Assembly: GCA_009692115.1 (NCBI GenBank)
Contig: SHZU01000002.1
Coordinates: 310,001-374,000, forward strand
DNA from: Gemmatimonadota bacterium
GTDB taxonomy: Bacteria > Gemmatimonadota > Gemmatimonadetes > Gemmatimonadales > GWC2-71-9
Length of the DNA stretch: 64,000 bases
Direction of reading: 5' to 3'
Part shown: positions 1 to 64,000 of the stretch, piece after piece
Layout: each line of letters starts with the position of its first letter
Numbering within the stretch: position 1 is the first letter of the stretch
Notes under the pieces: model-generated
Seen by the model: the letters and a program-made list of their open reading frames with translations, nothing else
What the model was told of the DNA's origin: nothing
Database searches by the model: none
Program-made: the position numbers and the translations under genes

Positions 1-222
1 GGCCTGCTCGGCCAGGTGCCGACCAAAGACACTGATGTCGTCAACACCAAGAGTTGCGATGCTGTGAGTATTCTCGATGCCTGGATTGTCGAGACGAAGG
101 CCGCGTTGACAGCCGGACAGCCGATTCAGCCCGAGGTGGTCGGGCAGCGGATCCAGGCCCTCGATGCCGGATACGGGCCGCGGATCGCGCAAATGAAGAA
201 GGCCTATTGTAAGGGCAACTGA
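1..222 (+). CDS. 3' end of an unknown protein gene (5' end outside window)
   Basis: The frame is open from the first base and closes with TGA at 220-222, giving the last 73 residues of a longer protein. The tail is mostly helical and polar, with two cysteines (in KSCDAV and near the end in YCKGN). I do not recognise a family. A GTG at position 16 could be read as a start, but the open frame continues upstream without a break, so truncation by the window edge is more likely. The -35 element of the following tRNA promoter lies inside its last codons. Confidence 0.5.
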   Translation, partial: GLLGQVPTKDTDVVNTKSCDAVSILDAWIVETKAALTAGQPIQPEVVGQRIQALDAGYGPRIAQMKKAYCKGN

Positions 223-235
223 GCGGTTCTATATT
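207..235 (+). promoter_or_regulatory. Sigma-70-type promoter for tRNA-Asp
   Basis: TTGTAA (207-212) and TATATT (230-235) are separated by exactly 17 nt. Transcription would begin near 242, about 14 nt before the mature tRNA 5' end. The -35 box overlaps the last codons of the upstream gene. This is one of the best promoter matches in the window. Confidence 0.7.
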
Positions 236-255
236 CCGCGGCTCGTAAGGACTTT

Positions 256-330
256 GGGGCTGTAGCTCAGCTTGGTTAGAGCGCCGCACTGTCACTGCGG
301 AGGTCGCGGGTTCGAGCCCCGTCAGCCCCG
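256..330 (+). tRNA. tRNA-Asp (anticodon GTC)
   Basis: A complete cloverleaf can be folded by eye. The acceptor stem is GGGGCTG (256-262) with CAGCCCC (323-329) and discriminator G at 330. The D stem is GCTC/GAGC (265-268, 279-282). The anticodon stem CCGCA/TGCGG (284-288, 296-300) encloses loop CTGTCAC with anticodon GTC at 291-293. The T arm is GCGGG-TTCGAGC-CCCGT (306-322). GTC reads Asp codons GAC/GAT. CCA is not encoded. It has its own promoter and terminator. Confidence 0.97.
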
Positions 331-342
331 TTTCCCGGGTTC

Positions 343-380
343 CAATCACCCCGTCTCGTCCGAGGCGGGGTGATTGCTTT
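343..380 (+). terminator. Rho-independent terminator after tRNA-Asp
   Basis: An 11-bp perfect inverted repeat (CAATCACCCCG at 343-353 with CGGGGTGATTG at 366-376) extends inward by four more pairs to a GTCC tetraloop and is followed by CTTT. The T tract is short but the stem is strong. The structure ends only about 10 nt before the rsmH start codon, so it separates the tRNA from the dcw operon or may act as an attenuator for it. Confidence 0.7.
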
Positions 381-389
381 GAGGCCACC

Positions 390-1310
390 GTGACCATTCC
401 TTCGTTCCACGAGCCCGTCTTGGGCGCCGAATTGCTGGCCATGGTTGGCGGGGCCAGGCGTGTCGTCGACGGCACCTTGGGCGATGGCGGTCACGCCGGC
501 TTGTTCTGGGCCCGGGGGGCCACCGTCCTGGGGATTGATCGCGATCCCGTGGCCTTGACCAGGGCCCGGCACCGCCTGGGAGACGAGCGAGTTACCTACC
601 TGCTCGGGAGCGCGTTCGACTCCGAGACCTTGACCGAGATTGGCCGATTCGGCCCCGACCTGATTCTACTCGACCTGGGCGTCTCGTCCCGACAACTCGA
701 CGATGATGGCCTCGGATTTACGTTCCGGCCCGGGGCCCCCCTCGACATGCGAATGGCCCGCGCCGGAACCACCGCCGCCGATCTGTTGGCCGAAGCGAGC
801 CAAGCCGAGTTGACAACATGGTTGGCCGACTACGGAGACGAACCCCGGGCCCGTCGGCTGGCAACCGAGTTGGTCCGGCGGCGGGGCACCCGTCCGTTCC
901 TCGTCAGCGATGACTTGGTCAACGCCATCCGGGCGGCGTTAGGTCCCCGAAGCGGCCCGGCCGACTTTGCCCGAATTTTCCAGGCGTTTCGCATCGCCGT
1001 CAACGACGAACTCGCCGGCCTCGCCGCCGCGCTGCCTCGGCTGCGAGACCTCTCGGCCGCCGGTGGGGCTGTGGCCGTGATTAGTTATCATTCCGGCGAA
1101 GATCGCCTGGTCAAGAACGCCTTTCGGGATTGGAGTCAAGCCTGCATTTGCCCACCCACCCATCCGCGCTGTGTCTGTCGGGGTCGGCCCCTTGGCCGCT
1201 TGGTCACCAGGCGTCCGGTCGGCGCCGGCGAGGACGAGATTCGGCTCAATCCGCGGGCCCGGAGCGCCAAGCTTCGGGTCTTCGAGCGGACTGATGGCGC
1301 GCCGAGCTAA
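390..1310 (+). CDS. rsmH: 16S rRNA (cytosine-1402-N4)-methyltransferase RsmH (MraW)
   Basis: RsmH methylates N4 of C1402 in the 16S rRNA decoding centre using SAM. The 306-residue protein has the family motifs in order: the substrate-side motif HEPVLGAELL (7-16), the SAM loop VDGTLGDGGHAGLF (26-39), DLGVSSRQLDD (95-105), FQAFRIAVNDEL (197-208) and SYHSGEDRLVK (232-242, usually SYHSLEDR). The start is GTG with GAGG about 6 nt upstream. It is the first gene of the dcw block. The usual upstream gene mraZ is missing and a tRNA sits there instead. Its 3' end overlaps ftsL by 17 nt. Confidence 0.95.
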   Translation: MTIPSFHEPVLGAELLAMVGGARRVVDGTLGDGGHAGLFWARGATVLGIDRDPVALTRARHRLGDERVTYLLGSAFDSETLTEIGRFGPDLILLDLGVSSRQLDDDGLGFTFRPGAPLDMRMARAGTTAADLLAEASQAELTTWLADYGDEPRARRLATELVRRRGTRPFLVSDDLVNAIRAALGPRSGPADFARIFQAFRIAVNDELAGLAAALPRLRDLSAAGGAVAVISYHSGEDRLVKNAFRDWSQACICPPTHPRCVCRGRPLGRLVTRRPVGAGEDEIRLNPRARSAKLRVFERTDGAPS

Positions 1311-1605
1311 GGCCCGCGGGCGCTACTGGCTGGCCTTCTGGTTGGTCGGGTTCTTCGCCGTCGCGGTCACCGTTCTGCTCCGCCAGACGGCCTCCTATGA
1401 TGTCGCCGCGCGGCTCCGCGAGCTCAAGAAAACCCGGGGCGGGCTCGAAGCCCTCCACGCCCAGACCGAACGGCGGATTCAAGTGGCCTCGACCGCGCAG
1501 GTCTTGCTCCCCAAGGTCGCCCGCCTCGGACTGGCCGTACCGCCCGATACTGCGATGACGATTCTGATGATGGGCGATTCGACCGTTGACGGGCGGAACC
1601 GGTAG
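1294..1605 (+). CDS. ftsL: FtsL-like cell division protein
   Basis: A 103-residue single-pass membrane protein: a basic N-terminus (RRAKARGR), a membrane segment at about 11-29, then a polar helical stretch at about 38-70 that could form a coiled coil. FtsL is poorly conserved in sequence. The call rests on size, topology and position between rsmH and ftsI, where ftsL lies in most dcw clusters. In that role it bridges FtsQ-type proteins to FtsW/FtsI. ATG 1294 is chosen over in-frame upstream codons because those lie deep inside rsmH and would put a long polar segment before the membrane helix. Confidence 0.75.
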   Translation: MARRAKARGRYWLAFWLVGFFAVAVTVLLRQTASYDVAARLRELKKTRGGLEALHAQTERRIQVASTAQVLLPKVARLGLAVPPDTAMTILMMGDSTVDGRNR

Positions 1606-1606
1606 T

Positions 1607-3565
1607 ATGGCCAAGCCGGAAACCCGCATTCAGGCGATTCAGGTCGGGCTCCTGATCGGGGCGTTGGCGCTGGCCGGGCGGGCTGGTTATCTCCAGCTGG
1701 TCCGGGGCGGGGACTACGCCAAGCGGGCGGCGCGCCAGCGCACGGAACACAAATATCTCGAGGCACCCCGCGGGGTTATCTACGATCGGGGGGGGACACC
1801 GCTGGCGACCTCGCTCGAACGGTATCATGTCACCATTGCGGCCGAACAAGTCAAAGATAAGCCCACCCTCCTCAGAGTTTTCCGGTCGGACATCGGCGGA
1901 AAGTCCGACCGATTGGCGGCGGCGTTGCGCTCGGACGAGCCGTTCTATGCTCACGGGCCGTACACCGCCGGCCAAGTCCGCCGGTTGCGAGAGATCCGGG
2001 GCGTGCATCTGGCGCCGATCTACCGCCGGGAATACCCCTCGGGTCCGCTGGCCCGGCCCCTGATTGGCTCGCTCACGGCCGACAGCTCCTCGGGCGCAAC
2101 GGGCCTCGAGCGCTTTCTTGATTCACTCCTCCAAGGCCTCCCTGGCGAAACCGTGCTGCTCAAAGACGCCAGCGGCCGAACCTACGAATCGCCGGGGCGG
2201 GTCGTTCGGCTCCCGACGCGGGGTCACGACGTGATTCTGACCATCGACAAAGAGTTGCAGGAAATCGCCGAAGGTGGCTTGGCCGCCGCGTTCGAGGCGT
2301 TTCATCCCAAACGTGGGGACGTCATCTTTCTCGACCCCCGGACCGGTGAGATCCTGGCCGCCGCGTCGCGGGAGGTCACCGACGATGGGCAGCCGATGGC
2401 GAGCGCATCGTACTTTACCAGTGCCTTCGAGCCGGGCTCGACAGCCAAGCCCCTGACCGCCGCGGCGCTGCTCGAGTTGGGTTTGGTGGATGGCGACGAT
2501 ACGGTCTCCCCCGAGAATGGCCGATGGCCCATGCCGGGGCGGAGCAAGCCGATCGTGGATGACCATCCCCAGAAGATTCCGGTGACGTTGGCCCGGGCGA
2601 TTCAGGTTTCCAGCAATGTGGCCATGGCGAAATTCTCGACCCGGCTCACACCGGCCCAACATTATGACGCGCTCCGCCGCTTCGGCCTTGGGTCGCCGAC
2701 GGGGGTGGAGTTTCCGTTTGAAGAGCCCGGCGTCCTGCCGGGTGCCCATACCTGGCGGGCCGGCGGGACCGGCCCGAGCACGGCGATGGGGTACGCGCTC
2801 ATGGTCACCCCGGTTCAGTTGGCGGCCGCCTACGCCGCGCTGGCCAACCAAGGGCACCTCTTGGTGCCCGCGATCGTCAAGGCGATCCGCCGCCCGGACG
2901 GGGAAATCATCTACCAGCACCGGCCGACGGTAGTGCGGAATGCTGTGTCGGCGGAAGTGGCCGCCAAACTGCGGCAATTCCTCGCCCTGTCCGCCGCCGA
3001 TTCGGGGACCGGAGGACGGGCCCAGGTCAAGGGATCGGTGTTAGGCAAGACCGGGACGGCCAAGCTGGTCGAAAACCGTCAGTACACCAACAAACACGCC
3101 GCCTCGTTTGCCGGCATGTATCCGGCCCGGGCCCCTCAACTGGTGTTCGTCGTTCGGATCGAAGACCCGCAGGGAGCCTATTCCGGCGGCTTGGTGGCGG
3201 CCCCGCTGGTCGGCGATATGCTGCGCCAGGCCCTCGCGGCCCGGCGAACGACCTTGGACCGAGCCATACTGGCGGAGTCACGGATTGAACGTCCCGAACC
3301 CCGGTCGGAGGTCGTCAACCGCGGTGACGTCAAATGGGTCGGACTCCCGCTCCCTCCTGCCGGGCCGACGCCGGGCCGGATCGCGGAGATTCCCGATGTG
3401 GTCGGTCAGTCGGTCCGGGCGGCGGCGGTGGCGCTGCACCGCCGAGGGTTTCGAGTCCGCCTTGAGGGCCGGGGTACCGTGGTCCGGATGTCTCCAGAGC
3501 CCGGTGACTCCTTGAGCACGGGCATGGTGGTCACAGTCACCGCCGCGCCGGAACGTCCCTCATGA
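1607..3565 (+). CDS. ftsI: Division-specific peptidoglycan transpeptidase FtsI/PBP3 with C-terminal PASTA domain
   Basis: A class B penicillin-binding protein of 652 residues that crosslinks septal peptidoglycan in the periplasm. It has an N-terminal membrane anchor (about 10-30), a PBP dimerisation domain and a transpeptidase domain with STAK (nucleophile Ser278), SSN (335-337) and KTG (481-483). After about residue 590 comes one PASTA-like repeat beginning EIPDVVGQSV, with alternating strands up to the C-terminus. PASTA tails are typical of SpoVD/PBP2x-type enzymes and bind muropeptide or beta-lactam ligands. ATG 1607 directly follows the ftsL stop. An in-frame TTG at 1586 is possible but less likely. 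The end overlaps murE by ATGA. Confidence 0.93.
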   Translation: MAKPETRIQAIQVGLLIGALALAGRAGYLQLVRGGDYAKRAARQRTEHKYLEAPRGVIYDRGGTPLATSLERYHVTIAAEQVKDKPTLLRVFRSDIGGKSDRLAAALRSDEPFYAHGPYTAGQVRRLREIRGVHLAPIYRREYPSGPLARPLIGSLTADSSSGATGLERFLDSLLQGLPGETVLLKDASGRTYESPGRVVRLPTRGHDVILTIDKELQEIAEGGLAAAFEAFHPKRGDVIFLDPRTGEILAAASREVTDDGQPMASASYFTSAFEPGSTAKPLTAAALLELGLVDGDDTVSPENGRWPMPGRSKPIVDDHPQKIPVTLARAIQVSSNVAMAKFSTRLTPAQHYDALRRFGLGSPTGVEFPFEEPGVLPGAHTWRAGGTGPSTAMGYALMVTPVQLAAAYAALANQGHLLVPAIVKAIRRPDGEIIYQHRPTVVRNAVSAEVAAKLRQFLALSAADSGTGGRAQVKGSVLGKTGTAKLVENRQYTNKHAASFAGMYPARAPQLVFVVRIEDPQGAYSGGLVAAPLVGDMLRQALAARRTTLDRAILAESRIERPEPRSEVVNRGDVKWVGLPLPPAGPTPGRIAEIPDVVGQSVRAAAVALHRRGFRVRLEGRGTVVRMSPEPGDSLSTGMVVTVTAAPERPS

Positions 3566-5031
3566 CCCCGATGCCGCCCGATCCCGCCGAATTGCTCGCG
3601 GCGCTCCGAGCCGAGTCGTTGCTGGTCGCCGCCCCACCGCGGCTTCCGGCCCTGGCGCGTATCACGACTGACAGCCGTTCGGTCGAGCCCGGAGGCATCT
3701 TCGTGGCGGTCCGGGGGTTAGAGGCCGACGGGCATCGTTTTCTCGCCGCGGCCGTGGCCGCCGGCGCTGGGGTCGTGGTCGTGGAGCGGCCATCCGGTCT
3801 GGCCGTAGCCGAGATCGTCGTGACGGATGGCCGCCGTGCGGCGATCGCCCTGGCCCGCGCCTGGTATGGCGATCCGGGCCGCCGGCTCTCGCTGGTCGGG
3901 GTGACGGGTACCAGCGGGAAGACAACGACCACGCTGCTGGTGCGGCACCTGTTGAACGAGCGGGGAACCGCCGGCAGCATCGGGACCCTCGGGGCCTTCG
4001 ACGGATCGGACCGGCCGATCCGTTCAACAGCCGGCTCGCTGACCACGCCGGGTCCCGTCGATCTGCAGGCCACGCTCGCCGGCCTCGTTAGCGCGGGCGT
4101 CGACCGGGTCGCGATGGAAACGTCCTCGCACAGTCTTGACCAGGGGCGGCTCGACGGCCTCCGGTTCGATGGGGCGGTGTTCACCAATTTGTCGCGGGAA
4201 CACCTCGATTATCACCGGACCATGGACGAGTACCGCCTCGCCAAGCTCAAGTTGTTCGACTATCTCGCTCCCGGCGGAATCGCGGCGGTGAACGGCGACG
4301 ATCCGGCGTGGGCGGGCCTCGAGGCTAGGCCGAAGGTCCTGACGTTCGGGCTCCGGCCAGGAGCATCGGTGCGCGCCGAGGCGGTTCACCTCGGACCGGT
4401 CTCGAGCCGGTTTACCCTGACCGGTCGGTTTGGCACGGCCGAGCTCGAATTGCCGTTACCCGGTGAATTCAACGTGTCGAACGGGCTCGGGGCGGCCGCG
4501 GTCGCCCTCGGCCTTGGGATTGACATTCGGTCGGTGGCACGGAGGTTGGCCGCCGCGCCGCAGATCCCCGGGCGGATGGAGCGGTTGGTCGAACGGCCGT
4601 TCGTGGTGCTCCGCGACTACGCCCACAAACCCGACGCGCTCGAGCGGGTCCTCCGCACGCTCCGTCCGCTGACGACGGGCCGGCTGATCGTGCTGTTCGG
4701 CTGCGGCGGCGCCCGGGACACCGGGAAGCGCCCGATCATGGGACGGATCGCCGCCGACCTCGGCGATCTGATCGTGGTTACGTCGGACAACCCGCGGACC
4801 GAGGATCCCGAACGAATCATCGACGACATCCTGGCAGGTATTCCGGCTGGAGCCACGGTGCGCCGGATCCCGGACCGGCGGGCGGCGATCCAGTGGGCGC
4901 TAGGTGAGGCTCGGCCCGGCGACACGCTGCTGTTGGCCGGGAAGGGCCACGAGACCTACCAGATTATCGGGACCGAGTCGGTCCCGTTCGACGAACGGAC
5001 CATCGTGGCCGACGCGCTCAGGGGTTCGTGA
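3562..5031 (+). CDS. murE: UDP-MurNAc-L-Ala-D-Glu: meso-diaminopimelate ligase
   Basis: MurE adds the third stem-peptide residue to the cytoplasmic peptidoglycan precursor with ATP. The 489-residue Mur ligase has the ATP loop GVTGTSGKTTTT (113-124) and a DNPRTE motif at about 409. DNPR at this place is the established marker for meso-DAP rather than lysine addition, so the wall is predicted to be the DAP type. The N-terminal Mur-ligase domain with TTDSR (35-39) is intact. ATGA overlap with ftsI and GTGA overlap with murF indicate translational coupling. Confidence 0.95.
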   Translation: MTPMPPDPAELLAALRAESLLVAAPPRLPALARITTDSRSVEPGGIFVAVRGLEADGHRFLAAAVAAGAGVVVVERPSGLAVAEIVVTDGRRAAIALARAWYGDPGRRLSLVGVTGTSGKTTTTLLVRHLLNERGTAGSIGTLGAFDGSDRPIRSTAGSLTTPGPVDLQATLAGLVSAGVDRVAMETSSHSLDQGRLDGLRFDGAVFTNLSREHLDYHRTMDEYRLAKLKLFDYLAPGGIAAVNGDDPAWAGLEARPKVLTFGLRPGASVRAEAVHLGPVSSRFTLTGRFGTAELELPLPGEFNVSNGLGAAAVALGLGIDIRSVARRLAAAPQIPGRMERLVERPFVVLRDYAHKPDALERVLRTLRPLTTGRLIVLFGCGGARDTGKRPIMGRIAADLGDLIVVTSDNPRTEDPERIIDDILAGIPAGATVRRIPDRRAAIQWALGEARPGDTLLLAGKGHETYQIIGTESVPFDERTIVADALRGS

Positions 5032-6374
5032 TGCGATGGACCGATGAATCGGTTCGGATCGCCCTCGGCCTTGGCTCCGGTGAGTCGAGTATCGGCTACA
5101 GTGGCGTGGCGACCGACACCAGGCAGATCGGGCCGGGCGCGTTGTTCGTGGCCCTCGAGGGTGAGCGCTTCGACGGCCATGCGTTCCTCTCCGAGGCCCA
5201 GGCGGCCGGCGCCACCGCGGCCGTGGTTCGCCGGAGCACCGAGCCGGTCGGGGGGCTCCGGCTCTATGAGGTGGACGACCCCCTCCGGGCGTTCGGATGG
5301 CTCGCTCGTCACCGGCGGCGGCAGTGTCCAGGACCGGTGGTTGCGGTAACCGGCACCAACGGCAAGACGTCGACGAAGGAAATGCTCGCGGCCATGCTCG
5401 GCACCCGGTACCGGACCCATGCCACCCGTCTGAACCTGAACAACCTGGTGGGCGTGCCGCAGACGATTCTTGAATGCCCGGAGGGAATCGAGGCCATGGT
5501 GGTAGAGGCCGGGGCGAACCGGCCGGGCGAAATCGCCCGATACCGGGAGATCATCGAGCCGGACATCGCGGTCATCACCAACGTCGACGCCGGCCATCTC
5601 GAGGGGTTTGGATCGCTGGCGGGGGTCCTGGAAGAAAAGCTGGCTCTGGTACGGGACGTTCCGTTGGCGATCGTCGGCGTCGACAATCCGGATCTGGCAG
5701 CCGGCGCCCGACCAGTGGCCCGGCGGGTTGTCACCGCGGGGCTTTCGGGTGCCGATGTGGTGCCCGATCAGGTTGTGGTCCAACCGAGTGGCCGGCCACG
5801 GGTCACGGTGGGCGAGGTCAGTTTTACCGTGGCCCAGTACGGGCTTCATCAGGCCAAGAACGCCATGCTGGCCTGGGCGGTTGGCCAGGCCCTGGGTTTG
5901 CCGCCGACCCGGGTGGCGCGGGCGCTCGAATCGTTTACTCTTCCGGCTGGCCGCGGCGACGTGGCCGAGCACGGTCGCCTGACGATTTTCAACGATTCCT
6001 ATAACGCGAACCCAGCTTCGTTCCGGGCTCTGGTAGATCTCGTTCGGTCGATGCGGGCCGGCCGGCGGCTGGTGTTCGTGGCGGGCACCATGCGCGAACT
6101 CGGGACCCAGTCCACGGCGGAGCATGTTGCGATTGCCGATGCTCTGGCGGCGCTCGATCCCGAAGTGCTCGCGGCGGTTGGAGAATTCGTCCCGGCGCTC
6201 GAGCGTCACCGGGCCCAGTTCGGCCCTCGACTGGTGACGGCGGTGGATGCGGTTGCCATTGGTCCGCTGGTGGCGGAGCGGCTCCGGGGCGACGAGCTCG
6301 TGGTGCTCAAGGGTTCCCGCGGCGTACGGCTGGAACGGATCATCCCTGACCTGGTGGGTCGCGCGGCGACCTAG
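5028..6374 (+). CDS. murF: UDP-MurNAc-tripeptide: D-Ala-D-Ala ligase
   Basis: MurF attaches the D-Ala-D-Ala dipeptide to complete the pentapeptide precursor. The 448-residue protein has the ATP loop GTNGKTSTKE (about 109-118), the Mur-ligase central region with EAGANRPGEI and a C-terminal domain ending in GSRGVRLERI. Either GTG 5028 (overlapping the murE stop) or the adjacent ATG 5031 could start translation. No ddl gene, which would supply D-Ala-D-Ala, is present in this window. Confidence 0.95.
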   Translation: MMRWTDESVRIALGLGSGESSIGYSGVATDTRQIGPGALFVALEGERFDGHAFLSEAQAAGATAAVVRRSTEPVGGLRLYEVDDPLRAFGWLARHRRRQCPGPVVAVTGTNGKTSTKEMLAAMLGTRYRTHATRLNLNNLVGVPQTILECPEGIEAMVVEAGANRPGEIARYREIIEPDIAVITNVDAGHLEGFGSLAGVLEEKLALVRDVPLAIVGVDNPDLAAGARPVARRVVTAGLSGADVVPDQVVVQPSGRPRVTVGEVSFTVAQYGLHQAKNAMLAWAVGQALGLPPTRVARALESFTLPAGRGDVAEHGRLTIFNDSYNANPASFRALVDLVRSMRAGRRLVFVAGTMRELGTQSTAEHVAIADALAALDPEVLAAVGEFVPALERHRAQFGPRLVTAVDAVAIGPLVAERLRGDELVVLKGSRGVRLERIIPDLVGRAAT

Positions 6375-6385
6375 AGTCGAGTCCA

Positions 6386-7513
6386 ATGCTTTATCATCTG
6401 TTGGCCCCGTTGGGCCGCGACCACATCCTGTTCAATCTCTTCAACTACATCAGCTTCCGTGCTGCCGGCGCGGTCGTTACCGCCTTGGTCATGTCGTTTT
6501 GGCTCGGCCCGATCATCATTCGCCAACTGACCGAGCACAAGGTCGGCCAGGTGGTGCGACCCGGGCTTCTTGCCTCGCACGAGGCCAAGCGGGGCACCCC
6601 GACGATGGGGGGACTCATCATTCTCCTGGCCACTGTGGTGCCGACCCTGCTCTGGGCCCCGTTGACGAATCGATTCGTGGTGGTGGCCATCTTAGCCACG
6701 CTCTGGACCGGGGCGATCGGTTTCCTGGACGACTACCTGAAGGTCGTTCAGGGGAAACCCCGGGGCTTGATTGCCCGCTGGAAGCTGGTGGGCCAGTGCA
6801 GCTTCGGCATCGCGCTGGGCTTATACCTGTGGCTTCAGCCGGTCGTCCCGGAAACGACGTTGCCGTCGACGGCGACGGTCCTGCCGTTCGTCAAATACAC
6901 GGTGGTGCTGTTCCTGCCGCTGGTGTACGTCGGGTTCGTCACGTTGGTGGTCACGGGTACCAGCAACGCGGTCAACATGACCGACGGATTGGACGGCCTG
7001 GCCACGGGCCTGACCGCCATTGCCGCCGGCGCGTTCGCGTTCTTTGCCTACATATTCGGCCGCGTCGACATGACCTCCTACCTCAACTTCTACTATCTGC
7101 CAGGGGCCGGCGAGCTCACGGTGTTTTGTGCCGCGTTGATGGGTGGGGCAATCGGTTTTCTCTGGTTCAACGCCCACCCCGCCCAAGTCTTCATGGGGGA
7201 CACCGGAAGTCTCGCCATCGGCGGGGCCCTTGGGACCGTGGCGATTCTGCTCCGGGCCGAGTTCCTGCTGTTGATCATCGGCGGGGTGTTCGTCGCCGAG
7301 CAAATGTCGGTCATTCTCCAGATGGGTGTCTACAAGTTCTACAAACGGACCCGGGGCCGGGAGTATGCGGATGCCCACCGGGTCTTCCGCATGGCGCCGC
7401 TTCATCATCACTTCGAGAAGAAGGGTTGGGCGGAAACCCAGGTCGTGGTGCGGTTCTGGATCGTCGGCCTCCTCTGTGCCCTGGTCGCGTTCGCGACCCT
7501 CAAGATTCGTTAG
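6386..7513 (+). CDS. mraY: Phospho-MurNAc-pentapeptide translocase (lipid I synthase)
   Basis: MraY transfers phospho-MurNAc-pentapeptide to undecaprenyl phosphate at the inner membrane. The 375 residues contain about ten hydrophobic segments. Diagnostic motifs are KRGTPTMGG near residue 70, NMTDGLDGLATG around 195, GDTGSLAIGGALG around 270 and HHHFEKKGW near 340. Length matches the family. The stop codon lies in a CGTTAGG heptamer, a motif that recurs across the window. Confidence 0.96.
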   Translation: MLYHLLAPLGRDHILFNLFNYISFRAAGAVVTALVMSFWLGPIIIRQLTEHKVGQVVRPGLLASHEAKRGTPTMGGLIILLATVVPTLLWAPLTNRFVVVAILATLWTGAIGFLDDYLKVVQGKPRGLIARWKLVGQCSFGIALGLYLWLQPVVPETTLPSTATVLPFVKYTVVLFLPLVYVGFVTLVVTGTSNAVNMTDGLDGLATGLTAIAAGAFAFFAYIFGRVDMTSYLNFYYLPGAGELTVFCAALMGGAIGFLWFNAHPAQVFMGDTGSLAIGGALGTVAILLRAEFLLLIIGGVFVAEQMSVILQMGVYKFYKRTRGREYADAHRVFRMAPLHHHFEKKGWAETQVVVRFWIVGLLCALVAFATLKIR

Positions 7514-7522
7514 GCACGTCCG

Positions 7523-8866
7523 GTGTTCGGGATCGACCTTCGGGGTGAGGTGGCCGTCGTCGGTTTGGGCCGGAGCGGGTCCGCCGCCACCCGGTTGCTA
7601 TGCCAAGCCGGGGCCCGGGTCTATGCGTCAGACGGGGGCCGCGGGCTCGGCCTCGAGGCCACCGCCGCCGCCCTTCGGGTGTTCGGCGCGGCGGTCGACG
7701 TCGGGAGCCATGATCTCGACCGGATTCGGCGGGCCAGTGCCGCCGTCCTGTCGCCCGGGGTGCCGCCCGACGCACCGCCGGTGGTCGTGGCTCGGGAGGC
7801 GGGGATCCTGGTGCTGGCCGAGGCCGAACTCGGGCTCCGGGCCTTGGGACCGGAGGTCCGGTTTGCGGCGGTGACCGGCACCAACGGCAAGACGACGACT
7901 ACGAGCTTGGTGGCCCACCTCCTGACCTCCGCCGGTCTTTCCGCCCGGGCCGTGGGCAACATCGGCACGCCGGTGTCGGAGATCGCCCTGGCCGCCGAGC
8001 GGCCGGCGGTGCTCGCGGTCGAGCTATCGAGCTTTCAGCTGCACGACATGCCGACCCTTCGTCCGACGGTCGGCGTGCTGACCAACCTGGCTCCCGACCA
8101 CCTCGACCGTTACCCGACCATCGACGCCTACTACGGCGACAAGATGCGGCTGGTCGCCAACGCCACCCGAGACTCGTTGTGGATCACCAACGAGGATGAC
8201 CCGGCGTCGGCGGCGTGGTTTGGGTCACCCAAGGGCCGGCGGCGCCGGTTTTCGATTCGGGGCCGGAGCGACGGCTGGTACGATCGTGAGCGGGACTGCC
8301 TGAAACTCGGCGACGTCGTGATCGTCGAGCGGTCCCGGTTGCCGTTGTTGGGCGACCACAACGTGGCCAACGCGCTGGCCGCCGCGCTGGCCGCCCATGG
8401 GTTGGGCGCCTCGGTGGCTGCCATTGGCCGGGGCTTGGAAACCGCCCCGAGGCTGGCGCACCGGATCGAGCCGATCAGGGAGGTGGGGGGCGTCCTGTGG
8501 ATCAACGACTCCAAGGCCACCAACATTTCGTCGACCGAGGTGGCCGTGGCGGCGATGCAGCGGCCCTTCGTGCTGCTCTTGGGCGGCCGGCACAAGGGCG
8601 AGCCGTACGACCGCCTGGCCCCGTTGCTGGACCGGTGCCGGGCCGTCGTCGCCTTTGGGGAGGCGCGCCCGGTAATTGTCGGGGACCTCGGGGGATTGGT
8701 CCGGGTCGAACAAGCGACGACGTTCGAGGAGGCCATGGGCATCGCGGGTGCTCAGGCCGCTCCGGGTGATGTAGTGCTGCTGTCACCGGCGTGTTCCAGC
8801 TACGACCTGTTCGCCAACTACGAGCAACGGGGCGCCCGGTTCCGGGCCCTCGTGGAGGCCATGTGA
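7523..8866 (+). CDS. murD: UDP-MurNAc-L-alanine: D-glutamate ligase
   Basis: MurD adds D-glutamate, the second residue of the stem peptide. The 447-residue Mur ligase has an N-terminal Rossmann-like domain starting VAVVGLGRSG, the ATP loop GTNGKTTTT (about 119-127), NLAPDHLDRY in the central domain and a C-terminal domain with GGRHKGEPYD and LLSPACSSYD, both typical of MurD. The start is GTG 7523, 9 nt after mraY. The end overlaps ftsW (ATGTGA). Confidence 0.95.
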   Translation: MFGIDLRGEVAVVGLGRSGSAATRLLCQAGARVYASDGGRGLGLEATAAALRVFGAAVDVGSHDLDRIRRASAAVLSPGVPPDAPPVVVAREAGILVLAEAELGLRALGPEVRFAAVTGTNGKTTTTSLVAHLLTSAGLSARAVGNIGTPVSEIALAAERPAVLAVELSSFQLHDMPTLRPTVGVLTNLAPDHLDRYPTIDAYYGDKMRLVANATRDSLWITNEDDPASAAWFGSPKGRRRRFSIRGRSDGWYDRERDCLKLGDVVIVERSRLPLLGDHNVANALAAALAAHGLGASVAAIGRGLETAPRLAHRIEPIREVGGVLWINDSKATNISSTEVAVAAMQRPFVLLLGGRHKGEPYDRLAPLLDRCRAVVAFGEARPVIVGDLGGLVRVEQATTFEEAMGIAGAQAAPGDVVLLSPACSSYDLFANYEQRGARFRALVEAM

Positions 8867-9981
8867 CCCGTCCCGCCTTCGACCATCCCGCCGATCACCG
8901 GTGGGAGACCCGGTTGATCGTGGTCCTCGCTGCCGTCCTGACGGTGTTTGGTCTGGTCAGCCTGTACTCGGCGGCCACCTTCCAGGCCGGCGCGTTCCGG
9001 GAAGTCTTGAAGCAGCTCACCGCAGCCGGGGCGGGCGGGGTCGCGTTGTTGATCGCCGCGGGGATCGACTACCGCCGGTGGACCCGCGCCGCCTGGTGGC
9101 TCCTGGGACTGACGGTGGTGTTGCTGATTGCCCTGTTGATGCCGGGGGCGGCGGTCATCAACGGGTCTCGCCGGTGGATCAGCGTGGCCGGCGTCGGGTT
9201 CCAGCCCTCGGAGTTGGCCCGGTTCTCGATCGTGGTGTGGGCCGCGATGATCGCCGCGAAAAAAGGCGACACGATCGGGCAGTTCACAATGGGCGTCTTC
9301 CCGGTGCTTTTGGTCACCGGCTTCGTGGCGCTGCTGGTGCTCGCCGAACCGAATCTCTCGATCGCCACGATCATCGGGCTGCTCGGGGGCGTGGTGCTGT
9401 TCACCGCCGGCGCCCGGATCGGCCAGTTTTTGCTGGTCACGGTGGTGGCCGTCTTTTTGGCCGTGGGCTCGATCATGGCGGTCCCGTATCGGTTCACCCG
9501 GGCGAAGTGCTGGCTCGGCCTCGCCACCGATTGCGCCACCGGGACGAACTATCAGCTCGACCAAGCCACCAAGGGATTCGCGTCGGGCCGGTTGCTGGGC
9601 GCGGGGTTCGGGGAGGGACAGCTCAAGTTGGAGTATCTCCCGTACGCCACCAATGACTTCCTGTTTTCAACGATCGGAGAGGAGTGGGGATTTCTCGGCG
9701 TGCTCTTCGTCCTTGCCCTCTTCGTCCTGTTCTGCTGGCTCGGGTTCCGGATTGCCCGCACCGCACCCGATCCCTTCGGGCAGTATCTCGCCACCGGCCT
9801 CACCGCGTCGGTTGGGCTGACGGCTCTGATGCACATGGCCGTGAACGTCGGGTTGATGCCGACGACCGGCGTCACCCTTCCGTTCATGTCGGCGGGCCGG
9901 TCGAGTTTGATGGTGACCCTGGTGTCGGTCGGGGTGATCGTCAGTGTGGGGCGGATGCGGGGGCGCCTGGGCCCGCCGTGA
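8863..9981 (+). CDS. ftsW: SEDS lipid II polymerase FtsW
   Basis: A 372-residue SEDS-family protein with about ten membrane segments. With FtsI it polymerises septal glycan from lipid II. Conserved regions include SRRWI near 100 and the long periplasmic loop motif GTNYQLDQ followed by GEEWGFLG. GTG 8863 is chosen because it overlaps the murD stop like its neighbours. An upstream ATG inside murD would add 24 arginine- and proline-rich residues with no membrane character. Confidence 0.93.
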   Translation: MTRPAFDHPADHRWETRLIVVLAAVLTVFGLVSLYSAATFQAGAFREVLKQLTAAGAGGVALLIAAGIDYRRWTRAAWWLLGLTVVLLIALLMPGAAVINGSRRWISVAGVGFQPSELARFSIVVWAAMIAAKKGDTIGQFTMGVFPVLLVTGFVALLVLAEPNLSIATIIGLLGGVVLFTAGARIGQFLLVTVVAVFLAVGSIMAVPYRFTRAKCWLGLATDCATGTNYQLDQATKGFASGRLLGAGFGEGQLKLEYLPYATNDFLFSTIGEEWGFLGVLFVLALFVLFCWLGFRIARTAPDPFGQYLATGLTASVGLTALMHMAVNVGLMPTTGVTLPFMSAGRSSLMVTLVSVGVIVSVGRMRGRLGPP

Positions 9982-11078
9982 CCGCGACGAAGACCGTGAT
10001 GATCGCGGGCGGCGGAACCGGCGGCCATCTGATGCCTTCCCTGGCCATCGCCGAAGCGCTCCGGGCCCGGCACCCGGGGTGGCGGATCGTGTTGGTTGGC
10101 GCCACCCGCGGCGTGGAGGCCCGGTTGCTTCCCGAGCGGGCCTTTCCGTTCCATCTCCTGCCGTTCGAACCGATCTACCGCCAGCAGTGGTGGAAGAACC
10201 TGCGATGGCCGGCGTTGGCGGTCCGGCTGATTCGGCTGGTCGGCGAACTCCTCGACCGCGAACATCCCGACTTGGTGTTAGGCACCGGCGGCTACGCGTC
10301 GGGTCCGGTCGTCTGGGCGGCGGCTCGCCGGGGGCTCCCGACGGCGATTCTAGAGCAGGACGCATTCCCCGGCTTGGTCACCCGGTGGCTCGCCCCGCGC
10401 GTCCGGGAGGTGTATCTCGGCGCACCAGAGGCGGCGGCGGCGTTGAAGCCCGGCCCCCGCACCCGAGTGGTGTTGACCGGGAGCCCGATCGTACCGCCCT
10501 CCTTCGAGCGTCAAGCCGCGGCCCGCGCCGCGCTCCACATTACTCCCGGTCGGGCCGTCGTCGTCGTGATGGGCGGGAGCCAGGGCTCGCTCGCGATCAA
10601 TCGGATGATTGCCGAATGGCTCGGGCAGGGCGGGGCGGATCGCCTAACGCTGCTCTGGGCCGCCGGTACGGCCACCTTTCTTGACTTCCGCCATCTCCAT
10701 GCGCCCCCTCACGTGCAGGTCGTGGCGTTTCTCGATCCGGTGGCCGACGCCTACTCCGTGGCCGATCTGGTCGTCTGCCGGGCCGGGATGATGACGATCG
10801 CCGAGGTGGCCGCCTGGGGCGTGCCCAGCCTCTTGATTCCGCTCCCGACCGCGGCCGCCGACCATCAGACCAAGAACGCCGCCGCCATGGCCGGGGCCGG
10901 GGCGTCGGTCATGCTGGGCCAGACCGGGCTCGACTCGGCGATGCTCGGGCGGACCATTGCCGAGTTGCTTGGCGACCGGCCCCGCCTCAACCGAATGGCC
11001 GCCGCCGCCAGGCAGCGAGGCCGGCCCGGGGCGGTCGCGGAGATCGTCGCCGCCCTGGAACGGCTACTCGCGTCCTGA
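9978..11078 (+). CDS. murG: Lipid II synthase: UDP-GlcNAc transferase MurG
   Basis: MurG adds GlcNAc to lipid I on the cytoplasmic face of the membrane. The 366-residue GT-B enzyme has the glycine-rich loop GGGTGGHLMP (11-20) at the N-terminus and the UDP-GlcNAc site region PLPTAAADHQTKNA in the C-terminal half. GTG 9978 overlaps the ftsW stop (GTGA). Longer in-frame readings would extend into ftsW and are rejected. Confidence 0.95.
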   Translation: MTATKTVMIAGGGTGGHLMPSLAIAEALRARHPGWRIVLVGATRGVEARLLPERAFPFHLLPFEPIYRQQWWKNLRWPALAVRLIRLVGELLDREHPDLVLGTGGYASGPVVWAAARRGLPTAILEQDAFPGLVTRWLAPRVREVYLGAPEAAAALKPGPRTRVVLTGSPIVPPSFERQAAARAALHITPGRAVVVVMGGSQGSLAINRMIAEWLGQGGADRLTLLWAAGTATFLDFRHLHAPPHVQVVAFLDPVADAYSVADLVVCRAGMMTIAEVAAWGVPSLLIPLPTAAADHQTKNAAAMAGAGASVMLGQTGLDSAMLGRTIAELLGDRPRLNRMAAAARQRGRPGAVAEIVAALERLLAS

Positions 11079-11085
11079 TCCGGTC

Positions 11086-11114
11086 TTTCCCAAGCCTAGG
11101 CGCTACCTTAGATT
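11086..11114 (+). promoter_or_regulatory. Possible internal promoter ahead of murC
   Basis: The 48-nt gap between murG and murC is the first real intergenic space in the dcw run. It contains TTTCCC (11086-11091) and TAGATT (11109-11114) spaced by 17 nt. The -35 match is poor and the -10 match moderate. The gap and its higher AT content make an internal start plausible but not proven. Confidence 0.35.
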
Positions 11115-11126
11115 AGCCCATCAGGC

Positions 11127-12500
11127 ATGAACCTATTTCTTCAGTCCGATTCAGGTCCACTCCACTTCGTCGGTATTGGCGGCGCGGGGATGAGTGCGCT
11201 CGCCTTGGTGGCCCTCCGCCGCGGCGTGAAGGTGACCGGGTCGGACTCCGACATCAGCGGCGTTGGGGAAATGGTGGCCGCCGGCGCGGAGGTGCGGGCG
11301 GGCAGCGCCGTCGAGCTGATCCACCGGACTACCACCGTCATCGCCAGCGCCGCCATTCCCGCCGATCACCCCGATCTGGTTCGGGCCCGCCAGCTCGGGA
11401 TTCCAATGGTTTCGCGGAAGGACGCGCTCGCCGGCCTCATCGGCTCGGCCACCTGCGTGGCCATCGCGGGCACTCACGGAAAGACGACGACGACGGTCAT
11501 GGCCACCGAGGCGCTCGCCGCCGCCGGCCTCGACCCGACGGGATTGGCCGGTGGGCGGGTGCCCGATTGGGGTGGCAACGCCCGGCTCGGTGGGACCGAC
11601 CTCTTCGTGGTGGAAGCCGATGAATACGACCAGGCGTTCCTGACGCTCCGCCCGACCATCGCGGTGGTCAATAACGTCGAGCCCGATCATTTGGAGTGCT
11701 ACGGCTCCGTCGAGGCGATGGAGGCGGCCTACGTGACGTTTGCGGGGCGGGCCTGCCGAGTCCTGGTCGGGAATGACGGGCCGGGTTCCGACCGGGTCGC
11801 CGCCCAGCTGGAGGCGGGCTCGGTCTGGCGCTTCGGTCCCGGCGCGCCAGACCTCGGCGTCGACATTCGGCGGCAGTCCGCCGCCGGGACCGAGGCGGCG
11901 GTGAGGTTTCCCGACGGGGTCGAGATCACCGTTGAGTTGACGGTGCCCGGGGTTCACAATCTCCGGAACGCGACGGCGGCGTTAGGTGTGGTCGGGGCGC
12001 TCGGCGGCGACCGGGAACGGGCGGCGGCGGCGCTCGGACGGTTCACCGGCGTGGGCCGCCGGTTCGAACGGGTGGGCGAGGTGGGCGGCGTCACGGTGAT
12101 CGACGACTACGCCCACCATCCCACGGAACTGGTGGCCACGCTCGGGGCGGCGCGCCAGGCGTTTCCGGGCCGGCGGCTGGTGGCCGCGTTTCAGCCCCAC
12201 CTATTCAGCCGCACCGCCCTGCACAGTGACGCCATGGGCGCCGCGTTGGCAGCCGCCGATGTGGCCGTCGTCACCGACATCTACCCGGCGCGTGAAGCTC
12301 CGATCCCCGGGATTACCGGCTCCTTGGTGGCGGAGGCGGCTATTCGCCGCGGCGTTCGAGTGATCTACCAGCCAATCCGGGCGGACGTGGCCGAGACCAT
12401 CCGAGCGGTGCTCCAGCCGGGCGATGTGCTGATCACCCTTGGGGCAGGCGATATTACCCGGGTCGGCCGTGAGCTGTTGCCGGTCCTGGCATCCGGATGA
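11127..12500 (+). CDS. murC: UDP-MurNAc: L-alanine ligase
   Basis: MurC adds L-alanine to UDP-MurNAc, the first peptide step. The 457-residue ligase has FVGIGGAGMSALA (14-26), the ATP loop GTHGKTTTT (115-123), EADEYDQAF, NVEPDHLE and the C-terminal motif DDYAHHPTE, all standard for MurC. murB, which often follows or is fused to murC, is not found; ftsQ follows directly with an ATGA overlap. Confidence 0.95.
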   Translation: MNLFLQSDSGPLHFVGIGGAGMSALALVALRRGVKVTGSDSDISGVGEMVAAGAEVRAGSAVELIHRTTTVIASAAIPADHPDLVRARQLGIPMVSRKDALAGLIGSATCVAIAGTHGKTTTTVMATEALAAAGLDPTGLAGGRVPDWGGNARLGGTDLFVVEADEYDQAFLTLRPTIAVVNNVEPDHLECYGSVEAMEAAYVTFAGRACRVLVGNDGPGSDRVAAQLEAGSVWRFGPGAPDLGVDIRRQSAAGTEAAVRFPDGVEITVELTVPGVHNLRNATAALGVVGALGGDRERAAAALGRFTGVGRRFERVGEVGGVTVIDDYAHHPTELVATLGAARQAFPGRRLVAAFQPHLFSRTALHSDAMGAALAAADVAVVTDIYPAREAPIPGITGSLVAEAAIRRGVRVIYQPIRADVAETIRAVLQPGDVLITLGAGDITRVGRELLPVLASG

Positions 12501-13165
12501 GACGGTGGTGGGTGGCCGGGTCGGTGGTTTCGGTGGCCGTGCTGTGGCTCCTCGGCCCGTCGGCGCTTCGGAAGCTGGAGATCTTCCGGGTTCGGCGGGT
12601 TGAAGTGCTGGGAGCCCGGTACCTGAGTGCCGCTGAGGTGACCCGGGCGTTGGCGCTCCGCCCGGCGGCCAGCGTCTTCGACGAGACCGCACCGCTGGCG
12701 GCCCGCGCCCTGGCAATCCGCGGCGTTCGGTCCGCGGTGGTCCGGACTCGACTCCCCGGAACACTCGAAGTCGAGATCGAGGAGTTCGAGCCGGTGGCAC
12801 TCGCCCCGATCGACGGCAAGTTGACCCTAGTGGATCGACGTGGACGGTCATTACCCTTCGACCCGACTCGGGCCGGCACGGACTTGCCGGTGGCCGAGGC
12901 CGATCCGGCGGTGGCCGCCCTGATCGACCGGGTCCGGGATGCCGACCCCGGGTTTTTTGGAGCGGTCACCTTGGCCAGCCGGGAGCGAAATGTGATCGTG
13001 GTTGAAACCGCCCGCCATCGAGTGTTGTTTCGGGTTGGGGCATCGATCAAGGACATCCAGGCAGCCGGCGCGGTCATCGCGGAAGTGGTTCGCCGCCGAA
13101 TGGCGGTGACCGAGCTTGATGCTCGGTTCGAAGGTCGGGTTGTCGTGCGGGGGAGGCGGGGATGA
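12497..13165 (+). CDS. ftsQ: Cell division protein FtsQ (POTRA domain)
   Basis: A 222-residue bitopic protein: a short cytoplasmic RR start, one membrane segment (about 4-20), then a POTRA-like domain starting FRVRRVEVLGARYLSAAEV, followed by a beta-rich FtsQ domain. FtsQ links early and late divisome proteins in the periplasm. Position between murC and ftsA, ATGA overlaps at both ends and topology support the call although sequence identity in this family is low. Confidence 0.88.
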   Translation: MRRWWVAGSVVSVAVLWLLGPSALRKLEIFRVRRVEVLGARYLSAAEVTRALALRPAASVFDETAPLAARALAIRGVRSAVVRTRLPGTLEVEIEEFEPVALAPIDGKLTLVDRRGRSLPFDPTRAGTDLPVAEADPAVAALIDRVRDADPGFFGAVTLASRERNVIVVETARHRVLFRVGASIKDIQAAGAVIAEVVRRRMAVTELDARFEGRVVVRGRRG

Positions 13166-14415
13166 CCGGAACTACCCAGCGGCTGGTAGCCGCACTCGAT
13201 CTGGGGTCAACCCGGGTGATCGCGACCATCGGTGAAGTTACCGGCGACCCGCGGTCCCCCGGGGTTCGGGTCTTAGGTGTCGGCTCCGAACGGTCCACTG
13301 GGCTCCGGCGGGGCGTGGTGCGCGACATCGAAGAAACGACCCGGGCCATCGTTCGAGCCCTCAAGGACGCCCAGCTGATGGCCGGGGTGGAGGTGGGGAC
13401 CGTCTACGTCGGCATTGCCGGCGAACATGTCGCGGGCCGCCTCTCGCACGGTGTGGTGTCCGTCACCGGAAATGAAATCCGGACCGCGGACGTGGCCCGG
13501 GTCAACGAAGTGGCCGCCAACATCGCGTTCAGCCGCGATCACGAGTTGCTCCATGCGGTGCCGCAGGACTACTTGGTGGATCAGCAGGGCGGGATTGCCG
13601 ATCCGATCGGCATGATCGGTTCCCGGCTCGAAGCGCAAGTGTATTTGGTGACGGTCCTTTCGAGCGCCGTGGTCAATCTTCAGAAGTGCATCGAGAAGGC
13701 CGGCTTCCGGGTCGGAGAATTCGTCCTTGAGCCGCTGGCCGCTTCGCTGGCGGCGCTGAGCCCGGACGAGCGGGAGCTCGGCGTGGCGGTGGTCGAACTC
13801 GGGGGCGGCTCCACCAACCTCTCGGTATTCCAGAACGGGAAGATCTGCCACACCGCCTCGCTGATGTTCGCGGGCAGTCATGTCACCAACGACATCGTGC
13901 ACGGCCTGCAAGTGACCCAATCGGAAGCGGAGAAGCTCAAGGAACGGTTCGGCGCGGCCTACGAACCGCTGGTTCCCGACAGCGACACGATCGAGTTGCC
14001 CTCTGGGCCCGGTCAAGCGCCCCGGTCGGCCCATCGACGCGTCCTCGCCCATATCATGCACATGCGGCTCCAGGAGATCCTGGAACTGGCCCTCGATGAG
14101 TTGACCCGAACCGGGTTCCGCCAACGGCTGGCGGCCGGGGTGGTCCTCTCAGGCGGAGGCGCCCAGGCGGCGGGTATCGTGGAACTCGCCCGGGAAGTCT
14201 TGGCGCTCCCGGTCCGGGTGGCCGAACCAGCCAACGGGTTGAGCGGATTGGCCGATCGGATGGCCACCCCCCGGATGACGGTTTCGGCCGGACTCTTACT
14301 GTACGGCGCCAAACAAGTCTTGCAGAGTGGCGGGTTCGGGATGGCCGCGCGCCGATCGCCCGCCGTTGAAAAAATGATCGGTCCCGTCAAACGTTGGTTA
14401 CAGGATTTCTTTTAA
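13162..14415 (+). CDS. ftsA: Cell division protein FtsA (actin-like FtsZ membrane tether)
   Basis: A 417-residue actin-fold ATPase that anchors FtsZ polymers to the membrane. It begins with the phosphate-1 motif ALDLGSTRVIATIGE, has the SHMA/1C domain insertion region, a GGGSTNLSVF phosphate-2 loop near residue 210 and a C-terminal segment (VKRWLQDFF) that fits the amphipathic membrane-targeting helix. ftsZ starts 19 nt downstream. Confidence 0.95.
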   Translation: MTGTTQRLVAALDLGSTRVIATIGEVTGDPRSPGVRVLGVGSERSTGLRRGVVRDIEETTRAIVRALKDAQLMAGVEVGTVYVGIAGEHVAGRLSHGVVSVTGNEIRTADVARVNEVAANIAFSRDHELLHAVPQDYLVDQQGGIADPIGMIGSRLEAQVYLVTVLSSAVVNLQKCIEKAGFRVGEFVLEPLAASLAALSPDERELGVAVVELGGGSTNLSVFQNGKICHTASLMFAGSHVTNDIVHGLQVTQSEAEKLKERFGAAYEPLVPDSDTIELPSGPGQAPRSAHRRVLAHIMHMRLQEILELALDELTRTGFRQRLAAGVVLSGGGAQAAGIVELAREVLALPVRVAEPANGLSGLADRMATPRMTVSAGLLLYGAKQVLQSGGFGMAARRSPAVEKMIGPVKRWLQDFF

Positions 14416-14434
14416 GATCGAGAGGACAGAGGCC

Positions 14435-15592
14435 ATGACCTTCCGGATCGAAGAGCCACCGGTCCAAAATGCCCGGATGAAAGTCATCGGGGTTGGCGGT
14501 GGGGGCGGGAACGCCGTCAATCGGATGATTGAAGAGCACCTGGTCGGGGTCGAGTTCGTCTCGGTCAATACCGACGCCCAGGCGCTGGTGAGCAACCGGG
14601 CCGACGTGAAGGTCCAGATCGGCAAGAAGCTCACCCGGGGACTCGGAGCGGGCGCGCGGCCGGAGATCGGCCGCCAAGCCATCGAGGAAAACCGCGACGA
14701 GGTGCTCGAGGCCATGCAGGGCGCGGATCTCGTGTTTGTCACCTGCGGCATGGGCGGGGGCACCGGCACCGGGGCCGCTCCGATGATCGCCCAGATGGCC
14801 CGTGATATCGGGGCGCTGACGGTCGGCATCGTCACCAAGCCGTTTCTCTTCGAAGGCAAGAAACGGATGAAGCAGGCGGAGACCGGCATCATGGAAATGC
14901 GGACCCACGTCGATACCATGATCGTGGTGCCGAACGAGCGGCTGTTGGCCGTCGTCGGGAAGGGGATTCTTTTTCAGGACGCCTTGAAGAAGGCTGACGA
15001 TGTCCTGCTCCAGGCCACCCACGGCATCGCCGGGCTGATCACCGCAACGGGCATGATCAACGTCGACTTCGCCGACGTCCGGACGGTGATGCAGAACGGC
15101 GGATCGGCCCTGATGGGCACCGGGTTCGGTCACGGCGAGAACCGGGCCCTCGAGGCCGCTCAGCAGGCGATCACCAGCCCATTGCTCGACAACATTTCGA
15201 TCCACGGCGCCTCCGGCGTCTTGATTCACATTGTCGGCGGCGATCTGACCATGGACGAGGTCACCCACATGGCCGAGATCGTTCATGACGCCGTTGGCGA
15301 CGAGGCCGAGATCATCTTCGGTGCGACCATCGACCCCTCGCTCAAGGGTGAAGTCCGGGCCACGGTCATCGCCACCGGGTTCGACCGCGCGGTCACCGGC
15401 GAAGCGCCGTTCGCCGGCAGCCGCCCGCAAGCCGGCGTGTTGCCATTCCCGGCCTCGAAGCGAACGGTGGTCTCGGTCCCGTCGCATCAGCCGACGCCAC
15501 TGCCGAAACCCTCGATCCAACCGAGGGCGAGTGCGCCCCAGGACGTCCCCGATATGGAAATCCCGACATTCATCCGGCGCCAGATGGACTGA
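14435..15592 (+). CDS. ftsZ: Cell division GTPase FtsZ
   Basis: The tubulin homologue that forms the Z ring. The 385-residue protein has the N-terminal GTP-binding segment VGGGGGNAVNRM, the tubulin signature GGGTGTGA (107-114), the T7-loop region with NVDFADV, a proline-rich linker from about 325 and the conserved C-terminal peptide EIPTFIRRQMD that binds FtsA. A strong ribosome site (GAGAGGACAGAGG) precedes ATG 14435. The stop overlaps the next ATG (TGATG). Confidence 0.97.
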   Translation: MTFRIEEPPVQNARMKVIGVGGGGGNAVNRMIEEHLVGVEFVSVNTDAQALVSNRADVKVQIGKKLTRGLGAGARPEIGRQAIEENRDEVLEAMQGADLVFVTCGMGGGTGTGAAPMIAQMARDIGALTVGIVTKPFLFEGKKRMKQAETGIMEMRTHVDTMIVVPNERLLAVVGKGILFQDALKKADDVLLQATHGIAGLITATGMINVDFADVRTVMQNGGSALMGTGFGHGENRALEAAQQAITSPLLDNISIHGASGVLIHIVGGDLTMDEVTHMAEIVHDAVGDEAEIIFGATIDPSLKGEVRATVIATGFDRAVTGEAPFAGSRPQAGVLPFPASKRTVVSVPSHQPTPLPKPSIQPRASAPQDVPDMEIPTFIRRQMD

Positions 15593-16840
15593 TGCGGCGT
15601 CGGCTCGCGTTCTGGATCACGGTCACGGTCGTCATTGGGGCGGCCGTTTTTGCCTTGCGGGGGGACGGTGGGAGTCCCGTACCCCCGCCGGCCGGTGCCA
15701 AGGCGAACCTGACGACGGACTCCGACACCCTCCAGCCCGGTGAATCCCTGGGCGATGTCTTCGGCCGCCTTGGCATTGACGGCGGCGAGGTTTCCCGCCT
15801 GGTTGAGTTGTTAGGTATCGATCCGCGCCGGGTGCCGGCCGGCTTCGTGGTCCAGTTCGGTCACCTCGACTCGGCCTCCGGCGCCATGGCGATCACGGTC
15901 AGAACTCGGCCCGAGGAGGAGACGATGCTGGCCCGAGTCGGCCCCGATTGGATCGCAACTCGGCGCGCCATCCGGTGGGAAACGAGCGTTGACCGGGTCG
16001 TTGGCCACATCGAATCGTCACTGGCCGAGGCCCTGGAGCGGGCGGAGACCTCGGCGCCGGTGGCCGGAGACGCTCGGAGTCGCTTGGCGTGGGACTTGGC
16101 CGATGTGATGGCGTGGCAAGTCGACTTTACCCGCGACGTGCAGGTGCAGGACCGGTTCGCCGTGGTCGTCGAGCGCCGGATCTCGGAACGGGGGGAATCG
16201 CGGCTCGGGCCCATCCTCGCGGCCGAATTTGGAGGTCCGGAGCCGTCGGCTCACCGCCCATCGGTTCGAGACGGGGGCCGGGCGGACCGAGTACTTCGAC
16301 GGCGACGGCGTCTCTGTTCGGCGAGCGTTTCTCCGGGCGCCGGTCGAATTCCGGCGGGTGTCCTCGGGGTTCAGTCGGTCCCGGCGTCATTCCATTCTCA
16401 ATATTTGGCGCCGGCACCAGGGAGTCGACTACGCGGCGGCTTCCGGTACCCCGGTCATGGCCGCCGGTGATGGTACCGTGCGAACGGCCGGGTGGTCCGG
16501 CGGATCCGGGAAAATGATCGAGATCCTCCACCGAAACGGCATCACCATCCGGTACGCCCACCTGCGGGGCTATGCCCGTGGCATCCGGCCCGGTGGCCGG
16601 GTGACCCAAGGGTCCGTCGTTGGGTACGTTGGTTCAAGCGGTCTCGCCACCTCGGCACACCTTTACTATGAGTTTCGGCAGAACGGCGCCGCCCGCGATC
16701 CGTCTCGGGTCGAGTTGGGCACCGGCGAACCAGTTCCAGTGGCCAGCCGGGCCGCCTTTCTGGCCGAGCGAGACCGGCTCCGATCGCTGCTGTTTCCATC
16801 GAACCCGGTGTCCGCCGCGGTGGCCGCGGACCGCGACTAG
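15592..16840 (+). pseudogene. M23-family (LytM) peptidase, frameshifted by one base
   Basis: Two overlapping frames together encode one periplasmic M23 protein. The first (from ATG 15592) gives a signal anchor (about 6-23), a LysM-like region (DTLQPGESLGDVFGRLGI) and the CSD3-type linker up to ILAAEF at 16228-16230. The second frame then continues with LTAHRFE, FLRAPVEF and the M23 core HQGVDYAAASGTPV, RYAHLRG and SAHLYYEF to the TAG at 16838-16840. Removing one G from the GG at 16231-16232 restores a continuous reading (AAEFEVRSRRLTAHRFE). The usual HLH zinc motif reads HLY. As read, the first frame runs on to 16470 and lacks the catalytic domain. Sequencing error, real mutation or programmed shift are all possible. 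Confidence 0.8.
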
Positions 16841-18631
16841 GTGGTCATCGTCGCCGTGGTCATCGCCGCCATCGTCCTCTCGGGCGGGGTGTATTGGGGC
16901 TTGGAGCGGCTCGGATCCGCCGCCCTCGTCCCGGCCGCGCTCCGGGCCGGCGCGTGGCTGATCCTCGGCCTGCTGCTCCTGGATCTTTCCTGTGCCAGGC
17001 CACCGGAAGCCGGCCGCCCCCTGGTGCTGCTCGACGCCTCGCTGAGCATGGCGGGCGCCGGTGGACGTTGGGCCGAGGCCAGGGCCGCAGCCAACGGGGC
17101 CGGCGAGGTCCGGCTGGTCGGAACGTTAGGCGCCGACTCGCTACCAACCGGTGGTCGGTCAATGCTCGCCGGGGCGGTCGCCGCGGGCGCGGCGAGCGGC
17201 CGTCCGGTCTGGCTCGTCACCGACGGTGAGCTCGAGGACGGGTCCGAGATCCCCGCCGACATCCTGGCGCAGGCCGGGATCAAATTGTTTGCTCGCCCGC
17301 GCGGGCCCGACCTGGCGTTGGTGCGGGTTTCGGGGCCCGAGCGCATCGCGGTTGGTGACACCCTCCGACTCGATGTGGAAGTGTCCGGATTCGAGGTCCC
17401 CGACCGAACCCAGGTAACCCTTGACGTGTCGTCCGGGGACGTCCGTTGGCTTTCGGCCACCGTTCCCCTCACCAACGGGTCCGGGGCGGTCGTCATCGAA
17501 GGGGCGCTGCCCCCAACGGCCGTTCCAGGACGCCACCTGCTCACGCTTGCCCTTCGAGACGCCCGGGACGGGGAACCCCGGACGGATCGGCGACTCCACG
17601 CGATCGTCGTGCTCCCGACCCCGGGCATCGTGGTCGTGGCCAACCCGGCCAGTTGGGAAAGCCGGTTCTTCTTCCGGACTATCGGCGAGGTCGCGGCGCT
17701 CCCGGTCCGGGGATACTTCGCGGTGGCCCCCAATCGGTGGGCCCGGATGGGCGATCTCACCCCGGTATCGGCCGCCGAAGTCGATCAAGCCGTGGCCCGG
17801 GCCGATCTCCTCGTCCAGTTCGGTGACGGTCCCGATCGGAGCCGCCGGAGTGCCGCGCGCGGCCGATTGGACTGGGTGGCGACGTCGAAGACCTCGCTCC
17901 CGGCCGAGGGCGACTGGTACCTCCTGCCAGGTGGGGTATCGCCGGTGTCGGGCGCCTTCGTGGGCTTGCCGGTTGATAATTTTCCACCGGCGGCGGCGCT
18001 AGTGGCGCTCACGCCGGGCCCGGGCGACTGGGTTGGTCTGGTCGGTCAGCTGAGCCGGCGGGGGGGCGAACGTCCGGCAGTGGTGGGCCGGGATTCCGCG
18101 GGGCGCCGCGAGGTGCTGGTCGGGGCGGCCGGTCTGTGGCGCTGGGCGTTTCGCGGCGGCCAAAGCGAACAGGCGTACCGCGCGTGGGTGGCCGCGACGA
18201 CAACCTGGCTTCTGGGCGCCAGTGATTCGGCAACCGGCCGGGCCCGGCCGGTTCGGGCGGTGGTCGCCCAGGGGCGGCCGGTGGTGTTTGAGCGCCTCCG
18301 GCCTGATGTCAGTACCCTTCGCGTCGATCTCCGCCACCCAGCCGGCGATCGGTCCGACACGCTTCGGTTCGACGGGTCTGGACGAGCCGAGCTGTTCTTG
18401 GCTCCCGGGAGGTACGACTACCGGCTCGAGGGCGGCGGAAGCGGGCTGGTGGGCGTTGAGGTCTACTCCGAGGAGTGGCTGCCCCGGCCGGTGGTCGTGC
18501 CGGAGCGGGAAGCCACCGCCGCGCCGCCGGCCGGGCGAGCCCCGCTTCGGGACCAACTGTGGCTCTTCGCGCTGGTCATCGTGACGCTCTCGGGCGAGTG
18601 GTGGTGGCGGCGCCGGGCCGGGCTTCGATAG
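16841..18631 (+). CDS. Membrane-anchored von Willebrand factor A-type protein, function unknown
   Basis: 596 residues starting at a GTG that directly follows the M23 stop. Two N-terminal membrane segments (about 2-20 and 35-52) are followed by a compact VWA fold with the MIDAS metal motif DASLS (65-69) and TDGELEDG near 128. A long beta-rich periplasmic region follows, and a C-terminal membrane helix lies just before the last RRRAG residues. The layout resembles the BatA/membrane-VWA group. Its position between the ftsZ-linked peptidase and ftsY suggests an envelope or division role, but that is inference. Confidence 0.7.
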   Translation: MVIVAVVIAAIVLSGGVYWGLERLGSAALVPAALRAGAWLILGLLLLDLSCARPPEAGRPLVLLDASLSMAGAGGRWAEARAAANGAGEVRLVGTLGADSLPTGGRSMLAGAVAAGAASGRPVWLVTDGELEDGSEIPADILAQAGIKLFARPRGPDLALVRVSGPERIAVGDTLRLDVEVSGFEVPDRTQVTLDVSSGDVRWLSATVPLTNGSGAVVIEGALPPTAVPGRHLLTLALRDARDGEPRTDRRLHAIVVLPTPGIVVVANPASWESRFFFRTIGEVAALPVRGYFAVAPNRWARMGDLTPVSAAEVDQAVARADLLVQFGDGPDRSRRSAARGRLDWVATSKTSLPAEGDWYLLPGGVSPVSGAFVGLPVDNFPPAAALVALTPGPGDWVGLVGQLSRRGGERPAVVGRDSAGRREVLVGAAGLWRWAFRGGQSEQAYRAWVAATTTWLLGASDSATGRARPVRAVVAQGRPVVFERLRPDVSTLRVDLRHPAGDRSDTLRFDGSGRAELFLAPGRYDYRLEGGGSGLVGVEVYSEEWLPRPVVVPEREATAAPPAGRAPLRDQLWLFALVIVTLSGEWWWRRRAGLR

Positions 18632-18645
18632 TACTAAGTTCCAGC

Positions 18646-19581
18646 ATGACATCCTCCCGGGTTACCCAGGCCAAGAAATCGTCGCTCTGGGGTAAGCTCA
18701 AGAGACTGGCCCTGACCGACGTGGGCGCGTTGGTTCGGGGCTTCAAGGCCGCCGACCTCGAGGCCATGGAGCGGGTGCTACTCGAATCGGATTTCGGGAT
18801 CGCGGCCACCACCGATATTCTCGACGACTTGGAATCTCAGGTTCGTCGGGGCAAGCTCAAATCCGAGGATGACGTCAAGCGGGCGATTGCCGAGCGGGTC
18901 GCGGTGCTGTTGGCGGGACCGGCCGCCCCGGGAACGCTCCGGCGCCCGGCCTCCGGACCGACCGTGCTCCTCGTGATGGGGGTGAACGGCACCGGCAAGA
19001 CCACGACGGTGGCCAAACTGGCTGCCCGGTTCAAGCGCCAAGGCGACTCGGTGCTGCTCGTGGCCGCCGACACCTACCGGGCCGGCGCCATCGACCAATT
19101 GAAGATTTGGGCCGATCGCATCGGAGTGCCATGTGTCAGCGGGGCACCGGGAGGTGACCCGGCGGCCGTCGCGTTCGACGGCCTGGAGGCGGCCTCCGCC
19201 CGGGGGGCGAGTCTGGTCATCATCGACACGGCCGGTCGGCTTCATACCCAAGACGGGCTGATGGACGAGCTCCGGAAGGTGGGGCGGGTCATCAGCCGGA
19301 AGATCACCGACGCCCCGCATGAGGCGTTTCTCGTCCTCGATGGCACGGTGGGCCAGAATGCGGTCCAACAGGCCAGGGCCTTCACCCAAGCGATTCGACC
19401 AACCGGGTTGGTGATTACCAAACTCGACGGCACCGCCCGTGGCGGGGCGGCGGTCGCGCTCCGCCGGGAACTCGACGTGCCGATTCGGTTTCTCGGGCTT
19501 GGCGAAGGCCTCGACGATCTCGTCGAATTCGATCCGCTCGCGTTTGGACGAGAGTTGGTCGAAAGTGGTGCCGATGAGTGA
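18646..19581 (+). CDS. ftsY: Signal recognition particle receptor FtsY
   Basis: The SRP receptor GTPase that delivers ribosome-nascent chains to the Sec translocon. The 311-residue protein consists of the N domain and GTPase G domain, with P loop GVNGTGKT (112-119), DTYRAGA, DTAGRLHTQ, TKLDGTARGG and the closing GLGEGLDDL. The acidic A domain is essentially absent, as in many non-enterobacterial FtsY proteins. ATG 18646 is preferred to in-frame upstream codons lying inside the VWA gene. It overlaps recG. Confidence 0.95.
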   Translation: MTSSRVTQAKKSSLWGKLKRLALTDVGALVRGFKAADLEAMERVLLESDFGIAATTDILDDLESQVRRGKLKSEDDVKRAIAERVAVLLAGPAAPGTLRRPASGPTVLLVMGVNGTGKTTTVAKLAARFKRQGDSVLLVAADTYRAGAIDQLKIWADRIGVPCVSGAPGGDPAAVAFDGLEAASARGASLVIIDTAGRLHTQDGLMDELRKVGRVISRKITDAPHEAFLVLDGTVGQNAVQQARAFTQAIRPTGLVITKLDGTARGGAAVALRRELDVPIRFLGLGEGLDDLVEFDPLAFGRELVESGADE

Positions 19582-21686
19582 CCGACTCCTCACCTAGATT
19601 TTCGAGCGGCTCCAAGGCCCCGATCCGCCTGGACATGTCGGTCAAGTTCTTGAAAGGGATCGGCGAACGACGCGCTGAGGGACTGGCCCGGCTCGGCATC
19701 GAGACCGCGCACGACCTGTTGTGGCACCTCCCCCACCGATACATCGATGCATCGTCAGTGACCCCGATCGTCAAGCTCGCGGTCGGCGCCGATGCCGCCG
19801 CGGTGGGGCGGGTCGTCGCCAAAGGCATTCTGCCGACCCGGAAGGGCCTCCGGATCTTTCACGCCGTCCTCCGCGACCAGACCGGGGCCATCGAATGCGT
19901 GTGGCCCGGCCAGGCGTTCCTCGATCGGAGTATCGTCGTCGGGCAGACCCTCCTCGTGGCCGGCCCGATCCGGTTCTACCACGGTCGCCAAATGGCTCCG
20001 CGAGAATTCATCGTCCTGGCGGAGGAGGGCGACGATGATTCGCCGGACCCCTTGGCAGCCGGCCGGGTGCTGTCGGTCTATCCGGCCACCGAGGGCTTAA
20101 GCCACAAGCTGATCCGCGGGGTCATTGACCGGCACCTCGACAGCCTGGTCGCCCTCTCGGCCGAAATTCTGCCCGACGACCTCAGGGTCCGGTTCCAGCT
20201 TCCAGCCCTCCCAGAGGCACTGCGGGCCGTGCACCACCCGACCTCGGTTGCCGAGGCAGAGAGGGGGCGGCGGCGATTGGCGTTGGATGAGCTGCTCGAC
20301 CTCCAGGTCATGCTCGGACGGGCCCGATTCATCGCCAAACGGGGCCGCCAGGGAGTGGCGTTTGAGAATCGGCGGGACTTGACCACCCGGCTCAAGGCCA
20401 CGCTACCGTGGCCGCTGACCGAGGATCAACGGCGGGCGCTCAAAGAAATCATCGGCGACATGACGGCGCCGGACCGGATGCACCGGTTGCTGATGGGCGA
20501 CGTCGGTACCGGCAAGACGGTGGTGGCTCTGTTCGCCATGCTTCTGGCCGTCGAAAACGACTACCAGGCTGCCCTGATGGCCCCGACCGAGTTGTTGGCC
20601 GAGCAACATTACGCGACGCTATCCCGGATGCTCGAGCCGCTCGGCATTGCCCCGGGCCTTCTGGTCGGGCGGCTTGGCGTTCGCGAAAAGGAAACCGTCC
20701 GAAAACAACTGGCAAGCGGGGCGATGCGAGTGGTCGTCGGCACCCATGCCCTCGTCCAGGAGACGGTCACCTTCCAGCGTCTCGGCCTGGCGGTCATCGA
20801 TGAGCAACACCGCTTTGGGGTCGAACAGCGGGCGGCCCTGATGTCGAAGGGCTCGGCGCCCGACGTTCTGCTGCTTTCGGCGACCCCGATTCCTCGGTCG
20901 CTGGCCCTGACCCGGTACGGCGACCTCGATCTCAGCGTGGTCAAACAGCGGCCGCCTGGGCGGGGCACCATCCGCACCGCAGTGCGGGGAACGGCCCAAC
21001 GGGATCAAGTCCTCACCTTTGTCGAGGCCGAGTGCCGGGCCGGCCGCCAGGCCTACGTGGTGCTCCCGGTCATCGATGAAACCGAGAAGGCTGACCTCCT
21101 GGCCGCCAAGACGATGGCGGATACCCTGATCGGCCGGTGGCCCGACTTGGTCGTTGGGCTGGTCCACGGCAAGCTCAAATCGGCCGACCGAGACCGGGTG
21201 ATGCGAGCCTTCCGGGCCGGGGAGATCAGCGTGCTGGTCGCGACGACCGTCATTGAAGTCGGTATCGACGTTCCCAATGCCACGATCATGGTCATCGAGC
21301 ATCCAGAACGGTTCGGATTGGCCCAGCTGCACCAACTGCGGGGACGGGTTGGGCGGGGCGGCCAGGCGAGCCACTGTGTCCTGATCAGTCGTTATCCGGC
21401 CACCCGGCTCAAGGCGTTCGCGGCCACCGACGACGGATTTCGGATTGCCGAACTGGACCTGGAGGAACGCCGCCAGGGAGACTTGCTCGGGCAACGGCAG
21501 TCGGGCACGGCGGACATTCGGGTAGCCAGATTTCCGGACGACAATGACTTGCTGGCGACGGCCCGGGAACTCGCCGAGGCGGTTCTCGGTGAGGATCCTG
21601 GCCTCGACATGACCCGAAACAAAGCCCTCAAGGCCAAGGCGTTGGCCAGGTATCCAAACGCGGAAGTCCTTTTTCGGGTTGGGTAA
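19578..21686 (+). CDS. recG: ATP-dependent DNA helicase RecG
   Basis: RecG remodels stalled replication forks and branch-migrates Holliday junctions. The 702 residues comprise an N-terminal wedge/OB domain (HLPHRYIDAS near 50) and superfamily 2 helicase domains, with Walker A GDVGTGKT from 307, the RecG-type DEQH box at 408, QLRGRVGRGG near 580 and the C-terminal DLEERRQGDLLGQRQSG. Start GTG 19578 overlaps the ftsY stop. Length matches the family. Confidence 0.95.
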   Translation: MTDSSPRFSSGSKAPIRLDMSVKFLKGIGERRAEGLARLGIETAHDLLWHLPHRYIDASSVTPIVKLAVGADAAAVGRVVAKGILPTRKGLRIFHAVLRDQTGAIECVWPGQAFLDRSIVVGQTLLVAGPIRFYHGRQMAPREFIVLAEEGDDDSPDPLAAGRVLSVYPATEGLSHKLIRGVIDRHLDSLVALSAEILPDDLRVRFQLPALPEALRAVHHPTSVAEAERGRRRLALDELLDLQVMLGRARFIAKRGRQGVAFENRRDLTTRLKATLPWPLTEDQRRALKEIIGDMTAPDRMHRLLMGDVGTGKTVVALFAMLLAVENDYQAALMAPTELLAEQHYATLSRMLEPLGIAPGLLVGRLGVREKETVRKQLASGAMRVVVGTHALVQETVTFQRLGLAVIDEQHRFGVEQRAALMSKGSAPDVLLLSATPIPRSLALTRYGDLDLSVVKQRPPGRGTIRTAVRGTAQRDQVLTFVEAECRAGRQAYVVLPVIDETEKADLLAAKTMADTLIGRWPDLVVGLVHGKLKSADRDRVMRAFRAGEISVLVATTVIEVGIDVPNATIMVIEHPERFGLAQLHQLRGRVGRGGQASHCVLISRYPATRLKAFAATDDGFRIAELDLEERRQGDLLGQRQSGTADIRVARFPDDNDLLATARELAEAVLGEDPGLDMTRNKALKAKALARYPNAEVLFRVG

Positions 21687-21734
21687 ACGGCTAGAAAGAC
21701 AATTCACATTATACTATTGTTGAAAAAGGACAAA

Positions 21735-22073
21735 ATGAAACGAGTACTGCAATTCATCTTTACGCTGGTGTTGTTGGTGATGCTCACCGTCACCATCCGG
21801 GCCAGCTTGGGGGAGAACGTCTTCACGGCCGGCGGCCGGCTGTGGGCCGATTGGTGGTTCAAGGCCACCCTGGTCGACGCGTATTCCGGGTTCGCGGCGG
21901 TGTTCGTCTGGATTGGTTGGCGAGAACGATCGGGATTGGCCCGGGCCACCTGGTTCGTCCTCCTGATGACCCTCGGAAACATTGCGATTGCCGCCTACTT
22001 CCTCCTGGCTCTCAAGGACCTCGAAGGCCCGGGCATCGATGGCCTGTTTACCCGGAAGGCGGCGCGGGCGTGA
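21735..22073 (+). CDS. DUF1475 family small membrane protein
   Basis: 112 residues with three membrane segments (about 4-20, 36-56 and 70-92). The opening MKRVLQFIF and the RASLGENVF that follows the first helix are characteristic of DUF1475. Function is unknown. ATG 21735 has AAAGGA upstream; an in-frame TTG at 21717 is less likely. The leader is unusually AT-rich for this window and contains TATACT at 21710-21715, a good -10 box without a clear -35, so a new transcript may begin here. Stop and next start overlap (GTGA). Confidence 0.75.
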   Translation: MKRVLQFIFTLVLLVMLTVTIRASLGENVFTAGGRLWADWWFKATLVDAYSGFAAVFVWIGWRERSGLARATWFVLLMTLGNIAIAAYFLLALKDLEGPGIDGLFTRKAARA

Positions 22074-22849
22074 CCCCGATGCTCGGCGGGTTGGCCCTTG
22101 CCCTCGGGCTTCTGACTCTGGTGTGGGTTGGCAGCGTGGCACGGAAGGATGCCAGTTTGGTCGATCGGTTCTGGGGCCTCGGCTTCGTGGTGCTGGCCGC
22201 GTACTACTGGAACACCGCTCTGGAACCGCCGGCCGACGCCCGGGTGGTCCGGAACCTGACGCTTGGACTCGTCGGCCTCTGGGGGCTCCGCCTCTCCGGG
22301 TACCTCACCTGGCGGAACTGGGGCCACGGCGAGGATTATCGGTACCAGTCGATGCGCCGGGCGGGCGGACCCCGATTCTGGTGGGGCAACCTGTTCACGG
22401 TGCACTATCTCCAGGCCGTGATCATGTGGTTCGTGTCGTTGCCCCTGCTCGCAATGTTCCAGGGCCGGGCGTCCCTCGGGCAGCCGATGGTCTGGCTTGG
22501 GCTCGGCCTGTTTGCCGTCGGGTTCTTCTTCGAGGCCGCCGGCGACTGGCAGTTGACCACGTTTCGGGCCAACCCGGCCAATCGCGGCCGAGTCCTCGAC
22601 TCCGGGGTGTGGCGGTACACACGGCACCCCAACTACTTCGGTGATGCCTGTCTCTGGTGGGGCTTCTACTGCCTCGCGGTGGCGGCGGGAGGCGCCTGGA
22701 CCGGGTTGAGCGCTCTGGTGATGACGGCCCTGTTGCTGAAGGTGTCCGGTGTTGTGTTGTTGGAAAAGAAATTGATCGAGACCAAACCCCAATACCGGGA
22801 GTACGTCGCTCGGACCAGCTCCTTTATTCCCTGGCCCCCCAAGCGATGA
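22070..22849 (+). CDS. DUF1295 / steroid 5-alpha-reductase C-terminal family membrane protein
   Basis: 259 residues with about six membrane segments. Family marks are DRFWGLGFV near the N-terminus, YRYQSMR, and near the C-terminus SGVWRYTRHPNYFGDACLWWG and PQYREYVARTSSFIPW. These proteins resemble isoprenylcysteine methyltransferases and steroid reductases in their NADPH/SAM-binding C-terminus, but their substrate is unknown. They often sit beside DUF1475, DUF2878 and cyclopropane fatty acid synthases. GTG 22070 overlaps DUF1475; ATG 22079 is an alternative start. Confidence 0.85.
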   Translation: MTPMLGGLALALGLLTLVWVGSVARKDASLVDRFWGLGFVVLAAYYWNTALEPPADARVVRNLTLGLVGLWGLRLSGYLTWRNWGHGEDYRYQSMRRAGGPRFWWGNLFTVHYLQAVIMWFVSLPLLAMFQGRASLGQPMVWLGLGLFAVGFFFEAAGDWQLTTFRANPANRGRVLDSGVWRYTRHPNYFGDACLWWGFYCLAVAAGGAWTGLSALVMTALLLKVSGVVLLEKKLIETKPQYREYVARTSSFIPWPPKR

Positions 22850-23409
22850 CTGGTCGGGGAGACCCTCGGCTTCGGAGCCTGCTCGATCAGCTCACCGGCC
22901 ATCGGCCCCTCGACCGGGCCGAGGCCCGTCACCGCGAAGCAATGCTCGATCTTTGCCGGTCGCCGGCCCCGTTTTCCGCGACGCAATTCGAGCCGGGGCA
23001 CTTCACCGCCAGCGCCCTGGTGGTTTCAACCACAGCGCACCGGGTGCTGCTGATTCAGCATCCGACGCTTGACCGGTGGCTCCAACCCGGGGGCCATATT
23101 GACCCGGAAGATGCGACCGTGCTCGACGCCGCGACTCGGGAGGTTCGAGAGGAAACCGGGTGTGAGCCCGAGTTCGACCCGACGGTCGTCGATCTGGATG
23201 TCCATCGGATTCCGGCCCGGGTTAATCGGGCGGCGCATGATCACCACGACGTGCGATTCATTGCCCGGGTAGGAGGGATGCCACCGATCGCGAGCGGGGA
23301 GGGCATCGGGGGCGAATGGTGCGACTTGGCGGTGGCGCTCCGGCGGGCCACCGACTCAGGGTTGGTCCGCCTGCTGACCAAGGCGGTCGGTGGTGGGCTG
23401 CTTCGGTAG
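22846..23409 (+). CDS. Nudix hydrolase
   Basis: 187 residues. The Nudix box runs from GGHIDPEDA through AATREVREETGC (about residues 84-107) and matches the G-x5-E-x7-REUxEE pattern except that the first Glu position carries Asp. Nudix enzymes cleave nucleoside diphosphates linked to another group; the substrate cannot be told from sequence. ATG 22846 overlaps the DUF1295 stop. The last 54 nt overlap the convergent DUF2878 gene on the other strand. Confidence 0.85.
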   Translation: MTGRGDPRLRSLLDQLTGHRPLDRAEARHREAMLDLCRSPAPFSATQFEPGHFTASALVVSTTAHRVLLIQHPTLDRWLQPGGHIDPEDATVLDAATREVREETGCEPEFDPTVVDLDVHRIPARVNRAAHDHHDVRFIARVGGMPPIASGEGIGGEWCDLAVALRRATDSGLVRLLTKAVGGGLLR

Positions 23410-23919
23410 TTTAGCGGCCGCCACCGTCAGCACTGGAAAGCAAACGCCCCAGACCACGGCCAGGGCCAAATAGCTCAGCCGCCGATCGGGCGCGAACCGA
23501 ACCGCGCCAAGCGCCTCGCCGGCCCGAAATGCCAGCGGTCCGCCCACGGCCCCAACAACGGCCGCGAGGGCAGGCCGACCTCGAAGCCACCGAAAGCCGA
23601 AACGCAGCGTGGTTGCGAATTGAATCCAGAGGACGGCAATCCAGGGCGGGCAGAGCCAGGGTACCGCGCGCCATGGGCTCGCATAGCTGAGGATGCCGGC
23701 GGCCTGCAGGCCGGATTCGATCCCCAGTCCGAGGGCGGCGGCCAGGCCAAGGAGTCGGATCTCCGGTTCCGGGTCCGGGAGGGAACGGAGGTGGAGCCCG
23801 ACAATCGCCAGCCCAACGCCGGCCCCGATAAATGGATGGCCGTTGGCGGCGCCCATGACGCACGCAAACCAGCCGATCTGCTGGCCCAGAACGTTCGCGG
23901 CGGGATGGGTCAACCCCAT
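23356..23919 (-). CDS. DUF2878 family membrane protein
   Basis: 187 residues, about five or six membrane segments, with the family pattern IGWFACVMGA near the N-terminus, ESGLQAAGIL in the middle and PLAFRAGEALGA. Function is unknown. DUF2878 genes commonly accompany DUF1295 and fatty-acid modifying enzymes in photooxidative or lipid stress clusters. Here it faces DUF1475-DUF1295-Nudix convergently and overlaps the Nudix 3' end by 54 nt. Confidence 0.75.
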   Translation of the reverse strand: MGLTHPAANVLGQQIGWFACVMGAANGHPFIGAGVGLAIVGLHLRSLPDPEPEIRLLGLAAALGLGIESGLQAAGILSYASPWRAVPWLCPPWIAVLWIQFATTLRFGFRWLRGRPALAAVVGAVGGPLAFRAGEALGAVRFAPDRRLSYLALAVVWGVCFPVLTVAAAKLPKQPTTDRLGQQADQP

Positions 23920-23968
23920 CCCGCCGCCGGGGACGAACGATGCTTGGGTTCGGACCCGAACCCGGGCG

Positions 23969-24214
23969 CTACCTGACCCCGGCGGTTTGCTCCTCCGCGA
24001 CTGGCCGGGTCCGGAAGTCGAAGTGGGCTGCCTGCACCGTTTCGTAGTTGCGGGCTGTCCGAATCCGGGTGATACGTCGGCCGAAAATGTCGACTCGGCG
24101 CGTGGTGACCCCAGGGAAAATCGGCGAGACCTCGTACCACATGTTGGGCGACAGTCGGGGATACCGGAGCGTGTGCTCGGACTTCAATCGGGCTTGCATG
24201 TGCTGCGAGGACAT
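23969..24214 (-). CDS. Small unknown protein upstream of DUF2878
   Basis: 81 residues, basic, with no membrane segment. It has a compact centre MWYEVSPIFPG, then TRRVDIFGRRITRIRT and a tail AAHFDFRTRP that look like a small beta-rich fold. The ATG at 24214 has AGAGG about 7 nt upstream on the minus strand, which supports it over the longer reading from 24304. I do not recognise the family. It lies 49 nt upstream of DUF2878 in the same direction and may share a transcript. Confidence 0.6.
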   Translation of the reverse strand: MSSQHMQARLKSEHTLRYPRLSPNMWYEVSPIFPGVTTRRVDIFGRRITRIRTARNYETVQAAHFDFRTRPVAEEQTAGVR

Positions 24215-24440
24215 CAGACAACCTCTCAAGGCTCGAGGGGTGGAACGGCCGGCCACCAGGGCCGTATCTCCGGAACGGCACCGAGATGCTGGCGACCCAA
24301 ACATTGGTCAGATTTGTCAACACCGCAAGACATGAAAAACGAAGCACTGTATGGTTTGTTGACGCCCAGCTGTTCCCGGGATTACCTGCTAAAGACGGCC
24401 GGGCCGGTCCCGGCTTGCCCAGACCAAAGACCCCGGCCAA

Positions 24441-24470
24441 TTGACCCCGTGTTCGCCTCCTCGGTACAAT
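24441..24470 (+). promoter_or_regulatory. Sigma-70-type promoter for asnS
   Basis: TTGACC (24441-24446) and TACAAT (24465-24470) are spaced by 18 nt, with five of six matches at each box. Transcription would start near 24477, about 20 nt before ATG 24498. The rest of the 283-nt gap back to 24214 holds no gene that I can support. Confidence 0.75.
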
Positions 24471-24497
24471 AGGCACCCGCACTAACGGAATCTCGGT

Positions 24498-25793
24498 ATG
24501 AAGGACACAAGAATTGATCAATTGTCGGGGCTCGCGGACCAGGCGGTCACGATCCGGGGGTGGGTCACCACCACCCGGTCGAGCGGCAAGATTGCGTTCG
24601 TCGTGGTTCGCGATGGCTCCGCCTACGTCCAATGCGTCGTCTCGAAACGGGATGTGTCCGAGGAGATTTGGAACCGGGCGCTGACCCTGACGCTCGAAAC
24701 CTCGGTCGTGGTCACGGGAACCGTCCGGCTCGACGCCCGCCAAGAAGGCGGCGCCGAGCTGAGCGTGACCGACCTCGAGATTCTCGGGCCGAGCGTCGAC
24801 TTTCCAATCTCGCCGAAGGAGCACGGCACCTCGTTCTTGTTTGAGCATCGCCACCTCTGGCTCCGAAGCCGGAAGCAAGTTGCCATCGCCAAGGTTCGCC
24901 ACCAAGTCTTCTTAGGCATCCATGATTTCTTCAACCAGCGGGGCTTCTGCCACGTCAGCACACCGATCCTGACCGGCAGCATCGGCGAAGAGGCGGGCAA
25001 TCTCTTCTCGACCGAGTACTTCGATCTCGGGCAAGCCTACCTGGCCCAGACGGGCCAGCTGTACGTCGAGGCGGCCTGTGCCGCGCTCGGGAAAGTGTAC
25101 TGCTTCGGACCGACGTTTCGGGCCGAGAAGTCAAAGACCCGGCGGCATTTGACCGAGTTCTGGATGGTCGAGCCGGAAGTGGCTTTTGCCGATTCCGCCG
25201 CCAACATGAGGCTCCAGGAAGAGTTCGTGAGTTCGTTGGTTGCCCGGGCACTCGACAAATGTCAGGTGGAGCTCAAGGAGTTGGAACGGGACACCGCGGC
25301 GCTCGAACGGGTCATCCCGCCATTCCCTCGGATTACCTACACCGACGCGGTGGCCCGGCTCAACCAGCTTGGCTCGGACCTCACCTGGGGCCAGGATCTT
25401 GGCGGCGATGACGAAACCCTGCTCTGCAAGGAATACGATCGGCCGATCTTCGTGATGAACTATCCGAAGGAAGTGAAGGCCTTTTACATGAAGGAAAACC
25501 CCGCCGATTCGAGGACGGTGCTGGGGAACGACTGCTTGGCTCCGGAAGGATATGGGGAGATCATCGGCGGGTCGCAGCGGGAGGATGATCCGGACCGCCT
25601 GCTGGCTCGGATCGAGGCCCAGGGGCTCGATCCGAAAGCCTACGGCTGGTACCTCGACCTCCGCCGCTATGGCACCTTCGTACATTCGGGCTTTGGGCTC
25701 GGGGTCGAACGGACGGTGGCCTGGATCTGCGGCGTTCCCCATATCCGGGAAACGATCGCGTTCCCCCGCCAGATCCACCGGCTGTACCCCTAA
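24498..25793 (+). CDS. asnS: Asparaginyl-tRNA synthetase
   Basis: Class IIb aminoacyl-tRNA synthetase, 431 residues: an N-terminal OB anticodon-binding domain (VTIRGWVTTTRSSGKIAF) and a class II catalytic core with motif 2 (FGPTFRAEKSKTRRHLTEFWMVEPE) and motif 3 (GFGLGVERTVAWICG). AsnRS rather than AspRS is indicated by the length, the lack of the bacterial AspRS insertion domain and the HLTEFWMVEPE region. The TAA stop overlaps the TAG stop of the convergent gene within CCTAACG. Confidence 0.93.
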   Translation: MKDTRIDQLSGLADQAVTIRGWVTTTRSSGKIAFVVVRDGSAYVQCVVSKRDVSEEIWNRALTLTLETSVVVTGTVRLDARQEGGAELSVTDLEILGPSVDFPISPKEHGTSFLFEHRHLWLRSRKQVAIAKVRHQVFLGIHDFFNQRGFCHVSTPILTGSIGEEAGNLFSTEYFDLGQAYLAQTGQLYVEAACAALGKVYCFGPTFRAEKSKTRRHLTEFWMVEPEVAFADSAANMRLQEEFVSSLVARALDKCQVELKELERDTAALERVIPPFPRITYTDAVARLNQLGSDLTWGQDLGGDDETLLCKEYDRPIFVMNYPKEVKAFYMKENPADSRTVLGNDCLAPEGYGEIIGGSQREDDPDRLLARIEAQGLDPKAYGWYLDLRRYGTFVHSGFGLGVERTVAWICGVPHIRETIAFPRQIHRLYP

Positions 25794-26146
25794 CGTGGCC
25801 GCTTCGTCGTGATGAGCCACGCGACGTAGCCGGGGCAGAGGCCCATCGCGGTTTCGACCTCGGCCCCTCGGGAAAATTGGAGCAGGTCGATCGCGTCGGG
25901 CCGCAACGCGGCGAACCCGGGCGGTTCGGGGTCGGTCAGTTCGAAGCTTTCCGGCAGAGCCTGCTCGAGCCGGGCCCCGAGGTGATCGCCCACTCGGGTC
26001 CCGTCAATGAAAATCGCGGCCCGCCATTGCCCGGCCGCCGAGTCGACCGCCCGGCAATTGGCTGGGCCGGCCCGAACCACCGCTTGCCGCGTGGAACCCG
26101 CGCACGCCGCTGCCAGCGTGGCCGCCACGGTCAGCGGGGCTCTCAT
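25790..26146 (-). CDS. Small predicted lipoprotein, function unknown
   Basis: 118 residues with a signal peptide and lipobox ending LAAAC (Cys15), so it is probably lipid-anchored and periplasmic. The mature part contains IFIDGTRVGDHLG and a C-terminal YVAWLITTKRPR. I do not recognise the family. Its ATG overlaps the mazG stop, so it is translated from the mazG transcript. Its TAG stop overlaps the asnS TAA stop on the other strand. Confidence 0.6.
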   Translation of the reverse strand: MRAPLTVAATLAAACAGSTRQAVVRAGPANCRAVDSAAGQWRAAIFIDGTRVGDHLGARLEQALPESFELTDPEPPGFAALRPDAIDLLQFSRGAEVETAMGLCPGYVAWLITTKRPR

Positions 26147-26898
26147 TTGCCGCCTCGCTCGCGCCGCTTGGCCTCATTCCAGAGCTCGTCGAGCGCGGCG
26201 AGCCCGGCCGTCGATGGATCAAGTCCGCGCGCCTCGGCCAGCTCCTCGACGCCCTCGAACCGGCTGCGGAATCGGGTGTTGGCGCGGTCCAGCGCGGGGC
26301 CGGGGACTACCCCAGCCTTCCGAGCGAGATTCACGACCGAGAACAACAGGTCGCCGAGTTCGTGATCCAGGGCCGCCGGGTCGCCGGCGCTCAAGGCCTC
26401 CTCCACCTCCGCGAGTTCCTCCCGGACTTTGTCGATTGGGCCTCGGGTATCGGGCCAGTCGAACCCGATGGCCGCCGCTCGCTCACCAAGCCGATAGGCG
26501 AGCAGCAGGTCCGGAAGCGACGCCGGCAAGCCTTTCAGGACGCCGCGGGACCCCTCCCGCTTCTTGAGGAGTTCCCAGGGTTCCTTTGGCCCCAAGTCAA
26601 ACAGATGCGGATGCCGTCGCTTCATCTTGGTTTCGACATCCGCCCCCACCTGCTCGGCGGTGAATTCTCCGAGTTCCTCAGCCAGGACGAGTTGCCACGC
26701 CAGATGGAGCAGGAAATCCCCGACCTCGCGCCGAATCGCGTCGGGGTCCCGCTCGCCGATGGCCGAGTCGAGCTCGTGCACTTCTTCGATCAGGTAGGGG
26801 CGGAGCGTCTCCCGGGTCTGAACCCGGTCCCAGGCACACCGGGCTCGGAGATCGACCACCATCGCCATGGCTCGTTCAAGCGCTGACTTTTCTTGCAT
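26143..26898 (-). CDS. mazG: Nucleoside triphosphate pyrophosphohydrolase MazG
   Basis: MazG hydrolyses (d)NTPs to monophosphates and moderates nucleotide and alarmone pools. The 251-residue protein has two tandem MazG domains: the first with IEEVHELDSAI and GDFLLHLAWQ, the second with REELAEVEEAL and HELGDLLFSVVN. These carry the E-x2-E and E-x2-D metal-binding pairs. It is divergent from alr across a 53-nt gap that carries a minus-strand TACAAT (26921-26916) as a possible -10 element. Confidence 0.93.
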   Translation of the reverse strand: MQEKSALERAMAMVVDLRARCAWDRVQTRETLRPYLIEEVHELDSAIGERDPDAIRREVGDFLLHLAWQLVLAEELGEFTAEQVGADVETKMKRRHPHLFDLGPKEPWELLKKREGSRGVLKGLPASLPDLLLAYRLGERAAAIGFDWPDTRGPIDKVREELAEVEEALSAGDPAALDHELGDLLFSVVNLARKAGVVPGPALDRANTRFRSRFEGVEELAEARGLDPSTAGLAALDELWNEAKRRERGGK

Positions 26899-26951
26899 TT
26901 AGTCTCCCGGCCCTTATTGTACCCAATCGGGATAGACGCGGGGAGAGGGAC

Positions 26952-28013
26952 GTGGAGGAACAGGGACCTTGGTTAACGGTGGATCTCGCAGCCGTTGTCC
27001 GAAATGCGCGACAATTCGCGAGCCTGGTCGGGGTCCCGATCATGCCGATGGTGAAGGCCAACGCCTACGGCCTGGGCGCGGTAGCCGTGGCCCGGGCCCT
27101 TGAATCGGTTGGGCCGTGGGGCTTCGGGGTGGCCACGCTCGCCGAGGCCCGGACGCTCCGGGAGGCCGGAATCGAGCGTCCGATCGTGGCGTTCTGGCCG
27201 TTTCGGCCCCAGTGGATAGACGAGTACATCGCGCTCGGGGTCCGACCCGCGATCGGCGATCTCGAAAGTCTCGACGCCTGGCTCGATCGTTCGCCGGGGC
27301 CCTTTCACCTCGAAATCGACACCGGAATGGGGCGGGCGGGTTTTCGCTGGCACGCCGCCGACGGGCTTGCCGCGTTGCCGGTGCGGCTCCGGCAGGCGGA
27401 CGGGTTCGAGGGGGTTTTTACGCACTTCGCCTCGGCGGACTCCTCGGAATCGGCGACGATTCTCCAGTGGTCGCGGTTCGAGACGATCGTAGCGTCCCTC
27501 GGTTCGCCGCCGCCGCTGATCCATGCCGCCAACAGCGGCGCGGGGCAGTGGCGGCGGCGGTTCGCGGGGACCCTCGCACGGCCGGGCATCTTTCTCTACG
27601 GCGGGGAGGCCGGCTGTCTCGCCGGTGCGTCGGTGGCGCAATTGACGGCCGGGGTCGTCGCGGTGCGCCCGATTCGGGCCGGTGACCCGGTCAGCTACGC
27701 CGCGAGTTACCTGGCGGGCGCCGACGCCGAAGTCGCGACTCTGGCCATCGGGTACGCCGATGGTCTTCATCGAACGTTAGGCAACACGGGGGTGGTGTCG
27801 ATCGGCGACCGGGAGTGGCCGATTGCCGGGCGGGTCACGATGGACATGACGATGGTGGTGGCTCCCGCGGGCGCGGTCCGGGTCGGCGACATCGCCACCC
27901 TGTTCGGCGGCCGGGTCGGGTTGGAGCGCCAGGCCGGCCGGGCCGGCACGATCAGTTATGAACTACTCACCGCGGTCGGATCCCGGGTGGTCCGCCGATA
28001 CCTGGAGGGATGA
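26952..28013 (+). CDS. alr: Alanine racemase
   Basis: A PLP enzyme that makes D-alanine for peptidoglycan. The 353-residue protein has the PLP-lysine motif MVKANAYGLG (Lys35), DTGMGRAGFR in the barrel, LIHAANSGA, and the C-terminal domain with VSYAASYLAG (catalytic Tyr) and AIGYADGLHRTLGN. GTG 26952 follows GGAGAGGGA. The stop overlaps the DUF1844 start (ATGATGA). Confidence 0.93.
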   Translation: MEEQGPWLTVDLAAVVRNARQFASLVGVPIMPMVKANAYGLGAVAVARALESVGPWGFGVATLAEARTLREAGIERPIVAFWPFRPQWIDEYIALGVRPAIGDLESLDAWLDRSPGPFHLEIDTGMGRAGFRWHAADGLAALPVRLRQADGFEGVFTHFASADSSESATILQWSRFETIVASLGSPPPLIHAANSGAGQWRRRFAGTLARPGIFLYGGEAGCLAGASVAQLTAGVVAVRPIRAGDPVSYAASYLAGADAEVATLAIGYADGLHRTLGNTGVVSIGDREWPIAGRVTMDMTMVVAPAGAVRVGDIATLFGGRVGLERQAGRAGTISYELLTAVGSRVVRRYLEG

Positions 28014-28267
28014 TGAACCCGCACCTTGCGACGCTGGTGTTCGGTTTGGCGCAACAGGCCGAGGGAGCTCTGGCGGGCCAGTTGCCCCCGGGGGCGGAGA
28101 AAATCCCGGGGATCACCCCGCGACAAGTGGCCCAGACTCTGATCGACACGTTAGGCATGCTCGAGAAGAAGACCCAGGGGCACCTCGAGGCTGACGAGGC
28201 CAAGCTCCTGGCGGACGCCCTGACGGCGCTTCGGTTTCGCTTCGTCCAAAGCGGCGACTCGACGTGA
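28010..28267 (+). CDS. DUF1844 domain protein
   Basis: 85 residues, soluble. The pattern LATLVFGLAQQAEGAL and LIDTLGMLEKKTQGHLEADEAKLL is typical of DUF1844. Its role is unknown. ATG 28010 overlaps the alr stop and its own stop overlaps deoB (GTGA), so it sits inside an alr-DUF1844-deoB-cdd transcription unit. Confidence 0.8.
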   Translation: MMNPHLATLVFGLAQQAEGALAGQLPPGAEKIPGITPRQVAQTLIDTLGMLEKKTQGHLEADEAKLLADALTALRFRFVQSGDST

Positions 28268-29448
28268 GCCGCCGGGCGGCGCTGATCGTTCTCGACGGCC
28301 TCGGGATCGGACCGGCGCACGATCAAGCCGCGTATGGCGACGCGGGCAGCAATACCTTGGGCAACGCCCTGGCCCAGGCATCGCAATGGTACCCGGAGGG
28401 GTTCGGTTTGCCGGAATTGGAGCGGCTGGGAGTCGGTCGCTGCGGCACCTTGGCCGGGATCAGTGGAACCGCGGCGGGTTCGGCGGCCTATGGGACCGCC
28501 CAACCAGCGAGCCCGGGCAAGGACAGCATTACGGGCCACTGGGAACTCACGGGCGTGGTGCTCGATCGGGCGTTTCCGACGTTTCCGGAGGGGTTCCCGG
28601 CGGCTCTGGTCATGGCCTTTTCGGACCGGACCGGCCGGGGGGTGCTGGCAAACCGGCCGGCGTCAGGTACGGCGATCATCGAGACCTTCGGATCGGAGCA
28701 CCTCCGGACCGGCCACTGGATCGTCTACACCTCGGCCGATAGCGTGCTGCAGATTGCCGCGCACGAGGGCGTGGTCCCGGTCGAGGAACTGTACCGGGCT
28801 TGTGAGTTAGCGCGAACCCTCTGTACCGGGCCCTGGGGCGTGTCGAGGGTCATTGCGAGGCCATTCGAAGGCGGGCCCGGTCATTGGGTTCGGACCGCCC
28901 GCCGCCGGGACTTCTCGCTGCCGCCACCCGGGGCCACACTGCTCGATCGGCTGGAACGGGCCGGCCAGCCCCGGATCGGGATTGGGAAGGTCGACGACCT
29001 TTTTGCCGGACGGGGCATCCAGAGTACGCACGCTGCGACCAACGAGGCGGCCTATCGGCTGCTGGAGGAGGCCCTGCGGGTGGCAACGGCCGGATTCATC
29101 TTCGCCAATGTCATCGAGTTCGATCAGACGTGGGGCCACCGGAACGACGTGCCGGGATTCCTGCAAGGGCTCCGGGAACTCGACCAGGCCGTCCCCAGGC
29201 TTCTCGGGAACGTGCAACCGGATGATTTGATTATATTTACGGCCGATCACGGGAACGACCCGACGACCCCATCCACCGACCACTCGCGGGAGCGGGTCCC
29301 GGTGTTGATCTACGGCCCGAAAGTCCGGCCGGTCGGGATCGGCGAACGGACGACGCTCGCTGACGTTGGGCAGACGATTGCGGAGTTCCTGGGAGTGGAG
29401 CCGCTCTCAGCCGGACGCTCGTTTTTAACGGAGGTGTGGTCTGGCTGA
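28264..29448 (+). CDS. deoB: Phosphopentomutase
   Basis: An alkaline-phosphatase-superfamily mutase that interconverts (deoxy)ribose 1- and 5-phosphates in nucleoside salvage. The 394 residues include the N-terminal metal site LIVLDGLGIGP, GKDSITGHWELTG (nucleophile region, usually GKDTTTGHWE, with Ser replacing the first Thr), and the C-terminal metal ligands in IFTADHGNDPTTPSTDHSRE. cdd follows, which fits a pyrimidine/deoxynucleoside salvage pair. Confidence 0.93.
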   Translation: MSRRAALIVLDGLGIGPAHDQAAYGDAGSNTLGNALAQASQWYPEGFGLPELERLGVGRCGTLAGISGTAAGSAAYGTAQPASPGKDSITGHWELTGVVLDRAFPTFPEGFPAALVMAFSDRTGRGVLANRPASGTAIIETFGSEHLRTGHWIVYTSADSVLQIAAHEGVVPVEELYRACELARTLCTGPWGVSRVIARPFEGGPGHWVRTARRRDFSLPPPGATLLDRLERAGQPRIGIGKVDDLFAGRGIQSTHAATNEAAYRLLEEALRVATAGFIFANVIEFDQTWGHRNDVPGFLQGLRELDQAVPRLLGNVQPDDLIIFTADHGNDPTTPSTDHSRERVPVLIYGPKVRPVGIGERTTLADVGQTIAEFLGVEPLSAGRSFLTEVWSG

Positions 29449-29452
29449 TGCG

Positions 29453-29827
29453 GTGGTCGAACAGGCCTGGGCGGTCCGGCAACGGGCGTACGCCCCCTAC
29501 TCGGGATTCCAGGTCGGGGCGGCGCTCGAGGCCACCAGCGGCCAGGTGTTCGTGGGGTGCAATGTCGAGAACGCCTCGTACGGTCTGACGATCTGTGCTG
29601 AGCGGGCCGCGGTGGTCCAGGCGGTCAGTTCAGGGATTCGGGAGTTCCTCAGGATCGTGGTGGTGACCGGTACGGAACCGCCGGCGGCTCCCTGTGGTGC
29701 CTGTCGGCAGGTGCTGGCTGAGTTCGGGGTGGACTGGGTGGTAGAGGCTGTGGGACCGTCGTCGACCAAACGATGGCGGATACGAGATTTATTGCCCGAT
29801 TCATTCGGGCCGGAGTCGTTGGCATGA
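29453..29827 (+). CDS. cdd: Cytidine deaminase
   Basis: A zinc enzyme converting cytidine and deoxycytidine to uridine forms. 124 residues from GTG 29453, with AYAPYSGFQVGAAL, NVENASYG, the catalytic CAERAAV and the zinc pair PCGACRQVL. The CAE form matches the tetrameric class. The start is uncertain: a strong GGAGG (29430-29434) lies 18 nt before this GTG but only 6 nt before an in-frame CTG at 29441, which would add four residues and match the usual N-terminal length better. The end overlaps the next gene (ATGA). Confidence 0.92.
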   Translation: MVEQAWAVRQRAYAPYSGFQVGAALEATSGQVFVGCNVENASYGLTICAERAAVVQAVSSGIREFLRIVVVTGTEPPAAPCGACRQVLAEFGVDWVVEAVGPSSTKRWRIRDLLPDSFGPESLA

Positions 29828-31053
29828 GGAAACTATTCGCTGGCCTCGCGACAGTCATCGCCGTGGCGGCGTGTCAGGAAAACATCACTACTCCGGGTGA
29901 TTGCCCAACCCTCTGTCCCGGGGAGCAGATCATCGTCCGGGACACGACGATCCTCGCGATTGCGGGGAGCGACTCGGCGTTTTTCGGCTATTTCCCTCGG
30001 GCTTCCAACACGGTGCTCCTGGTCTCATCCGGGCTGGCGGCCGGCGAACTGCGGTCGTTTCTGGTGTTTCCGAAGCAACGCCGCGATTCGATTCAAGTCG
30101 ATGGGGCCCAGCGGGCTCTGATCGTCGACACCATCTCGATCTCATTTTCGCTCCAAGCCCGCGACAGTACGGCCAAGAATCTCATGCTGTTCCTCCACCG
30201 CGTCCCGATCACGGTGGATACCGCCATCACGTTCGATTCGCTCCAGGCGCTGATCGCCGGAGCGCCGGCGTTCGACAGCATCGCGGTCGCGGACACGGTC
30301 AAACTCGGCAAAATCGAAGCGCTGTTTGTGGGCCCCCGGCTCGCCCTGATCGATGGTCCCGAGGCGGACAGCGGTCGGTTTGCCCTTGGGCTCACCGTCC
30401 GGGCCGACAAGCCCACTGGGGTCCGCTTGGGTGGCGGGTCGGGGCTCACCTCCGGCCCCTTGTTCGAAACCCGCGGGAAAGTCGACGTCAGCGATACGGC
30501 CAAGCAACGGCAGCGAACGTCGGTTCGGCCCGACGCCGCCGACAAGCTGGGCTACGTTGGCAACCGCGACCTCGCGGTTGGGGCCAACCCCGACCTGCTC
30601 TACATCGGAGGGCCGCAAGCCGCCCGGTCGATTCTTCGCTTCGCGATCCCGAAGTTCATCCTGGATTCGTCTCAGATCCTCCGGGCCACCCTCGAGTTGA
30701 CACCGGCCGCTCGGCTCGACGGCTTGCCGAACAATCCGGGAGGGGACTCGATGGCGGTTCGTGGCGTGGCCGCCGATCTCGGGGCCAAGTCCCCGCCGCT
30801 CGGGGCTGCCGGACTGTTGGTCAAGGGGGGATTGGGCCAAGGCACCACCAACGCGACCCAGGCGGACATGTTCTCAATGGTGTCTCAATGGCAGGTGGCC
30901 GGCGGGCCGCCGCCGGTGGTATTCATTGCCCATTTGGACGAACCCCTGGGCGGCGGCTTCATGCAGCCGGTGTTCTACTCCACTCGGTCGCCAACCGGAC
31001 AACCGAGACTTCGATTGACGTATGGGCTGCCGACCCGCCCGGGGAGGCCGTAG
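29824..31053 (+). CDS. Large predicted lipoprotein of unknown function
   Basis: 409 residues with a signal peptide and lipobox VAAC (Cys17), then CPTLCPGEQ. The body is beta-rich, with evenly spaced segments such as SILRFAIPKFILDSSQILRATLELTP and a final FYSTRSPTGQPRLRLTYGL that recall carbohydrate-binding or DNRLRE-type jelly rolls. I cannot assign it firmly. ATG 29824 overlaps the cdd stop. The barrel gene begins 2 nt after this gene ends, so the two products probably act together at the outer membrane. Confidence 0.7.
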   Translation: MRKLFAGLATVIAVAACQENITTPGDCPTLCPGEQIIVRDTTILAIAGSDSAFFGYFPRASNTVLLVSSGLAAGELRSFLVFPKQRRDSIQVDGAQRALIVDTISISFSLQARDSTAKNLMLFLHRVPITVDTAITFDSLQALIAGAPAFDSIAVADTVKLGKIEALFVGPRLALIDGPEADSGRFALGLTVRADKPTGVRLGGGSGLTSGPLFETRGKVDVSDTAKQRQRTSVRPDAADKLGYVGNRDLAVGANPDLLYIGGPQAARSILRFAIPKFILDSSQILRATLELTPAARLDGLPNNPGGDSMAVRGVAADLGAKSPPLGAAGLLVKGGLGQGTTNATQADMFSMVSQWQVAGGPPPVVFIAHLDEPLGGGFMQPVFYSTRSPTGQPRLRLTYGLPTRPGRP

Positions 31054-31054
31054 C

Positions 31055-32197
31055 ATGAGGACTGCTCTGCTGTTCGGGCTTGCTCTGTTGGCCACGCCGG
31101 CGGGGCTCCAAGCCCAGTCGTCGCAATTCGGGGTCCGGGGGTTGGGCATCCCGGTCCGGCCTCTGTCCCCGCGGGCCATTGCCACGGGAGGGGCTTTCGG
31201 ATTGTTCGACCTCGAGTCGAGTGTCAATCCGGCGACCCCCGCCTTGGCGGTTCAATTCGCCTCCCTGTTCTCCAGCGCCCAGAATTTTCGACGGTCAACC
31301 AATCCGTTCGGATCGTCTTCGGCCAAGGACAACCGGTTTCCCCATATCCTCGCGGTGGGGCCGATTGGCGGCACCCGGTTAGGCGCGGCGATCAGTATGT
31401 CGGGCTACACCGACCGGAATTTCGCCTTAGGCACCACCGACACGGTCAGCCTCCGCGGGGTGCCGGTTGGCGTGTTCGACACGTTGATTTCCCGGGGCGG
31501 CCTGTCCGACGTTCGCCTGGCGGGCGGATGGCGGGCCACTTCCGCGCTGCATCTCGGACTGGGCCTCCATGCCATCACCGGATCGAACCGGCTCGAGAAC
31601 CGGCGCACCTTCTCCGACTCGGCCTATGCCACCGCGTCGGAGCGATCGACGCTGTCGTACCTCGGTTTGGGAATTTCCGCCGGCGCCATGTTTCGGGTGG
31701 CGCAGAGACTCACCGTGGCCGGGACGTTCCGGACCGACGGGCATCTTGGCATTGACCGCGACACGACGCGGATTGCCCGGACTGACCTGCCGACCAGTTT
31801 TGGTTTCGGGGCCCGCTGGCAGCCGAGTCAGAAGGTCGCGCTGGCGGCGAGCTACTCCGAAAAGCGGTGGCGGGCATCCGATGCCGACATCCGAGCCCAA
31901 GGCGGCGTCGGGGCCGACAACGCGTATGAAATGTCCGGCGGCATCGAGATCCTCCGCGATCCCAAGAACCCGGGACACCGGCCGTGGCGGCTCGGCGGAT
32001 TTTACGCGACGTTGCCGTTCCCGATCCGGATCGGGAACCAGCCTCACGAATACGGAATCTCGGCCGGCACCGGCCTTCGTTTCACCGAGGGGCGCGGCGG
32101 CTTTGACGTGGCGCTCCAACAACTGTGGCGCTCCGATGGCGGTGGCTACACCGAACGAGCGACGGTGGTGACGCTCGGCTTCTCGATTCGGCCCTGA
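31055..32197 (+). CDS. Outer-membrane beta-barrel protein, function unknown
   Basis: 380 residues with a signal peptide ending at QAQ (about 21) and many alternating hydrophobic strands. The C-terminus (VVTLGFSIRP) is near the usual aromatic barrel end. After the signal, GGAFGLFDLESSVNPATPAL resembles the N-terminal plug region seen in PorV/FadL-like barrels (the NPA motif). Substrate unknown. It is paired with the upstream lipoprotein and followed 3 nt later by miaB. Confidence 0.7.
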   Translation: MRTALLFGLALLATPAGLQAQSSQFGVRGLGIPVRPLSPRAIATGGAFGLFDLESSVNPATPALAVQFASLFSSAQNFRRSTNPFGSSSAKDNRFPHILAVGPIGGTRLGAAISMSGYTDRNFALGTTDTVSLRGVPVGVFDTLISRGGLSDVRLAGGWRATSALHLGLGLHAITGSNRLENRRTFSDSAYATASERSTLSYLGLGISAGAMFRVAQRLTVAGTFRTDGHLGIDRDTTRIARTDLPTSFGFGARWQPSQKVALAASYSEKRWRASDADIRAQGGVGADNAYEMSGGIEILRDPKNPGHRPWRLGGFYATLPFPIRIGNQPHEYGISAGTGLRFTEGRGGFDVALQQLWRSDGGGYTERATVVTLGFSIRP

Positions 32198-32200
32198 TCG

Positions 32201-33511
32201 ATGCGGCGGGCCTACATCGAGACCTATGGCTGCCAAATGAATGTGGCCGACACCGAACTCATGTTCGGGGTTCTATTCGCCCATGGGTATACCCGGGTCG
32301 AGGACCCGGCGCTGGCGGATGTGATGCTGGTCAACACCTGTGCGGTCCGGGATCACGCCGAGCAACGGGTCGTCGGTCGGGTGGGGGAACTCCAGCGGCA
32401 TAAGCGCCCGGGGTCGGTCTTGGGGGTCGTCGGCTGTATGGCGCAGCGGCTCGGCTCGACCTTGCTCGATCGAGTCCCCAAGCTCGATCTCGTGATCGGT
32501 CCCGATTCCTATCGAAACCTTGCCGAGTTGATTCACGATGCATCGGTCGGCCGGCGCGCGACGGACACCGAGTTCCGGTCATGGGAACACTACGAGGACG
32601 TTCCGCCGATTCGTTCGGATGGCCCGACGGCGTTCGTCACCGTGCAGCGGGGCTGTGACTACAAGTGCACGTTCTGCATCGTGCCCTATACCCGGGGCCC
32701 GGAGCGGAGCCGAAGTATCGAGGACATCGTCCACGAGGTCCGGTCTCTCGTGCCCGAGGGCAAAACCGAAGTCACGTTGCTGGGTCAGACCGTCAATTCG
32801 TATCGCCACGGGGCTGCTGACTTTGCCGATCTGCTCCGAGCGGTCGGCGCGGTGGAGGGGATCCGGCGGATTCGATTTACGAGCCCGTATCCCACCGATT
32901 TCACTGACCGGGTGATCGAGGCCATGGCGACGACACCGGCGGTCTGTGAGCATGTCCACCTGCCGGTCCAAAGCGGATCGAGCGCCGTCCTCAAACGGAT
33001 GCTTCGCCGCTATGACCGGGACCAGTACCTGGATGTGGTCGATCGGTTGCGGCGGGCGATGCCGACGATCACCTTTTCGACGGACATCATTGTCGGTTTC
33101 CCCGGGGAAACCGAGGAGCAGTTCCAGGAGACGCTCTCGCTGGTCGAGACCGTGGCCTTTGACGATGCCTATACCTTCCGATACTCCATGCGAGAGGGCA
33201 CCCCGGCGGTTCGCCTGAAGGACCCGGTGCCCGACGAGATCGCGTCGGAACGATTGGCCCGGTTGATTGCCTTGGCTCGCCATCAGACGCGGCGAAAGAA
33301 CCTGGGGAAGGTCGGCGAATTCGCCGAGGTGCTCGTCGAGCAACCCGCCAAGCGGGGAGGCATGCTCGGACGGACCCGGACCAATTCGATGGTCTTGCTC
33401 GATGTCGGGCCGGAGCAGATCGGGGAGTACCATACGGTCCGGTTGACCGGTACCACGGGGTCGACGTTCACTGGCACCATTCACACCACGCAGGCGATGG
33501 CGGTTCTGTGA
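32201..33511 (+). CDS. miaB: tRNA-2-methylthio-N6-dimethylallyladenosine synthase MiaB
   Basis: A radical-SAM methylthiotransferase modifying A37 of tRNAs that read UNN codons. The 436-residue protein has the UPF0004 domain with its three cysteines (YGCQMN, NTCAVR, GCMAQR), the radical SAM motif CDYKCTFC followed by IVPYTRGPERSR, and a C-terminal TRAM domain. Length is normal. Confidence 0.95.
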   Translation: MRRAYIETYGCQMNVADTELMFGVLFAHGYTRVEDPALADVMLVNTCAVRDHAEQRVVGRVGELQRHKRPGSVLGVVGCMAQRLGSTLLDRVPKLDLVIGPDSYRNLAELIHDASVGRRATDTEFRSWEHYEDVPPIRSDGPTAFVTVQRGCDYKCTFCIVPYTRGPERSRSIEDIVHEVRSLVPEGKTEVTLLGQTVNSYRHGAADFADLLRAVGAVEGIRRIRFTSPYPTDFTDRVIEAMATTPAVCEHVHLPVQSGSSAVLKRMLRRYDRDQYLDVVDRLRRAMPTITFSTDIIVGFPGETEEQFQETLSLVETVAFDDAYTFRYSMREGTPAVRLKDPVPDEIASERLARLIALARHQTRRKNLGKVGEFAEVLVEQPAKRGGMLGRTRTNSMVLLDVGPEQIGEYHTVRLTGTTGSTFTGTIHTTQAMAVL

Positions 33512-33612
33512 AGCTCAAGAATGCGGTCGAAGACCATGGGGTCGAGGCGTACAACGCCCTCCGGCGAGTGGCGCTTTCTCCCCGGTGCGGGACGGCGTCG
33601 GCAAAGGCCTGA
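33508..33612 (+). CDS. Possible 34-residue ORF overlapping the miaB stop
   Basis: A GTG at 33508 overlaps the miaB TGA, the usual coupling arrangement here, and opens a 34-codon frame with charged, helix-prone content (KLKNAVEDHGVEAYNALRR). No family is recognised. The 176-nt gap between miaB and comEC otherwise holds only this frame and a G-rich stretch. It could be a real small protein, the remnant of a longer gene, or chance. Confidence 0.2.
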   Translation: MKLKNAVEDHGVEAYNALRRVALSPRCGTASAKA

Positions 33613-33687
33613 GGGGCCGGGGGCGGTTAGCCACATATCGGGGAATAAGGGTTAGTTGGGGGCGCCGGGGATTCGGCATTGTAAGCC

Positions 33688-35925
33688 GTGTCCCCCGTCC
33701 GCGTTCCATCGCCGGCCCTGATCGGGCTCGTCAGCTTCGGCTTCGGCATCACGGCCGGACTCGCGGGCGGGTGGAGCGCCGGCGTGGCCCTGATCGGCGC
33801 CTTGGGAGGGGTCGCTGGGTGGCCCCGCTTTCGTGGCGCGGCCGTCATCCTTGCCATCGGGGTGGGCCATGGGCGGGCGGCCCGGTGGCAGGACGATGGT
33901 GGCTGCAATGCCATCTTGCCCGTCGGCCCACTGGAGTTGACCGGACGAGTGGCCGAACCGGCGATGTCCGGCCAGCCGGCGGGGTTTCGGCCGGCCGGCC
34001 GGTGCGGCGGATCCATCATGATTCGGCTCCGCGGGGGGGCCGATACGCTCTGGGCCGGCCAACTCGTTCGCCTGGACGGCCGGTGGACCCAAGCGCCGAA
34101 GGGACTGGGTCCGGCCCGGGGTCTCCTGATCGTTCAGACGGCCACGGTCACGCCCGGCCTGATCCGGCCCGCCGAGCGGCTTCGCAATTGGTTGGTTCAG
34201 ACGGTCGGTGAGCTCTACGGCTCCCGGGCGGGCGTCATTCGGGCGTTGATCCTGGGTTCGAGAGGCACGATCGACCCGGTGCTGTCGGAAGCGTTCGCTC
34301 GCTCGGGCCTGGTGCACCTCCTCTCGATCAGCGGGTTTCATGTCGGGCTGATCTGGGCTTGGATCATTCTGCTGGCCCGCCTCTGCGGCCACGGCACCCA
34401 GGCGGTGGTCGTCGCGGCTGTGGTGGTAGTCGGCTACGTCGGATTCATCGGCGCGCCCGCTCCGGCGCTCCGGGCCACCATTCTCGCCGTCCTGACCGCC
34501 CTGGAACGACGCCGCCAGCGGGCCCCGGCACCGGGGCCGTTGTTTGCCGTGGTTCTGGCCATCGTGATTGCCTTCGATCCGTTTGCCGTCGTCGATTTGG
34601 GCGCGTGGTTGTCGGGCCTGGCGCTCTGGGGCGCAACGGCAGCCACGGCGTGGAGCGACCGATCCCTCCACCAGGCGCCGTGGCTCCGGGTCGTAGCAGC
34701 CTCGGTCGGTGCCACCGTCGCGACCGCGCCGGTCACTGCGTTCGCGTTAGGCAATGTGGCGCTAATCGGTATCGGGCTCAACATCGTGGCCATTCCGGTG
34801 GCGGCGCTGGCCGTTCCAGCCGTCATGGTGAGCCTCGCGACCGCCCCGGCGGGCCCGGCGGTGGCCGGAGCGTTTGCCGCCGCCGCCGGAGGGCTGCTCT
34901 GGGGGCTCGAGTTCTTGGCCGATTGGGGCGCCGGCGTTCCGGGTGCGGCGCTGTCGTTTGCGCCCGGAATCTGGCCGGCTCTGGCGGCCGCCGCCGTGGT
35001 CGTCTGGACCACCTGGGCGTTCGGCACCCGCCACCGGGCGGCGGAGACCACCGGCCGGCTCGGGCTCGGACTCGCGGTCGTGGCGCTCGGACACCTCGCG
35101 GTGGGGCTGGCGGAGCCTCACGCCGGTTCCCGTCTCACATTACATTTTCTGAACGTCGGGCAAGGCGACGCCGCGCTGCTGGAAACACCCCACGGGCATT
35201 GGGTCCTGATCGACGCCGGGCCGGCCGACCCCCGTGGCAATGCGGGCCAACGGACCATCGTGCCGTTCCTCCGCAAGCGAGGGGTCCGGCGGCTCGACGC
35301 GATGATCCTCTCTCACGCCCACCGGGATCATGTCGGCGGGGGCGGGGCGGTGCTCGATGCGGTCCAGGTCGACCGGGTCTTCGAGCCGGGCGTGCTGACC
35401 GCCGACCGAAGCTATGCCGAGTTGCTTGAGGAGTTCGAGGTCGGCAGAGCGGCGTGGCGGCCGATGCGGGCGGGCGACCGGATTGAGGTCGATGGCGTCG
35501 AGCTCGAGATCGTTCATCCGACGGCCGGGTGGAGCCGGTGGGGCGAGGATCTGAACGAGGATTCCGTGGTGCTGGTGGTCCGAAGCGGACCCTTCGCCGC
35601 GGTATTCCCGGGTGACGCCGGGTTTCCCGTCGAGCAACGAATCGGCTCGGCGATCGGTCGGGTCGACGTCCTCAAGGTCGGCCACCATGGGTCCCGAACG
35701 GCCACAGGCACGCCGTGGCTCGCGCAGTTGGCGCCTCGGGTGGCGGTGGTGAGCAGCGGGGTCAATCGGTACGGGCATCCGGCCCCCGAGACCCTCGGTC
35801 GGTTGGCGGCTGGTCGGGTGTCGGTCTGGCGCACCGATGCCGACGGGACGGTGTCGATCGAAGTTGGCGACAGCGGCATGCGGGTGCGGGGCCGGGGGCG
35901 GACGACGGACTTTCCCATTTTCTGA
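33688..35925 (+). CDS. comEC: ComEC/Rec2 family DNA-uptake channel
   Basis: 745 residues: an N-terminal DUF4131-like region, a competence domain with about eight membrane segments and SGLVHLLSISGFHVGLI, and a C-terminal metallo-beta-lactamase-like domain with SHAHRDHVGG, FPGDAGFP and VGHHGSRTAT. In naturally competent bacteria this protein passes single-stranded DNA across the inner membrane, and the C-terminal domain may degrade the other strand. No other competence gene is in view, so competence is only suggested. Confidence 0.92.
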   Translation: MSPVRVPSPALIGLVSFGFGITAGLAGGWSAGVALIGALGGVAGWPRFRGAAVILAIGVGHGRAARWQDDGGCNAILPVGPLELTGRVAEPAMSGQPAGFRPAGRCGGSIMIRLRGGADTLWAGQLVRLDGRWTQAPKGLGPARGLLIVQTATVTPGLIRPAERLRNWLVQTVGELYGSRAGVIRALILGSRGTIDPVLSEAFARSGLVHLLSISGFHVGLIWAWIILLARLCGHGTQAVVVAAVVVVGYVGFIGAPAPALRATILAVLTALERRRQRAPAPGPLFAVVLAIVIAFDPFAVVDLGAWLSGLALWGATAATAWSDRSLHQAPWLRVVAASVGATVATAPVTAFALGNVALIGIGLNIVAIPVAALAVPAVMVSLATAPAGPAVAGAFAAAAGGLLWGLEFLADWGAGVPGAALSFAPGIWPALAAAAVVVWTTWAFGTRHRAAETTGRLGLGLAVVALGHLAVGLAEPHAGSRLTLHFLNVGQGDAALLETPHGHWVLIDAGPADPRGNAGQRTIVPFLRKRGVRRLDAMILSHAHRDHVGGGGAVLDAVQVDRVFEPGVLTADRSYAELLEEFEVGRAAWRPMRAGDRIEVDGVELEIVHPTAGWSRWGEDLNEDSVVLVVRSGPFAAVFPGDAGFPVEQRIGSAIGRVDVLKVGHHGSRTATGTPWLAQLAPRVAVVSSGVNRYGHPAPETLGRLAAGRVSVWRTDADGTVSIEVGDSGMRVRGRGRTTDFPIF

Positions 35926-35940
35926 CGGGCCAACGACACT

Positions 35941-36963
35941 ATGGCGATTTTTGGCGGACCGATTATCACGATCGAGCGCTTCATCCTCGAACAGGAGCGG
36001 CTCTTTCCGGAAGCCACCGGCGAACTCTCGAACCTTCTCTACGACTTCGCGTTGGGAGCCAAGATCATTGCGGCCTCCATTCGGCGGGCCGGGTTGGTCG
36101 ACATCCTGGGATCGGCCGGGAGTACCAATGTTCAGGGGGAAGAGCAAAAGAAACTCGACATCATGGCGAACGAGACCCTGACCAGCGTGATGGGTCACAC
36201 CGGTCGGGTGTGCGTGATGGCGTCCGAGGAGGACGAGGAATTGATTCCGGTGCCGCCAGGCTGGCCGTCGGGCAAGTACGCCGTGCTGTTCGACCCGCTC
36301 GACGGCTCATCCAATATCGACGTCAACGCCTCGGTCGGTACCATTTTCTCGATCTACCGCCGCGAGTCGACCGCGGGGCCTGGTACGCTGGCCGATGTGC
36401 TTCAGCCCGGGTTCCGGCAGGTGGCCGCGGGATACGTGATGTACGGGTCCAGTGTGATGCTGGTGTATACCACCGGACACGGCGTCCACGGATTCACGCT
36501 TGATCCGACCATCGGCGAGTTCCTCCTTTCGCACGAGAACCTGCGGATGCCGGAGGTCGGAAGGTATTACAGCGTCAACGAGAGCAATTTTGCCAGGTGG
36601 AACAAGGGGTTTCAGCGGGCGGTTCGGGGCCTCCACGGCGACATGCCCGAACGGATCAAGGGGAAGAACAGCCGCTACATCGGGTCCCTGGTGGCCGACT
36701 TCCACCGGAACTTGATTGCCGGCGGAATTTTTCTGTATCCGGCCGACACCAAGAATGTGAACGGTAAACTCCGCCTGACCTACGAGGCCAATCCGATGGC
36801 GATGCTGGCCGAGCAGGCAGGGGGCGCCGCCACTGACGGCCGCCGCCGGATCCTCGACCTCCAACCCGGGGCGCTGCACCAGCGGATTCCACTGGTGATC
36901 GGATCGAAGCGGGATGTTGAGTTCGTCGCTGCGGTTCTCGCCGAGTGGGAGGCCGAGTCGTGA
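35941..36963 (+). CDS. fbp: Fructose-1,6-bisphosphatase class 1
   Basis: A gluconeogenic enzyme hydrolysing fructose 1,6-bisphosphate. The 340-residue protein has ASEEDEE and the metal/active-site motif [11 protein letters not shown], with [13 protein letters not shown] near the C-terminus, all class 1 markers. The stop overlaps the mutase gene (GTGA), which suggests a shared transcript. Confidence 0.94.
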
Positions 36964-38510
36964 CCGAAGGGAATCCCGGTCTCGTCCCGATCAACCCGGT
37001 GCTGGGCCGGGCCGATTGGGCCGGCGATGTCGGCGAACCCGGCCAGTGGCCGTACACCCGCGGCGTTCAGCCGACGATGTACACCGGTAAACTCTGGACG
37101 ATGCGGCAGTACGCGGGCTTTGGAACCGCCGAGGCGACCAACCGCCGATTTCAAATGCTCCTCGCCGCCGGGCAAACCGGTCTCTCCACCGCGTTCGACC
37201 TGCCGACCCAGATGGGCTACGACTCCGATCACCCAATGTCCGTCGGCGAGGTGGGACGAGTGGGCGTCGCGATCGACACGGTGGACGATTTGGCCGTGCT
37301 GTTCCGGGGCATTCCGCTGGATCGCGTCTCGACCTCGATGACGATCAACGCCACCGCCGCGATCCTGCTGGCCATGTACGTCGTGGTGGGCGAGGAGCAG
37401 GGCATTCCACGGCAGCAACTCTCCGGCACGATTCAGAACGATCTCTTGAAAGAGTACATCGCCCGGGGCACCTACATTTTCCCGGCCGAGCCATCGCTTC
37501 GGCTCATTACCGACATCTTCCGGTTCGTCGCCGACGAGGAGATGAACTTCAACCCGATTTCGATCAGCGGCTATCATATCCGGGAAGCCGGATCGACCGC
37601 GGTCCAAGAGGTGGCCTTTACCTTGGCCAATGCACTCGAGTATTGTCGCCGCGCGATCGCCGCGGGCCTGCCCATTGACCGGTTTGGCCCGCGGCTGTCG
37701 TTCTTCTTCGCGGCCCACAACGACTTGTTCGAGGAGGCGGCCAAGTTTCGCGCGGCCCGGCGGCTCTGGGCCCGGCTGGCGCGCGATCGGTTCGGGGCGG
37801 GCGATGCCACCTGCAAGCTTCGGTTCCACACCCAGACCGGCGGGGTCACGCTCCAGGCCCAGCAGTCACTGAACAACGTGGTCCGGGTCACGGTGCAAGC
37901 GTTGGCGGCCACCCTGGGTGGCACCCAGTCGCTTCACACCAACGGGTACGATGAAGCGCTGACCCTGCCGACCGCCGAGGCCGCCACGCTGGCCCTCCGG
38001 ACCCAACAAATCATCGGGTACGAAAGCGGCCTCAATCGGAGCGTCGATCCGCTGGCCGGGAGCTATTACGTCGAGAGCCTGACGGACCGGATCGAGGCCG
38101 ACGCGGTGGCGCTGATCGAGGAGATCGAAGCCATGGGAGGGGCCGTGCGGGCGGTGGAAACGGGTTACTATCAAGACGCCATTGCCCAGGCGGCCTACGA
38201 ATTCCAAAAGGCGCAGGAGGATGGCCGGATCGTGGTGGTCGGGGTCAACCGATTCACCACCGATGAGGTGATGCCGGTCATGGCCAATCCGAACTTTGCC
38301 GCCCTCGAAGCGGGGCAACAGGCCGCGGTAGCCGAGGCCCGGAGGCGGCGGGATGCCACGGCGGTGTTGAGCGCCCTAGGCCGCTTGGAGGCGGCTGCGG
38401 CGACACCGGAACCCCTGATGCCCCGGATCCTCGACGCGGTGCGGACCCGCGCCACGCTCGGCGAAATCAGTGATGTGCTCCGTCGGGTCTGGGGCGTCTA
38501 TCATGCGTAA
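36960..38510 (+). CDS. mcmA: Methylmalonyl-CoA mutase-type acyl-CoA mutase, large (catalytic) subunit
   Basis: 516 residues forming the substrate-binding TIM barrel; the C-terminal B12-binding domain is absent, so a separate small subunit must exist elsewhere. Key residues by comparison with the Propionibacterium enzyme: Tyr in RQYAGF (Tyr89 equivalent), [10 protein letters not shown], Arg in IARGTYIFP (Arg207 equivalent) and His in [11 protein letters not shown] (His244 equivalent). Tyr plus Arg points to methylmalonyl-CoA rather than isobutyryl-CoA (Phe/Gln) or 2-hydroxyisobutyryl-CoA (Ile). Tyr75 is replaced by Gln (GVQPTMY). GTG 36960 overlaps fbp. Confidence 0.88.
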
Positions 38511-38522
38511 AGGAAGCCGCTG

Positions 38523-39167
38523 ATGAGCTGTCAGCATCATCGAATCGTGGTGCCTCGAACGGCGCGCTACTACACCCTCGGCGAGCGCACCGGGGCCGAG
38601 GAGATCTGGTTCGTCCTCCATGGCTACAGCCAACTCGCCGCTGGTTTTCTGAAGTGGTTCGAGCCGGCCGCCCGCCCGGGGCGCTTGATCGTGGCCCCCG
38701 AGGCCCTCTCGCGGTCGTACTTTGACGAGAAGGAGACCCGTCGTGTCGGCGCCTCGTGGATGACCAAGGAGGACCGGGACCACGAGATCGAGGACTACGT
38801 TCGGTATCTGGACCTCGTCGCGGATGAAGTCATCGGGACCTTTCCGCCCCAGCCGCGGATCGAGGTCCACGGGTTCTCCCAAGGCGCCGCGACGGCCTCG
38901 CGTTGGGTCGCCTACGGCCACCAAGTTGTCAGTCGCCTCGGCCTGTGGGGCGGCACGGCGCCGCCGGACCTCGATCTGGAGCGGCTCCGAAGCAGCCTCC
39001 GGAACGGCAGCATCCTCATGGCGATCGGCGATCGCGATCAATTTCTCACCACCCAGGCAGTCCGCAACGAGCAGGCCCGGCTGAGTGGGATCGGGCTGGC
39101 CGCCGTCGTCCGGACGTTCTCCGGCGGTCATGTCATCGACCGTAGTACCCTTGCCGCGATTGGATGA
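38523..39167 (+). CDS. Phospholipase/carboxylesterase-family alpha/beta hydrolase
   Basis: 214 residues with a serine hydrolase triad layout: WFVLHGYSQ (oxyanion region), HGFSQGAATA (nucleophile Ser in GFSQG), IGDRDQFLT (Asp) and SGGHVID (His). It resembles the YpfH/carboxylesterase 2 group. The substrate is unknown. The stop overlaps the DinB-family gene (ATGA). Confidence 0.82.
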   Translation: MSCQHHRIVVPRTARYYTLGERTGAEEIWFVLHGYSQLAAGFLKWFEPAARPGRLIVAPEALSRSYFDEKETRRVGASWMTKEDRDHEIEDYVRYLDLVADEVIGTFPPQPRIEVHGFSQGAATASRWVAYGHQVVSRLGLWGGTAPPDLDLERLRSSLRNGSILMAIGDRDQFLTTQAVRNEQARLSGIGLAAVVRTFSGGHVIDRSTLAAIG

Positions 39168-39691
39168 GCCCGATGGTAACCCAGTGGATTGAACGGATTC
39201 TGGTCCGGGACCTCGAGGCGATGAAGCGGGAGATCGCGGCGTTCCCAACCGATCAGGCGGTGTGGGCAATCCCACCCGGGATTGCGAACTCCGCCGGTAC
39301 CTTGGCCCTCCATGTCGCGGGGAATCTCCGCCACTTCGTCGGCGGGGTGCTAGGGGGGAGCGGGTACCTGCGGGACCGAGTCCATGAGTTTGCAGCCCGG
39401 CATCTTCCGCGCGATGTGCTCCTCGGGGAACTCGAGGCGGCCGGTGCCGCCGTTCGGACCGCGTTGGCATCCGGTCGCCCGATCGATCTGGCGGCGGAAT
39501 TCCCCGAACCGGTGGGCGGGTTTCGGGTCACGACCGGCGATTTCTTGATCCATCTGGCGACCCACTTGGCGTTCCACTTGGGCCAAGTGGGGTACCTGCG
39601 CCGGATCGTCGCGGACAGCCCGAAGTCCGTTGGCGGGGTCGGCATTCCGGGACTCGCCTCGGCGGTCAAGGTGCCGCCGACATCGGCCTAA
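39164..39691 (+). CDS. DinB-family putative metalloenzyme
   Basis: 175 residues forming a four-helix bundle type protein. The expected metal-binding histidines are in LALHVAGNLRHF and HLATHLAFHLGQVGYLRR. DinB/YfiT-like proteins include thiol transferases and many uncharacterised enzymes; the reaction here is unknown. Its TAA stop overlaps, within CCTAACG, the TAG stop of the convergent broken gene. Confidence 0.8.
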   Translation: MSPMVTQWIERILVRDLEAMKREIAAFPTDQAVWAIPPGIANSAGTLALHVAGNLRHFVGGVLGGSGYLRDRVHEFAARHLPRDVLLGELEAAGAAVRTALASGRPIDLAAEFPEPVGGFRVTTGDFLIHLATHLAFHLGQVGYLRRIVADSPKSVGGVGIPGLASAVKVPPTSA

Positions 39692-40188
39692 CGTTTTCTT
39701 CGGTAAAGGCCGTCAAACGCCACCGACCAGGTCTTGCCCTCGTCGGTGGAGCTCTCCCACAGTTGGCCCACGGCGCCGTCGGGGTTGGTGGTGAAGATGA
39801 TTCGCTGACGGATCGACCCCTTGGGCGTGGGGGTGACACCCGCAAGTGTCATCCGGCCGTCCTGATAGCTGCCGCGGAGGTCCAGGGGGTTGCCGCCGTT
39901 GTCGATCCAGACCTGCCGCCATTTGCCGATCTGGCGATCGAAGAAATTGAAGCTCTGCCCGGTGCTGCCGGACGTCCCGGTCCAATGTTCGTGGACGACG
40001 CGCTTACCCTCCTCGAGAGTCACGAGGTTGATGCCGGTCGGCTTGCCCTTCTAGGTTACGTCCCAATCCCCAACCCACAAATCGAAGGTGCGATGATCGG
40101 GCGAGTCGCATGGCGGTGCTGATTGTGCGGCCATCGGGCCCGCCAACGCGAGGATCAACCAAACGGCAATTTTCGTTGGGGTTCTCAG
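39688..40188 (-). pseudogene. Secreted DUF1579-like protein gene, broken by an amber stop
   Basis: One minus-strand frame reads through a signal peptide (KIAVWLILALAGPMAAQS) and the motif FDLWVGDWDV, stops at TAG (40053-40051), and continues in the same frame with KGKPTGINLVTLEEGKRV to a normal stop at 39688. FD(F/L)W(L/V)GxWDV is common at the start of small secreted DUF1579-like proteins. The expected start codon is CTG (40188-40186); there is no ATG/GTG/TTG before the signal sequence in this frame, and a TGA lies ten codons further upstream. Premature stop plus lost start indicate decay. The downstream 111 codons could be re-initiated at a GTG (40023) but would lack export. Confidence 0.8.
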
Positions 40189-40333
40189 TGGTGGTGAGGA
40201 AGCGAGTGACTCTCCTCACGCTACGGCCGTTGCGACGCGGGAGTTTCGATTCAGAGGCACCGCGTCTTGTTCCGCCCCCCTCCCACGGCTAAGTTCCTAC
40301 GCCGTATTTGCTTACAGTCTCCGACCAGCGACC

Positions 40334-40660
40334 ATGCCAACCTACGAATATCAGTGCGCCAAGGGCCACGCCTTCGAGATCTTCCAGAAGATTTCCGCCA
40401 AGGCGAAGTCGAAGTGTCCGACCTGCGGCGCCAAAGCCACCCGAATCATTTCCGGCGGGGCGGGGCTGATTTTCAAGGGCAGCGGGTTCTACATCACTGA
40501 TTACGGCAAGGACGGGAAGGGACCGCGGAAGGACGGCGGTAGCGAACCTGCCACGGTCGCGCCGACCCCAACGCCCAGCCCGGAGTCGACGTCGAAGGCC
40601 GACCCGGAGGCAGCATCGAAGCCGAAGCCAAAGAAGAAGGCCGAGAAGGCGACCGAGTGA
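40334..40660 (+). CDS. FmdB-family zinc ribbon protein
   Basis: 108 residues. The N-terminal MPTYEYQC and CPTCGAKATR form the FmdB/CxxC zinc ribbon (the first pair is C-x3-H rather than CxxC), followed by IFKGSGFYITDY. The C-terminal 45 residues are a low-complexity Pro/Lys/Glu tail. FmdB proteins are thought to be regulatory or chaperone-like, but the role is unclear. The end overlaps argS (GTGA). Confidence 0.85.
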   Translation: MPTYEYQCAKGHAFEIFQKISAKAKSKCPTCGAKATRIISGGAGLIFKGSGFYITDYGKDGKGPRKDGGSEPATVAPTPTPSPESTSKADPEAASKPKPKKKAEKATE

Positions 40661-42294
40661 TCGACGTTCTTCGGCAGGAGCTGAATCGAATCGCCGGATT
40701 GCTCGGGGCCCCCGAGGTGCCGTTCGTCATCGAACGTCCCCGCGACCCGGATCATGGCGATCTGGCAACCAACTTGGCGTTGCTCGTGGCCAAAGCCCGC
40801 CGAACCAACCCGCGCAAAGTGGCCGAGGAAGTGGTGGCCGCACTCGCCTTGCCGGCCTCGTTGATTGTTCGGACCGAGATTGCCGGCCCCGGGTTCATCA
40901 ATTTCTGGCTCGCCAAGGACACGCTCGCCCTCCAACTCACCGCCATCGTCCGGGCCGGCGCGGAGTACGGACGCTCGGACGGCGGGCGAGGAATCCGGGT
41001 CAACGTCGAGTTCGTGTCGGCCAACCCGACCGGACCGCTTCATGTCGGCCACGGACGCGGGGCGGCCCTGGGCGACGGCATCGCCGCGCTGCTCGAGTGG
41101 AGTGGGCATACGGTCGTCCGGGAGTTCTACATCAACGACGCCGGGGCCCAGATCGATAAACTGGCCCTGAGTCTCTGGGCCCGGGTCCAACAGGCCGCCG
41201 GGCGTCCGGGCGAGGTGCCCGAGGGCGGGTACCATGGCGAGTATCTGGGCGAGTCAGCGGTCGCGCTGATGGCCGCCGAGGCCCCCGGGTTTCCGGACCG
41301 CCCCGAGGCCGAGGCGGTCCGGATCTGCCGGGCGTTCGCCCTGGCGAGCCAGCGGCTGGAACAAGACCAACTGATGCGGGATTTCGGGGTTCATTTCGAC
41401 GTTCACACCTCGGAACAGTCGCTGTACGACGAAGGCAAGGTGGCGGTTGCGCTCCGGCTCCTCGAGGCCAAGGGCCTGTTGTTCACCGACGGCGGCGCCA
41501 CCTGGATGCGGACGACGTCGTTCGGTGATGACAAGGATCGGGTCATCCAGAAGAGCGACGGAAGCTTCACCTATCTCGCGCCCGACATCGCGTATCACAT
41601 CGACAAATTCGCCCGCGGGTTCGACCACCTGATCGACGTCTGGGGCGCCGACCACCACGGATATATCCCGCGGTTGCGGGCGGTCCTCGTGGCGCTCGGC
41701 CACCCGGCCGAGAGCTTCGAAGTGCCGCTGGTGCAGTTGGTCAAAGTGGTGCGCGGCGGTGAGGAAGTGAAAATGTCGAAGCGGGCCGGGAACTTCGTCA
41801 CTCTACGCGAGCTGCTCGACGAGGTGGGGGTCGATGCCGCCCGGTATTTCTTCCTGATGCGGCGCGGCGAAACGCCCTTCGCCTTCGACGTCGACTTGGC
41901 CAAGAAACAGACCGACGAGAATCCGGTGTTCTACGTCCAAATGGCCCATGCCAGGATGACTGGTCTCTTCCGGGTCGCGGAGCGGGCGCCGGAGTCGGTC
42001 GGCGAGGTCGCGGATCTGGCCGGCCTCCCGGCCCCGGAGGACACCGAGCTCCTGAAGGCCCTGACGGCGTTTCCGGAAATCGTGGCCCGGGCGGCGGCCG
42101 AACGCGAGCCCCACCGGATCACGGTCTACCTGGAGGAGATTGCCCAGATGGCCCACGGCTGGTATCACCAATGCCGGGTGCTCGGCGAAGCCCCGGCGGT
42201 CGAACAGGCACGACTGGTGCTGGCGCGGGCCGCCCGCCAGGTCTTAGGGAACGGACTCAAGCTATTGGGGCTTCGGGCCCCGGATCGGATGTAG
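40657..42294 (+). CDS. argS: Arginyl-tRNA synthetase
   Basis: Class Ia synthetase, 545 residues. It has the N-terminal Add-1 domain, the HIGH-type motif ANPTGPLHVGHGRG (HVGH at 129-132), the WGADHHGYIPR region and KMSKRAGNFVTLRELLDEVG, and ends with the anticodon-binding helices closing LLGLRAPDRM. GTG 40657 overlaps the fmdB stop. Confidence 0.96.
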   Translation: MIDVLRQELNRIAGLLGAPEVPFVIERPRDPDHGDLATNLALLVAKARRTNPRKVAEEVVAALALPASLIVRTEIAGPGFINFWLAKDTLALQLTAIVRAGAEYGRSDGGRGIRVNVEFVSANPTGPLHVGHGRGAALGDGIAALLEWSGHTVVREFYINDAGAQIDKLALSLWARVQQAAGRPGEVPEGGYHGEYLGESAVALMAAEAPGFPDRPEAEAVRICRAFALASQRLEQDQLMRDFGVHFDVHTSEQSLYDEGKVAVALRLLEAKGLLFTDGGATWMRTTSFGDDKDRVIQKSDGSFTYLAPDIAYHIDKFARGFDHLIDVWGADHHGYIPRLRAVLVALGHPAESFEVPLVQLVKVVRGGEEVKMSKRAGNFVTLRELLDEVGVDAARYFFLMRRGETPFAFDVDLAKKQTDENPVFYVQMAHARMTGLFRVAERAPESVGEVADLAGLPAPEDTELLKALTAFPEIVARAAAEREPHRITVYLEEIAQMAHGWYHQCRVLGEAPAVEQARLVLARAARQVLGNGLKLLGLRAPDRM

Positions 42295-42295
42295 G

Positions 42296-43216
42296 ATGCC
42301 GTTACTCGTCGTCGGTAGCGTGGCGTTGGACTCGATTCACACTCCGTTCGGCGAGACCGCCGATGCGTTGGGCGGTTCTGCCGTGTTCTTCAGCGTCGCT
42401 GCCTCGCTCTTGGCGCCCGTCAAGGTCGTCGGAGTCATCGGCAACGACTATCCGACCGAGGAGTTGGACCGGCTCGCGCCCCGCGGGATCGACTGGTCGG
42501 GTGTCGAGCGAGCCGAGGGCGAGAGCTTTCGGTGGAAGGGGAAATACAGTTATGACCTTCAGAGCCGGGAAACACTTGAAACCCGGCTCGGCGTCTTCGC
42601 GACTTTCCGACCGCAGCTGCCCCCGGAATGGCGCACCACCAAGTTTGTATTTCTCGGGAACATCGACCCCGAACTCCAGCTCAGCGTCTTGGAGCAGATC
42701 CAAAGCCCCCGGCTCGTCGTCTGCGATACCATGAACTACTGGATCCAGGGCAAGCGCCCGGAACTGATGGCGTTGCTCAAGAAGGTCGACATCCTGCTCG
42801 TCAACGACAGTGAGGCCCGCGAGCTGTCGGGCAACTGGAACATCCACAAGGCCGGCCGGTGGATCCTCGAGCACGGGCCGAAGCGGGTGGTCATCAAGCA
42901 GGGTGAGTACGGCGCTCTCCTGGTCGAGCCGAATCGGACCTTTTACGCCCCGGCCTATCCGCTCGAAGAAGTCTTCGATCCGACCGGGGCCGGGGACGCG
43001 TTTGCCGGCGGGTTCATGGGATATCTGGCGCGGGCCGATTCCACATCGCCCGAGCAGCTCCGGCGCGCCATGGTGTATGGAGCGACCATGGGGTCGTTTG
43101 CGGTCCAGGGCTTTGGGATCAAGGGCTTCGAGGGCGTCGATTTCGATGCGGTCCAACAACGGGTCGCTCGCTTTGTCGACTTGACCCACGTCCCGGCCGC
43201 GGAGCCGCTGTCATGA
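42296..43216 (+). CDS. PfkB-family carbohydrate kinase
   Basis: 306 residues of the ribokinase fold: an N-terminal VVGSVALDSI, a GGSAVFFSVAASLL substrate loop and the catalytic/anion-hole motif DPTGAGDAFAGGFMGYL near residue 225. A sugar or nucleoside is the likely substrate; specificity cannot be read. It starts one base after argS and overlaps purM (ATGA), so it is co-expressed with purine synthesis. Confidence 0.88.
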   Translation: MPLLVVGSVALDSIHTPFGETADALGGSAVFFSVAASLLAPVKVVGVIGNDYPTEELDRLAPRGIDWSGVERAEGESFRWKGKYSYDLQSRETLETRLGVFATFRPQLPPEWRTTKFVFLGNIDPELQLSVLEQIQSPRLVVCDTMNYWIQGKRPELMALLKKVDILLVNDSEARELSGNWNIHKAGRWILEHGPKRVVIKQGEYGALLVEPNRTFYAPAYPLEEVFDPTGAGDAFAGGFMGYLARADSTSPEQLRRAMVYGATMGSFAVQGFGIKGFEGVDFDAVQQRVARFVDLTHVPAAEPLS

Positions 43217-44235
43217 CCGAACGGCAGTACGCGAAGGCGGGTGTCGACCTGGGGGCGCTCGACGCCGCCAAGCGCCGTATCGGGCTGGCAGTCGCGAGCA
43301 CCCGGACCCAATGGTCGCGGGGACAAATCGGCGGCTTTGGCGGCATGGTTCGGATTCCGGACGGGATCCGCCAGCCGGTGCTGGTGATGAGCACCGACAG
43401 TGTCGGTACCAAGGTGTTGGTGGCCCGGATGGCCGGGGTCTTCGACACCGTCGGTGAGGACATCGTCAACCACTCGGTCAACGACATCCTGGTGCATGGC
43501 GCCACCCCGATCGCGTTCCAGGATTACATCGGATCCAATGGGCTCACCGAAACCCAACTGGCCGGCATTGTCGAAGGGGTGGCTCGGGGATGCCGAGCGC
43601 ATGGCATGGCCCTCACCGGGGGCGAAACCGCCTCGCTCCCCGACATCTACGCCCCCGGCGACTACGACCTGGCCGGAACAATTGTCGGGGTGGTGGAGGA
43701 ATCTGCCGCTCTCCACGGCGACCGGATTGCGGCCGGCGATGTCCTGGTCGGGTACCCCGCCTCCGGGCTCCATACCAACGGGTACACCCTGGCCCGCAAG
43801 GTGTGCTTCGACCGGCTGAAACTCTCAGTGGATTCACAGGTTAGCGAACTGGGGACGAGCATCGGAAACGCCTTGCTGGCCGTTCATCGAAGCTATTTCA
43901 ACGCCCTCTGCCCGGTGCTCGGAGCGGTCCACGGCATTGCCCATATCACTGGCGGCGGCATTGCCGGGAACCTGGTCCGGGTATTGCCCCCAGACGTTTT
44001 GGCGGTCATCGATTCCCGGTCTTGGGAGTGGCCGCCGCTGTTTACGTTCCTGATGCGAGCGGGCCAGATCTCGGAACTCGAGATGCGAGAGGTCTTCAAC
44101 ATCGGTGTGGGCCTGCTGGCGGCCGTCCCGCCCGGCGAGGTCGATCGGGTCCGCACCGCGGCCCGGTCCGCGGGCATCGAGACCTGGATCGCCGGAGACA
44201 TCCGCGCCGGCCAACGCGGAGTGCGATTCACCTAA
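43213..44235 (+). CDS. purM: Phosphoribosylformylglycinamidine cyclo-ligase
   Basis: PurM closes the imidazole ring in purine synthesis (AIR synthetase). The 340 residues include STDSVGTKVLVA, NHSVNDILVHGATP, ALTGGETASLPDIY, SGLHTNGYTLAR and HITGGGIAGNLVRVLP, all conserved. The TAA stop lies in a CCTAACG heptamer. Confidence 0.95.
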   Translation: MTERQYAKAGVDLGALDAAKRRIGLAVASTRTQWSRGQIGGFGGMVRIPDGIRQPVLVMSTDSVGTKVLVARMAGVFDTVGEDIVNHSVNDILVHGATPIAFQDYIGSNGLTETQLAGIVEGVARGCRAHGMALTGGETASLPDIYAPGDYDLAGTIVGVVEESAALHGDRIAAGDVLVGYPASGLHTNGYTLARKVCFDRLKLSVDSQVSELGTSIGNALLAVHRSYFNALCPVLGAVHGIAHITGGGIAGNLVRVLPPDVLAVIDSRSWEWPPLFTFLMRAGQISELEMREVFNIGVGLLAAVPPGEVDRVRTAARSAGIETWIAGDIRAGQRGVRFT

Positions 44236-44273
44236 CGCTAGCGCGCGGAGTTTCCGGTGAGGCGACCGTAGGG

Positions 44274-44618
44274 ATGGTGGCGGTCTCCGCTTTCAACGCA
44301 CGCCTCATGGTCGGGCGGAGGTTTTCCGGCTTCGAGTTCACGGCAGGTGCCGGTGCCGACCTGATCAAGGGCAACTACTCCCTGGTCTACCGCGATCAAG
44401 CCACCAAGCTGCCGGTTCCGCGGGCCGACTCGAGCATGTCGGCGATGCGGATCGTGACGGTCATGAATGCCGCCTTCCCGATTGGCGGGTTTCTCCGGTT
44501 GTCGTTCGAGGGCGGCTTCCAGGTCGGTAAGGACGAGAAACTCCCGACCGTGTTCGAAGCCCACAATCCCAAGTCAGGCCGGTTCTTCGGCGGAGTGGGC
44601 CTCGGGTTTAAACTGTAG
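44274..44618 (+). pseudogene. 3' remnant of an outer-membrane beta-barrel gene
   Basis: The frame from about 44238 to 44618 encodes alternating barrel strands (FNARLMVGRRFSGFEFTAGAGADL, LRLSFEGGFQVG) and ends in GVGLGFKL, a typical barrel C-terminus. No signal peptide or start is present: upstream the frame runs into purM. ATG 44274 could give 114 residues, which is too small for a complete barrel with no export signal. It is read as the last strands of a deleted gene. Confidence 0.6.
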
Positions 44619-44620
44619 GC

Positions 44621-45691
44621 GTGACGGAAACTCATGCCATGCAGCGAGCCCTCGACCTGGCCCTCCGGGGCTGGGGTCGGGTCCATCCGAACCCGTTGGT
44701 CGGGGCAGTGGTCCTGGCCGAGGGCGTGGTGGCCGGCGAGGGGTACCACGCCGAGTTTGGCGGTCCCCACGCGGAGGCGGTGGCCCTAGCCGCCGCCGGC
44801 GCCCGGGCTCGCGGGGCCACCTTGGTGACGACCCTGGAACCCTGCAGCCGGGTGGCCAAGCAACCGGCCTGCGCGGACTTGATCGCCGCCGCCGGGATTC
44901 GGCGGGTGGTCATTGGCATGGCCGATCCCAACCCGGTCCAGGCGGGCGGAGCCGACCGACTCAGGGCCGCCGGCGTCGAGGTAGAAACGGGCCTGCTCCA
45001 GGCCGAGATCGAGCGCCAGAACGCCGGCTACATCAGGGCGGTCCGGCAGAGTGACCGACCGTTCGTCGCCGTCAAACTCGCCACTAGCCTGGACCATCGG
45101 ATTGCCGACTCCGCCGGGCATTCCCGGTGGATTTCCGGAGATGAAGCCCGGGATTGGGTCCATTGGTTCCGGGCCGGGTTCGGTGCCATCGGCGTTGGTG
45201 GCCGGACCGCCCAGGTCGACGACCCGATGCTCACCGTTCGGGGCGCCGTCGATCCCCGGGTGAGTCCGACCCGCGTGGTGTTTCTTGGCAGCCGGAAGTT
45301 GAATTGGGAGTCGAATCTGGTCCGGACCGCCCGAGAGGTCCCGACCATCGTGGTGAGCGATCAAATCCATTCGATCGACTCCGCCGGCCTCACCGAGCGG
45401 GGCGTCACGGTCCTCCGAGGGGGCTCGCTGCCGGAGGTCATGCAGACGCTCAAACGTCATGGCATCGACTCCATCGTGATGGAGGGCGGGGGCCGTTTGA
45501 CGGGTCAGCTGTTGGCCGATGGACTGATTGACCGGTTTGCTTGGATCCTGAGCCCGGTGTGGCTTGGCGATGGCGGCGTCCCGGCTACCCGCGGGTATGA
45601 GGTGGGCTCATTGCTCCAAGCCGAGCGCTGGGTGGCGACCGAGCGGCGGCCGCTCGGCCAGGACACCCTGCTCGTGTTCGACCGGCGGTAA
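44621..45691 (+). CDS. ribD: Bifunctional riboflavin deaminase/reductase RibD
   Basis: 356 residues: an N-terminal deaminase with HAEAVAL and TLEPCSRVAKQPACADLI as zinc ligands (the family usually has PCSHxGKTPPC, so the His after Ser is Arg here), and a C-terminal NADPH-dependent reductase with LATSLDHRIADSAGHSRWI and MEGGGRLTGQLL. It catalyses the second and third steps of riboflavin synthesis. GTG 44621 is chosen; ATG 44639 is an alternative. Confidence 0.93.
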   Translation: MTETHAMQRALDLALRGWGRVHPNPLVGAVVLAEGVVAGEGYHAEFGGPHAEAVALAAAGARARGATLVTTLEPCSRVAKQPACADLIAAAGIRRVVIGMADPNPVQAGGADRLRAAGVEVETGLLQAEIERQNAGYIRAVRQSDRPFVAVKLATSLDHRIADSAGHSRWISGDEARDWVHWFRAGFGAIGVGGRTAQVDDPMLTVRGAVDPRVSPTRVVFLGSRKLNWESNLVRTAREVPTIVVSDQIHSIDSAGLTERGVTVLRGGSLPEVMQTLKRHGIDSIVMEGGGRLTGQLLADGLIDRFAWILSPVWLGDGGVPATRGYEVGSLLQAERWVATERRPLGQDTLLVFDRR

Positions 45692-45692
45692 C

Positions 45693-46298
45693 GTGTTCTC
45701 GGGTTTGGTCACCGCCATCGGGGAAGTCACCGGGGTTCGACCGGACCGGACCGGTGGCGTGGCGCTCGACATCGCCGCGCCGTACCGCGGCTTGGCCCTC
45801 GGCGAGAGCATCGCGGTCGACGGGGCCTGCCTGACGGTGGCGCGGAAGATCCGGGGCGGGTTCGGGGTCCAGGTCGTGGCCACGACGGTGGGCCGGACGC
45901 TGTTCGCCGAGACGGTCCGCGGCCAGCGAGTCAACCTCGAACGGGCCCTCCGGCTCGGCGACCGGCTCGGCGGGCATCTGGTCCAGGGACACGTCGATGG
46001 GATCGCCAGGGTCCGGGGTACCCGCCACCGAGGCGACGCCTGGCTGCTGGACCTGATCGTGCCCAAGGAAGTGGCGGCGGTGTCGGTTCCCCTCGGTTCC
46101 ATCACGGTGGCCGGGGTGAGCTTGACGGTCAATGCGGTTCGGGCGGGCCGGGTGATTCAAGTTTCCTTGATTCCCCATACTCTTCGGCACACCACGTTAG
46201 GCACACTCGAGCGGGGTCACCGCGCCCATGTCGAGGGCGACCTGATCGGCAAATATGTTGCGGCCCTCGTGGCGCGCGGCGGAACGGCAGGAGCATGA
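45693..46298 (+). CDS. ribE: Riboflavin synthase alpha chain
   Basis: 201 residues with two lumazine-binding repeats. It opens FSGLVTAIGEV; the first repeat has SIAVDGACLTV, the second GHLVQGHVDGIA and SITVAGVSLTVN. It dismutates two 6,7-dimethyl-8-ribityllumazine molecules to riboflavin. GTG 45693 follows the ribD stop by one base. The end overlaps ribBA. Confidence 0.94.
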   Translation: MFSGLVTAIGEVTGVRPDRTGGVALDIAAPYRGLALGESIAVDGACLTVARKIRGGFGVQVVATTVGRTLFAETVRGQRVNLERALRLGDRLGGHLVQGHVDGIARVRGTRHRGDAWLLDLIVPKEVAAVSVPLGSITVAGVSLTVNAVRAGRVIQVSLIPHTLRHTTLGTLERGHRAHVEGDLIGKYVAALVARGGTAGA

Positions 46299-47500
46299 CG
46301 TTCGGAACCATCGAACAGGCGATTGAGGACCTTCGGAACGGCCGCTGCATCATCGTCGCCGACGATGAAGAGCGGGAAAACGAGGGTGACTTGGTCTGTG
46401 CGGCGGAGTTGATCACGCCCGACGTGATCAACTTCATGGCCGTCCATGGCCGGGGGCTCATTTGCCTGACCCTCACGCCGGATCGTTGCGACCAACTGGG
46501 GTTGCCCCAGATGATCCAGGAGAACACCGAAGAGATGGGCACCGCGTTCACGGTGAGCATCGACGCCGAGCGGCGGTTCGGGGTGACCACGGGGATTTCG
46601 GCCGCCGACCGGGCCATGACCATCCATGTGGCGCTCAAACCGGAGACGGTACCTGCCGACTTTCGCCGGCCCGGGCACGTTTTTCCCCTTCGGGCTCGGC
46701 CGGGAGGGGTGTTGCAGCGAGTCGGCCAGACCGAAGCCAGCGTCGACCTCGCGCGGCTCGCCGGGCTCGCGCCGGCCGGGGTGATCTGCGAAATCCTGAA
46801 CGCCGACGGGACGATGGCGCGGCGGGCCGAGTTGTCGGACTTCGCGGCCCAGCACGGGCTGACCTTCGTGACGGTGGCCCAACTCGTGGCGCACCGGCTC
46901 CGGAACGAGCGGCTGGTTCATCGGGTGGCCGAAGCCAATTTGCCCACGGAAGCCGGCGGGTTTCGGATCATCGGTTACCGCAACGATGTCGATGCGGCGG
47001 AGCACGTCGCATTGGTGTACGGCAATGACAACGTACCCGGTGATGTGCTGGTCCGGATGCACTCGAAGTGCCTGACGGGCGATGTGTTCCACTCCTTGCG
47101 CTGCGACTGCGGCGACCAACTCGAGGCCGCCATGCGGCAGATCGTGGCCGCGGGCCGGGGCGTGATCGTCTACCTCGATCAAGAGGGGCGGGGCATCGGG
47201 CTGCTCAACAAGCTCAGAGCCTATGAGTTGCAGGACAGCGGCGCCGATACCGTCCAGGCCAATCAGCGCCTCGGATTCGGTCCGGATCTCCGCAACTACG
47301 GGATCGGCGCCCAGATTCTTCGTGATCTCGGGTTGTCATCGATCCGGCTGATGACCAACAATCCCCGCAAGGTGGTGGGGCTCGATGCGTACGGCCTGAC
47401 GATCACCGAGCGGGTCCCGCTGGAGTTGGCGGCGCGGGACGAAAATCGCCGCTACCTCGCGACCAAGCGCGACAAACTTGGCCATCTGATCGGACACTAG
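46295..47500 (+). CDS. ribBA: Bifunctional DHBP synthase / GTP cyclohydrolase II RibBA
   Basis: 401 residues. The N-terminal half makes 3,4-dihydroxy-2-butanone 4-phosphate (DDEERENEGDLV, RPGHVFPL, QTEASVDLARLAG). The C-terminal half opens GTP (MHSKCLTGDVFHSLRCDCG zinc cluster, YLDQEGRGIGLLNK). In the first half, Gln stands where E. coli RibB has a metal-binding His (GHTEA becomes GQTEA). Other fused RibBA proteins may share this, so loss of activity is not inferred. Confidence 0.94.
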   Translation: MTFGTIEQAIEDLRNGRCIIVADDEERENEGDLVCAAELITPDVINFMAVHGRGLICLTLTPDRCDQLGLPQMIQENTEEMGTAFTVSIDAERRFGVTTGISAADRAMTIHVALKPETVPADFRRPGHVFPLRARPGGVLQRVGQTEASVDLARLAGLAPAGVICEILNADGTMARRAELSDFAAQHGLTFVTVAQLVAHRLRNERLVHRVAEANLPTEAGGFRIIGYRNDVDAAEHVALVYGNDNVPGDVLVRMHSKCLTGDVFHSLRCDCGDQLEAAMRQIVAAGRGVIVYLDQEGRGIGLLNKLRAYELQDSGADTVQANQRLGFGPDLRNYGIGAQILRDLGLSSIRLMTNNPRKVVGLDAYGLTITERVPLELAARDENRRYLATKRDKLGHLIGH

Positions 47501-47970
47501 TGATGACTGAGTATCGGGGAAAGCTCCGGGCGGTCGGCTCGGTCGGGATCGTGGTCAGCACGTATCATGAGCGGATCACCAGCCGGCTGCTCGAGGGCGC
47601 GCTCGCGACCTGCGCCAACGCCGGCCTCGGCGCCGACCAACTCGATGTGGTCTGGGTACCGGGCGCTTTTGAGCTGGGGGTGACCGCGGCGGCCCTGGCC
47701 CGATCGGGGCGCTATGCCGCCGTGGTGGCCCTCGGGGTGGTCGTTCGGGGTGAGACCCCGCATTTTGACTTCGTCGCCGGGGAGACCAGCAGAGCGTTAG
47801 GTGAAACGGCCCGGGAAACCGGAGTCCCCGTTGGTTTCGGGCTGCTGACGGTTGAGACGACGTCCCAGGCGGTCGACCGGGCCGGGGGAGTGGCCGGTAA
47901 CAAGGGGGCCGAAGCGGCCGAGGCCGCGATTCGAACCGCGGATCTTCTTCAACAGATGGTGAGGCCGTAA
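47500..47970 (+). CDS. ribH: 6,7-dimethyl-8-ribityllumazine synthase
   Basis: 156 residues. Conserved blocks are VVSTYHERIT, VPGAFELGV, GVVVRGETPHFDFV (catalytic His) and GGVAGNKGAEAAEA. It condenses the products of RibBA and RibD to lumazine and forms large icosahedral or pentameric assemblies. GTG 47500 overlaps the ribBA stop; ATG 47503 is equally possible. The stop overlaps nusB (TAATG). Confidence 0.94.
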   Translation: MMTEYRGKLRAVGSVGIVVSTYHERITSRLLEGALATCANAGLGADQLDVVWVPGAFELGVTAAALARSGRYAAVVALGVVVRGETPHFDFVAGETSRALGETARETGVPVGFGLLTVETTSQAVDRAGGVAGNKGAEAAEAAIRTADLLQQMVRP

Positions 47971-48380
47971 TGCTCCGGACCGAGACCAAAGGGCGGGCCC
48001 GGGCACTCCAGTTGCTCTATGCCGCCGAAACCAACGCACTGGGCGTCGAAGACGTCATCCCGGGGCTGGCCCGCCTCACCGGCCCGGAGCCGTTCGTGCT
48101 GGCGTTCGCCGAGAAGCTGGCCACCGCCGTGCGGGCCGACCAGCCCAGACTCGACGGGTTGTTGGAGGACGCCACCGAGCACTGGAAACTCGACCGGCTT
48201 GCCGTCATCGATCGGAATATTCTCCGGCTGGGGGCCTTCGAGTTGTCGTCGCCCGAGATCCCTCCGCGGGTCGCCATCGACGAAGCCCTCTGGCTGGCCC
48301 ATCGATTCGGGACCGTGCAATCACCTGGGTTTATCAACGGGGTCCTCGATCAAGTGGCCCGGACGCTCGGACGGCTGTGA
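47970..48380 (+). CDS. nusB: Transcription antitermination protein NusB
   Basis: 136 residues, all-helical NusB fold with RARALQLLYAAE at the N-terminus, the central LDRLAVIDRNILRLGAFEL and the closing PGFINGVLDQVAR. It acts with NusE in antitermination of rRNA operons. The ribH-nusB order is very common. GTG of the next gene overlaps its stop. Confidence 0.93.
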   Translation: MLRTETKGRARALQLLYAAETNALGVEDVIPGLARLTGPEPFVLAFAEKLATAVRADQPRLDGLLEDATEHWKLDRLAVIDRNILRLGAFELSSPEIPPRVAIDEALWLAHRFGTVQSPGFINGVLDQVARTLGRL

Positions 48381-49486
48381 GGATCCTGCTCGTCAACTGG
48401 CAGGATCTGGAGAACCCGGAGGCCGGGGGCGCCGAGATCCATCTGTTCGAGTTGTTCAGCCGGGCGGTGGCCGCGGGCCATCAGGTCGACATGGTGTGCT
48501 CGGGATGGCCGGGGTGCCGGCCGGCGGCGGTCGTCCAGGGCATCCACGTCGAGCGGATCGGCAACCGGCACTCGTTTGCCCTGAAGGGCCGGGCGGCGGT
48601 TCGGGCGGCGCTCGGCCGGATCCGGTATGAGGTGCTGGTCGAGGACATCAATAAGCTCCCGTTGTACCTGGCCGGTCTGAGCCCAATCCCCTCGTGCGTC
48701 ATCGTCCCCCATCTCTTTGGCACCACCGCCTACGACGAGGCCGCTTGGCCGCTGGCGACCGCGGTGGTGGCGGCTGAACGGCTGATCCCGTGGGCGTATC
48801 GGCGCTCGCACTTTCATGCCATCAGTGAGAGCACCCGAGACGATTTAATCAGACGGGGGGTGGCGTCCGATCGGATCGTCGTGATTCACCCTGGGATTGA
48901 CCCGCACCGCTTCGCGCCTGATCCGGCGGTGGAGCGTTCGGCGCCGCCTTCGTTTCTGTACGTCGGCAGGCTGAAGCGGTACAAAGGTGTCGATCTTGCC
49001 ATCCGGGCCCTGGCGGTCGTGCACCGGACCCGACCGGAGGTGACCCTGGATGTGGCGGGAAATGGGGATGACCGCCTTCGGTTGGAGGCGTTGGCCCAGT
49101 CGCTCGGCCTTGGCTCGTCGGTCCGGTTTCTCGGGTTTGTCGATGAGCCGGCCAAAGTCAAGCTGCTTCGGTCCACCTGGGCCAACCTATTCCCATCGCC
49201 AAAGGAGGGCTGGGGGATTACCGTCATGGAGGCGGCGGCCTGCGGCACTCCGTCCATTGCCTCGGACAGTCCGGGGCTTCGCGACTCGGTGCGGCGGGAC
49301 CACACCGGCTTCTTGGTGCCCCACGGCGACGTCGATGCGCTGGCGGAGCAAATGTTGCTTCTGGCGTCCGACCCCGCGCTGGTTGACCGGATCGGACGCG
49401 CGGCCCGGGCCGCGGCGGAACGATGGACCTGGGATGATGCCGCGGACGCGACGATCCGTCATCTTGCCAGTCTGGTGAGGACTTGA
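48377..49486 (+). CDS. GT4-family glycosyltransferase
   Basis: 369 residues with GT-B fold: an N-terminal acceptor domain starting RILLVNWQDLENPEAGGAEIH and a C-terminal donor domain with FLYVGRLKRYKGVDLAIRAL and PSPKEGWGITVMEAAACGTP, the E-x7-E nucleotide-sugar motif of GT4 retaining enzymes. The product is unknown, possibly an envelope glycan or lipid. It follows nusB with a GTGA overlap. Confidence 0.88.
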   Translation: MRILLVNWQDLENPEAGGAEIHLFELFSRAVAAGHQVDMVCSGWPGCRPAAVVQGIHVERIGNRHSFALKGRAAVRAALGRIRYEVLVEDINKLPLYLAGLSPIPSCVIVPHLFGTTAYDEAAWPLATAVVAAERLIPWAYRRSHFHAISESTRDDLIRRGVASDRIVVIHPGIDPHRFAPDPAVERSAPPSFLYVGRLKRYKGVDLAIRALAVVHRTRPEVTLDVAGNGDDRLRLEALAQSLGLGSSVRFLGFVDEPAKVKLLRSTWANLFPSPKEGWGITVMEAAACGTPSIASDSPGLRDSVRRDHTGFLVPHGDVDALAEQMLLLASDPALVDRIGRAARAAAERWTWDDAADATIRHLASLVRT

Positions 49487-49507
49487 TCCTTTCAGAGGAG
49501 TGAAGCC

Positions 49508-49822
49508 ATGCAAAGCACGTTCGCGGCGCGCCACTGCGAAGTGGCCGACGATCTCAAGACCCGCGCCCATGAGGTCATGGACCGATTGGCGCACCTGCCT
49601 CCCCACGCCATCGAGGGCGGCGTCATCTTCGGCCTGACGGCGGAAGGCCATCTCATCGAGCTCAAGCTTCACATTCCGGGAGGCCGGTGGTTGGTGGCCA
49701 GCGCGGTGCGGACCGATCATCGCACCGCGCTCGACCGGGCCGAAGAGAAGCTCAAGAAACAACTCGACCGCGCCGCAACACAGTATCGGCGCGACCGGCA
49801 CGCGCCGAGCGAGTTGCCATGA
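49508..49822 (+). CDS. hpf: Ribosome hibernation promoting factor, short form
   Basis: 104 residues of the S30AE/YfiA fold: QSTFAARHCEVADDLKTRAHEVMDRL, a central beta sheet and TALDRAEEKLKKQLDR at the end. It lacks the C-terminal dimerisation extension of long HPF. It binds 70S ribosomes in stationary phase. AGAGGAG lies upstream of the ATG. The gene overlaps hprK (ATGA), linking hibernation to PTS regulation. Confidence 0.88.
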   Translation: MQSTFAARHCEVADDLKTRAHEVMDRLAHLPPHAIEGGVIFGLTAEGHLIELKLHIPGGRWLVASAVRTDHRTALDRAEEKLKKQLDRAATQYRRDRHAPSELP

Positions 49823-50784
49823 CACTGCGGCCCCGGGATCTGCTTGGCCGGCGGGGGGATCTCCTCGAACTCGAGTCGCTGACCGGCGAGATCGGGCTCG
49901 ACCGGGCCCTTCCGGAAACCGATATCGCGAGCCCCGGACTCGTCCTGGCCGGGTACACCGCCCGGTTCGTGCCTGACCGGATGCAGGTCCTCGGGGAAAC
50001 CGAGGTCAGCTACCTCGTGGCCCTCGACGCCGCTGCCCGACGGCTGGCGATCACGACGTTTTTCGCCTTTGACCTGCCGATCGTGTTCATCACCAAGGGG
50101 CAGAGTCCGCCGGAGCCGCTGGTGACCGTGGCGCGCGAGCGGGGCATTCCGGTGCTTCGCACTCAGCTGAAGACGGCGGAATTCTACCGCCGGATCAAAC
50201 CGATCCTGGCCCATGCTTTCGCGCCCCGGACGACTCTGCACGGGTCGCTGGCCGATGTGTACGGCGTCGGGTTGCTGTTCACCGGCCGGAGCGGCATCGG
50301 CAAAAGTGAGTGCGTCCTCGACTTGGTCGAGCGCGGCCACCGGCTCGTCGCCGACGACGTCGTGATCGCCACCCGTCGGGGCAACGATATCTTGATCGGG
50401 CAGGGGCACGAGCTCGCGGCCCACCACATGGAAATCCGCGGCGTCGGACTGATCGACATCCAGGTGCTCTTCGGGGTCCGAGCGGTCCGGCAGCAAAAGC
50501 GGATCGAAGTCATCGTACACCTCGACGACTGGACCAATACCCCCGACGCCGATCGAACCGGCCTCGCCCGGCAGGAAATCACCATCTTGGATGTCAAACT
50601 GCCGAAGGTCATCGTGCCGCTGAATCCAGGCAAGAACTTGACGGTGATCTCGGAAGTGGTGGCCATGAACCACTTGCTCCGCATGGGCGGCGTCGATAGT
50701 GCCGCGGTTTTCAACGACCGGTTGATCAAGCGAATGAAGGAACAGCGGGGCCTCCGGGAGTATTTGCAGGAGGACTTCGAGTGA
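49819..50784 (+). CDS. hprK: HPr kinase/phosphorylase
   Basis: 321 residues. HprK phosphorylates HPr on Ser46 and also removes the phosphate, tuning PTS flux. Visible marks are HGSLADVYGVGLLF (from 141), Walker A GRSGIGKS (156-163), VADD (177-180) and the family signature EIRGVGLIDIQVLFG (205-219). ATG 49819 overlaps hpf. The target HPr is encoded in the same operon with an intact Ser46. Confidence 0.95.
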   Translation: MTLRPRDLLGRRGDLLELESLTGEIGLDRALPETDIASPGLVLAGYTARFVPDRMQVLGETEVSYLVALDAAARRLAITTFFAFDLPIVFITKGQSPPEPLVTVARERGIPVLRTQLKTAEFYRRIKPILAHAFAPRTTLHGSLADVYGVGLLFTGRSGIGKSECVLDLVERGHRLVADDVVIATRRGNDILIGQGHELAAHHMEIRGVGLIDIQVLFGVRAVRQQKRIEVIVHLDDWTNTPDADRTGLARQEITILDVKLPKVIVPLNPGKNLTVISEVVAMNHLLRMGGVDSAAVFNDRLIKRMKEQRGLREYLQEDFE

Positions 50785-51161
50785 CCACGCCGGCCCTGCA
50801 TGGGGTGGTAGTGTGCCATGGTGACCTCGCCCGGGCGCTAGTCACCGCGGTCGAGGAGATCAGCGGCATTCGCGGGGCCCTCATTCCGGTATCGAACACC
50901 GGGTGCGACCGGGGCCGGTTGGAAGAGCGCATCGTCGAGGCAGTCGATGGGCGACCCTCGGTGGTCTTCATCGACATGCCGAGCGGCTCCTGTCTTTTCG
51001 CGGCGGCCCGGCGCCTGTCGGGAACGGCGGAAGCGCGCCTCGTGACCGGTGTCAATCTCGCCATGCTGGTCGATTTTGTGTTCCATCGCGAACTCGCCCC
51101 GGACCAGGCCGCCGAAAGAGCCATCGAAACCGGCGCCAAGGCGATTGCGAGCCGCCGATGA
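50781..51161 (+). CDS. PTS mannose-family EIIA component
   Basis: 126 residues, EIIA-Man fold. The phosphorylated histidine is His13 in VVVCHGDLARAL. Other conserved parts are FIDMPSGSCLFAAARR and VTGVNLAMLVDFVF. It accepts phosphate from HPr and passes it to EIIB, encoded immediately downstream (ATGA overlap). Confidence 0.9.
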   Translation: MTTPALHGVVVCHGDLARALVTAVEEISGIRGALIPVSNTGCDRGRLEERIVEAVDGRPSVVFIDMPSGSCLFAAARRLSGTAEARLVTGVNLAMLVDFVFHRELAPDQAAERAIETGAKAIASRR

Positions 51162-51637
51162 GCATCGTGGTGGCCCGGATCGATGACCGGCTCGTTCACG
51201 GCCAGGTGGTCATCGGATGGGGGCGGCCGCTCGAACTGAGCCGGATCGTCTTGGTCGATGCCGAAGTGGCGGCCAGCGCGTTCGAGCGGGAACTGTATCA
51301 GATGGCCGTCCCCGCCGGCATTGAGGTGGAGTTCCTCGCGCCCGACGAGGCGCCGGCCCGGATCGAGGCGTTAGGCTCTGCGGACGAGCGAGTTCTGGTT
51401 CTGACGGGATCGGTCGACACGATGGTGACGCTGGCCAAGCGCTGTCACGGGGCCATCGCCAAGATCAACCTCGGGGGCATTCACGCCCAGCCCGGCCGGC
51501 GAGAGTACCTCCGGTATCTGTATCTCTCGGGCCGGGAGCTTGACGACCTCAGGACGGTGGAGGCCGCCGGGATCGAGGTGTCCGCCCAGGATCTGCCCAC
51601 CACGGCCCCGGTGCCGCTCTCGGCGCTCCGGCCATGA
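51158..51637 (+). CDS. PTS mannose/sorbose-family EIIB component
   Basis: 159 residues. It starts VARIDDRLVHGQVVIGW, where His14 is the phosphorylated residue of the family. NLGGIHAQPGRREYLRYLYLS matches the central EIIB-Man/Sor region. It transfers phosphate to the incoming sugar. Overlaps on both sides keep it in one operon with EIIA and EIIC. Confidence 0.9.
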   Translation: MSIVVARIDDRLVHGQVVIGWGRPLELSRIVLVDAEVAASAFERELYQMAVPAGIEVEFLAPDEAPARIEALGSADERVLVLTGSVDTMVTLAKRCHGAIAKINLGGIHAQPGRREYLRYLYLSGRELDDLRTVEAAGIEVSAQDLPTTAPVPLSALRP

Positions 51638-52314
51638 CGCTCGAGTGGGGAGTGGTCGGCGGGCTGATGGCGTGGGGCACCCTCGCGGGGCTCGATCTTG
51701 CGAGCGTCCTCCAGGCCCTGGTGTCACGCCCCCTCGTCGTCGGGGCTGGAGCCGGTTGGATCGTGGGCGATGTCGAGGCCGGGCTCCGGGTCGGGGCGTT
51801 GTTGGAGTTGTTCGCCCTCGATGTCGTCCCGGTTGGGAGCTCCCGGTATCCGGACTTCGGGGCCGCCACGATCGGTGCGGTCGTCGTCGCGGCGGGCGGT
51901 CCTTGGCACCAGACCCTCGGGTGGGCCGCCGGGATCGGTCTCGCGCTCGCCACTGTGAGCGGCGCCACACTGACGACCACCCGTCGACTCAACGCCCGGA
52001 CCGTGCGGGCCCACGCCGATCGGTTGACCGCCGGCGACGACCGGGCCGTCCGCACCGTGCATTGGGCCGGACTTGGGCACGATGCCGTCCGAAGCGGACT
52101 CGTCGCGATCCTCTCGCTCGCGATCGCCTTCGCCATTCGCAGGTCGGGACTGGGCCCGAGTGCGGGGGCGGGCACTGCCCTGACGGCGGTGGCTCTGGCG
52201 GGCGGCGCCTGGGCGGTGGCCCATGGTGCGGTGGCAAGCGGAAGGTCCGGCCCCCGATGGCGGTGGGCCCTGGCCGGCCTCGGCGTCGGCGTCGCGGTCA
52301 CGGCCCTATGGTGA
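51634..52314 (+). CDS. PTS mannose/sorbose-family EIIC membrane component
   Basis: 226 residues with about six or seven membrane segments. GGLMAWGTLAGLDLAS and the conserved LRVGALLELFALDVVPVGSSRYPDFG are typical of EIIC-Man (usually GA.LELIWLG...GA..PPD). With EIID it forms the sugar channel. The sugar cannot be read from sequence. Confidence 0.85.
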   Translation: MTLEWGVVGGLMAWGTLAGLDLASVLQALVSRPLVVGAGAGWIVGDVEAGLRVGALLELFALDVVPVGSSRYPDFGAATIGAVVVAAGGPWHQTLGWAAGIGLALATVSGATLTTTRRLNARTVRAHADRLTAGDDRAVRTVHWAGLGHDAVRSGLVAILSLAIAFAIRRSGLGPSAGAGTALTAVALAGGAWAVAHGAVASGRSGPRWRWALAGLGVGVAVTALW

Positions 52315-53039
52315 GGGGTACCGTGCCAGCGACGCTCCGTCTCCTGATCGTGCAGGCCGCATGGACCTACGAGCGGCTGCAAGGGGTCGGGGTCGGTTTC
52401 GCCTCGCTCCCGCTCCTGGAACCGCTCCGGGCCGACCCGGGGCGCTACCGGGCGGCCGTCGGGAGGTCAACCGAACTCTTCAACGCCCATCCCTACCTGA
52501 CCGGCATCGCGGTTGGCGCGGCGGCCCGGGCGGAGATCGATGGCGTTCCGGGTGGCACCATTCAGCGGCTCAAGACGGCGCTGGCCGGGCCGCTCGGCTC
52601 GCTCGGCGACCAACTGTTTTGGATCGGCGTGGTCCCGGCCGTGATGGCGGCCATGCTCGTGGCGCTCTCACTCAGCGCCGGCCTTTCGGCGGTTGGGTTG
52701 GGCGTCGCGCTGTACCTGCTGCTCCGGCTTTATATCACCGTCTGGGGGCTTCGGCTCGGACTTCGGTCGGGGCTCCAGATCGCCGGCGCGCTCAAGGCCT
52801 CGGGATTGACGGACCAAGTGCGCCGGGTTGGATTGGCGGCCGGGCTTTTGGTCGGCGCCGCGGTGGTACCGGTGTGCCGGTGGCTGGCCGGCCCCGGGTT
52901 GACGCCGGGTTGGTGGGTGGGGCCGACGCTCGGACTGGCCGGGGGCGTGCTCGCAGCGCTGGTGCGATTCCGAGTCCCGTCGGCCCGGCACCTGACGTTG
53001 GCGGCCATCGTGGTGGTTCTCTTCTGGCAATTGAGGTAA
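52308..53039 (+). CDS. PTS mannose/sorbose-family EIID membrane component
   Basis: 243 residues. The soluble front part has FASLPLLEPL and LFNAHPYLTGIAVGAAARAE, equivalent to the FNTHP-type signature. GPLGSLGDQLFWIGVVPAV is the conserved turn before four or five membrane segments. ATG 52308 is used; GTG 52311 (GTGA overlap with EIIC) is equally likely. The PTS permease is therefore complete. Confidence 0.87.
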   Translation: MVRGTVPATLRLLIVQAAWTYERLQGVGVGFASLPLLEPLRADPGRYRAAVGRSTELFNAHPYLTGIAVGAAARAEIDGVPGGTIQRLKTALAGPLGSLGDQLFWIGVVPAVMAAMLVALSLSAGLSAVGLGVALYLLLRLYITVWGLRLGLRSGLQIAGALKASGLTDQVRRVGLAAGLLVGAAVVPVCRWLAGPGLTPGWWVGPTLGLAGGVLAALVRFRVPSARHLTLAAIVVVLFWQLR

Positions 53040-53043
53040 CGGC

Positions 53044-53310
53044 ATGATCGAACGACCTGTGACGATCGTGAACCCGCTCGGGCTCCATGCCCGCCCGGCC
53101 GCTCAGTTCGTCAAGATGGCGGCGACCTTCTCCTCGCACATCGAACTGCTCAAGGATGGGTCGGCGATCAACGGGAAGAGCATCATGGGGGTCATGGTGC
53201 TGGCGGCGGAGTGCGGCAGTTCGTTCACCATTCGGGCCGATGGGGCGGACGCGGAACTCGCCGTCGCGGCCCTGGCCGACTTGGTCGCCGCCGGATTCGG
53301 GGAGAAATGA
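53044..53310 (+). CDS. ptsH: Phosphocarrier protein HPr
   Basis: 88 residues. The EI-phosphorylated His15 is in NPLGLHARPAAQ and the HprK target Ser46 is in NGKSIMGVMVLAAECG. Both sites are intact, so energy coupling and kinase control can both operate. It lies between EIID and ptsI with an ATGA overlap to ptsI. Confidence 0.96.
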   Translation: MIERPVTIVNPLGLHARPAAQFVKMAATFSSHIELLKDGSAINGKSIMGVMVLAAECGSSFTIRADGADAELAVAALADLVAAGFGEK

Positions 53311-55070
53311 GCGAGGCGCGGACCATCCGGGGAATCGGCGTGTCGCCGGGGCTCGCGCTCGCCCCGGCGGTGGTGCTCGAATGGCGGTTTCCCGACGTGC
53401 CCGACCGATCGGTGACGCCGGACGAAGTCGAGGGCGAAATCCGCCGGCTCCATGAGGCCACCAAGACGGTGGCGGGCCATCTCAACACGCTCCGGGAGCG
53501 GGTGCTCCATTCTGCCGGACTCGAGGAATCACAGATCTTCGAGGCCCAGATCATGATGGTCGAGGACCTGGACTTCCAGGCCAGCGTCGAGCACCTGATC
53601 CGGAAGAACAACTTGAGCGCCGAAACCGCGTTCGAGTTCAAAGCACTCGAGCTTCGGGTGGCGTTCTCCGGCACCTCGAATCTCCGAATGCGGGAGCGTC
53701 TCGCCGACCTCTCGGCCACCCAAATCCGGGTCCTCCGCGTCTTGGTGGGTCACCAGGATGATGAACTCGCGGCCGTCGCGGCCCATCAGCATGTCATCAT
53801 CGTGGCCCACGAGCTTTCCCCTGGGTTGACGGTTCAACTCGACCGCGACCAACTCCTTGGGCTGGTGAGTGAAGAAGGAACTCGGACCTCGCACGCCGCG
53901 ATTCTCGCTCACTCGCTCGGCATCCCGGCGGTCATGGGGGCCGCGGGCGCCCTCGATCGGATCAAGCCCGGGCACATGCTGCTGATCGACGGCCAGACCG
54001 GCACCATTGTCATCGAACCGACGCCGGAAGAACTCGAGATCGCCCGAACCCAGGCGACCCGCCGGCACAAACTTGAGCTCGAACTCGAGGGCGCCTCGAA
54101 CCAGCCGGCGGTCACCCCGGACGGCGTGTCGCTCTCGCTCATGGGAAATGTCGACCTGCCGGAGGAAATCGATCTGGCGGTCAAGCACGGCGCCAGCGGC
54201 GTCGGGCTGTTGCGGACCGAATTCTTGGTGACCGGGCGGGCCCATGTCCCGACCGAAGAGGAGCAACTCGAATACTTCCGCCGGGTCGGGGCAGCCTTCC
54301 CGAACGACCTGGTCGTGATCCGGACCTATGACTTGGGCGGGGACAAATTTCCGGCGGCGTTCGAGACCCAGCCGGAGGCCAATCCGTTTCTCGGCTGGCG
54401 ATCGATTCGGGTGTGCCTCGATCGGCCCGAGATCTTCCGGCCGCAGATTCGGGCCCTGCTCCGAATCGCCGCCGAGCGGACGATCAAGGTGATGCTCCCA
54501 CTCGTCACCCGGGTCGAGGAGGTGCTCGAAGCGAAAGCGATGTTTGCCGAGGAAGCGGCCCTGTTGGCGGCGGCCGGGGTCCGCTCGGCCAGGACGCTCG
54601 ACATCGGCGTCATGGTGGAAACGCCGGCCGCCGTGGTGTTGGCCGATCGGTTTGCCGCGGTCTCAGCCTTTTTCAGCGTCGGCACCAACGACTTGACCCA
54701 ATACACCATGGCCATCGACCGCGGCAGCGCCTACCTCGCCGGCCGGTTCACCCCCTTCGATCCGGCCGTGATCCGGCAACTCGCGCAGGTGCGCCAGGCG
54801 GGACGCACGGCCGGCATTCCCGTGAGCGTGTGCGGGGAGATGGCCTCGGAACCGCTGGGGGCTCTGCTGCTGATTGGCCTCGGATACGAGACCCTGAGTG
54901 TGGCGTCACCCTCGCTTCCGTTGGTCAAATGGCTGGTACGGAAAGTGCCATTCAAGGTCTGCGAAGAGGCGGCAATCCGGGCCCTTGGGGCCGAGACCGC
55001 GTTGGCGGTCGAAGCCGTTCTTCGAGCAGCAGCGCAAAACTATGTGGACAAACGACTTCTGGGCATGTAG
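53307..55070 (+). CDS. ptsI: PTS enzyme I (PEP-protein phosphotransferase)
   Basis: 587 residues. EI takes phosphate from PEP and passes it to HPr. The N-terminal domain has the active-site histidine His196 in GTRTSHAAILAHSLGIPA. The C-terminal PEP-binding barrel has LLRTEFLVTGR, GGDKFPAAF, NPFLGWRSIR, GTNDLTQYTMAIDRG and the catalytic Cys in VSVCGEMASEP. ATG 53307 is chosen by overlap with ptsH and by the usual ARTIRGIGVSPG opening. Confidence 0.95.
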   Translation: MSEARTIRGIGVSPGLALAPAVVLEWRFPDVPDRSVTPDEVEGEIRRLHEATKTVAGHLNTLRERVLHSAGLEESQIFEAQIMMVEDLDFQASVEHLIRKNNLSAETAFEFKALELRVAFSGTSNLRMRERLADLSATQIRVLRVLVGHQDDELAAVAAHQHVIIVAHELSPGLTVQLDRDQLLGLVSEEGTRTSHAAILAHSLGIPAVMGAAGALDRIKPGHMLLIDGQTGTIVIEPTPEELEIARTQATRRHKLELELEGASNQPAVTPDGVSLSLMGNVDLPEEIDLAVKHGASGVGLLRTEFLVTGRAHVPTEEEQLEYFRRVGAAFPNDLVVIRTYDLGGDKFPAAFETQPEANPFLGWRSIRVCLDRPEIFRPQIRALLRIAAERTIKVMLPLVTRVEEVLEAKAMFAEEAALLAAAGVRSARTLDIGVMVETPAAVVLADRFAAVSAFFSVGTNDLTQYTMAIDRGSAYLAGRFTPFDPAVIRQLAQVRQAGRTAGIPVSVCGEMASEPLGALLLIGLGYETLSVASPSLPLVKWLVRKVPFKVCEEAAIRALGAETALAVEAVLRAAAQNYVDKRLLGM

Positions 55071-55103
55071 CGCGGTTGCCACAATCCTGGATTTGCCACT
55101 AGC

Positions 55104-55132
55104 TTGCCTCCGGAAATCGAGTTCTTTACCCT
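55104..55132 (+). promoter_or_regulatory. Possible promoter for metK
   Basis: In the 81-nt gap after ptsI, TTGCCT (55104-55109) and TACCCT (55127-55132) are 17 nt apart. Each matches consensus at four of six positions. One CCTAACG heptamer (55130-55136) overlaps the -10 end. No SAM riboswitch is evident. Confidence 0.4.
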
Positions 55133-55151
55133 AACGCCAGGTAACGTTCAA

Positions 55152-56378
55152 ATGGCCCGCGCCAAACGGCACGTCTTCACCTCCGAATCCGTCACCGAAG
55201 GGCACCCCGACAAGGTGGCCGATCAAATCTCCGACGCGGTGCTCGATGCCATCATCGCCCGCGATCCGGCGGCCCGGGTGGCCTGCGAAACGATGGTGAC
55301 CACCGGGATGGCGGTTGTGGCCGGTGAAATTACCACCAACACCTATGTAAACATTCCGGAGATCGTCCGAAACACGGTCGAACGGATCGGCTACACCGAC
55401 GCGGCGTTCGGGTTTGATGCCCGGAGCTGTGCCGTCCTGATCTCGATCGACCGCCAGTCCAGCGACATCGCGATGGGCGTCGACACCTCGAAGTCGAAAG
55501 AGCAGGGGGCCGGCGACCAAGGGATGATGTTCGGCTACGCCACCCGGGAAACCCGGGAACGGATGCCATTGGCGATCATTCTGGCCCACCGGATCGCCGA
55601 GCGGTTGGCCGCCGTCCGCAAGGGGCTCGATGGCCACGAGCGCATCGATTGGCTCCGTCCGGACGGCAAGAGCCAGGTTTCGGTCGAGTATGAGGGCGAC
55701 CGGCCGATCGCGGTCAAAACGGTCGTGGTGTCGACCCAGCACGCGGAGCACGTCGGGCGCCGGGTGCTGTCGCACAACACCATCAAGGACACGGTGATTC
55801 AGGAAGTCATTCGACCGGTGCTCGAAAAAGCCGGGTTCGCCTCGCGGAGTACGAAATTCTTGATCAATCCGACCGGCCGGTTTGTGGTCGGGGGCCCCCA
55901 CGGAGATGCCGGCCTGACCGGACGGAAGATCATCGTCGATACGTACGGCGGTATGGCCCGTCACGGAGGTGGCGCTTTCAGCGGCAAGGACCCTTCGAAA
56001 GTCGACCGGTCGGCGGCGTACGCGGTGCGGTGGGTCGCGAAGAATATCGTCGAGGCCAAGTTGGCGGAACGGTGCGAGGTCCAGGTGGCCTACGCGATCG
56101 GCGTGGCGCAGCCGGTGTCGATCATGGTGCAGACCTTCGGAACCGGCATCATGTCCGACGAGAAGCTCGAGCGGATCGTCGCGGAGGTCTTCGATCTCAC
56201 GCCGGCCGGTATCATCAAGGCACTCCGACTCCGACGCCCCATCTACAGCCCGACGGCCGCGTACGGCCATTTCGGGCGGCGGCCGAAGACCGTCAAGGTC
56301 GAAGGCAAGCGGGTCGACCTGTTCCCGTGGGAAGCAACCAACAAGGTGCGGGATCTCTTGACGGCCGCGAAGGCCTGA
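55152..56378 (+). CDS. metK: S-adenosylmethionine synthetase
   Basis: 408 residues. MetK makes SAM from methionine and ATP. Signatures are [31 protein letters not shown] and [22 protein letters not shown] 55152 gives the standard [14 protein letters not shown] start; an upstream in-frame codon at 55104 lies in the putative promoter. Length is normal. Confidence 0.96.
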
Positions 56379-56392
56379 GCCAACCTTCCGGC

Positions 56393-56881
56393 ATGGTCCG
56401 GATGACAATCGCCCACTTGGGACTTGATCGATCGACGAATTCGCCGGTCGTGGTCCTGAAGGAGCAGGGGGGCGACCGGGTGCTCCGAATCTGGATCGGC
56501 GCGCCCGAAGCCACGGCGATCGCCCTCGCGCTCCGAGGGGAGTCGCCGCCGCGCCCGATGACCCACGATCTCCTCAAGCACCTTCTCGTCGGCGTGGGCG
56601 GCGTCCTCCGCCGGGTCACTATAACGGGCATGAAAGACAGTACCTACTTCGCCGAACTGTTGGTGTTCCGGGCCGGACAAATCATCGAAATCGACGCTCG
56701 GCCTTCCGACGCCATCGCCCTCGCGCTCCGGACCGAGGCCCCAATCTTCGTGACGGACGAGGTGCTGGACGGCGAGAGCTCCGGGCCGAGCGCGATGCCG
56801 GCCACGGAGTCGGCCGCCGACCAACTCAAGAAGTTCCTCGCCAAGCTCGACCCCGAAGACCTCGGGCGCTTCCAACCGTGA
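56393..56881 (+). CDS. DUF151 / bifunctional nuclease family protein
   Basis: 162 residues. The DUF151 core is evident in PVVVLKEQGGDRVLRIWIGAPEATAIALAL, RPMTHDLLKHLL, YFAELLVFRAGQIIEIDARPSDAIALALR and the C-terminal LKKFLAKLDPEDLGRF. Members are described as bifunctional RNase/DNase or stress proteins, but cellular function is uncertain. It begins 15 nt after metK and overlaps the next gene (GTGA). Confidence 0.88.
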   Translation: MVRMTIAHLGLDRSTNSPVVVLKEQGGDRVLRIWIGAPEATAIALALRGESPPRPMTHDLLKHLLVGVGGVLRRVTITGMKDSTYFAELLVFRAGQIIEIDARPSDAIALALRTEAPIFVTDEVLDGESSGPSAMPATESAADQLKKFLAKLDPEDLGRFQP

Positions 56882-57843
56882 GGTGGCGTCGATGCGCGGT
56901 GGCGGTCGCGTGCGTCATCGCCGGGCCCCTTACGGCCCAGCGCCCAACCGACGTCGGTGGAACCGTGCGTCGCCCGGCGCTGCCGGCCGCGGTCCCGGTC
57001 GGCGGGGTCCGGGTCGTCCTCCATCGGGTCGGCCTGGCTTCTCAGGGTCCGATTGATACGGTGGTGACGGACGGGACGGGCGGTTTTCGCTTCAGCTTCC
57101 GGGCCGACCCGACTTCGAACTATTTGGTGAGCGCCCGGCACGCCGGCATTGAGTATTTCTCCGCACCGTTGGCGACGAACCGAGCCCGGCCCGACACCGG
57201 CATCGAACTCGTGGTGTACGATACCTCGGCCGCCGCCCCGGTCATCACCCGCAGTCGAACCCTGGTGGTCGGGGCACCCGACGCCACTGGCTCACGCACT
57301 GTGATCGACTGGTTCGTCCTTGAGAACACCGGCACCCGGACCAGAGTTGGTCGGGATTCGGCCGCTCCGACCTGGTCGGCCGGGTTGCCGGCGGGCATTC
57401 GCGGCCCCGAGGTCGGAGACGCCAGGCTGTCGCAGATCTCGGCTGACGCCGTCACGTTTCGGGACGACAGCGTGCTCGTCGGGGCACCGATTTCGCCCGG
57501 CCAGAAGGAGCTCCTCATTCAATACGAGGTCACCAAGGACCTCCGGAGCCTCGACGTACCGCTCGGCCGGGTCGACTCCGTTGACCTGTTCATTGAAGAG
57601 ACCGGCCTGGTTCCCGACCCGGCCGGGTGGCGGGTCCGGGACTCCCAGATGTTCGAAGGCCGCCCGTTTCGCCGGTATCAGCGGCTGGGCGCCGAATCCG
57701 GGTTGACCCTCCGGTTTCGTCGCACCTCGTTGCCCAAGGCAGTATTGCCCGTGCTCGTCTCGGTGATCGGGCTCGGCCTGTTCGGAGGCGCCTGGTTTCT
57801 GATGCGCCGGAGTGGCCTTGCTCGGCCGGGGGCACCGTCCTAA
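56878..57843 (+). CDS. Exported, membrane-anchored protein with carboxypeptidase-regulatory-like domain
   Basis: 321 residues. A signal peptide (RWRRCAVAVACVIAGPLTAQ) is followed by a beta-sandwich at about 35-105 (GVRVVLHRVG, TDGTGGFRFSF), as in carboxypeptidase-regulatory/CnaB folds, then further beta-rich sequence. A C-terminal membrane helix (about 288-307) precedes MRRSG. Topology predicts a periplasmic body with a short cytoplasmic tail. I cannot assign a function. It precedes the cobalamin riboswitch but is not under its control. Confidence 0.65.
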   Translation: MRWRRCAVAVACVIAGPLTAQRPTDVGGTVRRPALPAAVPVGGVRVVLHRVGLASQGPIDTVVTDGTGGFRFSFRADPTSNYLVSARHAGIEYFSAPLATNRARPDTGIELVVYDTSAAAPVITRSRTLVVGAPDATGSRTVIDWFVLENTGTRTRVGRDSAAPTWSAGLPAGIRGPEVGDARLSQISADAVTFRDDSVLVGAPISPGQKELLIQYEVTKDLRSLDVPLGRVDSVDLFIEETGLVPDPAGWRVRDSQMFEGRPFRRYQRLGAESGLTLRFRRTSLPKAVLPVLVSVIGLGLFGGAWFLMRRSGLARPGAPS

Positions 57844-57850
57844 CTTCGGC

Positions 57851-58010
57851 CCCGTAGGTTCTTTCGATCGCAGCTCTCGGAAGCCGGTGTGAATCCGGCG
57901 CGGCCCCGCCACTGTCACGGGGAGCAGTTCCTTCGCTCACACGCCACTGGGTCACACCGGGAAGGCGAGCGGAGCACCCCCTGAGCCAGGAGACCGCTGT
58001 GATCCGTCCG
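57851..58010 (+). ncRNA. Cobalamin (AdoCbl) riboswitch
   Basis: Recognised from core sequences in the expected order: GTAGGTTC near the 5' side, GGAAGCCGGTGTGAATCCGG (57879-57898), GCCACTGTCACGGGG (57908-57922) and the B12 box-type GAGCCAGGAGACC (57983-57995). It lies in the 195-nt gap before btuF. Binding of adenosylcobalamin normally represses the downstream genes, which here are a B12 importer. Boundaries are approximate. Confidence 0.92.
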
Positions 58011-58019
58011 TCGGCCAAA

Positions 58020-58033
58020 CCCTCGGGGGAGGG
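58020..58033 (+). promoter_or_regulatory. Small hairpin masking the btuF ribosome binding site
   Basis: CCCTC (58020-58024), four G, then GAGGG (58029-58033) can pair as a 5-bp hairpin. The right arm includes the Shine-Dalgarno purines, 5 nt before GTG 58039. No T-tract terminator follows, so control of translation initiation by the riboswitch is the simpler reading. The pairing is seen; the mechanism is inferred. Confidence 0.45.
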
Positions 58034-58038
58034 CGTTG

Positions 58039-58908
58039 GTGACCCGATTCTTATTCCTGCTATCGGCCGCCGTTCTCGGGTGCGGCCGAAGCCCGCTACC
58101 GCCTGCGACCGTCACGCTGACCGACGACGCCGGGTTTTCCACCGCCCTCGCCGGGCCGGCGGGCCGGATCGTGTCGTTGATCCCCGCCGCCACCGAACTG
58201 CTCTTTGCCTTGGGCCTGGGTGATCGCGTGGTGGGCCGCACCCAATGGTGCGACTATCCGGCGGAGGTCGGCCAAATTCCCTCGGTCGGAGATGGCCTCG
58301 CACCGAACGTGGAAGCGATCGTCGCCCGACACCCGGATCTGGTGGTGGCGTATCGCTCGGCGAGCAACGCCGCGGCGGTCAGCCGGCTCCGCGATTTGGG
58401 TATTCCCGTCGTTGAGTTGGCCCTCGACCGCCTGGCCGACCTGGAGCGAAGTGCTCGGGTCCTCGCCACGGCCGCCGGGCGCCCGCTACTGGGTGACACC
58501 GTGATGGCCCGCGTCAACGCCGATGTTCGGGCAGCGACCCGGATGCCGGTGGTCCGCCCTTCGGTGTTCGTCCTGACTTGGCGAGATCCCCCCATCACGC
58601 TCGGCACCGGCAGTTTTTTGTCCGAGGTCATCCATTTTGCCGGCGGGACCAATCTCTTCGAGGATAATCCGCAGCCGTCATTCGTCGTTTCGATCGAGGC
58701 CGTCGCCAGCCGGAATCCTGACTGGGTGCTGCTCGTCGGTGATGATGAGCCGGCCTTCGGCGGGCGGCCGGAGTGGCAAACGGTCGGCGCCATTCGGGAC
58801 CGCCGGTTTCTCAGGGTCAATGGATCGATGTTCAATCGGCCGAGCCCGCGGATCGCCGAGGCGATTCAGCAACTCGCCGCGGCGCTCGGCTCGAGCGGTG
58901 GACGATGA
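58039..58908 (+). CDS. btuF: Cobalamin ABC transporter substrate-binding lipoprotein (BtuF-like)
   Basis: 289 residues. The N-terminus FLFLLSAAVLGCG is a lipoprotein signal with lipobox LGC (about Cys15). The class III solute-binding fold is shown by RIVSLIPAATELLFALGLGDRVVG and GRTQWCDYP, then LVVAYRSASN and NPDWVLLVGDDEP. The riboswitch upstream and btuC/btuD downstream set cobalamin as the ligand; similar proteins also bind haem or siderophores. GTG 58039 follows a GGGGGAGGG site; TTG 58036 is less likely. Confidence 0.87.
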   Translation: MTRFLFLLSAAVLGCGRSPLPPATVTLTDDAGFSTALAGPAGRIVSLIPAATELLFALGLGDRVVGRTQWCDYPAEVGQIPSVGDGLAPNVEAIVARHPDLVVAYRSASNAAAVSRLRDLGIPVVELALDRLADLERSARVLATAAGRPLLGDTVMARVNADVRAATRMPVVRPSVFVLTWRDPPITLGTGSFLSEVIHFAGGTNLFEDNPQPSFVVSIEAVASRNPDWVLLVGDDEPAFGGRPEWQTVGAIRDRRFLRVNGSMFNRPSPRIAEAIQQLAAALGSSGGR

Positions 58909-59870
58909 AGGCGCTCGGACTGGTGGGGGCCGCGATCATCGCCGCCGCGATCGCCTTGTCGATCGGCGCGGTCCCGATGTCCTTCTTGGAGGTCTTCCGG
59001 GGCGTGGTCGATCCGTCAGGCCCAGCGGGCGCCATCATCTGGGATCTTCGGATGCCGCGAATTACGCTCGCGTTCCTGGTGGGCGGCGGACTCAGCGTGT
59101 CGGGCGCCGCCCTGCAGGCGCTGGTCCGCAATCCGCTCGCCGAGCCATACCTTCTGGGGATCTCCGGGGGCGCGGGGCTCGGTGCGGTGGCGGCGATCGC
59201 ACTCGGACTCTCGGGCCTGCTCGCGATTCCGGCCGCCGCGTTTGCCGGCGCCCTTGCCTCGTCGGCCATCGTCTACTGGGTTGCCGCGGTCCAAGGCGCG
59301 CGGCTCGAGCCCCGGGTCCTGGTTCTGGTCGGCGTCGTGGTCTCGGCGTTCTGCGGCGCCATCACCACCGCCGTGTTGACGACGTCGGAGGCGGCCATGC
59401 TCCGAAACGCATTTCTGTGGCTCCTGGGCGGGTTCGGGACCGCGAGCTGGGTGTCCGTCGTGGTCTTCGCGGCGTATGCGGTCGTGCCGATCGGATTTCT
59501 GTTCGGCGCCAATCGCACCCTGGATCTTCTGTCGCTTGGCGATGAGTCTGCCGAAGCCCTGGGCGTTCGGACCGAGCGGGCCAAGGCGCTGGTCTTCGTC
59601 ACCACGGCGCTACTCACGGCCGCCAGCGTGGCGGTGAGCGGCATGATCGGCTTCGTCGGCCTAGTGGCACCTCATGCTGTTCGGGGGTGGCTCGGCCCGT
59701 TGCATCGGCACCTGATGCCGGCGGTTTTCGTCGCCGGCGGCTCGCTCCTGATCCTCGCCGACGCGATCGCCCGAACGGTGCTCCGGCCGGCTGAACTGCC
59801 GATCGGGGCCGTGACGGCCCTGATCGGAGTTCCGCTCTTTGCGGTCCTGCTCCGGCGGAGCTTGGCCTAA
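58905..59870 (+). CDS. btuC: Cobalamin ABC transporter permease (BtuC/FecCD family)
   Basis: 321 residues with about nine or ten membrane segments. It has LRMPRITLAFLVGGGLSVSGAALQALVRNPLAEP, the conserved FecCD opening, and the coupling-helix region IGFVGLVAPHAVR. ATG 58905 overlaps the btuF stop. It forms the B12 channel at the inner membrane. Confidence 0.9.
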   Translation: MKALGLVGAAIIAAAIALSIGAVPMSFLEVFRGVVDPSGPAGAIIWDLRMPRITLAFLVGGGLSVSGAALQALVRNPLAEPYLLGISGGAGLGAVAAIALGLSGLLAIPAAAFAGALASSAIVYWVAAVQGARLEPRVLVLVGVVVSAFCGAITTAVLTTSEAAMLRNAFLWLLGGFGTASWVSVVVFAAYAVVPIGFLFGANRTLDLLSLGDESAEALGVRTERAKALVFVTTALLTAASVAVSGMIGFVGLVAPHAVRGWLGPLHRHLMPAVFVAGGSLLILADAIARTVLRPAELPIGAVTALIGVPLFAVLLRRSLA

Positions 59871-59871
59871 C

Positions 59872-60657
59872 GTGCTGGTGGGCACTGACGTCTCGGTCCA
59901 GTACCCCGGCGCCGACCGACCGGCTGTAGCCCAGGTGTCGGTCGACGTGAAACCGCACCGGCTGGTCGCGGTCGTCGGCCCCAACGGGAGCGGCAAGACC
60001 ACGCTCCTTCGGGCCCTGATGGGCACGGTCGCGCTCCATTCCGGCCGGGTCGAGCTCCTCGGCCGCCCGATTGGCGGTTGGCCCCAACGGGAGCGCGCCC
60101 GGATCATTGGCGCGGTAACCCAGCGGGAGGAGTACCCGTTTGCCTGGCGGGTCGACGAGGTCGTCAGCTTCGGACGATATTCGCGCCTCTCCGCCCTGGC
60201 GGCCCTGTCCGCCGCGGACCGCGAAGCCATCGAACGAGCGATGCTCAGGGCCGATGTCCTGACCCTCGCCGGCCGGCGGATCGACACCCTGTCGGGGGGA
60301 GAGTGGCAGCGGGTTCGGATTGCCCGAGCCCTGGCGCAGGAACCGGCCCTGCTGGCACTTGACGAGCCGACGGCGTCGCTCGACTTCGGCCATGAGATGG
60401 AGATTTTCGAACTGATTCGGGAACTGGTTCAGGGTGGGCTTGCCGGGGTCCTGGTTACCCACCACCTCAACCTGGCCGCCCGGTTCGCCGACGAGATCAT
60501 CTTGCTTCACGAGGGCCGGACCGCGGCGCGGGGCCGGCCCGCGGACGTCCTGACTTCGGACCGTTTGGCCGAGGCGTTTGGCTGGCCGGTCCGGGTCTTG
60601 GAAGTCGATGGGGTGCCCCAAATCACGCCTGAGCGCCGCCGAGTGGTTCCCCGATGA
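59872..60657 (+). CDS. btuD: Cobalamin ABC transporter ATPase (BtuD-like)
   Basis: 261 residues with Walker A GPNGSGKT (36-43), Q loop TQREEYPF, signature LSGGEWQRVRIARAL, Walker B LLALDEPTASLD and H loop VTHHLN. It powers the BtuCDF importer. GTG 59872 follows the btuC stop by one base and shares the CCTAACG motif. The stop overlaps the next ATG. Confidence 0.9.
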   Translation: MLVGTDVSVQYPGADRPAVAQVSVDVKPHRLVAVVGPNGSGKTTLLRALMGTVALHSGRVELLGRPIGGWPQRERARIIGAVTQREEYPFAWRVDEVVSFGRYSRLSALAALSAADREAIERAMLRADVLTLAGRRIDTLSGGEWQRVRIARALAQEPALLALDEPTASLDFGHEMEIFELIRELVQGGLAGVLVTHHLNLAARFADEIILLHEGRTAARGRPADVLTSDRLAEAFGWPVRVLEVDGVPQITPERRRVVPR

Positions 60658-61781
60658 CCCGGTTGCCTCGCGCCCGTGGCCGCCGTATCGTTCCGTCGAT
60701 GTCGCGGTCTCTCGGTCTTTTGCTGCTGGCTGCCCCGGTTGCCGCCCTTGCCGGGTGCGCGGCGACTACGCCGCTGGCGCCCCCGCCGGAGGAGCGCCTT
60801 CTGGTGGTGAACGCCGGCGAGAACACCGTGAGCGTGATTCGGATCGAACCCGGTGTCCTCCCTGGAAAGATCAACCTCGGTCCCCTGAACGGCGCCGCGA
60901 CCGACGTGGCCGCCCGCGGCCAAATCGCCGTCGTAACCGGCGGCGGGTCCGATCGGATCGTCGTCCTTGACCTGTTCACCCAACAAATCCGCCGGACCAT
61001 CGCGCTCGCGTCCGGCAGCCGTCCGGCGGCCGTGACCATGCTCTCCGACGCGATCGCCTTTGTCGCCAACGCCGGCCTCAATACGGTGACCCGGGTCGAC
61101 CTCGACACCGGCGACACGGCCAGCGTTGACGTCGGCCAATACCCCCGCGATCTCCTGCTGACCCGCGGCCGTCTGTTCGTCGTCAACGCCAACGTCGGCC
61201 CGTGCTCCCTCGGGCTCTGCTCGCTCGGCGAAAGCTGGCTCACCGTCATCGATCCCCAAACCAACAGCCGGGCGGCTGGCCGCGACTCGATTCCGCTCCC
61301 CAGCCCCGGCAATGCCCGATCCGCGGCGCTCGGCGGGGACGGCCTGATCTATGTGGTCAACACCGGCGACGCCGACGCCGCACTGGCCGGGCGGCTCAGC
61401 ATCATCGACCCGATTCAACGGGCCGAGGTCGGCAGTTTCGGCGGGTTCGGGTTCTTGCCCTCCGCGGTCACGTCGGATGGATCCGAGCGGTTGTTCGTGG
61501 CCTCGGTTCGCGACGGATTGATGGAATTCAACACCCGAACCCGCCGGGTCGTCCGCGGGGCGGGGGACGGAATCCTCGGGAACAACATCGTGGCCGCCGC
61601 CGTCGACGGACAGGGCCGGATCTACGCGGTCGAGGTGGGCAACTGCGCGTTGCCGTTGGTCGGCCGCCTTCGGATCTTCCGCGCCGACCTGACGGAGTCG
61701 CGGAACGTGATCCTCGGCAACTGTCCGGTTGCGGTGAGTTTCGTAGAGATCCCCGGGTTGGTTACCGGCGCGACGAACTGA
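60654..61781 (+). CDS. Seven-bladed beta-propeller lipoprotein in the B12 operon (BtuG-like candidate)
   Basis: 375 residues. A lipoprotein signal ends ALAGC (Cys35 from ATG 60654, or Cys20 from the internal ATG 60699). The mature protein shows seven repeats of the YVTN/YncE type, each starting with a strand such as LLVVNAG, IAVVTGG, IAFVANAG, LFVVNAN, IYVVNTG, LFVASVR and IYAVEVG. BtuG of Bacteroides is a surface beta-propeller lipoprotein that captures cobalamin. The same architecture inside a riboswitch-controlled btuFCD operon suggests a similar role. No BtuB receptor gene is in the window. Function is inferred from fold and context. Confidence 0.75.
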   Translation: MTRLPRARGRRIVPSMSRSLGLLLLAAPVAALAGCAATTPLAPPPEERLLVVNAGENTVSVIRIEPGVLPGKINLGPLNGAATDVAARGQIAVVTGGGSDRIVVLDLFTQQIRRTIALASGSRPAAVTMLSDAIAFVANAGLNTVTRVDLDTGDTASVDVGQYPRDLLLTRGRLFVVNANVGPCSLGLCSLGESWLTVIDPQTNSRAAGRDSIPLPSPGNARSAALGGDGLIYVVNTGDADAALAGRLSIIDPIQRAEVGSFGGFGFLPSAVTSDGSERLFVASVRDGLMEFNTRTRRVVRGAGDGILGNNIVAAAVDGQGRIYAVEVGNCALPLVGRLRIFRADLTESRNVILGNCPVAVSFVEIPGLVTGATN

Positions 61782-61805
61782 TCCGGCCAGCCGGCCGGCT
61801 CCCCG

Positions 61806-62573
61806 ATGGCACCCATCGAGACCCTGGCGACGATTCTGTCGACGATCCCCTACGGCGAAACCTCGAAGGTGGCCCGCCTCGCCACCCGCGAACTCGGTGT
61901 GGTGAGCGTCATTGCCAAGGGAGCCCGGCGCCCGAGAAGCAAATTCGGGGCGGCACTTCAAGTCCTGTCCGACGGCACCGCCACCATTCTCCTGGCCCGA
62001 CACTCGGACCTCCACACCCTCACGGGGTTCGATGTCGTCCGGCTTCATTCGGACTTGGCCGCCAACATCGAGCGGTATGCGGTCGCGTCGGTCCTCGGGG
62101 AATTGATGCTCCGATTCTCTGCCCATGAACGACAAGTCGGGACCTACGATTTCTTTCGCCATTCGCTCGACGTCGTCGAGGCCGTCCCCGGTTCCGCCGT
62201 GGCGGTGGTCGGCTTGCGCTCGATTTGGGGTTTGGTCAAACATTTGGGGTTTGCTCCGTCCCTCAACGCGTGTGCCCGGGACGGCGCCGTAATCGAGAGC
62301 GACCTCGCGACCATTCCGTTTTCCCCGGCCCACGGCGGGGTGCTGTGCCGGGCCTGCGCCGTGGCCGTCGAGTCGAGTCAGTTGGCCCGTCGTGACGTCG
62401 CCGATCTCGACGTGCTGATTCACGGCTATGATGACCTGCCGGTGCTCGACGACCGCTACTTGGCGGCTCATCGCCGGCTCCTCGAGCGCTACCTCCGGTA
62501 TCACGTCGCCGAGGGACATCAATTACCGGCCCTGGCCTTCTGGGCCGAGGCGGGTTGGAAGACGGGCCCATGA
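61806..62573 (+). CDS. recO: DNA repair protein RecO
   Basis: 255 residues. The OB-fold N-terminus opens ETLATILSTIPYGETSKVARLAT and includes VIAKGARRPRSKFGAAL. The helical middle and C-terminal part follow. RecO loads RecA with RecR on SSB-coated DNA. The usual two CxxC zinc pairs are incomplete: CARD in the first position and CRAC in the second, so zinc may not be bound normally. The stop overlaps selB (ATGA). Confidence 0.9.
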   Translation: MAPIETLATILSTIPYGETSKVARLATRELGVVSVIAKGARRPRSKFGAALQVLSDGTATILLARHSDLHTLTGFDVVRLHSDLAANIERYAVASVLGELMLRFSAHERQVGTYDFFRHSLDVVEAVPGSAVAVVGLRSIWGLVKHLGFAPSLNACARDGAVIESDLATIPFSPAHGGVLCRACAVAVESSQLARRDVADLDVLIHGYDDLPVLDDRYLAAHRRLLERYLRYHVAEGHQLPALAFWAEAGWKTGP

Positions 62574-64000
62574 TTATTGGGACCGCCGGCCACATCGATC
62601 ATGGCAAGTCGGCCTTGGTCACCGCGCTGACTGGGCGGCCCGTCGACCGGCTCGCCGAGGAGCAACGGCGGGGGATTACGATCGATCTGAACTTCGCCCC
62701 CCTCGACCTACCGGGCTTGCCGCCGGCTGGATTGGTCGATGTGCCCGGGCACGAGGATCTGATCCGTACCATGGTGGCCGGGGCCACCGGGATCGACCTG
62801 GTCCTGCTGGTGATCGATCTGGCCGAAGGACCCCGGCCCCAAACCGAGGAGCATTTGGCGATCCTGGAACAGCTCCGGGTTCCCGCCGGGATTCCGGTGT
62901 TCACCAAGGCTGACTTGGTGGAGGCCGATTGGGCCGAGCTGGTGGTGGCGGATGTGATGGCCAAACTGGTAGGGTCCGTGGTCCGGTTCGAACCGCCGGC
63001 GATCGTCTCGGCGCTGACCGGCCAAGGGATCGACGACCTGCGGAACCGGCTGGCCGAACGGATCCGAACCGCCACCGCCGGCCGCGCCGACGATCTGTTC
63101 CGGATGCCGATCGACCGGGCGTTCAGCGTCGCGGGAATCGGCACGGTGGTCACGGGGACGACCTGGTCGGGACGAGTAGCCGTCGGCGAGTCGCTTCGGA
63201 TTCTCCCCGGCGGCCAGGTGGGCCGGCTTCGCTCGATCGAATCGTACGGACAGGAGCGCGAGCAGAGTGAACCGTCGACCCGAACGGCGTTAGGTCTTGT
63301 GGGTGTCGACCGGGCCGAGGTCAGTCGGGGCCAGGTGGCCGTGAGCGCTGCCGTCGACTGGGTCCCGACGTCCCTGCTTGACGTCGCGCTCGACATCCTT
63401 CCCGGAGCGCCGGCCCCGATTCGATCCCGCTCCCGGGTTCGGGTCCACCTCGGGACGGCCGAGGTGCTCGCCCGGGTCGCACCCCGAGTCCCGATCCTGC
63501 CCGGGGGCTCGGGACTCGCGCGCCTGGTGCTGGAGCGCCCGCTGCTGGCCCGAGGTGGTGATCGATTCGTGGTCCGGAGCTACAGCCCGCTGGTGACGAT
63601 CGGTGGGGGGTGGGTCGTCGACCCCACCCCGGAGCGGCGGAGTTCGTGGCCTCCGTCCCTGGGCGACGCTGACCCGCGGATTCGACTCGAGGCGCTGGTG
63701 TCCCGCCGCCGTTTCGGGCTCTTGGAAAAGGAGATCCCCTTCGGGCTCGGCACCCCGCCAGGGGAGGCAGCGCGGGTTGCCAAACGGGCCCGCGTCACCC
63801 GATTGGCCGGACGGCTGCTGGCTCCCGACACGGCCGCGGCGATCGAGCGGGCAGCCCTGGCCGTGCTCACGGAGTACCATCGGGTCCAGCCCGATCAGCC
63901 GGGTCTCTCGACCGAGACCCTGCGCCGGAGCCTCCAGGTCCCTCTGCCGCTAGCGACGGCTCTGGTGGACGATCTCCGGCAGCGAGCGCTGCTGGTGGAG
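62570..64000 (+). CDS. selB: Selenocysteine-specific elongation factor SelB (3' end outside window)
   Basis: 477 codons are present and the frame is still open at the window end. GTPase motifs are GHIDHGKS (7-14), RGITIDLNFA (SelB-type switch region), DVPGHE, TKAD and SALTGQG; domain 2 follows with GIGTVVTGTTWSG. This combination separates SelB from EF-Tu (which has NKxD). The C-terminal winged helices that bind the SECIS RNA would lie mostly beyond the window. It implies that the organism decodes UGA as selenocysteine in some messages. Confidence 0.93.
   Translation, partial: MIIGTAGHIDHGKSALVTALTGRPVDRLAEEQRRGITIDLNFAPLDLPGLPPAGLVDVPGHEDLIRTMVAGATGIDLVLLVIDLAEGPRPQTEEHLAILEQLRVPAGIPVFTKADLVEADWAELVVADVMAKLVGSVVRFEPPAIVSALTGQGIDDLRNRLAERIRTATAGRADDLFRMPIDRAFSVAGIGTVVTGTTWSGRVAVGESLRILPGGQVGRLRSIESYGQEREQSEPSTRTALGLVGVDRAEVSRGQVAVSAAVDWVPTSLLDVALDILPGAPAPIRSRSRVRVHLGTAEVLARVAPRVPILPGGSGLARLVLERPLLARGGDRFVVRSYSPLVTIGGGWVVDPTPERRSSWPPSLGDADPRIRLEALVSRRRFGLLEKEIPFGLGTPPGEAARVAKRARVTRLAGRLLAPDTAAAIERAALAVLTEYHRVQPDQPGLSTETLRRSLQVPLPLATALVDDLRQRALLVE

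Follow-up and report, generated by a model that had tools for sequence, protein, structure and literature searches.

A β-propeller lipoprotein of a Gemmatimonadota bacterium, encoded at the end of a cobalamin-riboswitch operon, probably acts as a BtuG-like cobamide-capture lipoprotein working with the receptor BtuB (a probability of about 0.7), a role that would entail cobamide binding, surface exposure and a complex with BtuB. The gene lies on contig C2 of a 3.1-Mb, 97% complete genome belonging to the order of Gemmatimonas but to a different family, within a stretch of 64,000 nucleotides that was analyzed as a whole (the window). The locus is composed of the following features, in window coordinates:

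56878–57843, plus strand: CarboxypepD_reg-like gene with a C-terminal hydrophobic segment, upstream of the riboswitch
57879–57994, plus strand: cobalamin riboswitch RF00174 (74.9 bits, E 1.3e-16)
58036–58908, plus strand: btuF, substrate-binding protein (TTG start; Peripla_BP_2 2.8e-25; nearest NCBIfam family BtuF, 1.8e-32)
58905–59870, plus strand: btuC, B12-type ABC permease (FecCD 1.2e-86)
59872–60657, plus strand: btuD, ABC ATPase (GTG start; ABC_tran; nearest NCBIfam family a corrinoid ABC ATPase)
60654–61781, plus strand: BtuG-like β-propeller lipoprotein (open frame; lipobox LAGC, YVTN repeats, AlphaFold2 propeller)

The four genes from btuF to the propeller are tightly packed on one strand behind the riboswitch, with a 4-nt overlap between btuF and btuC and abutting ends (1 nt apart) of btuC and btuD, which bears out the riboswitch–btuF–btuC–btuD order given in a preliminary description of this DNA. 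A longer btuD frame (TTG, from 59839) is probably not used, and BtuF has a lipobox-like VLGC at its N-terminus. Orthologous operons of relatives are also preceded by a cobalamin riboswitch, and such control, together with btu transport genes, is a feature shared with BtuG. The CarboxypepD_reg-like gene precedes the riboswitch and is therefore probably outside the operon; many relatives keep it at this place, immediately ahead of the riboswitch. Farther upstream are ptsI, metK and a short gene; recO, selB and clpB lie downstream. The selenocysteine elongation factor gene selB (62555–64000; TIGR00475 above cut-off) adjoins recO, and its presence suggests that the lineage may make selenoproteins. 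The operon in the window contains no btuB, which is found instead on contig C18.

The open frame of the propeller encodes 375 residues. Because both the homologues and the signal peptide point to Met16 (60699), this is probably the real start. The overlap with btuD described earlier thus holds, with 4 nt, for the open frame from 60654, and may become a 41-nt gap if Met16 is used. A signal peptide is followed by the lipobox LAG-C, whose Cys35 is invariant in 32/32 homologues, so the protein is predicted from its sequence to carry an N-terminal lipid anchor like that of BtuG, in agreement with the earlier assignment as a lipoprotein. A Pfam scan matched no family to the propeller, DUF4374 included; NCBIfam matched the YVTN repeat family with 41 bits in total. 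The seven YncE-like repeats previously read from the sequence are not plain there, but the count fits the AlphaFold2 model, in which residues 44–370 align with seven-bladed propellers. Many homologues (L130–L144 and others) carry acidic residues directly after the lipobox Cys (CSDD, CDDD, CGDD), which recall the export signal of Bacteroidota lipoproteins; the window propeller continues as CAATT, without acidic residues. Extra sequence between lipobox and propeller is present in L137 (7720–9093), L141 (3599–4972) and L128, weakly PKD-like in L137 (4.7e-4) and reminiscent of the PKD domains that occur in Bacteroides BtuH2. Locus L041 has two tandem, divergent propeller gene copies (17–1150 and 880–2325).

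The AlphaFold2 model of the window protein is an all-β propeller (pLDDT 90.1, pTM 0.86). In a Foldseek search of 350,542 PDB chains, BtuG structures, mostly cobalamin-bound, took ranks 1–4 and 6–16, with the archaeal S-layer propeller 1l0q at rank 5. The model of a second homologue (pLDDT 92.4), which is 30% identical to the window protein and comes from a different family of the class, placed BtuG structures at ranks 1 and 3–16. Re-alignment with VIA-align placed 1l0q above BtuG for both models (Z 37.5 versus ~33 for the window protein; 35.9 versus 34.1 for the second homologue), with other propellers within a few Z units for the window protein. The structure comparison proposed at the outset thus supports a seven-bladed fold with BtuG as the top Foldseek group for two models; this fold is not unique to BtuG, which in these models is the leading structural family and not the sole one. 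Structural-alignment identity between BtuG and the window family is 13–20%. In BtuG2, the cobalamin pocket is formed by Trp194, Trp272 and Tyr316 together with hydrogen-bonding residues of blades 1–4.

Sequence comparison gave a less specific picture of kinship. A single-sequence PDB search with the propeller returned chance WD40 matches only. A profile of 32 homologues placed B. thetaiotaomicron BtuG1 in the top three positions (4e-10 to 1.5e-9; 8ptd/8ptf were called BtuG1 by identity to 8blw_B across the matched stretch). We rejected this result as proof of kinship, as designed Pizza propellers lay no more than 5 bits behind, and with a broader alignment 1l0q came first (5.7e-24) and BtuG1 next. 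We then compared the window family with 20 Bacteroidota BtuG proteins, nearly all encoded directly behind a receptor-sized gene. Profile–profile alignment by hhalign gave a probability of 98.7 and a score of 122.6, while 15 generic YVTN propellers used as controls scored 185.7 against the window family and 145.4 against BtuG. By these scores, generic YVTN propellers are nearer to both the window family and BtuG than these two are to one another. Reciprocal searches were nonspecific: the Bacteroidota BtuG profile, run in 101 relatives, gave generic propellers matches at least as good as those of the window family, and the window-family profile ranked BtuG first, as judged by coordinates, in only 2 of 11 matching Bacteroidota-side genomes. 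Because generic propellers outscore BtuG and these searches do not discriminate, descent from a common ancestor with BtuG within the propellers can be proposed only as a possibility. Alternatively, a generic YVTN propeller may have been taken up independently by Gemmatimonadota as a BtuB capture lid, a reading to which we would give less than even odds; the complex would then have evolved twice, with its halves now in separate riboswitch operons in one lineage.

When 249 genomes of the phylum were searched by profile, the window family (E ≤ 1e-64) stood clearly apart from other propellers (E ≥ 1e-26). The family occurs in about 66 genomes and in eight families of the class (f1, f2 and f4–f9). 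We read the surroundings of 55 members, three of which were cut by contig ends. In 39 of the 52 evaluable loci, the same-strand upstream neighbor of the propeller is a BtuB-like TonB-dependent receptor (18 of the 33 members read in a first set and 21 of the 22 in a second), with a Dph6-like gene in between in four of the 39. The remaining 13, the window included, have the propeller beside btuFCD without a receptor, and none of the 52 lies outside a B12 context. Of the 29 btuB–propeller pairs measured, 26 have a spacing within 60 nt (median 18), the two genes often sharing a 4-nt ATGA overlap. Scans for cobalamin riboswitches were positive in 17 of 30 first-set loci, counting the window and with several of the others being contig fragments, and in 18/22 second-set loci. 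The receptors carry Plug and barrel domains; their best PDB match is E. coli BtuB, and their best NCBIfam family is TIGR01779 TonB-B12 (5.7e-71 and 5.3e-64), though under its equivalog cut-off. Linkage to btuB, as known for BtuG, is therefore a property of the family that does not extend in cis to the window locus. An additional BtuF-like substrate-binding protein is encoded beside btuB or the propeller in L052 (2960–3874) and L127 (9503–10786).

This context bears on the reading that the protein is a generic YVTN lipoprotein caught in a B12 operon by accident, with a function unrelated to cobamides. Such propellers, among them the archaeal S-layer protein 1L0Q and E. coli YncE, share the fold and repeat family, are the closest in sequence, and gave the highest structural Z and the best profile score. 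They differ in not being B12-locus lipoproteins, and all 18 examined in this phylum lack btu genes and receptors within ~1.5 kb. Given B12 loci in 52/52 evaluable cases, across eight families of the class, and the clear separation of the family in the profile search, an accidental placement is scarcely credible. The survey also settles the earlier question of whether homologues are scattered in unrelated contexts, which they are not. Chance adjacency to a receptor, considered because the window genome holds about 32 plug domains, was likewise rejected on 39/52 against 0/18.

A role close to BtuB could also be structural. The propeller is an accessory, since several genomes (G015, G029 and G066) have btuCD–btuB without a propeller of the window family, and linkage to btuB alone would fit an assembly factor, an aid to plug/TonB coupling or a glycan or peptidoglycan anchor that binds no cobamide. 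Propellers are versatile protein-binding scaffolds. Against such a function, BtuB works without a propeller of this kind in E. coli and other bacteria, the closest structures, taken together, are those of cobalamin-binding BtuG, and riboswitch control suits ligand acquisition; we consider a purely structural accessory very unlikely.

The missing receptor of the window operon was located elsewhere in the same genome. A genome search found two cobalamin riboswitches, the second of which (C18:14515–14690, minus strand) lies directly ahead of a BtuB-like receptor (C18:12563–14431, minus strand; plug domain C18:13970–14275). All five genus mates share this riboswitch–btuB arrangement in trans (6/6 genomes including that of the window), so that contamination was considered an unlikely source of the C18 locus. 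On C18, btuB is followed by a gene for a Dph6/Diphthami_syn_2-family ATP-pyrophosphatase-like protein (11880–12554, minus strand; L075), and a Dph6-like gene stands between btuB and the propeller in several relatives, with L050, L052, L058 and L060 also listed. In G022, G033, G039 and G018, all without btuB beside the propeller, btuB is under another cobalamin riboswitch (in G018 at a distance of 1.1 kb). The btuB of G212 is about 34 kb from the propeller and has no cobalamin riboswitch, and no clear BtuB was found in G006 and G007, both of which carry the propeller (93% complete). G039 retains a 64-residue 3′ btuB fossil between btuD and the propeller (L055, 9082–9270), which is also a profile match, in addition to an intact btuB, which is located on a different contig and preceded by a cobalamin riboswitch of its own. 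On the propeller tree, built with no outgroup, absence of btuB in cis corresponds to three changes, and such loci fall within cis-btuB clades. From the G039 fossil and the wide spread of the cis state, we infer that these absences are losses and that the btuFCD-only arrangement looks secondary.

This history weighs on the periplasmic role beside BtuF that had been named as the main alternative, in which the lipoprotein would be turned towards the periplasm, taking cobamide from BtuB and delivering it to BtuF. Sequence cannot reveal topology, and in the window genus the propeller is co-transcribed with btuFCD and not with btuB; the L145 propeller is also beside btuFCD without a receptor. Across most of the phylum, however, the propeller comes directly after btuB, several such loci (L130–L132, L134, L139 and L141) consist of riboswitch, btuB and propeller only, with no btuFCD in the operon, and the loci lacking btuB in cis are nested in cis-btuB clades, one of them with the fossil. 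To our knowledge, no periplasmic propeller of such a kind takes part in B12 uptake. The partner kept by the family is BtuB and not BtuF, which weakens a periplasmic hand-off and makes it rather unlikely.

The BtuG-like role remains the best explanation. It has gained from the tie of the family to BtuB across the phylum and from closest solved structures that, taken as a group, are B12-bound BtuG; that the protein is also a BtuG by common descent is a possibility. In the proposed mechanism, low intracellular cobalamin would permit riboswitch-controlled expression of btuFCD and the propeller, and the second riboswitch would allow both outer-membrane halves to be co-produced though their genes are apart. 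The propeller, tethered to the outer membrane through its N-terminal Cys, would bind corrinoid and capture cobamides for the TonB-dependent BtuB, serving it as a lid or hand-off partner; the cobamide would then pass to BtuF and on to BtuCD. CbiC, the one marker of the corrin pathway searched for, was not found in the window genome (97% complete), and B12-dependent MetH is present. Together, these are consistent with a need for cobamide import in an organism that would be unable to build the corrin ring de novo.

Several known systems offer comparison. Bacteroides BtuG (BtuG1/2/3; PDB 3DSM, 8BMX, 8BLW, 8OKV and 8PTD) caps BtuB and holds the corrinoid in a central cavity, from which a clash with a BtuB loop frees it (PMC10404256; PMC6143338). 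Like BtuG, the window family consists of lipoproteins with a seven-bladed-type propeller, encoded in most members directly after btuB and under cobalamin-riboswitch control (PMC6143338, PMC10404256); unlike BtuG, it belongs to another phylum, has btuB in trans in the window genus and is known here from sequence and models. XusB, the DUF4374 propeller lid of the Bacteroides siderophore transporter XusA (PMC13142918), pairs a propeller lipoprotein with a TonB-dependent transporter, as proposed here, but its ligand is a ferric siderophore, whereas the window family is linked to btuB and cobalamin riboswitches. BtuH and DUF4465/BtuJ are also accessory B12-capture lipoproteins of B12 loci; they belong to other domain families and are not propellers.

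BlastP searches by the discoverers of BtuG found none outside Bacteroidetes, and BtuG was described as exclusive to that phylum, its occurrence being attributed to competition in the dense gut (PMC6143338). A 2025 paper again stated that BtuG is absent from other users of BtuB (PMC12751083). We found no paper joining BtuG with Gemmatimonadota in the literature searched. There, a BtuB-paired propeller in a second phylum is without precedent, while B12 capture beyond Bacteroidetes has one in DUF4465 proteins, already known beyond gut Bacteroides and Bacteroidetes (PMC13398666). If the BtuG-like role is correct, a lid that captures B12, until now recorded only in Bacteroides-type bacteria, would also serve another phylum, by inheritance or by a second invention. 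The family would then provide a second system, including the cultured Gemmatimonas aurantiaca, for direct tests of the lid mechanism and of descent versus convergence. In a phylum that is mostly free-living, surface-assisted B12 capture would be a general answer to scarce B12 instead of a specialty of the gut.
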